Assembly (NCBI GenBank): GCA_018401885.1 | Contig: JAGYKB010000008.1 | Coordinates: forward strand, 40,519-104,518 | From: Gammaproteobacteria bacterium | GTDB lineage: Bacteria > Pseudomonadota > Gammaproteobacteria > Pseudomonadales > Pseudohongiellaceae | DNA length: 64,000 nucleotides | Direction: 5' to 3' | Shown: piece after piece, positions 1-64,000 of the stretch | Layout: each line of letters opens with the position of its first letter | Numbering within the stretch: the stretch's first letter is position 1 | The notes under the pieces: model-generated | What the model was told of the DNA's origin: nothing | Seen by the model: the letters and a program-made list of their open reading frames with translations, nothing else | Database searches by the model: none | Position numbers and translations under genes: made by a program

Positions 1-1
1 T

Positions 2-418
2 GGTGACGGTGCAGCTGTCGCCGATCTGATGACCAAGTTCGGTAAAGAAATTCGCAGCGTGCCTGACGATCGCTGGCAGCGCGTGTCTGCTATTTTTGAC
101 AGTGCGGCCGTAGATGACGAGACGACCTGTGAGGTTATCGCGTCGGTTAAGGCGCAGACCGGCATGTTGCTCGACCCGCATTCGGCGATTGGCGTTGAAG
201 CCGCTCGCCGCTGCCGTCGTGAGGCTTCGGTGCCGATGATCACATTGGCAACGGCCCATCCTGCAAAATTTGGCGATGCGATAACGGCTGCCGGTCTGGC
301 TTCGCCAGAATTGCCAGAACACCTTGCTGATCTTTTCGAGCGTAAAGAGAATTTTAGCGTAGTCCTCAACGACCTTAGCGCCGTGACCGACTATGTGAAA
401 AAGCATGCGCGGCGTTAA
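2..418 (+). CDS. thrC: Threonine synthase, C-terminal part (5' truncated by window edge)
   Basis: Frame open from window edge (GDGAAVADLMTKFGKEI...); C-terminal threonine synthase-like sequence (LDPHSAIGVEAARR, TLATAHPAKF). Confidence 0.85.
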   Translation, partial: GDGAAVADLMTKFGKEIRSVPDDRWQRVSAIFDSAAVDDETTCEVIASVKAQTGMLLDPHSAIGVEAARRCRREASVPMITLATAHPAKFGDAITAAGLASPELPEHLADLFERKENFSVVLNDLSAVTDYVKKHARR

Positions 419-421
419 AGG

Positions 422-2164
422 ATGCCACTAGAACTCATTATCCGCACGCCCGGCGATTTAGTTCTACCCGATTCTTTGCCGCCGTTGGTCCGCCGAATTT
501 ACAGTCAGCGGCCACTCGCAGCACTCACCGAGCTCGAGCTGAAACTGTCGCAGCTTATTTCACCGACGCAGCTCAAAGGAATCGACGCGGCAGTAGGATT
601 ATTGGAAGCTGCGCTCAATAACGCAGAACGGCTATTGATCGTCGCAGATTTTGACGCTGACGGCGCTACGAGTTGCGCGCTGGTTATGACAGTGATGCGC
701 GCCCTAGGTTGCGCGCATATCGATTACATCGTGCCCAATCGATTCGAATATGGCTATGGGCTAACACCCGAAATCGTCGAGCTCGCGAAGGCAAAGGCTC
801 CTGATCTTATAATTACCGTCGACAACGGCATCTCGAGTCTTGAGGGTATATCTGTTGCGCGCGAAGCGGGCATTAAGACTCTCGTCACCGATCATCACCT
901 CCCGGGGCGCGAGCTGCCGGCAGCGGATGCGATCGTCAATCCAAATCAGCCCGGCTGTGAGTTTCCGAGTAAAAGCATCGCAGGCGTGGGTGTGATTTTT
1001 TATGTAATGCTTGCGCTGAGGAGTCGTCTTCGGGAGAGCGGGTGGTTTGAACGGAAAAACATTCCTGAGCCGAATCTGGCCGAACAGCTCGACCTAGTGG
1101 CGTTGGGAACGGTAGCCGATGTTGTCGCGCTCGATCACAATAATCGTATTCTAGTCAGTGAGGGGATCAAGAGGATTAGAGCAGGACGTGCGCGCCCTGG
1201 GATTCTTAGCTTATTGGCGCTCGCAAAGCGCAATTTCGCGACACTCGCTGCAAGCGATCTGGGCTTTGCTGTTGGGCCTAGGCTTAATGCTGCAGGGCGG
1301 TTAGATGATATGTCGACAGGTATCGAGTGTCTGCTCACGCATTCCGAGCACGAAGCGTATGAGTATGCCTTGAAACTCGACGGCATGAATAAAGATCGCC
1401 GCGATATTGAGGCCGGTATGCGCGAGCAGGCGTTTGCCTTGGTCGAGCAGCTCGCCCTCGACACCGATGATCTCCCCGCGGCGTTGAGTCTGTTCGATGA
1501 GCGATGGCACCAGGGCGTGGTCGGCATCGTTGCGTCTCGAATTAAAGAGCGCTGCCATCGTCCGGTTATCGCTTTCGCGCTGGCCGATGCGGATGCCCCT
1601 GATTCTGAACTCAAAGGCTCGGCAAGATCGATACCGGGTTTTCATATACGCGATGCGCTTGATGCGGTTGCAACCGCCAATCCTGGCCTAGTGACTAAAT
1701 TTGGCGGTCATGCGATGGCGGCGGGGCTCAGTCTTTCTCGCGCTAACTTTGATGCCTTCGCACGCGCCTTTGCCGCGGAGGCAACACGTATTTTAAGTCC
1801 TGAACTGTTACAGGCAACGATTGTGAGTGACGGCGAGCTTTCGGCCCATGAGCTAACGCTTGGCTGTGCTGAAGAGATTGCCGCCGCAGGCCCGTGGGGG
1901 CAGGCGTTCCCTGAGCCCTTGTTTCATGGTCGATTCAAGCTGCAACAGCAGCGCCGCCTTGGTGAGAACCATCTTAAAATGGTGTTGAGTCCTCTAGACG
2001 ACGATGCGGTTATCATCGATGCTATTGCCTTTGCTGTGAGTGAAGAAGAGTGGCCTGAGGCCACAGCGACTGAGATTGAGATAGCTTACAGGCTCAGCGT
2101 TAATGAATTTAGAGGAAATAGGGCGGTTCAGTTGATGGTTGAGCGTCTTCTCCAAAGTCATTAG
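422..2164 (+). CDS. recJ: Single-stranded-DNA-specific exonuclease RecJ
   Basis: 580 aa; DHH motifs DFDADGATS, VTDHHLPG, GGHAMAAG. Confidence 0.95.
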   Translation: MPLELIIRTPGDLVLPDSLPPLVRRIYSQRPLAALTELELKLSQLISPTQLKGIDAAVGLLEAALNNAERLLIVADFDADGATSCALVMTVMRALGCAHIDYIVPNRFEYGYGLTPEIVELAKAKAPDLIITVDNGISSLEGISVAREAGIKTLVTDHHLPGRELPAADAIVNPNQPGCEFPSKSIAGVGVIFYVMLALRSRLRESGWFERKNIPEPNLAEQLDLVALGTVADVVALDHNNRILVSEGIKRIRAGRARPGILSLLALAKRNFATLAASDLGFAVGPRLNAAGRLDDMSTGIECLLTHSEHEAYEYALKLDGMNKDRRDIEAGMREQAFALVEQLALDTDDLPAALSLFDERWHQGVVGIVASRIKERCHRPVIAFALADADAPDSELKGSARSIPGFHIRDALDAVATANPGLVTKFGGHAMAAGLSLSRANFDAFARAFAAEATRILSPELLQATIVSDGELSAHELTLGCAEEIAAAGPWGQAFPEPLFHGRFKLQQQRRLGENHLKMVLSPLDDDAVIIDAIAFAVSEEEWPEATATEIEIAYRLSVNEFRGNRAVQLMVERLLQSH

Positions 2165-2388
2165 TGTGACTGTCAGGGTAGTTGAGTGATCGCAAGAAGA
2201 GGAAGCATCAGTCGCGGAAGCCGGACACCGATAGGTCTACAATGACAGTGGAGAGCGTATTTGTTACCTTGTAACCCTCGATTTAGCTGTCTATGAAAAG
2301 CTGGTTCTATCTGACGAAATTGCAGAGCATGGTGTTGCGTCTCTCCATCAAATTGCGGGTAAACGCGCTTATAACAATGGAATAAAGC

Positions 2389-5310
2389 ATGTTAATTAAG
2401 TCTTATAAGCTATTGTTATTTATTATTTTAAGCTTAATTTCGTCTGTCTCTTCTGCGCAGATTCACAGGACAGACCAGATTGAAGTGGAGCTGCTTGCGG
2501 AAACGACCAATGTTGTGCCTGGTGAGACCTTGTGGCTCGCTATCCGCCTCAAGCCCATCGAGCACTGGCATACCTATTGGAAATTTGGCGGCGACAGCGG
2601 TGAGGCAACAAGCACTAGCGAGTGGCGGCTCCCCGCAGGCGCAAGTGCCGGCGAGATTCAATGGCCGATTCCTGAGTGGACACCGTTTCCAGGCAGCGAT
2701 CTTGTCACGTTTACTTACAAGAGGGAGGTCTACCTACCTCTTCCAGTCACAGTCCCCGCCGACTATGCCGATTCTTCATTTAATCTCGCGACTCAAATTG
2801 ATTGGCAGGTCTGCGACGAGATCTGTATTCCGGGTGCAGCCGAGTTCTCACTCACACTCCCGGTTGCTTCAGAGCCCACAATTGACCCGCGCTGGGTAGA
2901 CGGCTTTGCAGAGGCGCGCGCTAGCACGCCGCTCAAGCGTGAAGAACATGAGTTGGTTGCCACATTTAACGCACACGGCGGCGAAATTAATGTCATGGTG
3001 CAGGCGCCGGATGCACGCTTCATTGACGCCGACGAAGCATGGTTCTTCCCACAGCAGCGGCGAGTCATGAAATACGCGCCCGTACGCAAGGTCATGCTTG
3101 ACGGTGATCGTGTGCAGATAAGCACGGAGCAGCATCGGCGCTTCGATCCGCAGCAAGGCGAACTCGAAGGCTTGCTCGCATTCATCGACAGCGAGGGACA
3201 GTTACATGGCTATGATGTCCTCGCGACTCGCTCTCAGGTAGCCTGGGATAACAGTATCGAGGTTGAACTGCTAAGCGAGTCAACAACACTTGTGCCCGGC
3301 CAGACACAATGGTTAGGTCTGAGACTGAAACCCGCAGCGCATTGGCACACTTATTGGAAAATGGGTGGTGACAGCGGCGAGCCAACGAGCCTCAGTGATT
3401 GGTCTGTGCCGGCAGGCACTCGCATCGGAGAACTTGAATTTCCCGCTCCGCATTGGCTGCCATTCTACGAGACTGACCTCGTTAATTTTGGCTACGAAGA
3501 CGAAGTGGTGATTCCTGTTGCAATCACGCTGCCCGCTAACTTTAGCGATGACAGCGCAACAATAGCCACGACTGCTTTTTGGAATGTATGCGAGCAGATT
3601 TGTATTCCAGGTGAGCAGCGTCTCGAGCTCACTTTGCCTGTTGCGCAGAGCCTCCAGCTTGACGCCGTCGCTGAGGGGTATTTTGCGAAAGCGCGTGAGC
3701 AGCTTCCGATCCAAGACCATGACATTGAGCAGAGCGTGGTCGCTGCGGGCGAGCGTGTAAGTCTTGGGTTTAGCTCGGAGCAGGGGATTTTTGACGGCTT
3801 TACCGATGCCTATTTTTTCCCCGAGAAGCGCCGCGTAATAAAACCCGGCCCTCTGCGCGATGTCACCCTTAGCGCTAATTTACTACAGATCACCCATTCG
3901 CAGCCGCGGCGTATGCTCGAAGATCTAAGCGAGGTTTATGGCGTGTTGGTGCTCGAAGACGCGGACGGTGAGCGCGTAGCCTATGATTTCTCAAGTCCCG
4001 CGGTTGAATTGAGTGAGTTTTCGTTGCTGCCCATGGCTGCGGTAAATCAGCAAGATCAGAATGGCGGCGGTTTGCTTCTCTACGTTGCTTTCGCTTTCCT
4101 CGGTGGACTCATCCTTAACCTGATGCCCTGCGTGTTCCCAGTATTGTCGATGAAGGCGTTAAGTCTCGCCAAAAATTCCGGCGCCACTGCGCAGAAGCAG
4201 CGCAGGGATGGCTTGGCTTACACGGCGGGGGTTCTCGTGGCATTTATGGCGCTCGCGACGGTGTTAATCGTGCTGCGCGCCGGCGGCGAGCGAATAGGCT
4301 GGGCGTTCCAATTCCAGCAGCCTTGGTTTCTGGCACTCATTGTTTATGTGTTCTTCATGCTCGCCCTGAGCCTGTCTGGCGTGTTCGAAATTGGCACGAG
4401 CCTCATGGGTATGGGCGGCAATCTTGCGCAGAAAGAGGGTTATAAGGGATCTTTCTTTACAGGGGTGCTCGCGACCACGGTTGCGACTCCCTGCACGGCG
4501 CCCTTTATGGGGCCCGCGCTAGGCTTTGCTTTGACCCAGCCCTGGGCGCTGGCGATGATCGTGTTTATTTCTCTGGGGCTTGGTATGGCTGCTCCTATTT
4601 TGATTCTGTCCTATGTGCCCGTGCTGACTCGGTTCCTGCCCAAGCCTGGGCAGTGGATGGAAACCTTTAAGCAATTTATGGCATTTCCGCTCTACGCCTC
4701 TGCGCTGTTCTTCCTCTGGGTTCTGGGCAATCAGGTCGGAATCATGGGGATGACTCTCGTGCTCGGCGCCTGCGTCGTGCTCGCCTTTGCAGCTTGGTTA
4801 TACCAGAAGCGATATACGATGGGGCCGATCGCCTTGAGCTTAAATTATGCTACCGCCGCCGTTGCGGTCGGCTTTGCTCTTTATCTGATGCAGACGCCAT
4901 TTCTGCAGACTCAGGCGCGTGAGGCGAGTGTCGCCGAATACGACGAAGAGGGTAAGCTCCTCGCGAGCAGTGATAATTTCGAACCTTTTTCGGCGGCGAG
5001 ACTTGCCGAATTGCGCGCGGAAGGCAAGCCAGTCTTTATCAATATGACGGCAGACTGGTGTATCACCTGTCTCGCAAACGAGCAGACATCACTCAGCAGC
5101 GACGCGGTTAAGAAAGCGTTGGTCGATAATGACATCACGTATTTGAAAGGGGACTGGACGAACGAGGACCCCGAGATTACCGAAGTCCTCGAACAGTTTA
5201 ATCGGCCTTCGGTTCCACTCTACCTTTTGTATCCTCGCGAGGGAGAGCCTGAAATCCTGCCACAAATACTCACGCAGTCGACGTTACTTAATGCCTTCGG
5301 CGGTGTGTAA
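2389..5310 (+). CDS. DsbD/ScsB-like protein-disulfide reductase with duplicated N-terminal domain
   Basis: Signal peptide, two homologous N-terminal domains, membrane segments with NLMPCVFPVLSMK and TPCTAPFMGPALGFAL, C-terminal thioredoxin-like ADWCITC. Confidence 0.9.
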   Translation: MLIKSYKLLLFIILSLISSVSSAQIHRTDQIEVELLAETTNVVPGETLWLAIRLKPIEHWHTYWKFGGDSGEATSTSEWRLPAGASAGEIQWPIPEWTPFPGSDLVTFTYKREVYLPLPVTVPADYADSSFNLATQIDWQVCDEICIPGAAEFSLTLPVASEPTIDPRWVDGFAEARASTPLKREEHELVATFNAHGGEINVMVQAPDARFIDADEAWFFPQQRRVMKYAPVRKVMLDGDRVQISTEQHRRFDPQQGELEGLLAFIDSEGQLHGYDVLATRSQVAWDNSIEVELLSESTTLVPGQTQWLGLRLKPAAHWHTYWKMGGDSGEPTSLSDWSVPAGTRIGELEFPAPHWLPFYETDLVNFGYEDEVVIPVAITLPANFSDDSATIATTAFWNVCEQICIPGEQRLELTLPVAQSLQLDAVAEGYFAKAREQLPIQDHDIEQSVVAAGERVSLGFSSEQGIFDGFTDAYFFPEKRRVIKPGPLRDVTLSANLLQITHSQPRRMLEDLSEVYGVLVLEDADGERVAYDFSSPAVELSEFSLLPMAAVNQQDQNGGGLLLYVAFAFLGGLILNLMPCVFPVLSMKALSLAKNSGATAQKQRRDGLAYTAGVLVAFMALATVLIVLRAGGERIGWAFQFQQPWFLALIVYVFFMLALSLSGVFEIGTSLMGMGGNLAQKEGYKGSFFTGVLATTVATPCTAPFMGPALGFALTQPWALAMIVFISLGLGMAAPILILSYVPVLTRFLPKPGQWMETFKQFMAFPLYASALFFLWVLGNQVGIMGMTLVLGACVVLAFAAWLYQKRYTMGPIALSLNYATAAVAVGFALYLMQTPFLQTQAREASVAEYDEEGKLLASSDNFEPFSAARLAELRAEGKPVFINMTADWCITCLANEQTSLSSDAVKKALVDNDITYLKGDWTNEDPEITEVLEQFNRPSVPLYLLYPREGEPEILPQILTQSTLLNAFGGV

Positions 5311-5332
5311 TGAGCGCGCAATGGGGCGGGAA

Positions 5333-6247
5333 TTAATTCTTCCCCTCCGCGCTGTAACTCGCTAAAACGACGCTGACATTGTCTCTGCCACCGTTGCGAT
5401 TAGCATGATTGATCAGCGCGCGGCAGGTATCTGCAAGATCTCCATCAAACTCTCTGAGCGTGTCGCTAATCTGCCAGTCGGCGACCAGATCACTTAATCC
5501 ATCAGTGCAGAATAATAGAAGATCGCCTTCCTGCAATGTGCAGTGAAGAGTGTCGACTTGGATGGTCGCTTTGATTCCCAGTGCGCGGGTAACCACGTGG
5601 CCCATCCCTGTCGATCTGGAGTTGCGCTCCGTATAAAAGCCGTCGTCGATTAGCTCTTGGAGAAGGCTGTGATCATTCGTCAATTGCTCAAGGCTGCCTT
5701 GTCGAAAAAGATAAAGCCTCGAGTCGCCGATATGGGCAATAGTGAGCTGATTATCTGAGAGATGTGCCGCGATGGCAGTCGTCCCCATGCCCTTGTTTTC
5801 GGGCTCTAACGCCTGTGCGAAAATCGCGGCGTTAGCCTGTTCAAACGCTAATTTAAGGCTCTCTGCAGCCGAGTTTGCTGAGTCGTTATAGGATTTTGCG
5901 AAGTGCGCAGGTATGCACTCAACGGCAATCTGAGCGGCGACTTCGCCAGCGCGATGACCGCCCATCCCGTCGGCGATCACGATCAGTGTGGTTTCGACAT
6001 CGATGTGGAACCGATCCTGATTGACTTTACGCCTTCGCCCGCAGTCGCTCTGCGCTGCGAGAGAGAGATGGCTGCGCGACCCTGCCACGAGTGAGTGAAT
6101 CTCTGAAATGGCAGCGTAATTCTTGTACACGCTGTTGTTATTCTTGCTGCGCAAAAACCGTTTATCCTTTTGCTTCGGATCGGATTTGCATTCTAAGGCG
6201 CAGAGACTAGTCAGTAAACGATTGATTGCGAAGTGTTTGGCGCTCAT
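5333..6247 (-). CDS. PP2C-family serine/threonine protein phosphatase
   Basis: RRKVNQDRF, IADGMGGHRAGEVAA, AHIGDSRLYLFR, FCTDGLSDLV, GGRDNVSVVL motifs. Confidence 0.9.
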   Translation of the reverse strand: MSAKHFAINRLLTSLCALECKSDPKQKDKRFLRSKNNNSVYKNYAAISEIHSLVAGSRSHLSLAAQSDCGRRRKVNQDRFHIDVETTLIVIADGMGGHRAGEVAAQIAVECIPAHFAKSYNDSANSAAESLKLAFEQANAAIFAQALEPENKGMGTTAIAAHLSDNQLTIAHIGDSRLYLFRQGSLEQLTNDHSLLQELIDDGFYTERNSRSTGMGHVVTRALGIKATIQVDTLHCTLQEGDLLLFCTDGLSDLVADWQISDTLREFDGDLADTCRALINHANRNGGRDNVSVVLASYSAEGKN

Positions 6248-6298
6248 CAGAGTGTGGTAATCTCAGCTTTGACGCAGTCCATCTAAGGAGAGCAGGGC

Positions 6299-7453
6299 AT
6301 GAAGATTCCAGGTTTTGCGATGACACTACTCGCGGTCGTTCTCGTGTTTTATCTGCTGATCGTCGGTGAGGCCCTGTTGCTGCCCTTGGTGATTGCTATT
6401 GCCATTTGGTATCTGATCAACACCTTGGCCGCGATGTTTGGCCGAATAAGATTGAACGAGCATGAACTCCCGCGCTTTCTTTGTTTGATTCTGTCGTTTT
6501 TAACGTTTGCGTTGACGCTTTGGGGTATCGGTGGATTTCTCGGCGGCAGGCTAGAGGAGGTCATGCAGGTAATACCTGTTTATCAGGTGAACCTTACATC
6601 GAGGCTCGAAAATCTTCCTTTCCTCGATATGGCTGCTTATCAAGAGCGCGGCCTCATGCAGATGATTACCGAATGGATAGACCTGCCCGCCTACGCAGCG
6701 ACTATCGCGTCCTCCTTTGCAGGCATACTCGCGAGCGGCGGATTAATTTCGATTTATGTTCTTTTCCTTTTTCTCGAGCAAGGCAAATTCGATGAGAAAA
6801 TCTCGGCCCTGTTTGGGGCGGGTGGACAGGAGGGAGATGTGCGGAAAATCATCGACCGCGTCCGCAACGACATACAGAAATACATCAGCATTAAAATGTT
6901 TACGAGTTCTCTTACCGGTCTTCTTAGCTATCTTTTCCTCCGTGCGGTTGATGTGGATTTTGCCGGTGTTTGGGGACTTGTTATATTCCTGTTGAACTTT
7001 ATACCTACGGTCGGCTCAATAATTGCAACAATCTTCCCTGCGATGATTGCGCTTGCGCAGTCCGATGGGTATAGCCTGTTCTTGCTTGTGTTAGCGGGCA
7101 TCGGAACTCTCCAAATCGGTATAGGCAACATATTAGAGCCAAGGTTGATGGGAAGCTCGTTTAATCTGAGCCCCATAGTGATCCTGTTGAATCTCGGCCT
7201 TTGGGGCTATATCTGGGGCATTCCGGGTATGTTCCTGTGCGTGCCTTTCCTAATTATCCTTACCATTATCCTTAGTCACTTTCCCCAGACCCGTTATATT
7301 TCAGTAATTCTTAGCAGCGACGGCAAGCTTAGGGTTGCGGCCGATGAGGTTATCGATGACTTTGACTTTAAGCCAAACATGGCTGCGCTGTTAGGTCGCG
7401 ATAGGAATCCAGAGAGCGAGTCTAGGGAAAAGCAGAGCGAGAACGAGGGGTAA
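6299..7453 (+). CDS. AI-2E family transporter (PerM-like)
   Basis: Multi-TM protein; NFIPTVGSIIATIFP and GIPGMFLCVPFLIILTIIL motifs. Confidence 0.85.
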   Translation: MKIPGFAMTLLAVVLVFYLLIVGEALLLPLVIAIAIWYLINTLAAMFGRIRLNEHELPRFLCLILSFLTFALTLWGIGGFLGGRLEEVMQVIPVYQVNLTSRLENLPFLDMAAYQERGLMQMITEWIDLPAYAATIASSFAGILASGGLISIYVLFLFLEQGKFDEKISALFGAGGQEGDVRKIIDRVRNDIQKYISIKMFTSSLTGLLSYLFLRAVDVDFAGVWGLVIFLLNFIPTVGSIIATIFPAMIALAQSDGYSLFLLVLAGIGTLQIGIGNILEPRLMGSSFNLSPIVILLNLGLWGYIWGIPGMFLCVPFLIILTIILSHFPQTRYISVILSSDGKLRVAADEVIDDFDFKPNMAALLGRDRNPESESREKQSENEG

Positions 7454-7598
7454 TTAGCCTCTTTTTTCTGTCGCTCTGAGCCAAAAAACGCCTGCAAAAT
7501 CCGCTCGCTAGGCGTTATACTTCCTCCCCTTTAATTGCAGTCTGATCCGCAAACTCATGCCGGCTTCGCGCCGGCACTTTAGCCGATAAGTAGAAATT

Positions 7599-10196
7599 AT
7601 GAAAAGCGCAGAAATTCGCCAAAAATTCCTTCAATTCTTCGCCGACCGTGGCCATGAGATCGTGCCCAGCAGCTCGCTAGTACCGGGCAATGATCCAACG
7701 CTTCTGTTCACGAACGCGGGCATGGTCCAGTTTAAGGATGCTTTTTTGGGCGACGAAGTGAGAGCGGTCAATCGAGCCACTAGTTCGCAGCGCTGTGTGC
7801 GGGCGGGGGGTAAGCATAATGACCTCGAGAACGTAGGCTACACGGCGCGTCATCATACTTTCTTCGAAATGCTCGGCAACTTCTCATTTGGCGACTATTT
7901 TAAGCGCGAAGCGATCAAGTACGCGTGGGAGTTTCTCACCGTGGAGCTAGGTCTCCCGGCTGAGAAACTGTGGGTAACAGTTTATCAAGACGACGACGAA
8001 GCAGCTGCTCTGTGGCTCGATGAAATGAAAATCGATCCAACTCGTTTCTCGCGCCTGGGCGAAAAAGATAATTTTTGGGCGATGGGCGACACAGGCCCCT
8101 GTGGCCCGTGTTCCGAAATCTTCTTCGATCATGGCGAAGACGTGCCAGGTGGTCCGCCCGGCAGCCCCGACGAAGATGGCGATCGTTACATCGAAATCTG
8201 GAACCTCGTCTTCATGCAGTACGAGCGCAAAGCCGACGGCACGCTGATCTCATTGCCGAAGCCCTCTGTGGACACCGGTGCGGGCCTCGAGCGTGTCGCC
8301 GCTGTTCTGCAAAACGTACACAGCAATTACGAGATCGATCTTTTTCAATCACTTCTAGTGGATATCGGGCAGATCACCGGAGTGAAAGATCTCACCAACA
8401 ATTCGCTGCGGGTTATTGCCGACCATATTAGGTCCTGCTCGTTCCTCATCGTTGATGGTGTGCTGCCGTCTAACGAAGGACGCGGCTATGTTCTGCGCCG
8501 CATTATTCGCCGTGCGGTTCGTCATGGCTATCAACTCGGTGTGAAGGAGGTGTTTTTCTATAAAATTGTCGCAGGACTCGTGAAAGTAATGGGCGAGGCC
8601 TATCCCGAACTAAAGGCGAAACAGAGTAGTGTCGAAAAAGCGCTGCGCGATGAAGAACAGCAATTTGCGCGCACGCTAGAGAACGGCATGGTGATTCTGG
8701 AAAAAGCGATCGCTAGTCTCAACGGCGACACACTGGCTGGCGAGACGGTGTTTAAACTCTATGACACCTACGGGTTTCCTGTTGACCTCACCGCTGACGT
8801 TGCTCGCGAGTCCGGCATTACACTCGATATGGAAGGGTTCGAGGCTGCGATGCAAGTTCAGCGCGCACAGGCGCGCGCGGCCGGCAATTTCTCCGCAGTC
8901 GATAAGCTCGAGCTCGACGGAGTGGAGGTGACAGATTTTCGCGGCTATGAGGCCTTAGAGGCGACTGGCGACGTTGTTGCAATCTACGTCAACGGCGAGG
9001 CGCAAGAGTCGCTAAAAGCAGGTGAAGCGGCGACGCTGGTGCTAACTAGCTCTCCATTCTACGGAGAGTCAGGTGGGCAGGTAGGAGATAGCGGCACGCT
9101 GTTTGCCGAAGGTGTTGAATTTCGCGTCGATGACACGCAGAAGCAGAATGATGTGTTGCTACATATCGGTGAGCTAGTAATCGGTTCACTCAAAGTAGGG
9201 GACGCACTTGCTGGTCAAGTAGAGGCGAGAGCACGTAAAGCGATCACACTTAATCACTCGGCTACGCACCTTATGCATGCGGCGCTTCGTAATACGCTTG
9301 GCGAACATGTGACTCAGAAGGGATCGCTGGTGGATGCAACGCGACTACGCTTCGACTTCTCGCACTCAGCACCAGTGACTGCGGATGAGCTCGCAAAAAT
9401 TGAAGCCGCTGTGAATGCCGAAATATTGGCGAACACTCAGGTTGCGAAAGAGGTCATGGCGTTAGAGGCAGCGCAGCAGCGTGGTGCTATGGCGCTATTC
9501 GGCGAAAAATACGGTGACGAAGTTCGTGTGGTCAGTATGGGTGGCAAATTCTCGGTCGAATTCTGCGGTGGCACACACGTCGAGCGGACCGGTGATATTG
9601 GCCTTTTTAAAATTCTGAGCGAATCGGGAATCTCCTCGGGTGTTCGCCGAATCGAAGCGGTAACCGGGCAGGGCGCACTCGCGCTTGTTGCACGTGAAGA
9701 GCAGACGCTTAAACAGTTATGCGAGCTCGTTAAAGCTAATCAAGATGATTTGCTCGATCGCGTAAAGCAGATGAATGCGACTAATAAGGCGCTAGAGAAA
9801 GAGCTCGATCAGCTCAAAGCGAAAATGGCCTCGAGCGCGGGCAGCGACCTCGCGGCCAGCGCAAAAGAGGTTGGCGGCATCAAGCTTCTAGCCTGCGCGG
9901 TCGACGACTTCGATCCCAAGGCGTTACGCGAGACGGTAGATCAGCTCAAAAACAAGCTCGGCACCGCGGTCGTGTTACTGATCAGCACTGCGGGTGGAAA
10001 AGTCAGTATCGTCGCCGGCGTAAGCAAAGACCTTACCGATCGCATTAAGGCGGGCGAGCTTGCCAACATGGTTGCTACACAGGTCGGTGGCAAAGGGGGA
10101 GGTCGTCCAGATATGGCCATGGCGGGTGGAAGCGACGTCGAAGCGGTGCCGGCTGCCGTGGCGAGCATTGAAGAATGGGTAGCTAACAAGCTTTAA
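7599..10196 (+). CDS. alaS: Alanyl-tRNA synthetase
   Basis: 865 aa; [33 protein letters not shown]. Confidence 0.98.
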
Positions 10197-10277
10197 GGCT
10201 TCGTTAAGCAGCTAGTGAAAATAAGCTCGCCACGAGGCGAGTTCTTTCTGCCCTTGTAGGGCATCGAGTAGAGAATA

Positions 10278-11522
10278 ATGGCGCTGTTAGTATTGAAGTT
10301 CGGAGGTACCTCCGTAGGTACTGTAGAGAGAATCGAAGCGGTGGCCGATAAGGTTGCTGGCTTTAAAGCTGCGGGTGACGATATCGTCGTCGTGCTTTCG
10401 GCCATGAGTGGCGAGACAAACCGGCTTACCGATCTTGCCCACCAGATCATGGACTATCCGACGCCGCGTGAGATGGATGTGCTCCTATCCACAGGCGAAC
10501 AGGTGACTATCGCATTGTTGAGTATGGCGCTTGAAAAACGAGGCGTTCCTGCACGCTCGTTTACGGGTAATCAGGTACAGATTCGTACGTGCGAGACTCA
10601 CACTAAAGCGCGCATTCGCGAGATTGATGGCACGCGAATCAGCGCTCAATTGCAGCAAGGCAACGTAGTCGTTGTCGCGGGATTTCAAGGCGTAGATGAG
10701 CACGGCAATATAACAACGCTCGGACGCGGCGGCTCCGATACGACTGCGGTTGCACTTGCGGCGGCGCTTAACGCCGACGAGTGTCAGATCTATACCGATG
10801 TAAAAGGTGTCTATACCACCGATCCACGGGTGGTCGAAGACGCGAAACTCCTCGACAGTATCACATTCGAAGAGATGCTCGAGCTTGCGAGTCTGGGTGC
10901 CAAGGTTTTACAAATACGTGCGGTTGAATTTGCCGGCAAATACAAGGTGCCGCTGCGAGTGCTGTCGAGTTTTGAAGAGGGCGAGGGTACGCTCATTAGT
11001 TTAGAAGGGGAGTCGAAAATGGAAGATCCAACTATCGCCGGAATTGCTTTTCAGCGCGATGAAGCCAAGCTTACGGTCGCCGGAGTTCCCGATATTCCAG
11101 GTATCGCATACCAAGTTATCGGTCCTGTTAGCGCTGCCGGAATTGAGGTAGATGTGATCGTGCAGAATGCCGCCGCTGATGGTAACAATGACATTACCTT
11201 CACGGTAAAGCGCAGCGACAGTGAGCGTGCAAAGAAGATACTAGATGATCTGTCACCGTCGCTTAAAGCGGAGTCGGTCTCCCTCGATAAGAAAATCGGC
11301 AAGGTCTCTGTTGTTGGGGTTGGCATGAAATCGCATGCGGGCATCGCCAGCAAAATGTTCAAGGCACTAGCTGATGAGAACATCAACATTCAAATCATCA
11401 CTACGTCCGAAATAAAAATATCGATAGTGATCGATGAGAAGTACCTTGAGCTCGCCGTGCGTGCCTTGCATAGCGCATTTGATCTCGGTGATCCAGATTA
11501 TGAGAGGAAGAGTATAGACTAA
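10278..11522 (+). CDS. lysC: Aspartate kinase
   Basis: VLKFGGTSVGTVERI, C-terminal tandem ACT domains; follows alaS. Confidence 0.96.
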   Translation: MALLVLKFGGTSVGTVERIEAVADKVAGFKAAGDDIVVVLSAMSGETNRLTDLAHQIMDYPTPREMDVLLSTGEQVTIALLSMALEKRGVPARSFTGNQVQIRTCETHTKARIREIDGTRISAQLQQGNVVVVAGFQGVDEHGNITTLGRGGSDTTAVALAAALNADECQIYTDVKGVYTTDPRVVEDAKLLDSITFEEMLELASLGAKVLQIRAVEFAGKYKVPLRVLSSFEEGEGTLISLEGESKMEDPTIAGIAFQRDEAKLTVAGVPDIPGIAYQVIGPVSAAGIEVDVIVQNAAADGNNDITFTVKRSDSERAKKILDDLSPSLKAESVSLDKKIGKVSVVGVGMKSHAGIASKMFKALADENINIQIITTSEIKISIVIDEKYLELAVRALHSAFDLGDPDYERKSID

Positions 11523-11676
11523 GGTATTCAGCCACCTTACTTTGCCCCGCGGCGCACTTCAGCTAGGCAATTCTTCTTAGGTAGAGGCCTGAAAGTAAGC
11601 CATCGCCTTAAGCACTCCTTATTCAGTAGCTAAGGACGGGAAGGTTAATGGAGTAAACCGCTCGAGGAGAGTCAGG

Positions 11677-11862
11677 ATGTTGATATTGACGCGCAGAATT
11701 GGCGAAACGCTTATGATCGGCGACGACGTGACCGTAACGGTGCTGGGTGTCAAAGGAAATCAGGTACGCATTGGCGTCAATGCGCCGAAGGATGTCGCTG
11801 TTCACCGTGAAGAAATATATGAGCGCATTGCAGGCGAGCAGGAAGTTCTGTCCCCAGAATAA
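11677..11862 (+). CDS. csrA: Carbon storage regulator CsrA
   Basis: [51 protein letters not shown]. Confidence 0.98.
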
Positions 11863-12035
11863 CCACTCATCTGCCCGACGAGATACACAGCGCAGTCAGC
11901 ATAAAGTCTTCCCTCAGCTCAGCAGCGCAATCCACGCAAAATCTTCTCGCTTCTCAGTCTAGCTACTTGCCAACCCCAGGCAAGATCCGCACTTCTCGTT
12001 TTACCTTACCCTATGTTACTATGCACGCGATTTTT

Positions 12036-12125
12036 GGAGAGGTGGCCGAGTGGCTGAAGGCGCGCCCCTGCTAAGGGCGTATAGGAGAAATCTTATCGAG
12101 GGTTCGAATCCCTCTCTCTCCGCCA
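12036..12125 (+). tRNA. tRNA-Ser(GCT), with encoded CCA
   Basis: ggagaggtggccgagtggctgaag...ctGCTaa...gggttcgaatccctctctctccgCCA; long variable arm; acceptor stem pairs. Confidence 0.95.
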
Positions 12126-12130
12126 TAATC

Positions 12131-12160
12131 AAAAAACCCGACATAAGTCGGGTTTTTTTT
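12131..12160 (+). terminator. Rho-independent terminator after tRNA-Ser
   Basis: aaaaaacccgacataagtcgggtttttttt: GC stem with loop and T tract. Confidence 0.9.
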
Positions 12161-12249
12161 GCTTTCGGTTTTTGTTGATTTGAGCGAGATTACCGCGGGT
12201 TTCCCGCAAGTAAGTTGGAGAAAACTCGGGAACTCGACTTCAGTGCTAG

Positions 12250-12615
12250 CTAGCGCTTAAATGGAGGCCGGCCTCCGAACTTCTTTGTACGAGATTTTTT
12301 AGTCGGTGCTCCGGCTTCTAATTCGAGCTGCATAATGTCTATGGCAGGGACCAGCTCCTTGCTGCGCTTGAACGGCGGTTTTCCGCGGAACTCGACCTTA
12401 TTGACTTCGACCATGTCCACAGCCTCAGAGTCGACGATCTCGACTTGAGCTATCTCAATGGCTGGCACTCTCTCAATCGTGCGCTTAAAGGGTGGCTTCC
12501 CTTTAAAATCGGTGACCATGCGCTCAGCGCAGTTTTCAGTGCAATCGTCTGCACCTAATCCCGTATTGCCGAGCAGTAACGCTAGACCGCTTACTAACAA
12601 GGTTATAGATCGCAT
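12250..12615 (-). CDS. Small secreted repeat protein with three GKPPFKR-type repeats, function unknown
   Basis: Start taken at MRSITLLVSGLALLL (12615), preceded on the minus strand by AGGAGGT; the ORF track extends to 12717. Repeats: FKGKPPFKRTIERVPAIEIAQVEI / FRGKPPFKRSKELVPAIDIMQLEL / FGGRPPFKR. Confidence 0.75.
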   Translation of the reverse strand: MRSITLLVSGLALLLGNTGLGADDCTENCAERMVTDFKGKPPFKRTIERVPAIEIAQVEIVDSEAVDMVEVNKVEFRGKPPFKRSKELVPAIDIMQLELEAGAPTKKSRTKKFGGRPPFKR

Positions 12616-12916
12616 CTGATATCTACCTCCTGAGTGGCCTCTTTTCAGAGGATAACGTTGCCTTTCGGGCCGCTGGAGCCCCATTGACCCTTGGCAAAGT
12701 GTATTTAAATGCTCCAAAAGCGTCTAGATATTCCGCTCATATCTGCACCAAACTAGATCGTTTTAATCAAAAATTGCACCAAGATAGCACTTTTTTTATA
12801 ACCCCTTTGGGTGCTTAAGTTCACTGGAATCCTCTAAAGCCGCCAACCACGCGTTGTCCCGAGATTGGCTTGGTTGTTGCTTCAAGTTGAACATCCTTAA
12901 TGAAAAGTGCAGTGAG

Positions 12917-13456
12917 ATGAGTTTACTATCAAGCAGATTTCTATCGTCGTTGGGCGTAATTCTCGCTCTTTCTCTCGCGGCTGGCGTAAGCGCTGGGGAT
13001 TTCGAGCATAAAATTCCGCTCGATAGGCAAAAATCAGGTAATTACTACATTACTGGCACTATTACTGACACAACGGGCGCGGAAACCGACGTGCAGTTTA
13101 TGGTTGATACCGGCGCAGGCATGGTCACACTGGCAGAGCGTACCTTCAAGTCGTTGTCACGTGATATACGCGTGAAGCCGAGCCGACGCGTTGCTGCCCG
13201 GCTGGCTGACGGGCGCACCCGTTCAATAAATGTTTACGAGATCGCGCGTTTTTCGCTCGGGGAGCATTGCGAGATTGGTCCCACGGAAGTCGCGGTTATC
13301 CCCGGCGCTACGAATAACATCCTTGGGCTCAACGTGTTAAACCGCGCTGCGCCGTTTGCAATTTATACCTCTCCTCCATCACTCGCGCTCAGCGTCTGTA
13401 CCTCACTCCTTCACGATGAGGCGGAGTCCGCTCTGGTCACTGCGAACTTTGAATAA
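12917..13456 (+). CDS. Secreted retropepsin-like (clan AA) aspartic protease
   Basis: Likely start MSLLSSRFLSS with signal peptide; FMVDTGAGMVTL active-site motif and NNILGLNVLN second conserved motif. Confidence 0.8.
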   Translation: MSLLSSRFLSSLGVILALSLAAGVSAGDFEHKIPLDRQKSGNYYITGTITDTTGAETDVQFMVDTGAGMVTLAERTFKSLSRDIRVKPSRRVAARLADGRTRSINVYEIARFSLGEHCEIGPTEVAVIPGATNNILGLNVLNRAAPFAIYTSPPSLALSVCTSLLHDEAESALVTANFE

Positions 13457-13617
13457 GTGAATTCGGCAGGCTAGCCTCCCCATCAATGTAACTTTTTGCT
13501 GTGTTGCGCTACTATCAGTCGGCGTTGCTGCGAGTTATTACTTATAGTGGCGCTAGCTTTGTTGGGTTAAAACGCATTAGACCGCAACAGGATAGTCGAA
13601 TTAGAAAAAAAGGAATA

Positions 13618-14577
13618 ATGACTATGTTATTCGCAAGAGAGAATCGGTTCGATCTCACGCCGGCTGTGACCGTGGCCGTGGGCCTTATCTTGTCAGCAAT
13701 CTTCTTACCGGTGATGCTCAACGCACAAACGGCTCCGAAGCCTGCGTTCACCAGTCATCGAATTACCGATTCGATTGCTATGCTCGAGCCTGCAGACACC
13801 AACGGAAATGTGGGCGTGTTCTATGGCGAAGAGGCGGTGTTGCTGGTCGATTCTCATTATGAGCGTAACGTTGAGGCCCTCGTTAAAGAAGTCGCTAAGT
13901 TGAGCGATTTGCCCATCAGTTTTGCCGTCAACACGCATATTCACCCAGACCACATTGGTGGCAACGCGCGTTTAGCGGGCTATGGCGTTACTCTCGTCGC
14001 GCATGATCGCGTTCGCCTGCGCATGCTCAAAGAGCTGCGTATACCGCGTAGGGGTGGGATTACCTTTCCGCAGCCTGCGGAAGCTGCGAGGCCGATAATA
14101 ACCTACAGCGAAGCCCTTAGCTTCCATCTTAACGATGAGGAAGTGCGGGTGTTTCTCGCGCCGCCGGCTCACACAGACGGGGACAGTTTCGTGCATTTTG
14201 TCGAATCCGACGTGCTGCATCTAGGCGATGTGTTTCGGACCAATATGTACCCGATTATCGACCAATATAATGGCGGCAGTTTCCTTGGCATGATCGAAGC
14301 GATGGAAGTGGCAATAGAAATCGCCGGTCCTGAAACAAAAGTCATACCCGGACATGGCGGAGAAGTTAGTGATCTCGAGGGGATGATCGAGGTGCATGGA
14401 ATGCTTTCTTCGTTACGCGACCTAGTTCAGAGCGCTATCGACTCGGGTGCCTCGCTAGAGGAAATCTCGGCAATGAACCTTTCACAAGAGTTCGATGAGC
14501 GCTGGGGGGGTGTGCCGTCTTGGACGTTCACCGACTTGTTGCCAATAATAGACTCAGAATTACGCGCACAGCGCTAG
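13618..14577 (+). CDS. Secreted metallo-beta-lactamase-fold hydrolase
   Basis: HIHPDHIGG zinc motif, PGHGGEV; start at M40 of the ORF-track call following AAGGAATA. Confidence 0.85.
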   Translation: MTMLFARENRFDLTPAVTVAVGLILSAIFLPVMLNAQTAPKPAFTSHRITDSIAMLEPADTNGNVGVFYGEEAVLLVDSHYERNVEALVKEVAKLSDLPISFAVNTHIHPDHIGGNARLAGYGVTLVAHDRVRLRMLKELRIPRRGGITFPQPAEAARPIITYSEALSFHLNDEEVRVFLAPPAHTDGDSFVHFVESDVLHLGDVFRTNMYPIIDQYNGGSFLGMIEAMEVAIEIAGPETKVIPGHGGEVSDLEGMIEVHGMLSSLRDLVQSAIDSGASLEEISAMNLSQEFDERWGGVPSWTFTDLLPIIDSELRAQR

Positions 14578-14585
14578 GGAGCAGT

Positions 14586-15920
14586 ATGCAAGGCAAAAGC
14601 AAAAAGTCACTCACCTCGCTTGGTGAGGTTTTTACTACCTTTGTCGCTGGCCTACTTTTGAGCGGGCACATAATTGCTCAGCAAGCAGCGATGATGAATC
14701 CGGGCCTCGTCGGGCGTGATCAGACCGAGGCGATTCGAATTAACGAGGCGATTTTTCAAGCGACCGGATTTGGCAACACAACAATGGTGGTGACGCCAGA
14801 CGGTAACGTCATTATCGATACTTCGCTCATCGTCAATGCGCCACGACACAAGCGTCTGCTGCAGGCCGAGGACGATGGCCCTGTAAAATATATTATCCTG
14901 ACCCATGCTCACGGCGACCATACCGGAGGAGTCAATGCATGGCGCGAAGAGGGCACCGAGATAATCGCGCAGGACGAGCACTATGAATTCGTCAATTATC
15001 AGAACCGGTTAAAAGGAATGTTTTCGCAACGTAATGCGGCGCAGTTCCCTAGTCTCAATGTTGTGCAGCTGAGTGAGCTCGAGATCGCCGAAGGAGTTGA
15101 TAATTTTGGCGCCGACATAGTGCCAACGATCATGTTCGACGAAGAATATGATTTCGAAGTCGGAGGGGTTGAGTTTAACGTGCTGCATACGCCAGGAGAG
15201 ACCTACGATCACTTGAGCGTCTGGATACCAAAGTATCGCGCTGCTTTTGTTGGCGATAATTTTTACACTTCGTTCCCGAACATGTATACGCTGCGCGGAA
15301 CTAAGCCGCGCTGGGCGCTGGACTATGTCGATTCGATTAACCGGATACTTGCCCTAAAGCCCGAAATCCTTATTCCGAGTCATGGAGACGCAATCATTGG
15401 TGAACAACAAATAGAACGCGAACTTACGCGCTATCGCGATGCTATCCTTTATGTTCACGACAAGACCGTGTTAGGCATGAATCAGGGCAAAGACGTGCAT
15501 ACACTCATGGCTGAAATCAGTCTGCCGTCTGATCTGGATATCGGTGAAGGGTATGGGCGTATCTCATGGTCTGTGCGCGGTATTTATGAAAATTATATGG
15601 GCTGGTTCGACGGTAATCCTACTTCAATGTTTTCGACGCCAGTCGACGATGCCTATCCCCAGCTCGTAGAACTCGCTGGTGGCGCGGAAGCGGTTGCCAT
15701 GCTTGCCGAAGCGCAGATCGAGTCTGGTGACTTAGAACTCGCATTGCATTCAGCAGATATTGCGCTACGTGCCGAACCGAAAAATACAAGAGCACTGCAG
15801 GCACGGCTTGCTGCATTTAAAGCTTTGCTAGCTGCGTCAGACAACTCAAATGAAGCTGGCTGGCTTGGCTTCGGCGTGCGCGAATCTCAGGCCGCGCTGG
15901 ACTCAGTGCTATCACCATAG
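14586..15920 (+). CDS. Secreted MBL-fold hydrolase, alkyl sulfatase-like
   Basis: THAHGDHTGGVNAW, HTPGETYDHLSVW, GDNFYTSFPN; alkylsulfatase dimerization-like C-terminal part; start at M23 of the ORF-track call. Confidence 0.85.
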   Translation: MQGKSKKSLTSLGEVFTTFVAGLLLSGHIIAQQAAMMNPGLVGRDQTEAIRINEAIFQATGFGNTTMVVTPDGNVIIDTSLIVNAPRHKRLLQAEDDGPVKYIILTHAHGDHTGGVNAWREEGTEIIAQDEHYEFVNYQNRLKGMFSQRNAAQFPSLNVVQLSELEIAEGVDNFGADIVPTIMFDEEYDFEVGGVEFNVLHTPGETYDHLSVWIPKYRAAFVGDNFYTSFPNMYTLRGTKPRWALDYVDSINRILALKPEILIPSHGDAIIGEQQIERELTRYRDAILYVHDKTVLGMNQGKDVHTLMAEISLPSDLDIGEGYGRISWSVRGIYENYMGWFDGNPTSMFSTPVDDAYPQLVELAGGAEAVAMLAEAQIESGDLELALHSADIALRAEPKNTRALQARLAAFKALLAASDNSNEAGWLGFGVRESQAALDSVLSP

Positions 15921-15921
15921 C

Positions 15922-17127
15922 TCAGATCACGCGTGCCGCGGCCAATGCCGCAATTTCGCTGTCCGAGTAGCCGAGCTCCCCAAGAATGGTGCGAGTATGT
16001 TCGCCTAGCGAGGGCACCTTAGAGACAGCAGCGTCGAAAGAGTCACTGCGCCCTGGCGGCGCAAGCGCTTCGAGAGTGCCCACTTCGGTTTCCACCTCGA
16101 TAAACCTGTTTAATGCGCGCAGTTGAGGATGTTGCCAGAGTTCCTCTATTGTATTGGCTTTCGCGCAAGCGATGCCGCAGGACTCAAGCGCTTCGATGAC
16201 TTCTTCAGTTTTTAGTTTCTTCAATTTTTCTTCAATAATTATGCGAAGACTGTCTCTATTCTGTGACCTATTACTATTGCTTACGTACTCAGGCGCTGTG
16301 ATCAAGCTGTCATCGCCGAGGATGATTCTGCAAAATTTTTCCCATTCGCGCTGGTTCTGAATACCGATCATTATCTCACTCTCGCCGCTACTGCTCTCAC
16401 TGCCGGTACGAAAGCAGCCGTACGGATAGATCGTCGCATGGTCTGTTCCTGTGCGAGGCGGCTGACTTGCTCCATCTAGCGAATAGTAAAGCGGGTAGCC
16501 CATCCACTCTGTCATTGCCTCAAGCATCGATATTTCGATATGGCTGCCGATGCCTGTCTTACTTCGCTGTATAAGCGCAGCAAGTATTGCAGCATGTGCT
16601 TGTGTTCCTGCAGCAATATCCGCTATCGAGATGCCGCTTTTTGAGCCCTGCTCAACATTCCCCGTTATGCCCAACAATCCCGCTTCGGCTTGTATGAGAA
16701 GATCATAGGCTTTGCGGGAAGACTGCGGGCCAGAGTTGCCGTAGCCGCTAATATCGCAAACTATTAGCTTTGGGTTTCTGGTCGCCAGTGTCTGTTTCTC
16801 TAAACCCATTTTCGCTGTAGCGCCGGGCGCGAGATTTTGAATAAACACATCAGCGGTATTTAGCAGAGTGTTAAGAACCTCGAGTCCTGCAGACTGTTTA
16901 AGATCTAGGGTAAGGCTTTCTTTCGACCTGTTTGTCCAAACGAAATGTGAAGATAAGCCGCGAGCCCGTGCGTCGTAGTGCCGCGCGAAATCGCCGCCAT
17001 CGACGCGCTCGATCTTGATTACGCGTGCACCGAGTTCGGCAAGCTGGCGAGTTGCGAATGGCGCAGCGATCGCGTGTTCTAATGCGATGACAGTTATGCC
17101 TTCTAGCGGCGGTGTGTGATGTGCCAT
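15922..17127 (-). CDS. CaiB/BaiF CoA-transferase, itaconate/mesaconate-type CoA transferase-like
   Basis: LEGITVIALEHAIAAPFATRQLAELGARVIKIERVDGGDFARHYD...FVWTNRSKESLTLDLK. Confidence 0.85.
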   Translation of the reverse strand: MAHHTPPLEGITVIALEHAIAAPFATRQLAELGARVIKIERVDGGDFARHYDARARGLSSHFVWTNRSKESLTLDLKQSAGLEVLNTLLNTADVFIQNLAPGATAKMGLEKQTLATRNPKLIVCDISGYGNSGPQSSRKAYDLLIQAEAGLLGITGNVEQGSKSGISIADIAAGTQAHAAILAALIQRSKTGIGSHIEISMLEAMTEWMGYPLYYSLDGASQPPRTGTDHATIYPYGCFRTGSESSSGESEIMIGIQNQREWEKFCRIILGDDSLITAPEYVSNSNRSQNRDSLRIIIEEKLKKLKTEEVIEALESCGIACAKANTIEELWQHPQLRALNRFIEVETEVGTLEALAPPGRSDSFDAAVSKVPSLGEHTRTILGELGYSDSEIAALAAARVI

Positions 17128-17175
17128 TGTCTGAATTTTATTAACTCACTGATTTAATTAAAGGCATTTACCTGC

Positions 17176-18057
17176 TTAAACAAACTGTGCTTCTGCACGC
17201 ATTGCCAGTATGCCATTGTCTTTAATTATCCAAAGTGGAACGCGCCCGTCAGAGTTTTTATTTCCTGCACAGAGAGTATAGTTCTGCGTGTCGACTATGG
17301 GGCTTACGGCTTTGAAGCTGAAGCTACCAAGGCGGCGATCGCTGGTCTCAAAATTTTGCTCGGCAAACTGAGCAAGTTGAGTAGCCAGTAAAGGCCCATG
17401 CACTACTAGTCCAGCATATCCCTCGACATTAACAGCATAGTCACGGTCGTAATGAATGCGGTGGCTATTGAACGTAAGTGCTGAAAACCGAAAGAGAGTG
17501 ACAGCATCCCCGCACAAGGTCTGCGAGTATAGAGGGGCGGTTGACTCGAGCGGCGGTGTTACGCCCAGTGTTTTGATACCCGTTGCGTCTGAGTTGGTAT
17601 TAGTTGCGGCTTCTCGAAAAACGAGTTCTTGTTGCTCTGTGAGTAGCTTGATTTCCTCCTGCCAGTATTCGTGTCTAATCGTGACAAACACTAGCTTGCC
17701 ACTGCGGCCCTCTTTCGCCTGGATAGAATCAATAGTGGAATGACGTATTAGCGTCGCGCCGATCGGAATTTGGGCGAAAAATTCGAGCTTTCCGCCAGCC
17801 CACATGCGTCGTGGCAGCGGTATAGGAGGAAGAAAGCCGCCGCGCTGCGGATGGCCGTCTTCGCTGAGCAAATGAGCAGGTGCTGGAGACTGGAAAAAAC
17901 ACCAATGGCCGAGTGTGGGTAAAAATTCAGTAGATAGAGTCTGCTCATCGTTTAGTAGAGTTGTTCGAAGTCGTGCAGCCAGAGCAGGATCAATAACGTC
18001 CTGAGAAACCTCGGTCTTCCCGCACCATTCGTCAAATTCATACTCGTTAGATGCCAC
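17176..18057 (-). CDS. FAS1-like/MaoC dehydratase domain protein, mesaconyl-C4-CoA/itaconyl-CoA hydratase-like
   Basis: YEFDEWCGKTEVSQDVIDPALAARL..., hot-dog segment FSALTFNSHRIHYDRDYAVNVEGYAGLVVHGPLLATQLA; probable GTG start at 18057 (track extends to 18183). Confidence 0.75.
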   Translation of the reverse strand: MASNEYEFDEWCGKTEVSQDVIDPALAARLRTTLLNDEQTLSTEFLPTLGHWCFFQSPAPAHLLSEDGHPQRGGFLPPIPLPRRMWAGGKLEFFAQIPIGATLIRHSTIDSIQAKEGRSGKLVFVTIRHEYWQEEIKLLTEQQELVFREAATNTNSDATGIKTLGVTPPLESTAPLYSQTLCGDAVTLFRFSALTFNSHRIHYDRDYAVNVEGYAGLVVHGPLLATQLAQFAEQNFETSDRRLGSFSFKAVSPIVDTQNYTLCAGNKNSDGRVPLWIIKDNGILAMRAEAQFV

Positions 18058-18239
18058 TGTGATTTCCCTGAACTGTGCTATTTTAAAGACTAATTTAAGC
18101 GCTAACTTAAGGGCAACTGTGTATGCCTTTTTGGATGATGCAATCGAGGACTTAACATACTGTATGTCCTTTAAAGTTTCCAACGACTTTCGCTGGCAAG
18201 GTTGCCGTAAACTCAGTGAGGCATTTAGAAAAAGGAGGG

Positions 18240-18710
18240 ATGATGGCTGGAAAAACTTTCGAAGGATTAACAGTGGGCGCGGTATTCGAACACGAAATAC
18301 GCCGCACTATAACCGAGACCGACAATCTGCTATTTAGTGCAATGACTCACAATCCGCAGCCGTTGCATATTGATGCGGAGTTTGCGGGCAAAAGCCAGCA
18401 CGGCCGGATTCTAGTTAACAGTCTCTATACACTGGGGCTAGTGATTGGCATCTCCGTCTCAGAAACAACGCTAGGCACGACAATTGGTAACTTAGGCATG
18501 GAGAATGTCGAATTTCCGCACCCTGTTTTTATCGGTGACACGTTAAGGGTGACAACGGTAATCAAAGATAAACTGGCGTCGAAAAGTAAACCTGACAGGG
18601 GGGTGGTGTGGTTCGAGCATAGCGCCTACAACCAGCGTGGCGAGCTAGTCTGTCAATGTCTCCGCAAGGGTATGATGATTCGCGATTCGCACCTTGCTAC
18701 CACAAACTAA
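18240..18710 (+). CDS. MaoC family dehydratase (enoyl-CoA hydratase-like)
   Basis: TFEGLTVGAVFEHEIRRTITETDNLLFSAMTHNPQPLHIDAEFA; AAAAGGAGGG ribosome binding site. Confidence 0.85.
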   Translation: MMAGKTFEGLTVGAVFEHEIRRTITETDNLLFSAMTHNPQPLHIDAEFAGKSQHGRILVNSLYTLGLVIGISVSETTLGTTIGNLGMENVEFPHPVFIGDTLRVTTVIKDKLASKSKPDRGVVWFEHSAYNQRGELVCQCLRKGMMIRDSHLATTN

Positions 18711-18711
18711 A

Positions 18712-18748
18712 AAGCCTCGGCTTGCAAGCGCGAGGCTTCTAGTTTTTC
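18712..18748. terminator. Bidirectional terminator between convergent genes
   Basis: aagcctcg-gcttgcaagcg-cgaggctt followed by T-rich tract. Confidence 0.7.
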
Positions 18749-18793
18749 TATCCTCTCATGTGTTAGATGAGAGGCGAATTTGTCGCGGTAAAG

Positions 18794-19573
18794 CTACAGT
18801 GCAAAGTCCACCGAGTAAGAGAGAACAAACTTTAGATTGTCGTTATCTCGCGCGCTCATGCTTGCGTAGTCTTCCTCGCCGTCATTGTTGTCGTCGCTGC
18901 CCAACGTTGTGCTGCTGATAGTAAATGCGAATCCATCCTTAGCGAGAGTGACGCCATAATCTAAATAGTCGTCAGTTGTACCATTAAACGCCTCAACAAA
19001 ATCGCCCGCATGGCGACCGACGTGGAAGCTGAGCTCCGCCTCATTTGCGAGTTCAATAGCGTAGTCACCGTAAATATAGGTGGCTTTACCAAATCCAAAG
19101 TCTTGACCTGCTCCCTCGGCAGCCTCTGTGTCGGCAAGAATTTGTGCGCCGACGGTGAAGGCTCCAAAACTCAATGAGCCATACACTTCAGAAAAGTCGA
19201 ATTCTGCGTTCTTATCATAGTTAAAATAGAGATAGCCCACGTCATAACCGATACCGCCTGCTTCACCAGAATAGCCGAAGTAAACGTCATGCTCGTAAGA
19301 GAATGCGTCTCCAGCATCGTATTCTACGTTAGAGATCCAAGTACCTACATAGAACCCATTGTCGGCAGCATAGTCTATGCCACCCTGAGTGGCGGGCAAG
19401 TTGACTGATTGAGTAAGGCCGCGCCAGAGGTAGTTGTTCGTTATGCTTGCGTTCGCACTGAGTTCAGCTTGTGCGGCGACCGAGGTGAGCATTAAGCTGG
19501 CACCGAGCGCTGTTGTTGCGACGAGCTTGGCTCGTGTTGATGTTGTCATTGCGTTTAATGCTTTAGTCATCAT
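18794..19573 (-). CDS. TorF-family putative porin
   Basis: AELSANASITNNYLWRGLTQSVNLPATQGGIDYAADNGFYVGTWISNV; ends in an outer-membrane-like strand (FVLSYSVDFAL); start M17 of track ORF. Confidence 0.8.
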   Translation of the reverse strand: MMTKALNAMTTSTRAKLVATTALGASLMLTSVAAQAELSANASITNNYLWRGLTQSVNLPATQGGIDYAADNGFYVGTWISNVEYDAGDAFSYEHDVYFGYSGEAGGIGYDVGYLYFNYDKNAEFDFSEVYGSLSFGAFTVGAQILADTEAAEGAGQDFGFGKATYIYGDYAIELANEAELSFHVGRHAGDFVEAFNGTTDDYLDYGVTLAKDGFAFTISSTTLGSDDNNDGEEDYASMSARDNDNLKFVLSYSVDFAL

Positions 19574-19973
19574 CTGGTCTTCTCCATTGAGTGCGAATGC
19601 TTTTACCCGCTTTAATTCCATGAGAGGTATTCTTGGGTTTCGTGTACGACGTTTGCCCAGTTTTTAGGGGGCGAAGTAGTCACATAGGGTAGATAGCAAA
19701 CGCTGTGCCAGTTATAGTAAAAACAATAAAATCAGATGTTTGAGCAGTTTTTTACGGATAGGTGTGAATCGCCAATACAATTTTGCCTCGTTATGGCGCT
19801 CGATTTTGTGCATCGTGCTCTAAAGCGGTGCATAAATGGTTGGCGTCAGAGTCACAACGTTTTTAGGCTGCACTACTAAGGGTCATCTCGGTAGAATTAG
19901 GTCTGAGATAACGAGTTTCTCTACATGCCGAGATAGAACTTACACCCAAATGACTAATGAAAAGGAAGAAAGA

Positions 19974-20867
19974 ATGCGTCTTCGCCGCTCACTCCACTTT
20001 GTACCCGGTGCTAATGAGAAGATGATGGGAAAAGCGCTCACTCTAGGTGCTGATGCGCTCATTTTTGATCTCGAGGACTCGGTTACTCCCGAGGCAAAAC
20101 TGGCCGCGCGTGAAGCTGTGTGTGATTGGCTTGATGAGAATCATGAATGCGGTAAAGAGCGACTAGTGCGAGTGAATCCCTTAGACTCCCCATGGGGACG
20201 AGACGACCTCGAAGCAATCGTGATGCATCAACCCGATGGCATTGTTTTGCCGAAAGTGTTCTCCCGAGAGACTGTAGAGTCAGTAGATTCGATTTTGCGG
20301 ATGGCGGAAAAAATGCTGCCCGAGCAGGCGACTCTTCCGCGGCTTGTTTTGATTGGTACTGAAGACGCGGGTGCGGTTTTTAACTTGCCTCTAATGACGT
20401 CGCATCCACGCGTGGACGGATTAACCTGGGGTGCCGAAGATCTCTCTGTTTCGCTACGTGCGCGTCGGAAGCGCGACAGTAATGGCAATTATCTCGAAGT
20501 ATTTGGGTTTGTCAGGTCATACTGCTTATTGGCTGCAGCAGCGGCGGGGGTTCAACCCATTGACTCTGTCTATACTGACATACGTGATATCGCCGGCCTA
20601 TGTCGTGAGAGTGAGACAGCAGCGGACATGGGTTTCACCGGTAAACTAACCATTCATCCCGATCAAATCGAAGTCGTCAATGCGGCCTTTACACCGAGTA
20701 GCGAAGAGATTGAGCGCGCAGAAAGTCTTCTGCAGGCTTTCGAAGAGCATCGACGGAGCGGAAAGATGGCGTTCATTTTCGAAGGGTCGATGGTCGACGT
20801 TCCCCATTTAAAACATGCGGAGCAATTACTCGCAGTCGCTGCGCAGATTGCCGCTCAAAATAGCTGA
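19974..20867 (+). CDS. HpcH/HpaI (CitE-like) CoA ester lyase, citramalyl-/malyl-CoA lyase-like
   Basis: MRLRRSLHFVPGANEKMMGKALTLGADALIFDLEDSVTPEAKLAAREAV; TWGAEDLSVSLRA; start M47 of track ORF after AAGGAAG. Confidence 0.88.
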   Translation: MRLRRSLHFVPGANEKMMGKALTLGADALIFDLEDSVTPEAKLAAREAVCDWLDENHECGKERLVRVNPLDSPWGRDDLEAIVMHQPDGIVLPKVFSRETVESVDSILRMAEKMLPEQATLPRLVLIGTEDAGAVFNLPLMTSHPRVDGLTWGAEDLSVSLRARRKRDSNGNYLEVFGFVRSYCLLAAAAAGVQPIDSVYTDIRDIAGLCRESETAADMGFTGKLTIHPDQIEVVNAAFTPSSEEIERAESLLQAFEEHRRSGKMAFIFEGSMVDVPHLKHAEQLLAVAAQIAAQNS

Positions 20868-20927
20868 GCTACTTCCGCAAACGTAGATGAGAATGCGAGT
20901 ACTCTCATTGGGCTTAAAGGGCAATAG

Positions 20928-22094
20928 ATGGATTTTAGTGAAAGTGATGAGCAACGCTTAATCCGCGAGTCGGTGCGAAAACTCTGTCGCGATTTTCCCG
21001 ATGAGTATTGGGAGCACAAGGATGCCGCAGGCGAATTCCCAAGCGATTTTTTCGATTCGATGGCAAAGGCGGGCTGGCTCGGAATTGCGATGCCAGAGAA
21101 ATATGGCGGTGCAGGAAAAGGAATTCAAGAAGCCGCAATATTGCTCGAAGAAGTTGCTGCATCTGGTGCTGCGATGAATGGCGCAACGCCTCTGCATCTA
21201 TCTATATTTGGTATGCACCCCGTTGTTAAACACGGCAGCGAATCGCTAAGGTCTGCCTATTTGCCAAAAGTCGCTCGTGGCGAAATGCATGTTGCGTTTG
21301 GCGTCACTGAGCCTAATGCGGGCACAGATACAACGGCGATCGAAACTTCGGCAAAGCGCGATGGTGATCATTATATCGTTCGCGGTCGCAAGGTGTGGAC
21401 GACCAAGGCGATTGAATCCCAGCGCGTGTTGTTGCTTGTGAGGACAACGCCGCGTAAAGAGGTGCTGCGAAAGACCGATGGCATGACGCTGCTGTTAGCG
21501 GAACTACAGCGCCCTGAGGTGACTATTTCACCTATTCCCAAACTTGGACGAAATGCAGTACGAACCTGCGAGGTGGTTTATGATGACCTGCCTGTGGCGG
21601 TATCAGATCGCGTTGGGGAGGAGGGCGAAGGCTTTCGTTATTTGCTCGACGGACTCAACGCCGAGCGAATACTCATCGCTGCAGAAGCGCTGGGGATAGG
21701 GCGTGCGGCACTAAAGCGGGCGGTAAACTACGCAAACGAGCGCATAATATTCGATCGTCCCATAGGCAAAAATCAGGGGATTGCCTTTCCGCTAGCACAA
21801 GCGCGCACGCAGTTAGATGCTGCCGAACTGATGATTAGAAAAGCGGCGTGGCTTATCGATAATTCTAAGCCGTGTGGTGCCGAAGCGAATATGGCGAAAT
21901 ATCTCGCTGCTGAAGCTGGTTTTTTCGCCGCAGACGCGGCAATACAGACCCATGGTGGCTTTGGCTACGCACGTGAATATCATGTCGAGCGCTATTGGCG
22001 CGAAGCGAGGCTAATGAAGCTCGCGCCAATTTCGCAGGAAATGATATTAAATTTTGTTTCCGAACACGTGTTGGGGCTTCCGCGTTCGTACTGA
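20928..22094 (+). CDS. Acyl-CoA dehydrogenase
   Basis: AFGVTEPNAGTDTTAIETSA; IFDRPIGKNQGIAFPLA; QTHGGFGYAREYHVERYWREARL. Confidence 0.93.
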   Translation: MDFSESDEQRLIRESVRKLCRDFPDEYWEHKDAAGEFPSDFFDSMAKAGWLGIAMPEKYGGAGKGIQEAAILLEEVAASGAAMNGATPLHLSIFGMHPVVKHGSESLRSAYLPKVARGEMHVAFGVTEPNAGTDTTAIETSAKRDGDHYIVRGRKVWTTKAIESQRVLLLVRTTPRKEVLRKTDGMTLLLAELQRPEVTISPIPKLGRNAVRTCEVVYDDLPVAVSDRVGEEGEGFRYLLDGLNAERILIAAEALGIGRAALKRAVNYANERIIFDRPIGKNQGIAFPLAQARTQLDAAELMIRKAAWLIDNSKPCGAEANMAKYLAAEAGFFAADAAIQTHGGFGYAREYHVERYWREARLMKLAPISQEMILNFVSEHVLGLPRSY

Positions 22095-22124
22095 TTAAAC
22101 AGACAAAAAGTTAAAGGATTGAAC

Positions 22125-22970
22125 ATGACTAAAACACTTAGGCTGGCTTTTATTTCTGCACTCATTGGATGGATTTGGCTCTCATCAGTGCAGGCGCAGG
22201 AGAACTCACCTCGCGATGATCCAAAGTTTCAGCGTGTGGAGCCTTTTCAGGTATTCGATAACCTTTATTACGTTGGCGCGAAGTGGGTGTCGGCATGGGT
22301 ACTAGAAACCGATCAGGGGCTCATTCTTTTTGATTCTCTCTATGGTGAATTAACCGATATCGCCATAGACGGCATACGCGATCTTGGTATGGATCCCGAT
22401 GACATACGTTACCTGATTGTGAGTCACGCTCATTTCGACCACATAGGGGGAGCGCGACGCATCCAGGATGAATTCGGTGCGGTTGTTGTCATGACCCAAG
22501 AAGACTGGCAGATGACTGATGAGCCGGCGATTTATCAAGAATACCCCAAGCCTATTCGTCATCTCACCGCTACACATGGCGGGACTCTCAATCTTGGTCG
22601 AGAGAAACTCACGTTCATGAAAACCCCTGGCCATACGCCAGGTGTGCTCTCGACGAGTTTTACGGTTTACGACAACGGCTATCCCCATGCCGCGGTAATG
22701 TTTGGAGGCGCAGGGCTAAATTTCGAAGGCGTTGAACGGACGCAAATGTATCTAGATAGCATTGCTTTTTTACAATCGCTCGATGGCGTTGAGGTTAATA
22801 TCCCTAACCATGAAGGGTCAGGGGCAGTCTTCGAGCGACTTGAGGCTCTTACGACACGGAAAAAAGGTGAACCGCATCCTTTTGTCGACCCGGAGGGCTG
22901 GACAAAGTGGTTAGAGGAGCTGTCAGCAGCAGCGCAAGAGAAAATGATTGAGGAGCGCTCGAAGCTCTAA
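22125..22970 (+). CDS. Secreted MBL-fold metallohydrolase
   Basis: Signal peptide, SHAHFDHIGGARRIQ, TPGHTPGVLS. Confidence 0.88.
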   Translation: MTKTLRLAFISALIGWIWLSSVQAQENSPRDDPKFQRVEPFQVFDNLYYVGAKWVSAWVLETDQGLILFDSLYGELTDIAIDGIRDLGMDPDDIRYLIVSHAHFDHIGGARRIQDEFGAVVVMTQEDWQMTDEPAIYQEYPKPIRHLTATHGGTLNLGREKLTFMKTPGHTPGVLSTSFTVYDNGYPHAAVMFGGAGLNFEGVERTQMYLDSIAFLQSLDGVEVNIPNHEGSGAVFERLEALTTRKKGEPHPFVDPEGWTKWLEELSAAAQEKMIEERSKL

Positions 22971-23119
22971 CAGAGGCAAAGAACCTCTCTGTAACGTTGC
23001 ACAAAGGTAACGGGGCGCTTAGAGCTTGTTTGGCGGTGATAGACATACAGACAAAGCAGGCAATGCAGGCAATAAAAAAGGCAACGATCTTGAGGAACGC
23101 TGCCTTGATTATTCTTGTA

Positions 23120-23196
23120 TGGCGCACCCGGCACGATTCGAACGTGCGACCCCCTAGTTCGTAGCCAGGTACTCTATCCAGCTGAGCTACGGGTGC
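23120..23196 (-). tRNA. tRNA-Arg(ACG), with encoded CCA
   Basis: Reverse complement gcacccgtagctcagctggatagagtacctggctACGaactagg...gttcgaatc...cgggtgcgCCA folds as cloverleaf. Confidence 0.95.
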
Positions 23197-23365
23197 TTAA
23201 GAGGGCGGTATTATAGCTAAATTTCGCGCTTTGCCTAGTGCCAATTGCGATCTTGATCGAGAATAGACGAATAGGGCGCTACTCTTCGGATTTCAGTGCG
23301 TGCTTCTCAGAGCTAGTCTGTATAAATGAAAGACTTAGTGCGTTTTATCGTTTAAAGAGGGTGAT

Positions 23366-24010
23366 ATGAGTCTTAATCTAGTCAGTAATCTGGCGTGCTT
23401 TCGCACAAGAGTATCGTTTGCACGATTCCCGCGCACAAGGTTAGTTGCGAGCATGACTTTGATTGCTGCCTTTCTGGGTAATGTAGCCAGCTACGCTGAT
23501 TATGAGCAGGGCGTGAATGCCGCGTTCGACGGCGATTATGCTACCGCTTACCGTGAGTTTTCGATCGCCGCGAAAGAAGGCCTGGCACTCGCTCAATATA
23601 ATCTGGGCATCCTCTACTTTACAGGACGTGGGGTCGAGCGCGACGCAGAAGAGGCCTACCGCTGGACGAGTGCTGCGGCAGAGCAGGGTCACGTGGCAGC
23701 GCAGTTTAATCTCGCTACTCTGTTAATGACCGGTGAGGGAGTGGCGAAAGATGCTTCGATGGCAGTAAACTGGTATTCCCGAGCCGCGAAGGCAGGCCAT
23801 CCCGAAGCAGCAAGCGAACTAGCAACTCTTTTTTTCGACGGTAGGGAGGTCGAAAGGGACAGGGTGGTGGCACATGCTTGGGCTAGTTATGCAGTGGCGA
23901 ATAAGGCAGAGGGCGCCGATGCGCTGTTAACGCGAATAGAACGCAAACTCGATACCGCAGAGCTATCCGCAGCGCGACGGCTCTTCGCGCAATGGAAAAT
24001 CGCGCCTTAG
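23366..24010 (+). CDS. Sel1-repeat (TPR-like) exported protein
   Basis: AQYNLGILYFTGRGVERDAEEAYRWTSAAAEQGHVAAQFNLATLLMTGEGVAKDASMAVNWYSRAA. Confidence 0.9.
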   Translation: MSLNLVSNLACFRTRVSFARFPRTRLVASMTLIAAFLGNVASYADYEQGVNAAFDGDYATAYREFSIAAKEGLALAQYNLGILYFTGRGVERDAEEAYRWTSAAAEQGHVAAQFNLATLLMTGEGVAKDASMAVNWYSRAAKAGHPEAASELATLFFDGREVERDRVVAHAWASYAVANKAEGADALLTRIERKLDTAELSAARRLFAQWKIAP

Positions 24011-24942
24011 GTCTCTGAAATCATCCCGCTGCGCTCAGTGCCGGAGCGTTTAGCTTCCTCCTGTTGCCGGCGCCTGGCCTCGCCTCGCTGCCGTAATTCC
24101 TCTCTATTGGAGTCATCTACGCGCGAATAGTCATCACGCCACGACTGATCATGGCTCCATTCGACAGGGCTGCGGGCAAGCCATTGCTTCTCGCTTGCAG
24201 TGACTAACCAGTCAAGCGCTTGGCTAAGAATTTCTTTCTGCATCGCTCGATCGTAGGGACGACCGCAGGGATTGCCGAGGGGAAAATCCACATGAAGATA
24301 GCGCGGCACTCGCGCGTGCTCGACAATGTCGAGAGCCGAGCCAATTATGAGTGTTGGGATACCGTTCGCTTCAAGGTGTCTCGCGACCAGACTCACGGTC
24401 TGGTGACATACGGGTCACAACGGAACGAGGAGAACTATGTCGACTTCATCCTCTCTGCACAGGTTAAGCAGATGAGGCGCCTCGACCTCTGACGTATTGC
24501 GTTTCGAATAATCCGTGGGCACCGTATAGAAGCGCTCACAAAGCTCGCCGATAATTCCTTCGCCGGCAGCCTCATCGAGGGCGCGTAGCGGGAGAAAAGA
24601 GCCTGTATCGTCGGTGTGCGTTGCGCTTTTGTGCCATGACAGCTCGGAGGTAAACATCGAATCAGGGTAGGGCCTACTTGGCCGCGGATAGATGCCCCGC
24701 CGAGTTCTACCCTGTTCGGTATCTGGCATCGCCGTGGTAATAACCGCGACTCTGCAATCTTCGAGTGGTTTTTGCAATTTTGTGAAGGGCGTATTTGAGT
24801 TTTTCGCCCATTGGTAGTGGTTGCTGTAGCCTTGTGCGCTGTAAAAGTCGCGGGTACGCTGCATGTAATCGACATCGTATTTTCGCAGGGTTACGTCACT
24901 CGCATTTCCATCTGTTTTATCGTCGTCTTTTTTCGGTGTCAT
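24007..24942 (-). CDS. Predicted selenoprotein of the GrdB/PrdB-like (glycine/sarcosine/betaine/proline reductase B) family; in-frame UGA at 24415-24417 read as Sec
   Basis: ORF 24415-24942 and ORF 24007-24396 are in the same frame: ...EDEVDIVLLVPL-U-PVCHQTVSLVARHLEANGIPTLIIGSALDIVEHARVPRYLHVDFPLGNPCGRPYD... (about 311 aa). Coding resemblance continues directly through the UGA. Confidence 0.75.
24386..24417 (-). promoter_or_regulatory. Putative bacterial SECIS element downstream of in-frame UGA
   Basis: mRNA sense: UGA CCCGUAUGUC ACCAGAC-CGUGA-GUCUGGU; perfect 7-bp stem, 5-nt loop with GU, 17 nt between UGA and loop. Confidence 0.7.
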
Positions 24943-25215
24943 GCGCGTCTCCTTAAATAGCTAGCCTGTCTCGCTGACTATCTCCTAGTTCCACCTGAAA
25001 AGAGGCGTTTGATAAGTACACCAGCGCTCCCTCGATTTAGTACACTGTGAGCCGAAGTGTTTGCCTAAATGGTTTCTTGGCGAGTTTAGCTGAACGATGA
25101 GGCGAGGACTAGATACTGTGTACTACGTCATAGCGGGTGAAGTATAAGTAGCATACGCGCACCGCTAGCTTATTTTAGTTGTTTCACAAAACGAATTTTC
25201 GGGATGCATTGAACT

Positions 25216-26334
25216 ATGAGAACAAAACCAATTGTCGGAAAAGTAGCGATGACGCGATTCGCGTTTGCGATGTTATTCCTTCTAATGGGTGTGCAAGGTC
25301 AGGCAGCGATGCCTGCGAATGAGCAAAAAGTTGAGGAGGAAATCGACATGCGCATGACTTCACCAATCGCAGGCGTTAATTTTAGGATGATCGAAACCAA
25401 TGGCATTTCAATGCGAATCGCCGAGGCTGGAAGCGATGGCCCTCTCGTGTTGCTAGTACATGGCTGGCCGGAATCGTGGTACAGCTGGCGGCATCAGATT
25501 GTCGCGCTTGCCACTGCAGGTTACCGAGTTGTTGCTCCAGATATGCGTGGCTATGGGAGCACCACGGCCCCCGCTTCGGTAGAGGACTATGACATCGTGA
25601 CTATTGCTGCAGACCTCATTGGCTTGCTTGATGCCCTTGGCGAGGAAAAGGCGGTCATGGTGGGGCACGACTGGGGGGCGATAGTTGCGTGGCAAACTGT
25701 CTTGTTTCACCCAAATCGCTTCTCTGCACTCGTTGCAATGAGTGTGCCCTACGGGGGAAGACCTGAACGTTCGCCGATGTTCGAATGGCGCGAGGCGTAT
25801 GGCGACAACTTCTACTACATTCTCTACCACAATGAACCGGGAGGTGTCGCAGAGGCCGAATACGATGCTGATCCTCGGGGCTTATTGAGTCGCCTTTATC
25901 TATCGCCCGATAGTGAGCGCGAGCCGCGGGAAATTAACGATCCTAAGGCTGCAGCGGGTGGCTGGATAGGGCGTCTCGGTGCCGCGAAAGGCCTGCCCGA
26001 TTGGTTAAAAGAAGAGGATCTCGATTACGTAGTCGATGAATTTAAACATGCTGGGTTTCGAGGCGGGATTAACTATTACCGAAACTTTCAGCGCAACTGG
26101 GAGCTCACCGAAAGCATTGGGCGCGATACAATTAAAATTCCGACACTATTTCTCGCAGGGAGTGAGGACATGGTTATCGGTCATGCATCACAGGAGCGCC
26201 TGGAAGGTGCTATGTCGCGAATTGCCAAAGACTTACGCGGCGTGATTCTGCTGCCTGGCATAGGTCATTGGGTGCAGCAAGAGGCACCAGGGGCCACTAA
26301 TGAGGCATTGTTGGAATTTTTGAAGGGGCTTTAA
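25216..26334 (+). CDS. Alpha/beta hydrolase, epoxide hydrolase-like, exported
   Basis: LLVHGWPESWYSWRHQI, VGHDWGAIVAW, PGIGHWVQQEAPGATNEALLEFL. Confidence 0.88.
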   Translation: MRTKPIVGKVAMTRFAFAMLFLLMGVQGQAAMPANEQKVEEEIDMRMTSPIAGVNFRMIETNGISMRIAEAGSDGPLVLLVHGWPESWYSWRHQIVALATAGYRVVAPDMRGYGSTTAPASVEDYDIVTIAADLIGLLDALGEEKAVMVGHDWGAIVAWQTVLFHPNRFSALVAMSVPYGGRPERSPMFEWREAYGDNFYYILYHNEPGGVAEAEYDADPRGLLSRLYLSPDSEREPREINDPKAAAGGWIGRLGAAKGLPDWLKEEDLDYVVDEFKHAGFRGGINYYRNFQRNWELTESIGRDTIKIPTLFLAGSEDMVIGHASQERLEGAMSRIAKDLRGVILLPGIGHWVQQEAPGATNEALLEFLKGL

Positions 26335-26528
26335 ACGCGGAGCGTGCCTTATTCTATGGTCTGGACAACCCCCTCGCTTGCATCGATACTGTGTCTTCTC
26401 GTTGCCTGTAAATGCAGGCAATAAAAATATAAAAATCTGAAAGCCCTGCAGAAAAGTGCGCTGTAAATAAAAGCGCAGCGAATTAAAGAACAAAGAATAC
26501 AAAAATAGAATAATAAGCCGAGAGAACT

Positions 26529-28556
26529 ATGAAAAAGCCCCTCACCGCAGCCCTCTTAGCCCTATTTACAGGCTTTAGTATCCCCACAACAGTCTTCGCC
26601 GCCGAAGCGATGGCGAGCGGCACGTTTACCGAAGAGCAGTTCGAGCGAGGGCAGGTGCTGTATGCTCGCGAGTGTGCAAGCTGTCACGGCGCCGACTTAG
26701 AGGGGGGAGTAGCGCCGGTGCTTTCTAGCGTGGCGTTTCGAAAATCGTATTCTCTGCAAGGGTCTAATGTCGGCGAGTTATATAATCGCATTCGCAATAC
26801 GATGCCTCCGCGACAGCTCGAAGTGCTTAATGATGCCGAGTACATTGATGTGATGGCGTATGTGCTCGGGCGCAACAATGTTCTGCCAGGCACCGAGTTG
26901 CTCACCAACGACTACGATGCACTCGCGATGATTCCGCTGTCGCGCGGCGATGAAGGTCTCGATAGCGCGTCAACGTTCATTGCAGGCGAAGCGGGCATTC
27001 GACCGAGCGGGCATGGTCCTAGTTTCGCAGATCTAAAAGCGGCGCAGGCCAACCATTCTGACTGGTTGTACCATAATCAAAATTACAAAGGTACGCGCTA
27101 CAGCGCGCTAGATCAGATTGACGTAGCAAATGCCGGCGATCTGCAGCAGGTCTGCGCCTATCAGCTTGAAACTTTTGCGACGATGCAGACTGGACCGATC
27201 GTGTACGAAGGCGTGATGTACATTACCAATTCGACACGCACCGCTGCGATAGATGCAGCAACATGCGAGCGCAAATGGGAGCACACCTGGACGCCGAAAG
27301 ACCGCACCGTTTGGGGTAATAACCGCGGTGTCGCAATTAAGGATGGCTATGTGGTGCGCGGCACTAACGATGGTTACCTGCTAGCTCTCGATTCTGCTAA
27401 CGGTGCTCTGCTCTGGGCGAGACAGGTTGCAGACCCATGGATCGGTGAGACATTTACCATGCCGCCGATGATTTTCGAAGATCTAATTTTAATTGGCCCG
27501 GCAGGAAGCGAGAACGCAATTTCAGGCTGGGTCGGTGCGTTCTCTCTTCTGGATGGAGAGGAGAAGTGGCGCTTTCATACAGTGCCAGAGGCAGCAGCAG
27601 GCGGCGGTCCGACGTGGGGTAATCCTGACAATATTGTCTTGGGAGGAGGTGCGGTCTGGACTCCGCTGAGCATGGATCTAGAGAAGGTCGAACTCTACGC
27701 TGCAGTCACTAATCCCGCGCCCGATCTGCCTGCGTATCTGCGTCCAGGCGACAACCTCTATACCAATAATATCATTGCGCTAGATCCTTGGAGCGGTGAG
27801 CTCCTGTGGCATAAGTCTATCGTTCCGAACGACGATCACGATTGGGATCTGACTCAGGTGAGCCCCGTACTTAAAGCCGGCGAGGATAATGTGTCACGTG
27901 ATCTTGTTACTACAGTGGGCAAGGATGGCATTCTACGTACACTCGATAAGAACACGCGAGAGGCGCTCTATGAGACTCCGGTAACAACGATTCTGAACGC
28001 AGAGGTACCGGTTACCCAAGAGGGCGTCTTCGCCTGCCCTGGTGTTTTCGGCGGCGTTCTGTGGAGTGGCCCGGCCTACCATCCGGCTGAGCGGATTGTG
28101 GTGACGCCCTCGATAGACTATTGCGCTCGTTTTGTTGCGGCAGAGGAGGTTGAGGTAAAGCCTGGGCAGTTATATATGGGTGGTGGCGTCGTACCTGATA
28201 ACGAGCAGAGTGGTTGGCTTACCGCAGTAGACGTCGAAAGCGGAGATGTTCGTTGGCGTTACCACTCGCCAGCACCAATGGTTGCTGGCGTGACTACAAC
28301 GGCAGGGGGGTTGGTATTAAGCGGCGAACTGACGGGTAACCTTTTGATGCTTAGCGCCGCCAGCGGCGAGGTGCTTAACAGTATTTACACCGGCGCGCCT
28401 ATTGGGGGCGGTGTAATCACCTATGAAGTCAATGGCACCCAGTATATTGCGACTAATTCAGGAAACGCGATGATGACGTTTCAAACCGGCCATGAAACAG
28501 CGCGTAGCGGTAGCGTAATCGTCTATGCTTTGCCGAGAACTGCGCGCGGGGATTAG
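26529..28556 (+). CDS. PQQ-dependent dehydrogenase with N-terminal cytochrome c domain
   Basis: Signal peptide, CASCHGADLEGG heme motif, NQNYKGTRYSALDQI and beta-propeller repeats, HDWDLTQVSPVL. Confidence 0.88.
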   Translation: MKKPLTAALLALFTGFSIPTTVFAAEAMASGTFTEEQFERGQVLYARECASCHGADLEGGVAPVLSSVAFRKSYSLQGSNVGELYNRIRNTMPPRQLEVLNDAEYIDVMAYVLGRNNVLPGTELLTNDYDALAMIPLSRGDEGLDSASTFIAGEAGIRPSGHGPSFADLKAAQANHSDWLYHNQNYKGTRYSALDQIDVANAGDLQQVCAYQLETFATMQTGPIVYEGVMYITNSTRTAAIDAATCERKWEHTWTPKDRTVWGNNRGVAIKDGYVVRGTNDGYLLALDSANGALLWARQVADPWIGETFTMPPMIFEDLILIGPAGSENAISGWVGAFSLLDGEEKWRFHTVPEAAAGGGPTWGNPDNIVLGGGAVWTPLSMDLEKVELYAAVTNPAPDLPAYLRPGDNLYTNNIIALDPWSGELLWHKSIVPNDDHDWDLTQVSPVLKAGEDNVSRDLVTTVGKDGILRTLDKNTREALYETPVTTILNAEVPVTQEGVFACPGVFGGVLWSGPAYHPAERIVVTPSIDYCARFVAAEEVEVKPGQLYMGGGVVPDNEQSGWLTAVDVESGDVRWRYHSPAPMVAGVTTTAGGLVLSGELTGNLLMLSAASGEVLNSIYTGAPIGGGVITYEVNGTQYIATNSGNAMMTFQTGHETARSGSVIVYALPRTARGD

Positions 28557-28610
28557 TCGATTCGGCGATCGAAGAAAGCCTTAGCGTGATGCTAGGGCTA
28601 CCCTCACTTT

Positions 28611-29795
28611 CTAAATTATGCGGTTGGCGTGCAGGTCAGCGATCTCGTTGTCCGAATAGCCGAGTTCACGCATGAGCTCATCAGTATGCTCGCCAAGCGT
28701 CGGTGCGCGATGCCTGATCTCTCCGGGAGTCTCCGAGAGTTCGACTGGGGTTCGCATAAGCGGCGCCGGTTTGTCTAACCCTGGGTAGTCAACCGCTTGG
28801 AAAAGACCTTTGGCAGCAATGTGAGGATCTTCCAACACCTGCTGAGGAGAAAGCACAGGGCCCGCAGGCAGCCGTGCCTTCTCCATCGCCGCGAGCGCCT
28901 CGGCCGAAGTGCGCTCGGCACACCATCGAGCCATGCGCTCGCTGACGAGGATACTATTGTCGCCGCGGCTGATGTCATCTTTGAAGCGCTCATCCTCAAG
29001 CCAGTGGCTTTCACCCATCAAATCAGCCCAGCGCTTAAACAGAGGACCGCCCACTGACTGAACTAATACCCAGCCATCTTTACATTTGAACGTATCCGAT
29101 GGCGCGGCGCCTTGTCCTCGATTGAGGCTCGCAACGCGATTTACCCCTAGCGCCGACTGCTCGATGATAGTGCCATTCATCAGCGTTAAGGCCGTGTTGA
29201 AGAGAGAGCCCTCCACTACCTGGCCCCGGCCAGTTTTCTGGCGCTCAAAAAGCGCCGCCATGGTGCCGAATGCGGCAAAACTCGCCGTGCCAAAATCCAC
29301 GAAAGGTGGCCACGCTTTTACGGGTTGATCAGGCGTGCCGGACAAATACATGGCGCCAGACATTGCCTGTCCAAGCCCATCGAAGCCGACGCGATTACTG
29401 TAGGGCCCGCCGCGGCCAAACGCCGAAATCATTGTGAGAATTATGTCTGGCTTCACCGCCTTCAGGCTCTCGTAATCCAATCCCATTGCGGCGAGTGTAT
29501 CGGGGGGTAGATTTGCGATGACGACATCTGCAGTAGCAACCAATTTTTTGACAATCTCGCGACCCTCGGGCTTCATCGGATTAAGAGTTAACCCTTTTTT
29601 ATTACGAGCCAGCTGCATAAACGTCCCGCCGTCATCCGTGTCGCTTATGGGCGCGAGATAGCGATCCTCGCTGCCGTCTACCTTTTCGATTCGAATCACT
29701 TCAGCGCCCATGTCGGCGAGGAGTGTGCCGCAGAACGGCCCTGCAATGTAGCGCCCAAAGTCGAGGACGCGAATGCCTTTAAGTACTTGTGTCAT
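28611..29795 (-). CDS. CaiB/BaiF CoA-transferase family protein
   Basis: LKGIRVLDFGRYIAGPFCGTLLADMGAEVIRIEKVDGSEDR; ARNKKGLTLNP. Confidence 0.92.
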   Translation of the reverse strand: MTQVLKGIRVLDFGRYIAGPFCGTLLADMGAEVIRIEKVDGSEDRYLAPISDTDDGGTFMQLARNKKGLTLNPMKPEGREIVKKLVATADVVIANLPPDTLAAMGLDYESLKAVKPDIILTMISAFGRGGPYSNRVGFDGLGQAMSGAMYLSGTPDQPVKAWPPFVDFGTASFAAFGTMAALFERQKTGRGQVVEGSLFNTALTLMNGTIIEQSALGVNRVASLNRGQGAAPSDTFKCKDGWVLVQSVGGPLFKRWADLMGESHWLEDERFKDDISRGDNSILVSERMARWCAERTSAEALAAMEKARLPAGPVLSPQQVLEDPHIAAKGLFQAVDYPGLDKPAPLMRTPVELSETPGEIRHRAPTLGEHTDELMRELGYSDNEIADLHANRII

Positions 29796-29953
29796 GATCT
29801 AGCGGCTCGTGAGTAGTTGATTCAAGGGCCCGAGTCTAGCATAGGGCGGTCGAGAGAAAAGGGTGTCTTGATAGCGACAAGGCATAGCCACCGATCGTTG
29901 CGCTGTAGTATTGTTGTTTCAGACTCTTGTGACGCTTCTTTGAGGAATGACCC

Positions 29954-30697
29954 ATGAACCACTCACTGTCCTTTCGACTGAGAAAGGTGGCAATCGTTTT
30001 TGGTAGTGCTGCGGTAGGCTTGCTTATTGCTGCTTCGACACATGCTGCGGAAAATCCAGGCTATATCGAAGACCCATCGCGCCGAACGACAGGTATCGGA
30101 AAATTTTATATGGGGCGAGAAATCTCATTTGTGATGGGGCATCAGGCTGCGGGATGGCTCAATCGCCCAGGGCGTATCCAAGAGGAGATGCCCGATGAGG
30201 TGGTCGCCAATATGGGGCTCGAGCCTGACCATGTCGTCGCCGATATTGGCGCCGGCTCGGGTTATTTTTCTTTCCGCATAGCCAAACTAGTTCCAGAGGG
30301 AAAAGTGCTTGCCGTAGATATTCAGCAAGAAATGCTAGATATCATAGAGGCAACGAAGGCTACAGAAGGCGTGACTAATATTGACGGGGTAAAGGGTGAA
30401 ATAGACAACCCCAACCTTCCGGCTAACTCAATCGATGCGGCGATCATGGTCGATGCCTATCACGAGTTCTCGCATCCCTTCGAGATGATTGACGGCATCT
30501 ATACTGCACTGCGACCGGGTGGCCGAATATTTCTGCTCGAGTATCGAGGCGAAGATGCCTCTGTGCCGATTCGCCCTTTGCATAAGATGACGCAAGAACA
30601 AGTCATTAAGGAGATGAGCGTATTCGGGCTCGAATGGACCGAGACCCTCGATTTCCTCCCTTGGCAGCACATGATGATTTTTACGAAAACGGAGTGA
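29954..30697 (+). CDS. Class I SAM-dependent methyltransferase with N-terminal signal peptide
   Basis: VVADIGAGSGYFSFRIAKLVPEGKVLAVDI preceded by VAIVFGSAAVGLLIAASTHAAENPG. Confidence 0.85.
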   Translation: MNHSLSFRLRKVAIVFGSAAVGLLIAASTHAAENPGYIEDPSRRTTGIGKFYMGREISFVMGHQAAGWLNRPGRIQEEMPDEVVANMGLEPDHVVADIGAGSGYFSFRIAKLVPEGKVLAVDIQQEMLDIIEATKATEGVTNIDGVKGEIDNPNLPANSIDAAIMVDAYHEFSHPFEMIDGIYTALRPGGRIFLLEYRGEDASVPIRPLHKMTQEQVIKEMSVFGLEWTETLDFLPWQHMMIFTKTE

Positions 30698-30717
30698 GTA
30701 TAGGAACCAGCAAGAGT

Positions 30718-32886
30718 TTAGAAAGTATTTCTGATCTTGAGTGAATATCTAACGCCTGGCTGTCTGCAGGAGTTTTCAATTTCTTCGACAATACCATCGA
30801 CCGTTGCACCATCGAAGCGGGTACGTTCTCGGCAGAAATTACGGTCGTTGACGTTCCTGATGTCGAATCGGAAGGTTACGCCGTCAAACGCGCGTTTTTC
30901 GAAGAACAGGTTGAGGTCATAGTCAGGAATCTCGCGCTCAATATCAAAAACGTCTATGCGATTATAGTTGCTGCCTTCCCTTGCCTGCGTTGAATAATTA
31001 AAACCGTAGCTGAGATTGTATTTATTAACATCGTGGCGGAATTCGGTTCTTCCATTCCATCTACGACTCCAGCTAAATCTCCTCTCTATCCCTAAGAAGG
31101 GATCGAGCAATTCGGATTCGTTGATGCCAAGCCTAAATGTCAAAAGCGCATTTGGTAGACCTAAATATGTTAGCTGTGTGCTTGCATCGAAATTAACGCC
31201 ATAGCGTTTGCCATCGCCAATATTTCCGCGTGCGGACTGTAAATTATCCGGCGACGGCGAGACATCTACTCTGTCGATTACATCAGTTACATCTCGGTAG
31301 TAAAGCTGCGAATTAAGTACACCGATGTTATTCGGTAGACGGTACTCGAGATTCAGATCGTAACGCCACGTCTGCTCCTGTTTAATATTTGGGTTGCCCG
31401 CAACGGTGTCTTGATCGTCGTCTGAGTTATCTGTTGAGGCGCTGAAATCAGAAAAACTTAACTGTGATACCGTTTTCTCGGCCGTTGCCCGAAATTGTAG
31501 GGACTCGGTAAGATTGTAGCGATAATCGATCCTCGGTTTAAAAAAGCCGAAACTCCGAGAGTTGCCGACGTCACCAGTCTGTGTAATCTCCGAGGCTTCG
31601 TAGACAAGTGCTGTTTCTAGCGACATAGCCTCGTTTAGCTGCCAATTGTGAATGGCGAAATATTCGCTGCGAATTTCTTCGACAGTCGATAGGGCGTTGT
31701 CGACGTCTACCGGATACAAGCCGCCATGAAGCACAGATGTTTCGCCGCTGCCGTCATCATTCCCAAGTCGGAGTTCAGAGTCGCGAATAGTCTGAGCGAT
31801 TTCCACGCCGGCCTCGATTGCCTGCTCCGAAAATAAATTAAACGTGTAGGAACTGCGCGCGATTCGCTCCCGATCTCGCGCTCCCGAGAAAAGGAAAAGA
31901 TCTTTGTTGTCTTTATCTCTGCCAACCTGAAAACGTTCACGAGTAAAATCAAAATCGCGATCATTCACAATGAAAAGGAAGCGGAACTTAGAGCGATTTT
32001 CAAATGAGTATTCATAATCTCCGCCTATTTCCCAGTTATCTCTCCGCCCTTGATTAGCCTCACGCTCCAGATTGACGCTGGGGCTGTCGTCTGCAAGCCC
32101 GATTATACCTCTCGTAATGTCAGTGGGAGGCGCAGTTTTGCCATATAAGGCATTTAACTGGATCAGCGATTTTTCGAATTGATACCCGAGGTTCATGCTG
32201 GTCTCATAGTTGGTCTGGTCGCGGGTGCTTTCCTCAAATCGCCTCTCTGTTGGGACGCCCTGGGGATCGTAGCTCGACTCTCGAGTGACCTGATTGACGT
32301 AGCTTGGGTCGCCTTGGATATGAAATAGGTAATTTAAATTGCCGTTTTGTCCCGAGTAGGAGAGTCTCGCGCCTGGCGCGAATTTACCATCCTGCATGCG
32401 ATCGGTGCTTATTTCTGCTGCTATGCTTGATCGAGACTCTGAGGCGAGAAGGACAATATTCACGACTTGTCCACCACCGCGGACATCGATCTCTTCTGAA
32501 GTGCCGCGAATAATCTCGATATAGTCAACATCATCGGCACTGATTCGGCTCAGCTGACTCCGACCTTCATTGCTTTTGCCTGTGATGCGTTGGCCATTAA
32601 TCAAGATCTCGCCTGCGCCACCACCGAGCCCGCGACCTCCGCCGCCTCCGCCGCCGAGTGCTAGCCCAATGCCGGGAATCCTGCTTACCATGTCGTTTAC
32701 GGAAACAGGCTGAAATTGTTCGAAATAAGACGCCTCGTATATTACGCTCAGGTCGTCTACCGAAGAGGGCTCAGCCGACCTCTCGGAAGCGAGCTCTTGC
32801 GACAAACCCAATGAGGGAAGCAGTGCTAGGACTGGGTAAAAAGAGGCGATGCGCCGCTTCATTGAATCTCTCCGAGAAAACTTCAC
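30718..32886 (-). CDS. TonB-dependent receptor (plug + beta-barrel)
   Basis: Plug-like PVSVNDMVSRIPGIGLALGGGGGGGRGLGGGAGEILINGQRITGKSNE, IIRGTSEEIDVRGGGQVVNIV; C-terminal aromatic residue (IRNTF). Confidence 0.85.
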   Translation of the reverse strand: MKFSRRDSMKRRIASFYPVLALLPSLGLSQELASERSAEPSSVDDLSVIYEASYFEQFQPVSVNDMVSRIPGIGLALGGGGGGGRGLGGGAGEILINGQRITGKSNEGRSQLSRISADDVDYIEIIRGTSEEIDVRGGGQVVNIVLLASESRSSIAAEISTDRMQDGKFAPGARLSYSGQNGNLNYLFHIQGDPSYVNQVTRESSYDPQGVPTERRFEESTRDQTNYETSMNLGYQFEKSLIQLNALYGKTAPPTDITRGIIGLADDSPSVNLEREANQGRRDNWEIGGDYEYSFENRSKFRFLFIVNDRDFDFTRERFQVGRDKDNKDLFLFSGARDRERIARSSYTFNLFSEQAIEAGVEIAQTIRDSELRLGNDDGSGETSVLHGGLYPVDVDNALSTVEEIRSEYFAIHNWQLNEAMSLETALVYEASEITQTGDVGNSRSFGFFKPRIDYRYNLTESLQFRATAEKTVSQLSFSDFSASTDNSDDDQDTVAGNPNIKQEQTWRYDLNLEYRLPNNIGVLNSQLYYRDVTDVIDRVDVSPSPDNLQSARGNIGDGKRYGVNFDASTQLTYLGLPNALLTFRLGINESELLDPFLGIERRFSWSRRWNGRTEFRHDVNKYNLSYGFNYSTQAREGSNYNRIDVFDIEREIPDYDLNLFFEKRAFDGVTFRFDIRNVNDRNFCRERTRFDGATVDGIVEEIENSCRQPGVRYSLKIRNTF

Positions 32887-33182
32887 TACCTCGGTAACGC
32901 TTAGACGCGATGGGCAGATCGTATTAGTTACGTTTCGTGACTTTTAAGCGCCGGGAATCGACTCGTCAAAGAGCTTAGCGATGCGCGGGCCGATAACTTT
33001 AGAAATTATCCCCAAGACAGTATGTCCCTGAAAATTCTCGCGCTTGCGGGCTGATGATTTTTGCGCTGCAGCGTGGAATTGGCGATAATGTATGGTCTGT
33101 CGCGCGGTCCTAGGCCGTATAAACCTCGCTAGGCAAGAGGCCTACTCACCGTGCCACATAATCGAATCGAAAGGGGAAAAGC

Positions 33183-34853
33183 ATGCAACGCGAATCTATG
33201 GTAGTCGATGTAGTAATTGTCGGCGCTGGACCTGCCGGTCTGTCGACTGCTTGTCGACTGCTACAAATGGCGCAAGCAGAGGGTAAAGAGATCTCGGTGT
33301 GTGTACTCGAAAAGGGTTCTGAAGTAGGCGCGCACATTCTCTCAGGTGCGGTTTTCGAGCCTTCGGCTCTGAATGAGCTTTTTCCCGACTGGAAAGAGAA
33401 GGGTGCTCCGCTGAACACGCCGGTGACTGGCGACAATGTCTACTATCTCCCAAGTGCAAAATCGGCAATCAAGTTCCCTGATTTGTTAGTTCCCAAGCCG
33501 ATGCATAACGAGGGTAACTATATTATCTCGCTGGGTAATCTCTGCGCATGGCTCGGCGAGCAAGCGATGGAGCTAGGTGCTGAAATTTTTCCAGGCTTCG
33601 CCGCAGCTGAAATTCTGTATAACGACGACGGCAGCGTGAAGGGGGTAGCGACTGGCGACATGGGAGTCGCGGCGAATGGTGATCACAAGCCTTCCTTCGA
33701 GCCTGGATTTGAATTTCATGCTAAATACACCATTCTCGCAGAGGGTTGCCGCGGTCATTTAGGCAAAGAAATTATTGCGAAATACGCGCTGGACAAAGAC
33801 AGCGATCCTCAGCATTACGGTATCGGCCTCAAAGAGGTCTGGGAAATCCCCGCCGAGAATCATCAGCAAGGACTCGTTGTTCATACTGCAGGCTACCCGA
33901 TGATCGGTGCAAGTTATGCCGGTACTAGCGGCGGTTTCCTCTACCATGTTGAAGACAACAAAGTCTCTCTAGGGCTCATCGTAGACTTAGGTTACAAAAA
34001 CCCCCATATCAGCCCCTTCGACGAGTTTCAAAAGTTTAAACATCATCCAGTAATCGAGAAGACGCTCAAAGGCGGTAAGCGCATTAGTTATGGGGCGAGG
34101 GCGCTCATTAAAGGTGGTTTGAACTCTCTACCTAAAATGACTTTCCCTGGCGGTTTGCTCATAGGCTGTGATGCGGGAACGCTTAACGCCGCTAAAATCA
34201 AGGGCAGTCATACGGCCATGAAATCGGGCATGCTTGCCGCAGAATCCCTCTATGCGGCGCTAACGCAGGCTGGTGAGGGCGAAGCGCCTGCGCGTGAACT
34301 AGAAGATTACAGTGAGCGCTTCAAGCAATCGGACCTCTACGAAGAATTGCACAAAACGCGCAACTTTAGTTCCGGCTTCCACAAATTCGGTTTCTGGATA
34401 GGAAGCGCGCTGACCTTCATTGAGCAGAATATCTTGTTTGGTAAGTCGCCAGTTACGATACATGACCGGACACAGGATCACGCTCAGCTCGTGCCGGCCG
34501 AATCGGCTCCTAAAATCGACTACCCAAAGCCTGACGGCAAAATATCCTTCGACAAACTGTCGTCAGTGTTCCTGTCGAATACTAATCATGCCGAAGACCA
34601 GCCCTGCCATTTAAAGCTCAAAGATGCGTCAATTCCAATAAATGTAAACCTGCCTAAATTCGACGAGCCCGCTCAACGCTATTGTCCGGCAGGCGTATAT
34701 GAGGTGGTAGACGAGGCTGATGGGTCGAAGCGTTTTCAGATCAATTCGCAGAACTGCGTGCACTGTAAAACCTGTGATATCAAGGATCCTTCCCAGAATA
34801 TTCAATGGGTTGTCCCAGAGGGTGCTGGAGGTCCGAATTACCCCGGCATGTAA
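33183..34853 (+). CDS. Electron transfer flavoprotein-ubiquinone oxidoreductase
   Basis: VVIVGAGPAGLSTACRL; GGLLIGCDAGTLNAAKIKGSHTAMKSGMLAAE; QNCVHCKTCDIKDPSQNIQW. Confidence 0.95.
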   Translation: MQRESMVVDVVIVGAGPAGLSTACRLLQMAQAEGKEISVCVLEKGSEVGAHILSGAVFEPSALNELFPDWKEKGAPLNTPVTGDNVYYLPSAKSAIKFPDLLVPKPMHNEGNYIISLGNLCAWLGEQAMELGAEIFPGFAAAEILYNDDGSVKGVATGDMGVAANGDHKPSFEPGFEFHAKYTILAEGCRGHLGKEIIAKYALDKDSDPQHYGIGLKEVWEIPAENHQQGLVVHTAGYPMIGASYAGTSGGFLYHVEDNKVSLGLIVDLGYKNPHISPFDEFQKFKHHPVIEKTLKGGKRISYGARALIKGGLNSLPKMTFPGGLLIGCDAGTLNAAKIKGSHTAMKSGMLAAESLYAALTQAGEGEAPARELEDYSERFKQSDLYEELHKTRNFSSGFHKFGFWIGSALTFIEQNILFGKSPVTIHDRTQDHAQLVPAESAPKIDYPKPDGKISFDKLSSVFLSNTNHAEDQPCHLKLKDASIPINVNLPKFDEPAQRYCPAGVYEVVDEADGSKRFQINSQNCVHCKTCDIKDPSQNIQWVVPEGAGGPNYPGM

Positions 34854-34904
34854 TAAATAATTATATTAATTACAATTATTTATGTTGTTTTTTAAAAGTA
34901 ATTT

Positions 34905-34928
34905 AAAAGGGGTGAAAGCCCCTTTTTT
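34905..34928 (+). terminator. Rho-independent terminator after ETF-QO
   Basis: aaaaggggtgaaagcccctttttt. Confidence 0.8.
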
Positions 34929-35020
34929 ACGCTCACTAATTTCACTGAATGGAAAACTATCCGCGAAAGGTCTACTCTGGCGTTAGGTTGAATTTACGCC
35001 TAGTTTAAGGAGGGTGCATT

Positions 35021-36193
35021 ATGACAACGTTACGTTTGTCTGCTGTAGTAGTCCTCATACTCACTCGCTGTACCGCTATCGATCTAGAGAGTGAATTTCT
35101 CCTCGACAGCGAGTTACAAGCGCAGATACTCGATCAGACGAGTGACGCATTCGCTGATATTGATCCATTGTTTTTGAGCGACGACCTAAAACGGCATTTG
35201 AATGAGTATATTGGCCCTGCTCGTGACGATCGTGCGCGCGTTGAGCGCCTTCAAGACTTCCTCTATGACGAAGCGTTTTTAGGCATCAGTTATTCGGCAG
35301 AGAAAACCCATACCGCAATGGAGCTCTACGAAACGCGTACTGGCAACTGTCTGTCGGCTATGAATCTTTATATTGCGATGGCACGGTATTTAGGAGTCGA
35401 AGCCCGATTTCAGCGCGTTGATGTGCAGCCGAGTTGGGATAAGCGAGGCGGCCTCCTAGTGCTCAGTCAGCATATCAATGCAACGGGTCGGTTTGATCAG
35501 GCTAGTCGTTATGTAGCTGATTTTACCCCAGAGATTGCGTTGCAACAGCTCACGTCTCAAGTCATCACTGATACGCAGGCGCGTGCGCTTTATTTTAATA
35601 ATTTAGGCGTCGAGGAACTGATCGCGCATGACTACGACGGCGCAATTGCCTATTTTAAGAATGCGCTCTTCTTGGATCCTGACAACGCAATCGCCTGGAA
35701 TAATATCGGCGCAGCGTTTAATCGGGTCGGAGAGCGGACGCTTGCCGAATACAGCTATCGAAAAGCTTTTGAGCTTGATGCGACAAGCGCTACGGCGATA
35801 GCAAATCTCGCCAAATTTTATCACGCGGCCGGTGATGCTCGCCGAGCGCGAGCGTATGAGCTCGCGATCGAGCGCTTTAACGAGATGAACCCCTACTATC
35901 ACTATGCACAAGGGCAAGTTGCCTACTCTGAGGGCGATTTAGACCATGCGCGAAAGGCGTTCGAGCGCGCGCTTGCTCTCAAGCAAGAGGAACCCGACTT
36001 CTATGAGGCGCTGGGACGTGTTTATTTCGAGCTTGGAGATCTGGGTGCGGCCAGAAAACTCAACCGAGAGGCTGAGGAATTGGTTTTTCTCAACGATGAG
36101 ATATACAGACCAAGCAGCTCTCGCCTCCGAGTGTTAGAGCGTAAGAGTGGAAATATCGACGGCGCAAGCCTTCGTATGATCTATGCCCAGTAA
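35021..36193 (+). CDS. Transglutaminase-like + TPR repeat protein, possible lipoprotein
   Basis: N-terminal hydrophobic segment ending LTRC; ETRTGNCLSAMNLYIAMARYLGVEARF; TPR repeats ALYFNNLGVEELIAHDYDGAIAYFKNALFLDPDNAIAWNNIGAAF. Confidence 0.75.
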   Translation: MTTLRLSAVVVLILTRCTAIDLESEFLLDSELQAQILDQTSDAFADIDPLFLSDDLKRHLNEYIGPARDDRARVERLQDFLYDEAFLGISYSAEKTHTAMELYETRTGNCLSAMNLYIAMARYLGVEARFQRVDVQPSWDKRGGLLVLSQHINATGRFDQASRYVADFTPEIALQQLTSQVITDTQARALYFNNLGVEELIAHDYDGAIAYFKNALFLDPDNAIAWNNIGAAFNRVGERTLAEYSYRKAFELDATSATAIANLAKFYHAAGDARRARAYELAIERFNEMNPYYHYAQGQVAYSEGDLDHARKAFERALALKQEEPDFYEALGRVYFELGDLGAARKLNREAEELVFLNDEIYRPSSSRLRVLERKSGNIDGASLRMIYAQ

Positions 36194-36202
36194 CCTCTAG
36201 CT

Positions 36203-38101
36203 CTAGCTAACATCAGTTGCGAATACATAGCTTTTTACGAGATCTCTAATGGTCTCAATCTGTGACTTGTCTTGCGCGACAGCTTTTATCACCAATCCGC
36301 GTTTCTTTTCGTTTTCGCTACTGATCTCGGCGACGATATTCGCATTTTCTAGCAGCCCGTTGACCACTTCTTCGGCTATTTTTTGTCTGAGCGCTGGCCT
36401 AAATATTTTGCCTACGGCCGTTAAGGGCATCTCTTGCAAAAAGTCTATGCGCTTTGGAATCGCAGCGCGCTCCGAGATGAGGCCAGCAGCATAGTCGATA
36501 AGCGCCTGCTCTGAGAGCGTGCTGCCCTGAGTGAGAACGACATACGCCATGGGAAGCTCGCCGGTGTAAGCGTCGGGCAGGCCTATCGCCACAGAGGTTA
36601 CGACCTCGGGGTGAGAATTGAGCGGTTCTTCGATGAGCTCGGGGTCGATGTTGTGGCCGCTGCGAATGATAAGGTCTTTGGCGCGGCCGGATAAGTACAA
36701 GCAATCGTTCTCATCTAAGTAGCCGAGGTCGCCCGTGTTAAACCAGCCATCTTCGATCCATGCATTGTTGTTGTCTGCTTCGACCTTATAGCCAGCAAAA
36801 ACCTGGGGGCCTTTGACTAGAATCGCGCCGCTTTCACCGATTTCACAGTTTTTGGTCACCGTCGTTCCCTCTAACTGCACGATGCGTATGCCTCCATAGG
36901 GTATTCGCATGCCCACGCTCCCAGGTGGCTGCTCGATGGGGGCGCGACTGATAACAGAGGTTGTTTCGGTCATGCCGTAGCCGTTGCCGATTTCGACATT
37001 AAACCTTTCTTCGAAACTCAGTTCGAAAGGGCGCGAAAGAGGTGCTGCACCCGAGTTCAAATTGGTGAGACTTGAGATATCAGCATCACCCACTGGGATT
37101 TCAGAGAGTGCCATGAGCACTGTAGGTACCGCAGAAATCTGCTTTACCTTGAAGCGTTCAATTAGTTTCCAAATATTCGGCATCGCAGTTTGCGAGCGGA
37201 ACCCTGAGGGCGTCATTAAGAAGACGCGGTAACCCACCGCAAACGAGGCAACTCCTTGAATGATGCAGCCGTAGATATGGAATAGTGGTAGTCCACAGAG
37301 CACAGTATGGTGCTCCATATGAGCCGTATAGACCTGCATCAATTGACCCACGAAGGCCATGTTCCCATGCGTAAGCTGAGCGAGTTTAGGGCGTCCTGTT
37401 GTGCCGCCGGTGTGGAAATAGGCAGCAATTTCACTCGCCTCAAACTTACGCGCTGTATCCAGCGCGTCGGCGTTCATTCCTGCAATCGCTTTGTCGAAAT
37501 CGTAAAGCGATAACGAAGATCCTTCAGGAAGTGTCGCTGATGGGTCGCACATACCCGCGGCGTTAACAGCGACTATTGTTGTTACCGAATCAGTCATTGA
37601 CGCCGCTGTGAGGCATTTCTCCCAGATATCGGTCGCGGCCGATTTGCCGAGGCAAATTATCACTGTCGAATTTGCCGCCGAAATGATTTCGGCCATGTGC
37701 TCTGCTTCGAGCATTGGATTGATGGGATTCGATATACCTGCAGCTTGCGCGCCCCATATCGCGAAATGGGTCTGAGGCAGTACGGGTAAAATTATCGACA
37801 CAGAGTCGCCGGGTTTGATGCCGAGAGAGGTGAGAAAGTTCGCAGTGCGAGTAACCTGGGCGCCGAGCTCACGGTAGCTTGTGGAGACTTCTTTTTCGTC
37901 TGGCAGGCCCTGTAGCAAAAACTCCATGGCGTGTTCATCGCCAAACTGTTTTGCCGAGTTCATCAATAGTTCATAGCTGTTGGTAAATGGGAACTGCTCA
38001 AAGAGGGGCGTTTTCTCAAATTCGCGTACGTTCTCGATGGTCTCCATTATCGGTTCGGGAAGCGGGCGGTTAGCTAAATCGATCAAAGCAGAATTCTCCA
38101 T
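36203..38101 (-). CDS. Acyl-CoA synthetase (AMP-binding)
   Basis: AAYFHTGGTTGRPKLAQLTHGN, GYGMTETTS, WFNTGDLGYLDENDCLYLSGRAKDLIIRSGHNIDPELIE; start M25 of track ORF. Confidence 0.92.
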   Translation of the reverse strand: MENSALIDLANRPLPEPIMETIENVREFEKTPLFEQFPFTNSYELLMNSAKQFGDEHAMEFLLQGLPDEKEVSTSYRELGAQVTRTANFLTSLGIKPGDSVSIILPVLPQTHFAIWGAQAAGISNPINPMLEAEHMAEIISAANSTVIICLGKSAATDIWEKCLTAASMTDSVTTIVAVNAAGMCDPSATLPEGSSLSLYDFDKAIAGMNADALDTARKFEASEIAAYFHTGGTTGRPKLAQLTHGNMAFVGQLMQVYTAHMEHHTVLCGLPLFHIYGCIIQGVASFAVGYRVFLMTPSGFRSQTAMPNIWKLIERFKVKQISAVPTVLMALSEIPVGDADISSLTNLNSGAAPLSRPFELSFEERFNVEIGNGYGMTETTSVISRAPIEQPPGSVGMRIPYGGIRIVQLEGTTVTKNCEIGESGAILVKGPQVFAGYKVEADNNNAWIEDGWFNTGDLGYLDENDCLYLSGRAKDLIIRSGHNIDPELIEEPLNSHPEVVTSVAIGLPDAYTGELPMAYVVLTQGSTLSEQALIDYAAGLISERAAIPKRIDFLQEMPLTAVGKIFRPALRQKIAEEVVNGLLENANIVAEISSENEKKRGLVIKAVAQDKSQIETIRDLVKSYVFATDVS

Positions 38102-38261
38102 GTGCTGAAAATGACAGGGCAGTTTTACTCTTTTTTGCCTGTTTTTCTGGTTTATAGCACGATCAAAGGACATGAACTAGGGCGCGAGCCAAATCGAAAT
38201 CTAGTCCGAGCTAAGAATATGATTAGGTTTTCCAGGTAGGTCTGGCGTCAGATTTAAGGGG

Positions 38262-39236
38262 CTAAGTGTTACGTGCGACAGAGAACTCTGCGAGGGTGTG
38301 CAGGGCATCGAGGTAGATCGAAGAGGGGAGGCTGGTGAGATTGCTCTGCGCGAGATCGGCCTGTTCCTGAGCTTTAGCGCGCGTATATTCAAGAGAGCCT
38401 GTCTTTCGGATAATTTCAATGACCTGCGAGAGTGTCTCAGGCTGGAGGGGGGATTTGTTGCTTAAGCATTCTCGGATGAGCTGGGTGTCTGTTTTGCTGC
38501 ACTGAGTCATCGCGTGGATGAGTGGAAGCGTTGGCTTGCCCTCTGCGAGGTCATCGCCGACATTCTTGCCAAGATTAGCGGCGTCACCGTCATAGTCTAG
38601 CGCGTCGTCGATAAGCTGGAATGCGGTGCCGATGTGCATGCCAAAGCGTCTCAGCGCATCCTGAGTCTCGGCGTCGGCATCGGCCAGAATAGCGCCGCAG
38701 TGCGCGGCTGCTTCAAAGAGAATCGCTGTCTTGTTATGGATAACCCGAAGATAGCTTTCTTCAGTCGACGCTGGATTATTCTTATTGATTAGCTGAAGAA
38801 CTTCGCCCTCGGCGATTTTGTTAGTCGTGTCTGCCATGATATCCATAATGCGCATATCGCCAATACCGACGAGTAGCTGAAAAGCGCGAGAATAGATGAA
38901 GTCACCAACTAACACGCTCGATGGGTTATTCCACTCGGCGTTTACCGTAGGGCGGCCGCGACGCAGCGACGACATATCGACCACGTCGTCGTGCAGTAGG
39001 GTGGCGGTGTGGATGAATTCGATGACAGAGGCCAGTGCGATTGGGGCAGGTGTCTCTGAGCCACAGCAGCGCGCTGCGAGCAACACCAAGATGGGTCGAA
39101 GCCGCTTACCGCCGGCATCAACGATGTAATGGCCGATATTCTCAACCAAAGGCACTTGCGAATGGAGCTGTTCGACTATGTAGCGGTCGACCGCGTCCAT
39201 ATCGTCGTTTACTGCATTGCGTATTGCTTGATACAT
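38262..39236 (-). CDS. ispB: Octaprenyl-diphosphate synthase
   Basis: GGKRLRPILVLLAARCCG, LLHDDVVDMSSLRRGRPTVN, LIDDALDYDGD; divergent from rplU-rpmA; start M10 of track ORF. Confidence 0.93.
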   Translation of the reverse strand: MYQAIRNAVNDDMDAVDRYIVEQLHSQVPLVENIGHYIVDAGGKRLRPILVLLAARCCGSETPAPIALASVIEFIHTATLLHDDVVDMSSLRRGRPTVNAEWNNPSSVLVGDFIYSRAFQLLVGIGDMRIMDIMADTTNKIAEGEVLQLINKNNPASTEESYLRVIHNKTAILFEAAAHCGAILADADAETQDALRRFGMHIGTAFQLIDDALDYDGDAANLGKNVGDDLAEGKPTLPLIHAMTQCSKTDTQLIRECLSNKSPLQPETLSQVIEIIRKTGSLEYTRAKAQEQADLAQSNLTSLPSSIYLDALHTLAEFSVARNT

Positions 39237-39492
39237 GCGATTTCTCTGGTTCTTGCGCCTCAATTCGAGCGCTGCATGCTAGGGAGAGGGTGGGTTCCTG
39301 TCAAGTTTCAGGGGTCGTTCTGAGGCGCTTTCACCGCTGCGAAGGCCCCGCCGTTGTTAGTTTTGAGGTTTTTTTTCGCAGTATGGGTTTTTAGTGTGCA
39401 TACCCCTTGCCTACACCCCTAATTTTCCGTAAAATCCCCGCCCCTATATGGAATGGGTCCAATGTCCATTCGTAGCGGTTTCGGAGAGAAAT

Positions 39493-39804
39493 ATGTACGC
39501 GGTAATAGTTAGTGGCGGAAAGCAGCACAGGGTCACGGAAGGCGAGACGCTGAAGCTCGAAAAACTGGAAGTCGCCACAGGCGAAGTGGTCCAGTTCGAC
39601 AAAGTCCTCATGGTAGGCGAAGGCGAGTCTGTAAAGATTGGCGCCCCCTATGTCGAAGGTGGTCAGGTCACAGCCGAGGTACTCTCGCAAGGCCGCGCGA
39701 AAAAAGTGCAAATCATCAAATTCAATCGCCGCAAGCATTTCCGCAAGCAGCAGGGTCACAGGCAGTGGTTCACTGAAGTCAAAATCACTGGTATTAAAGG
39801 TTAA
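39493..39804 (+). CDS. rplU: 50S ribosomal protein L21
   Basis: [25 protein letters not shown]...[26 protein letters not shown]. Confidence 0.97.
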
Positions 39805-39818
39805 GTAGGAGTTAAGTC

Positions 39819-40076
39819 ATGGCGCATAAGAAAGCAGGCGGTAGTACTAACAACGGCCGCGATTCCATATCCAAACGCCTAGGCGTGAAGCTCTTCGGCG
39901 GCCAAGCAGCTCGCGCTGGTAACATTATCGTGCGTCAGCGCGGTACGCGTTTCCACCCGGGAGAAAATGTAGGCTGTGGTAAAGACCACACTCTCTTCGC
40001 GAAGGCCGACGGCGTCGTTAAGTTTGTAGTGAAAGGCCCACATAACCGTAAATTCGTTACTATCGAAGCGGTTTAA
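39819..40076 (+). CDS. rpmA: 50S ribosomal protein L27
   Basis: [48 protein letters not shown]. Confidence 0.98.
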
Positions 40077-40113
40077 TATTTCGCGGTCCTAGTGGGCTAA
40101 GCGAGATAAACTA

Positions 40114-40144
40114 AGAAGCCTCGTCACTAGACGGGGCTTTTTTG
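40114..40144 (+). terminator. Rho-independent terminator after rpmA
   Basis: aagcctcgtcactagacggggctttttt. Confidence 0.8.
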
Positions 40145-40158
40145 TATCGGACGAAAAA

Positions 40159-41331
40159 ATGAAATTCGTAGATGAAGCAGAAATCGTAGCGGAGGCGGGG
40201 CGCGGCGGAAGCGGCGCTCTCAGCTTTAGGCGCGAAAAACATCGAGCGCGGACCTGACGGGGCGATGGGGGCACGGCGGTGTTTACCTGCAGGCTGACCC
40301 AGGCCTTTAATACGCTAGTCGATTTTCGCTTTCAGCCGCGCTATCGCGCACAGGCCGGGCAGGCCGGACAGAGCCGCAATTGCACTGGCCGTGGCGGCGA
40401 TGATCTCATCGTTAAGGTGCCCGTCGGTACGACGGTTATTGATGTCGATACTGAGGAACTGATCGCTGACCTCAAAGACCCCGACCAACCTGTAATGGTC
40501 GCGAAAGGTGGGTTCCACGGCTTGGGTAACACGCGCTTCAAGTCAAGTACGAATCGGGCGCCGCGCAAGACTACTAAGGGGACGCCAGGAGAAATACGTA
40601 AGCTGCAGTTGCAGCTGCGTCTCGTAGCCGATGTAGGACTTTTGGGGCTGCCTAATGCGGGTAAGTCAACGCTGATTCGTGCTGTGTCGGCCGCAACGCC
40701 GAAGGTTGCTAACTATCCGTTTACGACGCTTGTGCCCAATCTCGGCGTGGTGAGTTTAGGCATGGAGCGCAGCTTCGTGATGGCTGATATACCGGGTTTG
40801 ATCGAGGGGGCATCAGAAGGTGCAGGACTGGGTTTTAGATTTCTGAAGCATCTTTCTCGCACACGCTTGCTCTTGCACCTTGTCGACGTGCTGCCTATGG
40901 ATCAGGAAGACCCCGTCGAAACGGCAGTGAAAATCGCTGCCGAACTCGCGAAGTTTAGTCCTACTCTCGCAGCCAAAGATCGCTGGCTGGTGCTGAATAA
41001 AATTGACATTATCGAGCCTGAGGCGCTTGCAGAAATCAAGGTTAGGATGCGCGAAGCGCTTAACTGGGAAGGAAAGATCTTTGAAATCTCAGGAATTAAC
41101 GGCCAAGGTTGTGATGAACTCTGTAATGCGTTGATGGATGAGATCATCATACATCGAGAAAGGCTGCTTAATGACGAGGAGTATGCCGAGACACAACAGG
41201 CGCTCGAAGCAGAAATGGCATTTGAGATTCGCCGTACAATCGAGAGTAGCAAAGCAGCGCGGCGCGCTTTGCGCGCGCAAGCTGAAGCTGATTTCGATGA
41301 CGATTGGGACGATTGGGATGACGAAGACTGA
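40159..41331 (+). CDS. obgE: GTPase ObgE/CgtA, reading frame interrupted near codons 28-50 (probable sequence error)
   Basis: [27 protein letters not shown] at 40159, then local frameshifts and TGA; resumes [18 protein letters not shown]...[15 protein letters not shown]...[17 protein letters not shown]. Confidence 0.88.
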
Positions 41332-41397
41332 CGAGCGGCTCGCTTGTCTGTGTGAGCCATCAGTTCTGGCCATGAGAGTAGGTTAGAGAGCACGTTA

Positions 41398-42519
41398 ATG
41401 AGAGATAAGGTAAGCCAAGCAAAACGCTGGGTGGTGAAAGTCGGCAGTTCTTTGGTGACTAATGACGGGAAAGGACTCGATCTTACCGCGATCGAAACGT
41501 GGGCGGAGCAGCTCGTTGCGATGCGGGCGCAGGGAATTCAGGTAGTGCTTGTTTCCTCCGGCGCAGTCGCAGAGGGGGTTTCTCGCCTCGGACTTAGTCG
41601 TCGGCCTAGTCAGGTCAATTTGCAGCAGGCGGCGGCCGCTGTGGGTCAGATGGGTTTAATTCAGGCCTACGAGAGTTGTTTCAATCGTCATGACGTACGC
41701 GCTGCGCAAATTTTGCTGACGCATGAAGATTTATCGGACCGCACGCGGTATCTCAATGCGCGATCGACGCTGACCACGCTGCTCGATATGGGTGTGGTCC
41801 CGGTTGTTAACGAGAACGATACGGTAGCCACTGCTGAAATTTGCCTAGGCGACAATGACACCCTCGCCGGTTTGGTGGCAAATCTCATCAACGCCGAGGT
41901 CATGGTCCTGCTTACAGACCAAGAGGGTCTCTATAGTGCCGATCCTCGCACGGACAAGAGTGCCCAACTCATCTCTGTGGGCTCGGCACTCGATCCTAGC
42001 TTTACGGCTATGGCAGGCGGAGGCGGAAGTCTTGGGCGCGGCGGTATGCGCACTAAACTCTCTGCCGCGAGGCTTGCAGCACGTTCTGGCACCAACACGA
42101 TTATTGCCAATGGCCGCGAAACCCAGGTACTCGGCCGACTAAGTCTTGGCGAAGAAATTGGGACTCTGCTTGAGGCTGACAGTGAGCCGGTAGGCGCGCG
42201 AAAGCAGTGGCTGGCAAGTCAACTCACAACGCAGGGAGAGGTGGTTCTCGACGCCGGTGCTGTGAGGGTTCTGCGAGAGGCGGGTAAGAGCCTTCTCGCT
42301 GTGGGGATTGTTGGCGTCTCGGGCGCCTTTCACCGTGGTGAAGTAGTGGTCTGCAGAGATGTCGCCGGTAAAGAAGTGGCGCGTGGCTTAAGCAATTATA
42401 GCGCCGCTGAGGTCGAACGGCTCAAGGGGCACAGTAGCGATAAGATCGTTGAACTGCTCGGTTATGCCGGTGATGACGAAATTATTCATCGCGACAACCT
42501 TATTCTCAGCGATAGCTAA
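41398..42519 (+). CDS. proB: Glutamate 5-kinase
   Basis: [48 protein letters not shown]-terminal PUA. Confidence 0.96.
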
Positions 42520-42570
42520 GCCTTCTAGGTTGCAGCACTGCGTGTTGCGAAAGTGATTTGCGGGAGACAT

Positions 42571-42605
42571 AAAAAAGCCGGCGTTGCCGGCTTCTTCATT
42601 TTTTA
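42571..42605. terminator. Bidirectional terminator between proB and rpsT
   Basis: aaaaaagccggcgttgccggcttcttcattttt. Confidence 0.75.
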
Positions 42606-42646
42606 GTTTGCAGTGCTCGCGAGGCCAGTAAAGGCTGCGAAGAAAT

Positions 42647-42913
42647 CTAGGCTTGAAGCGCCTTGATCGCAGAATTCAGGCGGCTCTTGTGACGAGCGGC
42701 CTTGTTTTTGTGAATGATGCCACGGTCGGCCATACGATCGATGACAGGCACTGCCGTGTTGTAAGCGGTTGTTGCTGTAGCGTGGTCGCCTCCGATGATG
42801 GCTGCGTCGACTTTCTTAATGTAAGTACGCACCATCGAACGGAATGACGCGTTATGACGGCGACGAACTTCGCTTTGCTTAGCGCGCTTACGGGCTTGTG
42901 CTGAATTAGCCAA
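42647..42913 (-). CDS. rpsT: 30S ribosomal protein S20
   Basis: [35 protein letters not shown]...[23 protein letters not shown]. Confidence 0.97.
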
Positions 42914-43303
42914 TTGTGACTCCTTGGTTTTTCAAGTATTTGTTTTAACTTTAGAAAATAGTTTTCTAGCGAATTTTTTGTGTCTGGTATCTAGCCGGCT
43001 ATTCTCGGCGCAGCGCAAAAAGAAGCGTGCGACAAAGGCCTAACTTTAGGGGCGATCTGGCCGAACGACACCCTAATTTAAGAGCGCGACACTATGCCGC
43101 TTAGGTCGGGCATTGTCAAGCGTTGCTGGCGGCAGACTAGTCGCGTCGATCCAACTTGGGCGCGTAGTTATACTACTTAGGTCATTGAATAGCCAAGAAA
43201 TCGCTGTAGTTATCACAAACTCGATCCGATAAGCTTACGATGCTCAGCCCAAAGTCCATTCAGCGGACTGCAGAGGGCGCCGGCCGAGAGAAGCTACCGA
43301 CCC

Positions 43304-44920
43304 ATGACACGAGACCAAGATCAGGCCATCCAACAACAAGACAGTGTTAACAGGCCGCCTGGAAAGTCAGAACGGCCACCCGAAAGGGGGCCGAGTCTTC
43401 TAGGGTCAAGCGGGATAACGGGGTCGATGACCCTTGTTTCGCGTTTTCTAGGGTTGGCTCGCGACATTGTCATTGCTCGATTGTTTGGTGCTAGCGACGC
43501 ATCTGACGTCTTCTTTCTTGCCAACAAAATCCCCAATTTCCTGCGCCGACTTTTTGCAGAGGGAGCGTTCAATCAGGCCTTTGTGCCGGTGCTTTCCGAA
43601 TACCGGAGTCTGAGGAGTCACGATGATGTCCGTGAGTTGATCGCGGCGGTCGCGGCAAGTCTCGGTGGACTCCTCACGGTCATCAGCGTGGTGGTTATGG
43701 TCGCGGCGCCTCTTATCGCGGTACCTATAGCCTATGGTTTCACCGACAATCCGGCAAAGTTCGCCCTGTTCGTCGATATGCTCCGTATCACCTTTCCGTA
43801 TCTTCTGCTGATCTCGCTGACAGCGCTTTGCGGCGCCGTGCTCAATAGCTATGGCCGCTTCGCAGCGCCCGCCGTTACGCCCGCTCTTCTCAACATCTGC
43901 TTGATCGGCAGTGCCTTTCTGCTCGCGCCATACCTCCACACACCAGAGCTCGCGCTCGCTTGGGGAGTGCTTATCGCAGGAGTTGCACAGCTGCTATTCC
44001 AACTGCCGTTTTTGCTGCAAATGCGCCTTTTGCCGATTCCAAAGCGAAGCCCGGGTCATGAGGGCGTTGCTCGAATTAAGGCACTAATGCTGCCGGCACT
44101 TTTCGGCGTGTCGGTCAATCAGATCAATTTGTTGCTTGATTCCTTTATCGCGTCGCTACTTATGACCGGCAGCGTCTCGTGGCTTTATTTTTCGGATCGG
44201 CTGATGGAATTACCGCTGGGGATATTCGGTGTCGCGCTCGCGATTGTCGTGCTGCCAAGTCTCTCACGCTCCCACGCGGACAAGTCGCCAGAGGAGTTTA
44301 GCGGAACCATCGATTGGGCGCTGCGGCTCGTGTGCCTCATCGCCTTTCCCGCCGCGCTTGCATTAATATTGCTCGCGAAGCCACTGCTGATTACCCTGTT
44401 TTTTAACGATAACTTTACAGCAACCGATGTACAGCAAGCCTCTGCGAGTCTGCAAGCCTATGCGTTTGGTTTGCTCGGGTTTATGTCAGTGAAAATTTTT
44501 GCGCCTGGATTTTACGCGCGACAAGACACGCGTACACCTGTTCGCATTGGTGTAATCGCAATGGTCGTCAACATGCTGCTCAACGTCGTCTTTTATTGGC
44601 AGGGCTATGGTCACGTGGGATTGGCTGCAGCAACGAGTCTTGCCGCCTGTGTTAACGCGGGGCTGCTCCTGCGCGGATTAATCCGAGAGGGTGCATTTGG
44701 CTTCGCCTCTGGCTGGGGCGTTTTGGGGCTGCGGCTGTTGCTCGCAAATGTTTGCATGGGGGTGTTCTTGTACTTTCAAGCGGGTGACTGGAGTCAGTGG
44801 TTTACGTGGGACGCAGGCAAGCAGGTTTTGCAAATGGCCATTCTGGTCTGCGGTGGCGTGACGCTGTATGTGGGCGTTCTATTTGCAGCTGGCCTGCGTT
44901 GGCGAGAGGTGTATCGCTAA
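43304..44920 (+). CDS. murJ: Lipid II flippase MurJ
   Basis: TLVSRFLGLARDIVIARLFGASDASDVFFLANKIPNFLRRLFAEGAFNQAFVPVLSEY. Confidence 0.96.
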   Translation: MTRDQDQAIQQQDSVNRPPGKSERPPERGPSLLGSSGITGSMTLVSRFLGLARDIVIARLFGASDASDVFFLANKIPNFLRRLFAEGAFNQAFVPVLSEYRSLRSHDDVRELIAAVAASLGGLLTVISVVVMVAAPLIAVPIAYGFTDNPAKFALFVDMLRITFPYLLLISLTALCGAVLNSYGRFAAPAVTPALLNICLIGSAFLLAPYLHTPELALAWGVLIAGVAQLLFQLPFLLQMRLLPIPKRSPGHEGVARIKALMLPALFGVSVNQINLLLDSFIASLLMTGSVSWLYFSDRLMELPLGIFGVALAIVVLPSLSRSHADKSPEEFSGTIDWALRLVCLIAFPAALALILLAKPLLITLFFNDNFTATDVQQASASLQAYAFGLLGFMSVKIFAPGFYARQDTRTPVRIGVIAMVVNMLLNVVFYWQGYGHVGLAAATSLAACVNAGLLLRGLIREGAFGFASGWGVLGLRLLLANVCMGVFLYFQAGDWSQWFTWDAGKQVLQMAILVCGGVTLYVGVLFAAGLRWREVYR

Positions 44921-45250
44921 ATGGCGGCGCGCTTTACTCGACGCGTTTATATTGGGGATACCCCTGCAGAGGCTTGGCATATTCTCAACGTGTTAGATCA
45001 GCACGGGATCGTGTCGGAGTTGCGCAATGAGACATTGTTCGGGGCCACCGGTGAAATTCCCGTTCTAGAATCACTACCCGAGGTATGGGTTAGTGACGTC
45101 AATTTAGTGGCAGCAGAGGCGCTGATTAAAGAGATTCGTCGTAAACCTGACGAGTGCTCTGTTTGGAGGTGCGATGGCTGTAGCGAAGTCGTAGACGGCG
45201 TCTTCGCAATTTGCTGGCGCTGCGGCGCGTCAGCGAGTATCAGCGGTTAG
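44921..45250 (+). CDS. DUF2007-like putative signal-transducing protein with zinc-ribbon-like C-terminus
   Basis: Starts at the base after the murJ stop; RVYIGDTPAEAWHILNVLDQHGIVSELRNE; CDGCSEVVDGVFAICWRCG. Confidence 0.75.
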   Translation: MAARFTRRVYIGDTPAEAWHILNVLDQHGIVSELRNETLFGATGEIPVLESLPEVWVSDVNLVAAEALIKEIRRKPDECSVWRCDGCSEVVDGVFAICWRCGASASISG

Positions 45251-45819
45251 GCGCGCGACATAAATTTGCCGGTGACCGTGTTGATCTTTATGGTCTCGCC
45301 CACCGAGAGATATTCGGGTACCTGTACTTCGAGTCCCGTCGACAGACGCGCGGTCTTACTGCGGTTCGTGGCCGATGAGCCAGTGACCGCCGGAGGAGTG
45401 TCCTCGATGACTAGGTTTACCGATTGCGGCAGTTCGATACCGAGCAGCACCCCATCCATCAGCAGTGCAACAATATCCTCTTGCTGCTCGACTAAGTACT
45501 CGCTTTGTCCTTCGAGCGAGTCTGCGTCGACTGTGTACTGACTATAGTCCTCGAGATTCATAAAAACGAAACTCTCTCCGTCTTTGTACGAATACTGCAC
45601 GCGGACTCGCTGGCAGTCAGCGTCTTTTAACAAGTCATCGCCTTTTAAGGAGAGATCCAGCTTTTGTCGCGATTTGAGATTGTTAAAACGCACTTTGTAG
45701 AGGGTAGCCGCGCCTCGCGAGGAGGGGCTCTTGCTTTCAAATTGCCTCACGACATGCGGAATGCCTTCGATGTCGACAATCATCCCGCGCTTTAATTCGC
45801 TCGCTTTAGGCATATTCAA
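45247..45819 (-). CDS. yeiP: Elongation factor P-like protein YeiP/EfpL
   Basis: MPKASELKRGMIVDIEGIPHVVRQFESKSPSSRGAATLYKVRFNNL; GLEVQVPEYLSVGETIKINT. Confidence 0.9.
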   Translation of the reverse strand: MNMPKASELKRGMIVDIEGIPHVVRQFESKSPSSRGAATLYKVRFNNLKSRQKLDLSLKGDDLLKDADCQRVRVQYSYKDGESFVFMNLEDYSQYTVDADSLEGQSEYLVEQQEDIVALLMDGVLLGIELPQSVNLVIEDTPPAVTGSSATNRSKTARLSTGLEVQVPEYLSVGETIKINTVTGKFMSRA

Positions 45820-46071
45820 TAATCCTCTAAGAGTGGCAATACTTACCCTTGGTTTCCGCTCAAGAGGGCGGTTCGATTGGGTAGCCGAATCCGCCGCGAG
45901 TGCGGGCTGTTCGAGCAGCGCAAAGGTACAGAAAGCGCCTGCAGCTGTAAATACTCTCGACCCGATAGCACCTCAATTCCTCGTATCTAGAAAAGCAGGC
46001 TTGCCGACTCTTTGAGTTCGTTGTGCAGTTCGCGCATAATTGCGCCTCGCCGAAATATTGAGAATGCCATC

Positions 46072-47145
46072 ATGGTTGAACGCGTTAAGGAAATAGACGA
46101 TTTGCACATAATTCGACACGAGGAGCTGATGACGCCTCAGCAGCTTAAGTCTGAGCTTGTGCTCGAGGGTGTCGCACTCGACACAGTGCTTACGGGACAT
46201 CGTGCAGTGAAAGCGGTTCTGGATCGTCAAGATCCGCGTCTCATCGTAGTGGTCGGGCCGTGCTCGATACACAACCCTGAGGAAGCGCTCGCTTATGCGC
46301 GTAAGCTGAAACCGATTGCTGATGAATTAGCAGAGAGCTTACTGATTGTTATGCGCGTCTACTTCGAGAAGCCGCGCACCTCAGTGGGCTGGGAAGGCCT
46401 TATCTATGACCCCCATCTCGACGGCAGCCACCGAATCGATCATGGTTTGAAGATCGGCCGAAAGCTCATGCTGGATATTGCTGAGATTGGTTTGCCAATC
46501 GGCATCGAGGCGCTAGATTTGATCACTCCGCAGTATCTTCAAGATCTTGTTACTTGGACAGCAGTCGGCGCCAGAACAACGGAATCGCCCACACACAGAA
46601 AACTTGCAAGCGGCATATCATCGGCGGTGGGATTTAAGAACAATATCGACGGTAGCCTTACGGTTGCTGTCAATGCGATTCGTTCGGCGGCCGCGAATAA
46701 CAGTTTTATAAGCGTTACGGACGAGGGGAAGGTGGCGCATTTCCGCACAGATGGAAACCCTCATTGCCACGTGATTTTGCGTGGAGGCAAAGAGCCAAAC
46801 TACGATCGCGAAAGTGTCGCGGCGTGCGAGGCGGAGCTACAAAAAGCCGGACTGATTGATAATCTCATGATCGACTGCAGTCATGGCAATTCGCGCAAGG
46901 ATCCGAAGAACCAAATACCCGTACTGCGCGATATCGCCGAGCAGATCGCTGAAGGCAATAAATCGATCATAGGAGTGATGCTTGAGAGCAATCTCGAGGC
47001 CGGCAATCAACCGATACCTGATGACTTAACGGATTTGAAGCCCGGCGTGTCGATTACCGACGCCTGCATCGATTGGGCGACAACCGAGTCGCTGCTTCGA
47101 GAGTTTGCGATGAGCGTCGCACCGGCCCTAAAGGCGCGGCAATAG
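46072..47145 (+). CDS. 3-deoxy-7-phosphoheptulonate synthase (class I DAHP synthase)
   Basis: VVVGPCSIHNPEEALAYARKLK; MRVYFEKPRTSVGWEGLIYDPHLDGS; DCSHGNSRKDPKNQ; start M21 of track ORF. Confidence 0.95.
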   Translation: MVERVKEIDDLHIIRHEELMTPQQLKSELVLEGVALDTVLTGHRAVKAVLDRQDPRLIVVVGPCSIHNPEEALAYARKLKPIADELAESLLIVMRVYFEKPRTSVGWEGLIYDPHLDGSHRIDHGLKIGRKLMLDIAEIGLPIGIEALDLITPQYLQDLVTWTAVGARTTESPTHRKLASGISSAVGFKNNIDGSLTVAVNAIRSAAANNSFISVTDEGKVAHFRTDGNPHCHVILRGGKEPNYDRESVAACEAELQKAGLIDNLMIDCSHGNSRKDPKNQIPVLRDIAEQIAEGNKSIIGVMLESNLEAGNQPIPDDLTDLKPGVSITDACIDWATTESLLREFAMSVAPALKARQ

Positions 47146-47164
47146 CGTCAATGGCTGTGTCTGA

Positions 47165-47195
47165 GTGCACCGCCGCCCTGAGACGGCCGGTGCAC
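47165..47195. other. Inverted repeat between convergent DAHP synthase and aminotransferase genes
   Basis: gtgcaccg ... cggtgcac perfect 8-bp arms; no clear T tract. Confidence 0.45.
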
Positions 47196-47203
47196 AACAT
47201 CGC

Positions 47204-48400
47204 TTAGTCCTTGAGGACGGAGGCGAGGCTTTCTGCGAGGTATTCGACATTGGCATCGTTTATGCCGGCGACGTTAATGCGGCTCGAATCAACGAGGTAA
47301 ATACTGTAGTCGCGCACGAGCGTCTGTACTTGCTCGACATTGACGCCCAAGAAAGAAAACATGCCTTTCTCGTTCTGAATAAAGCCAAAATCGCGGTCTA
47401 TGCCGACTTTACGGGTCTGCTCCACCAGTTTTGCACGCAATCCATTGATGCGATCGCGCATCCCTGTCAGTTCAGCATCCCACTCGCTGCGAAGGGCGGG
47501 GTTGTTGAGAATAAGTTGCACTACCTCTGCACCATGATCGGGTGGCATTGAGTACATGGCGCGCGCCGAGGCGGCGATCAATGTAGTCGCAGTCGTCGTC
47601 TCGGTTTCGGTTTCGCAGATTAACGTCATCGCACCTGTGCGCTCTCGGTAAAGACCGAAATTTTTAGAGCAAGAGCTTACCAAGACAAGCTCTGGCAAAG
47701 ACTCAGCCATGAGGCGGGTGCCGATCATGTCCTCTTCAAGTCCGTCTCCGAGGCCTTGATAGGCGAGGTCGATAAAGACAGTAAAGCCCTGATCGAGGGC
47801 GACGTCGCGCACAGCCTCCCACTGAGCGAGGGTGAGATCTGCGCCGCAGGGGTTATGGCAGCAACCGTGGAGTAGGACAATGTCGCCCTTCGGTACGGTC
47901 TTTAAGCAGGCGAGCATTTCTTCGAAACGCACACTGTGGGTCGCGTAATCGTAATAGGGGTATTTGCTAATTTTGAGGCCAGCGGTGGTCATCAACGGCA
48001 CGTGATTAGCCCACGTCGGGTCGCTGACCCAGACGGTCGCATCGGCATTCGCCTGCTTCAAAAATTCCGCAGCGAGCCTCAGTCCACCGCAACCCCCGGG
48101 TGCTTGCACGGTGACTCGACGCTTACCTAGACTTGAATATAATTCTTTTCCGAAAAGTAGCTCGGCAACCGCTTCGTTGTATTCGGGAGACCCAGTTGGA
48201 CCGACATACTTTTTGCTGGTCTGTGTCGCAAGGATTTGCTGCTCCGCTTTTTTAACGGCGGTCATCACCGGCGTGTCGCCATTCTCATCTTTATAAATAC
48301 CTATACCCAAATCTATTTTGTTCGGGTTTGTGTCTGCCCGATATTCGGCGACAAGACGGAGAATTGGATCTGCGGGTAGGGCGCTGAGAGACTGGAACAT
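47204..48400 (-). CDS. Aromatic/aspartate aminotransferase (class I)
   Basis: MFQSLSALPADPILRLVAEYRADTNPNKIDLGIGIYKDE; LLHGCCHNPCGADLTLAQW; SCSKNFGLYRERTG. Confidence 0.95.
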   Translation of the reverse strand: MFQSLSALPADPILRLVAEYRADTNPNKIDLGIGIYKDENGDTPVMTAVKKAEQQILATQTSKKYVGPTGSPEYNEAVAELLFGKELYSSLGKRRVTVQAPGGCGGLRLAAEFLKQANADATVWVSDPTWANHVPLMTTAGLKISKYPYYDYATHSVRFEEMLACLKTVPKGDIVLLHGCCHNPCGADLTLAQWEAVRDVALDQGFTVFIDLAYQGLGDGLEEDMIGTRLMAESLPELVLVSSCSKNFGLYRERTGAMTLICETETETTTATTLIAASARAMYSMPPDHGAEVVQLILNNPALRSEWDAELTGMRDRINGLRAKLVEQTRKVGIDRDFGFIQNEKGMFSFLGVNVEQVQTLVRDYSIYLVDSSRINVAGINDANVEYLAESLASVLKD

Positions 48401-48447
48401 GATTATTTCTCTGAAAGTGAGTTATCGGTTGGCTATCTAAATCTAGG

Positions 48448-49320
48448 CTAGCGAGCTTGATGCGCCTTGAGCGTGTTTTGCAATAGCGACGCGCGAGTCA
48501 TAGGACCGACGCCGCCTGTCACATAAGTGATATAGGAGCACTTCTCTTTTACATTGTCGAAATCGACATCGCCAACGTTTCTGAAGCCGTTTTTCTTTGT
48601 GGTATCGGGAACGCGTGTTTGGCCAACATCTATAACAACAGCGCCTTGCTTCACCATGTCAGCGGTGACAAATTCGGTTTTGCCTATCGCAACGATCAGG
48701 ATGTCAGCGCTTAGGCAGAGCTCTTTTAGATTCTTCGTTCGGCTGTGGGCAATAGTCACAGTCGCATTTCCTGGGTTCGTATTGCGCGACATGAGTACAG
48801 CCATTGGTGTACCTACAATATTGCTGCGACCCAAGACCACGCAGTGTTTGCCTTCGGTCTCGATTTTGTAGCGTGCTAGCAGTTCCATAATGCCGTTTGG
48901 CGTCGCTGAGATAAACGTAGGCAGGCCGAGGTTAAGCTTGCCGACGCTAACAGGACTGAAGCCATCGACATCTTTCTTCGCGTCGATTGCTAATATAATT
49001 TTATTCTCGTCGATATGCTTTGGTAAGGGCAACTGCACAATGAAACCGTCTATGCCGTCATCAGCATTAAGCTCAGCGACCTTCGCAAGCAGCTCCTCTT
49101 CGGTCACCGTGTCGGGTAATCGGATAGTCGTTGATTCGAAGCCTACCTGCGCGCAGTCCTTCACCTTAAAGGCGACATAATTCTCTGAAGCGCCGTCGTT
49201 TCCAACAAGCACTGCGGCGAGATGCGGTGCACGCTGACCAGCCGCCTTTATCGCGTCGACCTTCTGCGTGATTTCTTGGCGAATTTGTTCGGAGCAAAGA
49301 TTGCCGTCAAGTAACTGCAT
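48448..49320 (-). CDS. folD: Methylenetetrahydrofolate dehydrogenase/cyclohydrolase
   Basis: [73 protein letters not shown]. Confidence 0.97.
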
Positions 49321-49568
49321 GAGGGATTCCGTATGATCAGTGTTTTATTGGGCGAGCGTCGACGCCTTGTAGCCCTTGGCACGGGCAGCTAATGATAAAC
49401 GAGGCTGGTATTTGTCTCAATAAGCGATGTCGATTTAGAGCGCTTAGCGTTGCTGCTAGCGAGTAGGCGTGTCACTGAGTATTATGTTGTTTTTAATCGA
49501 TAGACAGAATGCGTGATTCCGGCTTGCCAAGCCGCTTCGCAAGTTTAAATGAAAAGGGGCAAGCACGG

Positions 49569-50276
49569 ATGGAACTCGCACTCGCTGCAGTCGTAATTTT
49601 AATAGGCTCGTATGTTCAGAGTAGCATCGGTTTCGGCCTGGCGATTATCTCCGCACCCCTGTTGTTCGTAATCGATCCACTGTATGTGCCAGGACCGGTC
49701 ACTGTGTGTGCACTCACGCTTTCGCTCGCCAATACCTACCACCACCGTAAAGCGGTTTCTCTCAAAGGTCTCCAATACGCGATTCTCGGGCGTATCCCCG
49801 GCACTATCGCAGGCGGATTTTTGTTGTTGTGGATCTCGCATGATGCGCTGGCGCTGTGGCTTGGCGTGTCAGTGCTGGCAGCTGTGGGATTGAGTTTGAG
49901 TAGCATCGTGATTCGCCCGAGTAATCCGGCGATGGTTACGGCCGGTTTCCTCTCTGGATTTATGGGCACGAGTTCAGCGATAGGCGGACCGCCCATGGCG
50001 CTTGTAATGCAGCACGAGGGGAATGACTTTATTCGAGCGAATCTCGCGGCGTTCTTCATCGTAAGCTGTGTTATGTCGCTATTCATGCTTGCCTCTATCG
50101 ATCGCTTTGGCAGCCCCGAGGCACTAGTTTCATTGCCATTGCTGCCGGCCACGCTAGTGGGCTACTGGCTAGCAAAAAAAACAATGCATAGGATTTCGCA
50201 TCGAAAGCTCAGGTTATTCAGCCTGACCCTTTGCGCTGTCGCAGGCGCAGGTTCGATTTTGTCGGTCTGGATCTGA
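49569..50276 (+). CDS. TauE/SafE family sulfite exporter-like permease
   Basis: QSSIGFGLAIISAPLLFVIDPLYVPGPV; GFLSGFMGTSSAIGGPPMALVMQ; start M21 of track ORF. Confidence 0.88.
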   Translation: MELALAAVVILIGSYVQSSIGFGLAIISAPLLFVIDPLYVPGPVTVCALTLSLANTYHHRKAVSLKGLQYAILGRIPGTIAGGFLLLWISHDALALWLGVSVLAAVGLSLSSIVIRPSNPAMVTAGFLSGFMGTSSAIGGPPMALVMQHEGNDFIRANLAAFFIVSCVMSLFMLASIDRFGSPEALVSLPLLPATLVGYWLAKKTMHRISHRKLRLFSLTLCAVAGAGSILSVWI

Positions 50277-50443
50277 GCGGGACTCGAAGAGCGGCGAGTT
50301 TTTACGAGCAACTGTTTCGCAGCAGGCGGCGATCAGTTAGACTCAAAAACTCAAGTAAGGATACTAGGTTTCGCTCACGGGCACGGATTTGCTCGTTGTC
50401 AATAAAGTGTTTCGCAACGTCTAATTATTCAGAGGAAATCTCA

Positions 50444-50845
50444 ATGTCATACTCAGTTCTAAAGAAAATTCCCCGCGCGATCGCGAGTCTTTCACTGATT
50501 GCTTTTCTCACATCTGCCTCGCAGGTCGCGCTCGCAGATGACTCTGCGGCGGTCAGAACCATTGCCGGGGTACTTGTTGGCCTTAATCACTTCCCTTCCG
50601 CTGAGGATAAAGCAGTGCTAGCGGCAATTGCTGCCGATGAATCAAATGGGATGGCTGTTCGGGCGCTCGCGAATGCGGTAGCCAATATTCAGCATGCGGC
50701 GACTGCGGAGGACAAGGCGGCTATGGAGCAGATAGTGGCGAGCGATATGGCTGATAGCCAATCGAAGTCATTAGCTCAGATTGTGCTGGGCATAAATCAT
50801 GTGCCGACCGCGGAGGCCAAAGCGTCATTGCAGGCAATGCTATAA
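50444..50845 (+). CDS. Secreted small helical-repeat protein, unknown function
   Basis: AGAGGAAA upstream of ATG at 50444; signal peptide RAIASLSLIAFLTSASQVALA; three related segments GLNHFPSAEDKAVLAAI / NIQHAATAEDKAAMEQI / GINHVPTAEAKASLQAM. Confidence 0.7.
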   Translation: MSYSVLKKIPRAIASLSLIAFLTSASQVALADDSAAVRTIAGVLVGLNHFPSAEDKAVLAAIAADESNGMAVRALANAVANIQHAATAEDKAAMEQIVASDMADSQSKSLAQIVLGINHVPTAEAKASLQAML

Positions 50846-50859
50846 GTGAACTGCCGTTT

Positions 50860-51612
50860 GTGAGCAGTTATTCGACACAAGCCGAAACGCGGTCCATCGA
50901 GAAAACCGGCTGGCCCCGGGTTCTTACGATGGAGGCGTTTCGCGCTGCTTGGCCTTTCGAAGGAGAGGCGTTTTGGCAAACAGTTTTTGAAATGCATAAA
51001 GATAAGATGCAGATTAAAAATCCCCGTGTCGCCATCGTTAATTTAGAGAAAATTTTCACCGCTACCTTTAGCCTTACAACCGAGAAGGGATTTCAGGCAA
51101 TGAGTCTTCGCGATCTTAGTAGCGAGGCTCAAATAAGTATGGGCGGCCTTTATTCGTATATCGGTAGTAAAGAAGATTTGGCCTCTGTTATTGAAGGCGT
51201 GCTTCGCTCGTGTATCGACAAAGTTGTAGCCGGACTCAATAGGGCTAATCTTGAACCGGTCGACTTTTTGCGTACGTTAATTTTCAGCGAAATTTACATG
51301 GTCGAGGTTTTAAGGCCGTGGTATCAATTCTGCTTCATGGAAGTGAAAGGTCTTCCGCGGTCACAGCAGCAGCAAACCTTAGAGCTCGAGCTGCGGTTCG
51401 AAGAGTCGCTTATTGAAGTATTCGAAAAAGGCGCAGCAAGCGGCGTTTTTGATTGTACAAATCCTCAATTGCTCGCTTCTCAGGTGACCGCTCAACTTGA
51501 GCAGTGGCATTTGAAGCAGTGGAAATTTAAGCTGCGGGGCGTCACGAATGATGACTACGCGCAGTTCATTTTTGATAATCTGATGCGCTGTCTTCGCTGT
51601 GAGAGTGTTTAG
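50860..51612 (+). CDS. TetR-family transcriptional regulator (exact start uncertain)
   Basis: TATFSLTTEKGFQAMSLRDLSSEAQISMGGLYSYIGSKEDLASVIEGVL. Confidence 0.85.
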   Translation: MSSYSTQAETRSIEKTGWPRVLTMEAFRAAWPFEGEAFWQTVFEMHKDKMQIKNPRVAIVNLEKIFTATFSLTTEKGFQAMSLRDLSSEAQISMGGLYSYIGSKEDLASVIEGVLRSCIDKVVAGLNRANLEPVDFLRTLIFSEIYMVEVLRPWYQFCFMEVKGLPRSQQQQTLELELRFEESLIEVFEKGAASGVFDCTNPQLLASQVTAQLEQWHLKQWKFKLRGVTNDDYAQFIFDNLMRCLRCESV

Positions 51613-51619
51613 CCTGACG

Positions 51620-52195
51620 TTAGCTATTCGCTGGGATGAGTCCTTTTTTGTCGGCATAAAATTCGCGAATTTTGATTAAATCAGCTTCCATGTCGCCGCT
51701 GGGATAAAAGAAATCGGCGAGACCTGCCTCTTTGTTATCACCATCAACATAGCCCATCAATATTGGTACGCCAGCGTTGCGCGCGATGTGATAGAAACCG
51801 GTTTTCCAAGCCTTCACCTTACTGCGCGTGCCTTCTGGAGGCACTAGCACTATTACCTCGGGATTCTCTCGGTAAAGCCGAACTGTTTCGTTGACCACGT
51901 TGTGGGATTTGCTGCGATTAATGGGAATACCTCCGAGGTATTTCATAAGCCAGCCAGCACCGAAAGGGAAAAGGGTGTGCTTGCCCATCCAGAAGACGCG
52001 AAGGCGTAGCTTCAGGACCACCATAAGCATCAGCGGAAAATCCCAGTTGCTCGTGTGGGGCGCGCCGATCAAGACGAAGCGGCCGTTCTTTTGCTCCTCT
52101 CCAACAGCTTTCCAGCCTATTAATTTCAGACCGACAATCGAAAGAAGTCTGAGTAGTGGCGTGAGTAGCGGTGTTGAAAATACTGTCATACGCAT
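51620..52195 (-). CDS. 1-acyl-sn-glycerol-3-phosphate acyltransferase-like protein
   Basis: FVLIGAPHTSNWDFPLMLMV; LGGIPINRSKSHNVV; VLVPPEGTRSKVKAWKTGFYHIA; start M31 of track ORF. Confidence 0.88.
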   Translation of the reverse strand: MRMTVFSTPLLTPLLRLLSIVGLKLIGWKAVGEEQKNGRFVLIGAPHTSNWDFPLMLMVVLKLRLRVFWMGKHTLFPFGAGWLMKYLGGIPINRSKSHNVVNETVRLYRENPEVIVLVPPEGTRSKVKAWKTGFYHIARNAGVPILMGYVDGDNKEAGLADFFYPSGDMEADLIKIREFYADKKGLIPANS

Positions 52196-52253
52196 AGGGT
52201 AGTTATTCCTTAATAAAGTGCACGGCAACTGCGATAGAGGGCTCGCACCGCGT

Positions 52254-52817
52254 CTAATCAGTTTCCCACAGGCTGAGATAGTCATTTACATCGTGTTCTA
52301 CCAATCCCTTCAGCGGGCCACAAGGGGTTCCAAGGTATAGAAAGCCGATAATTTTTTCGTTTAATTGAACGCCGAGGCCAGAGCGAACTATTTCGTGATA
52401 GGCCTTCGAACCGGTCCGCCACATCGAGCCAAGCCCCTGCGCATAGGCGGCAAGAGACATACATTGAACGGCTGCAGCCGCGGAATATTCCTGCTCGATG
52501 GTTGGCACCTTGGGGTGTTCTTGGAGTGCGGCTATGGCAACAATGATTGTTGGCGCGCGCAGCGGTTTGTTGAGTATTTTCTCTCGCTGGGCCGGGGTTA
52601 GCTCGACACCGTCGGCAATATCGGCTGCGAGAAAGAGTTCGCCTAATCTAGTTAACGCCTGGTCCTGCAGCAGCAGAAATCTCGAAGGGCGCAGAAGCGC
52701 ATGATCGGCGGCGCGCAGAGCGGATTGAACGATAATATCGATCTGTTCGTGAGTCGGAGCGGGTGCGCTGAGTCGAGGACTAGAGCGCCGTGTGGTGAGG
52801 GCTTCAAGTGCGTCCAT
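52254..52817 (-). CDS. Nitroreductase family protein (YdjA-like)
   Basis: ALEALTTRRSSPRLSAPAPTHEQIDIIVQSALRAADHALLRPSRFLLLQ; GLGSMWRTG; GFLYLGTP. Confidence 0.88.
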   Translation of the reverse strand: MDALEALTTRRSSPRLSAPAPTHEQIDIIVQSALRAADHALLRPSRFLLLQDQALTRLGELFLAADIADGVELTPAQREKILNKPLRAPTIIVAIAALQEHPKVPTIEQEYSAAAAVQCMSLAAYAQGLGSMWRTGSKAYHEIVRSGLGVQLNEKIIGFLYLGTPCGPLKGLVEHDVNDYLSLWETD

Positions 52818-53261
52818 AAAAGCGTTCCTAAAGTGTGTATGCCTGCCGCGCGAAGCTGAGTCTCAAGCGGCTGTAAGCGGTGAGACGCAGCTTACTGGAT
52901 TTGATCGAGTTCGCGTACCCCTAGGTGATCATTTACTTTCGGTAAACGAATAGCCACAAAAATTGAAGGGAATAACACCTGAAAAAACAATGCATTGTCG
53001 TCATAAAAAGGTTTATTAGCCGTGATATTGTCATATTCTTGATGGTATACTTTTAGCCCGAATTGACGATAACCCTAGCAAGCAGCTGTGATTCCGCTCA
53101 CTCACCACAAGCGCGGTTTAGGTGATTATACGTAGAGCTTTTAAGCCAATGGTCTCAGTCGCTATTCGCAGCGTAAGTCAAATTACAAAGTGAGTATTTC
53201 GCGTGCAGTTTGCGTGACAAAACTGTGAAATTTTCTCAAAAAAGATAGGATTGCTCTAGTT

Positions 53262-54929
53262 ATGAATTCGAAGGCAGATGTCATCGCGATAAGCACCGAA
53301 CGCGCACCATACCCGCAAGCCAAATCGCGGTGGTTTGGTAGCGTGAAGCGAGAGCGACTGCGTCTTGTCTTTGCCTTCTACTCGCCTGATGGTAATGAAA
53401 TCGCCATGCCAATCGCGAGTATGTCTGCCTACCTCAAACGAGATTTCCCGTGGGTCGATGTCATCAATGAGCCAATACTGATTCTGCGTGATGAAGAAAA
53501 GTATTCGCCCACCAATTACGCAAAGATGATTGAGGCTCACGATGCTGACGTAATTGCATTCTCGGTGATGAGCCCGCACTGGTATCCCATGGAGCCTTAT
53601 TTCGAAGAGCTCAAAAAGTTGATGCCAAAACTACCAATTGTTATCGGCGGCTACCAGGCTATGCTGTCGCAGCAGCAAACGATTGAGAATCCTAATATTG
53701 ACTACATCTGCACCGGCGATGGCGAATATGCAATCGGCAATCTAGTTCAGCATTTGAAGGGCACAAAAGACGGTCACGCCGACGGTATGTGGGAAAAACT
53801 TATCGACGGAGAAATTTACGAATCAGAACCGCATCAGATAGGCGACCTCGCTTCGCTCCCATTTCCAGATTACGAAGTGTTTGCCAAAGAAGATGGCTTC
53901 AAAGATGTGAACTCCTCCATTTTTGGCCCGAAGGGCAAACTCGTGCTACCGGTGATGACCGGTCGCGGTTGTCCCTATCGCTGCACTTATTGTTGCAATA
54001 CGCCAATTTTAGAGGGATGGAAAACCAAGAAGACGTTTCTGCGAAAATACGATCCGCAGGATATGGTCGACGAACTAGTGCGACTGCGCGATAAGTTTAA
54101 TGTTGGCTATTTTGAGTTCTGGGACGAGTTGTTTTTGTCGAACCTGAAATTTGTGCGAGCGTTTTTTGCGCTCTATAAAGAACAGCTCGGATTGCCATTC
54201 TCTATAAATTCTCGTGTAGAAGTGATGAACGAAGAGTTTTGCAAAACCGCAGCCGAGGCGGGATGTCATACTATTTGGTTCGGAATTGAAAGTGGCGACG
54301 AGGAGTATCGCGCAAAAATGCTAGGACGCAAGATGACGAACGAGCAGGTTATTGCGGCAGCAGAGAATTGCAAAAAAGCGGGAATCAATCGCCTGACGTT
54401 TAATATCGTCGGCGCGCCGTTAGAAACCGCAGAAAATATGCGACAGACCCTTGAGTTGAATAAAAAGATTGCACCAGAGCATTTCTTCTTCTTCCCCTAC
54501 ATTCCACTGCGAGGAACGCCACTTTATAACATTGCGAAAGAGGAAGGCCTGCTACTTGAGACCAAACGCAATCTTCATTACCTTTCGGCAGCTAATGACA
54601 GGCAGTTCACGCTCAATATGAAGGAGCGCCCAGAGCTTTTAACAGCCGAGGAATACGATGAGATCTGCAAAGAGATGTTAGCCTTCCAAGAGGCTAACAA
54701 TCGACTCAGCTACTCCGATGAGGAAACGGGCGAGACTTCGCCAATGACAGTCGAAGACAAGAGCTTCTCGCTTGTGGAGGATCCAACGCCTCGGGCCGAG
54801 GCTGAGGTTGAAGTCCAACTTGCGCCTGTCGTAGACGACTCTGTGCAGCAGTTCACGCCGCCACCTCAAATCGCGACCAATGGCAAAACGTCACTGCTTG
54901 ACAGCGTGAGAGGTTTCTTCCGCAGCTAG
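53262..54929 (+). CDS. B12-binding domain radical SAM protein, substrate unknown
   Basis: B12-binding-like N-terminus ..ADVIAFSVMSPHW..IVIGGYQAML; GRGCPYRCTYCCNTP (CxxxCxxC); YFEFWDELFLSN; TIWFGIESGDEEYR. Confidence 0.9.
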   Translation: MNSKADVIAISTERAPYPQAKSRWFGSVKRERLRLVFAFYSPDGNEIAMPIASMSAYLKRDFPWVDVINEPILILRDEEKYSPTNYAKMIEAHDADVIAFSVMSPHWYPMEPYFEELKKLMPKLPIVIGGYQAMLSQQQTIENPNIDYICTGDGEYAIGNLVQHLKGTKDGHADGMWEKLIDGEIYESEPHQIGDLASLPFPDYEVFAKEDGFKDVNSSIFGPKGKLVLPVMTGRGCPYRCTYCCNTPILEGWKTKKTFLRKYDPQDMVDELVRLRDKFNVGYFEFWDELFLSNLKFVRAFFALYKEQLGLPFSINSRVEVMNEEFCKTAAEAGCHTIWFGIESGDEEYRAKMLGRKMTNEQVIAAAENCKKAGINRLTFNIVGAPLETAENMRQTLELNKKIAPEHFFFFPYIPLRGTPLYNIAKEEGLLLETKRNLHYLSAANDRQFTLNMKERPELLTAEEYDEICKEMLAFQEANNRLSYSDEETGETSPMTVEDKSFSLVEDPTPRAEAEVEVQLAPVVDDSVQQFTPPPQIATNGKTSLLDSVRGFFRS

Positions 54930-56295
54930 CGCGCGTCTTACCGTGGCCCAGCTGATCATTGCCACGAGAGTGTTGGCGAAGACGGCCCCTCCGAAAAAGC
55001 CTGTCACACCATAGAGACGGCTTCCCAGGTACGCGCAAGGCACGTAGAAAACAAAAAATCGGGCAATGCTTAAATAGAGGGCCGTCATAGGGCGATGCAT
55101 GGCGTTAAGCGATGAATTACTTAATATGATGATGCCCTGCATTCCGTATCCCATCGGTAAAATCCAAATAAAGAGACGTATTGTCTCGAGCACTTCAGGG
55201 TCCGAGGTGAACAAGCCTGCTATCCAGGGTGCTGCAAGAATTAGCAGAAGATAAACAGCAAATTGCCAGATCACAATGAAGCGAAGGCTCATGCTGTAGG
55301 CCTCCTTTATCCGATCTAATCGTGCCGCCCCGTAATTTTGGCTTATCAACGGCGGCAGCGTGGATGACATCGCTAGCACTAGAAGAGTGGCTATGGCTCG
55401 AGCCTTGCACCGACGCCAAAGGCTGCGACGACGCTGGTTCCGATCCTGCCGCTATCGCAGTCATTGTCCCCATCGCTAGGGGTGTCATCATGTTGGCGCC
55501 AGCCGCTGGCAATCCTATTCGTAACATCTCCCGTGATGAACTTATAAGTATTTGCTGACTAGGTAGGCTAGTGCTTATAAGTCGATGCTTTATCGCAAGA
55601 TGATAAAACAGGTAGCCATAGCCAACCGTCCACGCGGTAAGCGTCGCGATAGCGGCGCCTTTAAGGCCCATGGCTGGGACAGGTCCCCACCCGAAGATTA
55701 GCAGGGGGTCAAGGCATGCATTGATCAGGCCGGATCCGGCCATGATTATGCTCGGCGTTTTCGAGTCGCCATGCGCGCGCAGAATGCTGTTGGCCGTCAT
55801 TAACCCAACAAGGAGAACGCTGCCAGGGAACCAAATGCTCATATAGTCGTGAATTAGTGCTATGAGCGTTGCGTCGGCTCCCATTACAGTGAACAGCGGC
55901 TCCATAAAAAACCAGCAACCCGCGATGAGCACCGCAGCGAAGGCGAGCGCGACATAATTGATGACTGTTGAGCTTTCTTTAGCTCGCACGAGGTCTTCGC
56001 GGCCAATGTATTTAGCGACAACAGCGGAAGCGCCGATACCGAGGCCGATCGCGAGGCTCATGATGGTGAAGGTGATAGGGAAGGTGAAGCTAATCGCCGT
56101 GAGCTCGGCGGTGCCTAGAAGGCTTACGAAGAATGTGTCTACGAGACTGAACGTAAACATCATGAACATGCCGACGATCATCGGCAGCGTCATTCGGATT
56201 AGTGACGCTTTTATGGAGCCTTCGACAAGGCTATGTTTTTGTTGCTGGGAAGGCGGCTCATTGCGCTGGCTAGTATTCGATGACTCGTTTGACAT
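54891..56295 (-). pseudogene. MATE-family efflux transporter, frame disrupted by two apparent 1-nt losses (pseudogene or sequence error)
   Basis: ORF 55195-56295 has MATE N-terminal half; after TAIAA the MATE-like sequence moves to other frames (RIGTSVVAAFGVGARLEP, then IATLLVLAMSSTLPPLISQNYGAAR) and continues in ORF 54891-55379. Confidence 0.8.
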
Positions 56296-56321
56296 AGCGC
56301 GCCTATCCTGTGTGATTGCTG

Positions 56322-57113
56322 TTAAGCACCTTTCTTCGCTTGGCGCAGTTTTACCATCTGCTTAAGGATTTTGGGGTTGGCGAACAGAAGTTCTTGCGCG
56401 CTCGAATAGTCGGGGTTTGCCAATTCCGAACCAATTAAGCCTCCTGCCTCCTTTAAAATCAATGCCGCGGCGTCGATTGAGTGACTTGCTACGGCGACAT
56501 TTGGCGCCCAGCCGCCTTGGAGCCGATCCGCGGCTGTGCTGACTATGTCCAATGCCGCGCAGCCTGAGATGCGGACACGTGCGCCTGCATCGACAACAGC
56601 ACGCTGCAAATCTAGAAGCGTTCCAATGTCCTCCGAGTCGTCATTGAGACCAACAAGCGCGCCGACACTTAGTTCTGTTTCTTTGCCGACGCGGAGTCTT
56701 CGAGAATTAAGCTGAGCGCCACCACCGCGTGAGGCCACGAACTCTTCATTTGTCATGGGGCAGACTATGGCAGCATGTTGAATAACACCCTCTATTTTGC
56801 AGGCGAGCGATACCGCGAATTGCGTGTAGCCTCGAGCGAAATTGTGGTTGCCTATCAACGGGTCGATCAGCCAAACGATATCCTTGCGTATACCAGCCCG
56901 CAGGCCAGTTGCGCGCGAATCGATGCTATGCTCGGGGTAAGCCTTGAGTAGGTGATACTGCAGCGTTTTGTCGGAATCGAGGTCCATCGACGTGAGGAAC
57001 GAGTTGGGGTCATCGTTAATCACTTTGATTCGGTCGAGTCTATCGCTGCTATGGGCTATCGCCTCGGCGGCATCACGCGCTGCTTTGAGCGCAATATTTA
57101 TCATTGGGTGCAT
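56322..57113 (-). CDS. suhB: Inositol monophosphatase-family protein SuhB, catalytic residues degenerate
   Basis: MHPMINIALKAARDAAEAIA; IDPLIGNHNFARGYTQFAVSLACKIEG in place of IDPLDGTTNF; adjacent to trmJ. Confidence 0.85.
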   Translation of the reverse strand: MHPMINIALKAARDAAEAIAHSSDRLDRIKVINDDPNSFLTSMDLDSDKTLQYHLLKAYPEHSIDSRATGLRAGIRKDIVWLIDPLIGNHNFARGYTQFAVSLACKIEGVIQHAAIVCPMTNEEFVASRGGGAQLNSRRLRVGKETELSVGALVGLNDDSEDIGTLLDLQRAVVDAGARVRISGCAALDIVSTAADRLQGGWAPNVAVASHSIDAAALILKEAGGLIGSELANPDYSSAQELLFANPKILKQMVKLRQAKKGA

Positions 57114-57408
57114 TAAACCGATCCTATCAAAGTGGTCTCTGCGCGCGCAGATTGTAGCGCCGAGTAACGAGCAATTACTCGATGAACGGCGCGCGAGGCG
57201 AAAGCAGAAAAAGTAAAGAGCGAGAGACTTATCTATCGCACCATCGCATAGCCATGGTAATCAAGAGCCTCAGGGGAGGTAATGATAACAGAAGAGAGGC
57301 GATGCGATGAATTTCTTTATCGACCTCACGAGGGGTTTTGGCTAGTCGATCCTCGTGTCCATGCTGCTATAATGCGCTTCTGACAGACTCCTCCTAAGGA
57401 AATCCCAC

Positions 57409-58266
57409 TTGAATATCGAGAAAAAGCCCACTGCGGCCGAATGGATGCCACAATTGGATCCAAGTCAAATAGCCGTTGTATTAGTTAACACCTCGCATCC
57501 CGGTAATATTGGCGCTACGGCACGGGCAATGAAAAACATGGGCCTCACGCAGCTGATTCTCGTGGATCCCGAGGAATTTCCAAGCGGTGCGGCAACGGCG
57601 CGAGCGGTTTCTGCCGTTGATATTCTCGAAAACGCGCGAGTCGTAAACACGTTGGAAGAGGCGGTGGCAGACTGTGGCCTGATTATCGGCACGAGTGCGC
57701 GTTCACGAAAGCTCCCATGGCCCATGCTGGACGGCGAAAGCTGCGCCGACAAGGTATTTAGAGAGCACAAGACTAACAAAGTAGCTTTAGTCTTTGGTCG
57801 CGAAGATTCGGGTCTCAATAACGAGGAGCTTCAGCTCTGTCAGTACCATGTGCAGATACCTACCTCGCCCGAATGTAGTTCGCTAAATTTATCGGCGGCA
57901 GTGATGGTAATAACTTATGAAATTGCCAAGCGTGCGCGCTATCAAGAAAACGCAGTGAAATTACCCGAAGATGATTTTTGGGACCAAGAGCGTGCTACCG
58001 CAGATGAGAATGAGCGATTTTTTGAGCATCTTGAAAAAGTCATGATCGCAATCAGATTCCACGACCCAGAGAACCCTCGGCAACTCATGCAGAGGATGCG
58101 CCGGCTCTTCGGGCGTATTCGAATCGATGTCATGGAGATGAATATTCTGCGCGGAATTTTAAGTAATATCGAATGGCATATAAAAACGCGAGAGGAACGT
58201 AAGGTGCCTCCTCGCGGCGCGACTATCGAGCAACTCGAAGAGCAAATGTCCCAAGAAAAAACTTAG
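57409..58266 (+). CDS. trmJ: tRNA (cytidine/uridine-2'-O-)-methyltransferase TrmJ
   Basis: [73 protein letters not shown]. Confidence 0.95.
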
Positions 58267-60440
58267 CGCCTCGCGCGGGCTGCTTGTCCTGCGCTTTTGC
58301 CGCGGCCGCCTCTCGCGGTCTTCCCTCGAGTCACAGGTCGGCCCTTGGGTTTTTCATGCGGCACCAAATGCTTTTCTTCATTGCCAATCAAGTCTGTGCG
58401 TCCAAGCTTAGTTAACGCTGTGCGTAGCATTGGCCAATTTTTTTCATCGTGATAGCGCAGAAACGCCTTCTGCAGGCGGCGCTGCTCTAAATTCTTCGAC
58501 ACTTTTACTTTCTCGCTCTTGTAACGCACTTTTTCGAGTGGGTTGCGCTCGGAATAGTACATGGCCGTTGCGAGCGCCATTGGCGAAGGGTAAAAGGTCT
58601 GGACTTGATCAGGTTTAAACTTTCTTTCCTTCAGCCACAGGCTAAGATTCAACATGTCTTCATCGTCGCTGCCCGGGTGTGCTGCGATAAAATAAGGAAT
58701 CAAGTATTGCTCTTTTCCTGCTTTTTTAGAAAATTTGTCGAACAGTCGCTTAAACTCGTCATACGCCGAAATGCTTGGCTTCATCATCTTCGCTAAGGTT
58801 TTGTCTTCGCTGTGCTCTGGCGCTATTTTCAAGTAGCCGCCAACATGATGCGAAACTAGCTCTTCAATGTATTCGGGATCTTTCAAGGCGAGGTCGTAGC
58901 GCAGACCGCTCGCGATAGCGACGCGCTTTACGCCAGGAATTGCGCGCGCTTTGCGATAAAGCTCGGTTGTTGGCTTGTGATCAGTTTCTAGGTGTTTGCA
59001 AATGCTTGGATAAACACAGGACAGCCGCTTACAGGTTTTCTGAATCGCAGGTGATTTGCAATTGAGTTTGTACATGTTGGCGGTGGGGCCGCCCAGATCT
59101 GAAATGGTGCCGGTGAATCCCGGTACCATATCGCGTATTTTTTCGATTTCGCTAAGGATCGATTCTTCTGAACGACTTTGAATAATGCGGCCTTCGTGTT
59201 CGGTAATAGAACAGAAGGTACAGCCACCAAAACAGCCCCGCATGATATTAACCGACGTCTTAATCATGTCGTAAGCTGGGATTCGAGCGTCGCCATAGGC
59301 GGGGTGCGGACGACGCTTGTAATCGAAGCTAAATACCCAGTCCATTTCGTCTGTTTCGAGCGGAATAGGTGGTGGGTTTACCCATATCTCCAGTGTGCCG
59401 TGGCGCTGGACTAGCGTCTTGGCATTGTAGGGGTTCGCTTCCTGGTGCAGCACGCGAGAGGCGTGTGCATAAAGCGCAGGATCGCTTACTACCTTGCTGT
59501 ACGAGGGCAGACGAATATAGGTTGTTTTGGCGTCGTATTTTTCTTTTCGCTGGAGAGGCATCGGTATGATTTTGATCGCCTGGGTCGAGTCGGATGCAGC
59601 ATTTACCGAGTTCCCAGCAGTAGCGGCCGCTTCGGCATCGGGTTCGCGGTCATGGAAGTCGTAAGGATTAGGTATCGCATCTATTTTCGATGGCCAGTCG
59701 ATGCGTGTCGAATCGATTTCAGTCCAACCTTCGGGTAATTCCTTTAAGACAACTGCTGCACCGCGCGTCTGCCAGAGCTCTTTGACTTCCTTACCGTTGG
59801 CTATTGCATGTGCAACCTCGACGAGTGCTCGCTCTGAATTGCCGTAAAGAAGAATATCCGCATTAGAATCAATCAATACAGAACGCCGAACGGCGTCTGT
59901 CCAGTAATCGTATTGCGCAATGCGCCTCAGGCTAGCCTCAATGCCGCCGATGACAATAGGCGTGTCGTAATACGCTTCGCGGCAGCGCTGGCTGTACACG
60001 ATCACCGAGCGGTCGGGGCGTTTGCCAGCCTCTGCATGAGGTGTATAGGCATCGTCGTTACGCAGTCTGAGATCTGCTGTATAGCGATTGATCAGGGAGT
60101 CCATGTTGCCGCCGGTAACGCCGAAGAATAGGTTCGGTTTGCCTAGCTGCTTAAAGGGCTCGGCGCTGTCCCATTCTGGCTGCGCGATGATGCCAACGCG
60201 AAAGCCCTGCGCTTCGAGCAAGCGTCCAACCACGGCCATGCCAAAGCTAGGATGATCTACATATGCGTCGGCAGTGACGATTATAATGTCACAGCTATCC
60301 CAGCCGAGCGCATCCATTTCGGCGCGCGACATTGGCAGATAGGGCGCCGTGTCGAAGCACTCGGCCCAATACTTGGGGTAGGAGAACAGCTTGCGCGGCT
60401 TGAATTCGTCTACCGCGTCGTTCGAGTGTTTCTGCGCCAT
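58263..60440 (-). CDS. YgiQ family radical SAM protein
   Basis: [71 protein letters not shown]. Confidence 0.96.
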
Positions 60441-60632
60441 GATGTACTCGTTTCCCAGTCTTGCTGCGCTGCCGGCTCGTTTTCTAGAGTCCTTTTTTAG
60501 CGCGTGTTCGATTGGGTTAATAAAACATTAATCAGGCGCAAAGCTGAGTCAGCGCTGCGCTTGTATTGACTCGATAGTATACCGCGTCTACGCGCTGGTT
60601 TCGTGATTAGTTTTAGCTGCAAAAGATTGTCG

Positions 60633-61295
60633 CTACGCATCGATGGGTTGGATTCGGTAGGCGCAACGTCTCGCGCCTTCTAGCAAGTAGTCGCTACGTT
60701 CGACAGTTGCGTAGCCCTCGAGAAGTTTTTTGAACAAAGACAACTCTGCTACACAAAAAGCGGAACAACTACTCGCCGCGGCAAAAATAGGGCAGTGATT
60801 CTCAATTAATAGCCAGCCACTAGGCGTCAGCCTGAGTTCGGCCATAAATCCGTCGCGGCTGCGCTTAGCACAAAGTGCTTCGAGTGTGCCGCTAAGGCTT
60901 AACTGTGGGTCGGGCAATTCGTTTTGGTATTGGGAGAGAAGTGAGTTTTCGTTCACTTCGATGAGCTTGCTGAGGCCGGCATCGCCGAATGTCTGCGCTG
61001 CTGCAGTTATAAGCTCCACTGCAATACGCGCGTGCCCGTCGGTAAACAAGGCATGGCCCTGCGTGGTAAGTTTCCATAGCGTTACCGGCCGTCCTCGAGT
61101 CTGGTGGCTCAGCTGTGCATGCTTAACGTAGCCTTTATCCTGCAGCTGCGCCAAATGCTGGCGCACTCCCATCGTGGTTAGGCCAAGCTGGCCTGCCAGT
61201 ATTTTAATCGACTGAGGCCCGCGACTTTTTAAACGTCCAACGAGCTGCTCTTGGGTGGTCGGCAGGAGCGAGAGATCGGTCATGGCAGAATCCAA
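60633..61295 (-). CDS. SufR-like winged-helix transcriptional regulator with C-terminal cysteine cluster
   Basis: SIKILAGQLGLTTMGVRQHLAQLQDKGYV; RGRPVTLWKLTTQGHALF; ENHCPIFAAASSCSAFCVAELSLFKKLL...RRCAYRIQPI. Confidence 0.82.
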   Translation of the reverse strand: MDSAMTDLSLLPTTQEQLVGRLKSRGPQSIKILAGQLGLTTMGVRQHLAQLQDKGYVKHAQLSHQTRGRPVTLWKLTTQGHALFTDGHARIAVELITAAAQTFGDAGLSKLIEVNENSLLSQYQNELPDPQLSLSGTLEALCAKRSRDGFMAELRLTPSGWLLIENHCPIFAAASSCSAFCVAELSLFKKLLEGYATVERSDYLLEGARRCAYRIQPIDA

Positions 61296-61535
61296 TACGC
61301 GGTTGTCTAAGCTTTCGGCGAAGTTAACAAATAGTTTACTTTATTAATTCTCGCCGGTAGTTTGGAGTGGTTGACCTATCGCCGTCGGTTGGCTAGCTGA
61401 TATTCTTTAGCCGTCGCGTGTTAGGCTCTTTCGTCCCGGCGTTGGCTCTGTACCAAAATCGTTAGAGCTTTCTTCTAGACGTCAGGTCATCACTCGGCAA
61501 TAACTAACAATTCAGGGGTATCAATTATCGATTCG

Positions 61536-63047
61536 TTGTCTTCAATGTCGCAAGGGTCGGCTAGCTCATGGCCGCTGCTAGTGACGTTCTTCGTTTATTT
61601 GCTCGGCATATTACTACTCGGTATCCGCGCTTATCAGCAGACCCATGATCTAGGTGACTATTTACTTGGTGGGCGTAAATTGGGCTCTGCAGTCACCGCG
61701 CTTTCGGTTGGCGCCTCCGATATGAGCGGATGGTTACTCCTCGGATTACCCGGCGCAGTGTATCTTTCGGGGCTTCAGGAAAGTTGGATCGGCATTGGTC
61801 TTATTATCGGTGCGTATCTCAATTGGTTGCTCGTTGCTCGCAGATTGCGCGTATTCAGCTTTCATGCCGATAACGCCCTCACGCTACCCGATTATCTTGA
61901 GTGTCGTTTTAGAGACGAAAGCAGACTGCTGAGAATACTCTCAGCAGCGGTGATTCTGTTGTTCTTTACCTTCTATGTCGCCTCGGGGCTCGTGAGCGGG
62001 GCGATTCTGTTTGAGAGTAGTTTCGGTCTCGATTATGGCGTTGCGTTACTCATTGGTGCGTTTGTCATCGTGTCTTATACCTTTGTCGGCGGCTTTCTAG
62101 CGGTGGCTTGGACCGACGCCATACAAGCGTGCCTAATGGCCGCTGCGCTAGTGATGACCCCGATAGCTGTCTTCTCAGCGGTGGGTGGTACGCAAGAAGT
62201 GATGGAGCAAGTCGCTTTGGTTAACCCTAATGGCCTCGATCTGTTTGGCGATATGGGTGTGCTGAGCTTGATCAGCCTCCTTGCTTGGGGGCTTGGTTAC
62301 GCAGGTCAGCCGCACATTCTCACGAGGTTCATGGCGATCGAAGATCCTTCAAAACTCGCCTCCGCGCGGCGGTTAGCGATGAGCTGGATGGTGATCATGC
62401 TGGCAGGATCTGTTGCGACGGGCTTCGCAGGTATAGCTTATTTTTCTGCTGCGCCGCTCGCTAACCCCGAGACGGTCTTTATCAGTCTAAGCCAGGCATT
62501 GTTTAATCCTTGGATGGCAGGCGTTATCACTGCGGCAATCCTCTCGGCGATCATGTCTACGATCGATTCACAGCTGCTCGTTTGCTCCTCGGTTATCAGC
62601 GAGGACTTTTACAGAACGTTCTTCCGACCACAGGCGAGCGGCAGTGAACTGGTTTTAGTGAGCCGCCTTGCCGTTGTAGGTGTAGCGCTTATTTCGCTTG
62701 TGATCGCGATGGATCGCGAAAGCAAAGTGCTAGAACTGGTCAGTTATGCGTGGGCGGGTTTTGGTGCTGCGTTCGGGCCGGTTATCCTGCTGTCGCTCTT
62801 CATGCGAAGCATGACCGCATCGGGCGCGATCGCAGGGATTCTTGCCGGCGCGATCACAGTGGTTGTTTGGTCGAATCTCTCTGGCGGCATTTTTGATCTG
62901 TATGAAATGGTCCCTGGCTTTGCCGTATCGCTTACTTGCGTTCTCGCTGTGAGCTTGCGCTGGCCCGAGTGCCGCGAAAAGGTATTAGGCCAATTTGATG
63001 AGGCAAGGGCGCTCTCTCGAAATTTGACGATCGGAGAAGAGTCTTAA
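61536..63047 (+). CDS. putP: Sodium/proline symporter
   Basis: LGDYLLGGRKLGSAVTALSVGASDMSGWLLLGLPGAVYLSGL; SAIMSTIDSQLLVCSSVISEDFYR. Confidence 0.95.
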   Translation: MSSMSQGSASSWPLLVTFFVYLLGILLLGIRAYQQTHDLGDYLLGGRKLGSAVTALSVGASDMSGWLLLGLPGAVYLSGLQESWIGIGLIIGAYLNWLLVARRLRVFSFHADNALTLPDYLECRFRDESRLLRILSAAVILLFFTFYVASGLVSGAILFESSFGLDYGVALLIGAFVIVSYTFVGGFLAVAWTDAIQACLMAAALVMTPIAVFSAVGGTQEVMEQVALVNPNGLDLFGDMGVLSLISLLAWGLGYAGQPHILTRFMAIEDPSKLASARRLAMSWMVIMLAGSVATGFAGIAYFSAAPLANPETVFISLSQALFNPWMAGVITAAILSAIMSTIDSQLLVCSSVISEDFYRTFFRPQASGSELVLVSRLAVVGVALISLVIAMDRESKVLELVSYAWAGFGAAFGPVILLSLFMRSMTASGAIAGILAGAITVVVWSNLSGGIFDLYEMVPGFAVSLTCVLAVSLRWPECREKVLGQFDEARALSRNLTIGEES

Positions 63048-63514
63048 CCGCGCGCGGCTCGCGTCATCTGAATATGGGGGATATCGTCTTCTAGATAGGG
63101 GGACGAAGTCGTCTCGAAATCGAATGCGGCATAAAAGGCTTCTAGGTGCTGTTGAGCCGAAATTGTGATTGCGGCTTTTGGATAGAGTTTGCAGCAGGCA
63201 TCGATTGCCTCTCTTACTAGTGCTTTACCTCGGCCTGTTCCACGAAGAGAAGGGCTGGTCACGATACGCCCAATTGAAGCGCCTGCATATTTTACGCCCG
63301 GAGCGACGATGCGAGCGCAGCATAGCACTTCGTTCTCTGCATCAAGCGCAATAAGGTGATGCGCATTTTGGTCGTAGTTATCGAGGTCGAGATAAACACA
63401 GTCTTGCTCAACGACAAAAACCTCACTGCGCAGTCTCAGCATTGAGTAGAGTTCCGAGTTGCTGAGCGTGTCGAAGGTTTTTGTATGCCAAGTGAGTGTT
63501 ATAGCGAGTGTCAT
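63044..63514 (-). CDS. GNAT acetyltransferase, ElaA family
   Basis: FDTLSNSELYSMLRLRSEVFVVEQDCVYLDLDNYDQNAHHL; IGRIVTSPSLRGTGRGKALVREAI. Confidence 0.92.
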   Translation of the reverse strand: MTLAITLTWHTKTFDTLSNSELYSMLRLRSEVFVVEQDCVYLDLDNYDQNAHHLIALDAENEVLCCARIVAPGVKYAGASIGRIVTSPSLRGTGRGKALVREAIDACCKLYPKAAITISAQQHLEAFYAAFDFETTSSPYLEDDIPHIQMTRAARG

Positions 63515-63795
63515 GGGGGCCTGCTTTGGGGTGGGTCAAACGCATGGACTATATGAATTTAATGCCCCTGAGTCTATCATCGCGGCTTAGGGTGACAAAT
63601 CTCTCGCGTAAGAGATGACATCTGCTTCGAATAACAATCCGCGCGAAAACCCTCTAAAGACTATGATAAACTTCGCGCTGATATTAACCTGCTAGTCTAG
63701 TTATCTAGTTGTCCATAATTGATCCTCAGATCTCTTTCCTATAGATGACCCATAGACGATAGCAGGCAGGTACTTTTTAAGAATTCACCGATTAA

Positions 63796-63872
63796 GCCCC
63801 GGTGGCACAGCTGGATAGCGCGGCCCCCTCCTAAGGGGCAGGTCAGAGGTTCGAATCCTCTCCGGGGCACCA
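63796..63872 (+). tRNA. tRNA-Arg(CCT), with encoded CCA
   Basis: gccccggtggcacagctggatagcgcggccccctCCTaaggggcaggtcagaggttcgaatcctctccggggcaCCA. Confidence 0.95.
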
Positions 63873-64000
63873 TACACCGCAAGACCTGCTCATTAAGAGG
63901 AGCTTTCGATTGCGTCAGTCGCTACGAAATCGGTTCTCAATAGATTTCCCGAGTCAAATCAATCTTTCTGCCATCAGGCACGGCTAAACTTTTTCTACAG

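Follow-up and report, generated by a model that had tools for sequence, protein, structure and literature searches.

The closest described systems include two kinds of reductase subunit. PrdB is the 26-kDa subunit of clostridial D-proline reductase, and its selenocysteine (Sec) is residue 152 of 242; GrdB, GrdF and GrdH are the selenoproteins B of glycine, sarcosine and betaine reductase, and Sec in GrdB is residue 350 of 436 (PMC3091704). The mechanism proposed for PrdB begins with an attack by Sec on the alpha carbon of proline bound to the pyruvoyl group; the selenoether so formed is then resolved by a PrdB cysteine to a selenide-sulfide (PMC3091704). UxxC selenoproteins named PrdB have also been reported from marine metagenomes since 2005, with 42 from the Sargasso Sea (PMC1088965) and 235 from the GOS data (PMC2398784), their functions being assigned by homology alone. 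In recent reviews, too, D-proline reductase (TIGR04483) is listed among the UxxC families (PMC13188914, PMC9312934).

One reading frame across an in-frame UGA

A distant relative of these proteins lies on the minus strand of the window, by which we mean the whole 64,000-nucleotide stretch of DNA that was analyzed. The sequence-only reading had joined two ORFs, 24415-24942 and 24007-24396, into a single selenoprotein gene. On rechecking, both ORFs indeed occupy one minus-strand frame, with one TGA (24417-24415) and six sense codons between them. Translation with the TGA as Sec yields, as had been claimed, 311 residues with U176 in a U-P-V-C (UxxC) motif and no further stop until the terminal TAA. 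The features of the locus are as follows:

24007-24942, minus strand: predicted PrdB/GrdB-like selenoprotein gene, 311 codons including one UGA (Sec), with ATG at 24942-24940 and TAA at 24009-24007
24415-24417, minus strand: in-frame UGA, predicted selenocysteine codon for residue 176 (TGA in close relatives, a Cys codon in more distant ones)
24406-24408, minus strand: codon for Cys179, the putative resolving cysteine of U-P-V-C, invariant in alignments A1 and A3
24386-24404, minus strand: bacterial SECIS-like hairpin ACCAGAC-CGUGA-GUCUGGU, 7 bp, predicted from covariation, synonymous conservation and fold
24949-24954, minus strand: Shine-Dalgarno sequence AAGGAG, 6 nt 5' of the ATG, read in the sequence and rated good
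25216-26334, plus strand: divergent alpha/beta hydrolase gene, the most conserved neighbor in the genus (47 loci), an association rather than a proven partner

A nonsense mutation, a sequencing error or a pseudogene would also leave two truncated proteins here, and two ORFs are what a standard gene caller would be expected to report. Close relatives, however, carry the same TGA throughout, a pattern that chance comes nowhere near explaining. Homologs in 43 of 60 genus-mates (54-95% identity) have the identical TGA and none has a sense codon in its place; the G005 homolog is truncated before the UGA site and is for that reason not among the 43. A scan of species genomes returned 475 relatives, and all of the best 80, which share some genomes with the 43 genus-mates, have TGA at the aligned column, set within PL-U-PVCHQT or a near variant. 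These best 80 come from Gammaproteobacteria, deltaproteobacterial and myxococcal bins, Binatota, Acidobacteriota, Chloroflexota and the cultured Vineibacter terrae, and records under the names Pseudohongiella sp. and OM182 are among the nearest relatives. We found no literature on Sec in Pseudohongiella or OM182, and a search of viral contigs returned no relatives of the protein.

Homologs lacking the stop carry Cys at the UGA column, as judged from 398 sampled genomes of the phylum. A sister clade has the Cys form NCPVCHQT, and one locus, L185, has PLCPVCHQT and nests in the tree with the UGA-bearing L162 (Vineibacter terrae) and L189; in all, well-supported branches require three changes between Sec and Cys. 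The inspection of this column that the sequence-only reading had called for turned up only Sec (TGA) or Cys and no other residue. These Cys homologs (CPVCHQT; e.g., L185 and L175-L188; other Pseudomonadota) resemble the window protein in being full length, at about 309-336 aa, with Cys replacing Sec. They differ in that their genomes mostly lack SelA and that several directly adjoin a CaiB/BaiF CoA-transferase gene. Within the phylum sample, SelA occurs in both of the two UGA-bearing genomes versus 1 of 16 Cys-only genomes (Fisher p ~0.02, calculated by hand). Finally, comparison with a 95%-identical sister gene gave pN/pS values of 0.006/0.108 after the TGA and 0.032/0.083 before it, and purifying selection persists downstream of the TGA.

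Recoding hairpin and selenocysteine machinery

The SECIS-like hairpin starts 13 nt past the U of the UGA. Across 23 diverse sequences, 88% of the hairpin cells are paired and both sides vary in four of the seven pairs, whereas pairing drops to 18-36% when the register is slid. The covariation score is 0.316 versus 0.108 in shuffled alignments, with none of 500 shuffles scoring as high. Synonymous codon conservation is 0.81 at codons 180-187 versus 0.37 elsewhere, and the seven-codon maximum over the whole gene falls at codons 180-186. Folded as a single sequence, the window's hairpin is not unusual in stability (z -1.04), so that the support for it is comparative. By eye, the TGC of the Cys homolog L185 and the 30 nt that follow can form a SECIS-like hairpin with one mismatch, where its Sec-bearing neighbor L189 has all seven pairs; the L185 version is a possible fossil of a change from Sec to Cys.

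The host genome bin (99.6% complete, 70 contigs) encodes a tRNA-Sec with a UCA anticodon (67.4 bits against a cutoff of 47), SelB (352 bits against 242) and SelD (272 bits against 125). The SelD match, at G000:C4:3260-4165 (L051), sits in a fusion-like open frame of 753 aa whose N-terminal part resembles a pyridine nucleotide oxidoreductase. SelA had no match in the bin. Of 61 genomes of the genus, 53 nevertheless have SelA, among them that of the sister with the 95%-identical gene. A DNA search of the host bin with a 9.5-kb stretch around selA of the sister likewise gave no match, in a run without a positive control. Since selA is missing together with its whole surrounding region, the simplest reading of its absence is a binning or assembly gap. 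The survey of selA, selB, selC and selD proposed in the sequence-only reading is therefore borne out for tRNA-Sec, SelB and SelD, but for SelA only in the sister. Elsewhere, the UGA gene lies near such machinery: it is divergent to selA-selB in G081 (L055), and in G488 (L195) it adjoins a SelD fusion (3802-6018), with selA on the same contig.

The absence of SelA from the bin also counts in favor of two truncated proteins. The conserved TGA, the selection downstream of it and the covarying hairpin lead us to reject a pseudogene, a frameshift or a sequencing error, and with tRNA-Sec, SelB and SelD also encoded in the genome, we give that explanation next to no probability. General reassignment of UGA is disfavored by the presence of a real tRNA-Sec and SelB and by Cys, not Trp, at the homologous column. 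That the locus encodes one selenoprotein, with Sec at UGA 24417-24415, is strongly supported by the comparative evidence.

Relationship to PrdB and GrdB, and genomic neighborhood

Among NCBIfam models, the best match of the protein is PrdB TIGR04483 (1e-22, covering model positions 19-237 of 238), at 80.8 bits against an equivalog cutoff of 300. Other models also fell below their cutoffs, namely PF07355 (12.6 versus 22 bits) and TIGR01918 (36.1 versus 65.45 bits), and Pfam gave only subthreshold HGD-D and GRDB matches. With GrdB-type models the C-terminal third aligns, and residue 176 corresponds roughly to GrdB-family model positions 346-350; the Sec register also agrees with Sec152 of the 242-aa PrdB, an agreement that does not come from a residue-by-residue alignment. 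The resemblance to PrdB and GrdB proposed from the sequence is thus genuine, though distant.

The likeness to PrdB extends over nearly the whole model and includes the UxxC Sec motif and a Sec placed past the midpoint of the chain. The window protein is nonetheless longer, at 311 aa versus 242, has N- and C-terminal extensions and scores far below the equivalog cutoff. GrdB, GrdF and GrdH share the aligned C-terminal third with the Sec region in register, but the window protein lacks the N-terminal part of GrdB and falls below every curated cutoff. Its gene also stands alone, in a marine gammaproteobacterium: PrdA was found in none of 98 genomes, a GrdE-type protein in none of 59, and GrdA was not found in the host genome, in searches whose positive controls were all silent. 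The sequence-only reading had seen no Grd or Prd partners nearby; as far as these searches reach, with their controls silent, that statement extends genome-wide.

These comparisons bear on whether the protein could be a true B subunit of D-proline reductase (or of glycine, sarcosine or betaine reductase), with a PrdA- or GrdE-type pyruvoyl protein encoded elsewhere. PrdB is its best NCBIfam match, and marine homologs have been published under that name (PMC2398784), but the score of 80.8 bits against 300 and the failure to find PrdA, GrdE-type proteins or GrdA make a B subunit highly improbable, even allowing for the silent controls. We reject membership in D-proline or glycine reductase on the same grounds of unmet cutoffs and partners not found by searches with silent controls.

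The Sargasso Sea and GOS proteins called PrdB share with the window protein a marine origin, the family label and the UxxC motif, and they probably include this family, the likeness being one of label, origin and motif rather than of sequences compared directly. That PrdB-like selenoproteins are known from marine microbes had been stated correctly at the outset (PMC1088965, PMC2398784). The description of the protein as otherwise uncharacterized holds for its function, but not for its type, as marine UxxC "PrdB" selenoproteins have long been known (PMC1088965, PMC2398784). Because such proteins have been reported since 2005, we regard the window gene as a well-supported addition to a known type.

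Some genus-mates also encode longer PrdB-like paralogs of about 385 aa (L060 in G045, L057 in G046, and L058 7285-8427 in G051). Like the window protein, these have a UxxC Sec motif (TPV-U-PLCTRT) and a hairpin of their own, which differs in sequence (GCGTACCGTGAGTACGC). They are set apart by a C-terminal extension, by forming a separate clade and by an identity of only about 33-35% over the core. This paralog was not found in the host genome, and G047 holds a Cys version of it (L059 5937-7130).

Neighboring genes vary by lineage, and across phyla no universal partner emerged. In 30 relatives (e.g., L144, L159 and L142), the selenoprotein gene is followed, after about 75 bp and in the same orientation, by a gene for a secreted HpcH/HpaI aldolase-like protein; in the window it is not. 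Binatota loci have flavin monooxygenase-like genes as neighbors (by eye), and at L202 4222-8795 a Cys homolog is part of an operon-like run with UPF0261, PEP-hydrolase-like and AMP-binding (acyl-CoA synthetase-like) proteins. Within the window, ARAGORN called a tRNA-Arg(acg) at 23120-23196 on the minus strand, where no Rfam tRNA match reached the cutoff; the call may be degenerate or false. The neighbors are compatible with the breakdown of small acids or xenobiotics. As they are not conserved across phyla, they carry little information on the substrate.

Predicted fold and proposed reaction

AlphaFold2 predicted, with confidence, a single fold of the alpha/beta type (pLDDT 90.5, pTM 0.88). 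In the model, a strand at 169-173 is followed by U176, placed at the start of a helix spanning 177-192. A Foldseek search of the PDB with this model returned nothing at an E value of 0.001 or below, and the sole hit of a profile search against PDB sequences (E 0.29) is at chance level. With no solved relative found, there is no mechanism to copy.

In the reading that we propose, SelB and the overlapping hairpin at 24404-24386 would direct the ribosome to insert selenocysteine from tRNA-Sec at the UGA. The resulting 311-aa protein, with its U176-P-V-C179 center, would be related to PrdB and to the C-terminal part of GrdB but stand alone. By analogy with PrdB, the U176 selenolate may attack an activated small molecule as a nucleophile, forming a selenoether or selenenyl intermediate, and Cys179 could resolve this to a selenenyl sulfide that cellular thiols such as thioredoxin would presumably reduce. 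The searches found no pyruvoyl partner, which makes D-proline, glycine, sarcosine or betaine on a pyruvoyl carrier an improbable substrate, and the actual one may need no such carrier. The CoA-transferase, acyl-CoA dehydrogenase, aldolase and hydrolase neighbors hint, weakly, at a catabolic reaction in which an alpha-substituted carbonyl-type compound is cleaved reductively.

A UxxC center could instead serve a protective seleno-peroxidase or a thiol-disulfide oxidoreductase that cleaves no C-N or C-X bond of a metabolite. Among thiol-redox motifs UxxC is a common one (PMC2398784), and a paper cited in PMC3091704 reports, judging from the title, that GrdB has peroxidase activity. The window protein, however, is not thioredoxin-like in sequence, has no close PDB fold that we could find and retains many invariant residues outside the motif, which suggests a specific substrate pocket; we consider a purely protective role unlikely. 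A predicted stand-alone UxxC seleno-reductase remains the most likely identity of the protein. Taken jointly, decoding of the UGA as Sec through the hairpin and SelB, and a stand-alone PrdB/GrdB relative with U176 as nucleophile and Cys179 as resolver, make up an account that we hold to be likely.

Relatives of the gene form a clade of hundreds of members in Gammaproteobacteria, Myxococcota, Binatota, Acidobacteriota, Chloroflexota and other groups. On balance, we lean towards viewing it as a distinct clade of Sec-dependent enzymes that perform a reductive reaction without a pyruvoyl partner, and whose genes now appear as split hypothetical ORFs or under the label of proline reductase, a label for the PrdB-like clade that our tests do not support. 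Selenium use is common among marine bacteria and its functions are poorly known. Against this background, the analysis adds a securely placed marine selenoprotein, together with its Cys counterparts and its recoding signal, and marks the PrdB-like clade as a tractable family in which to find a new Sec-dependent reaction.
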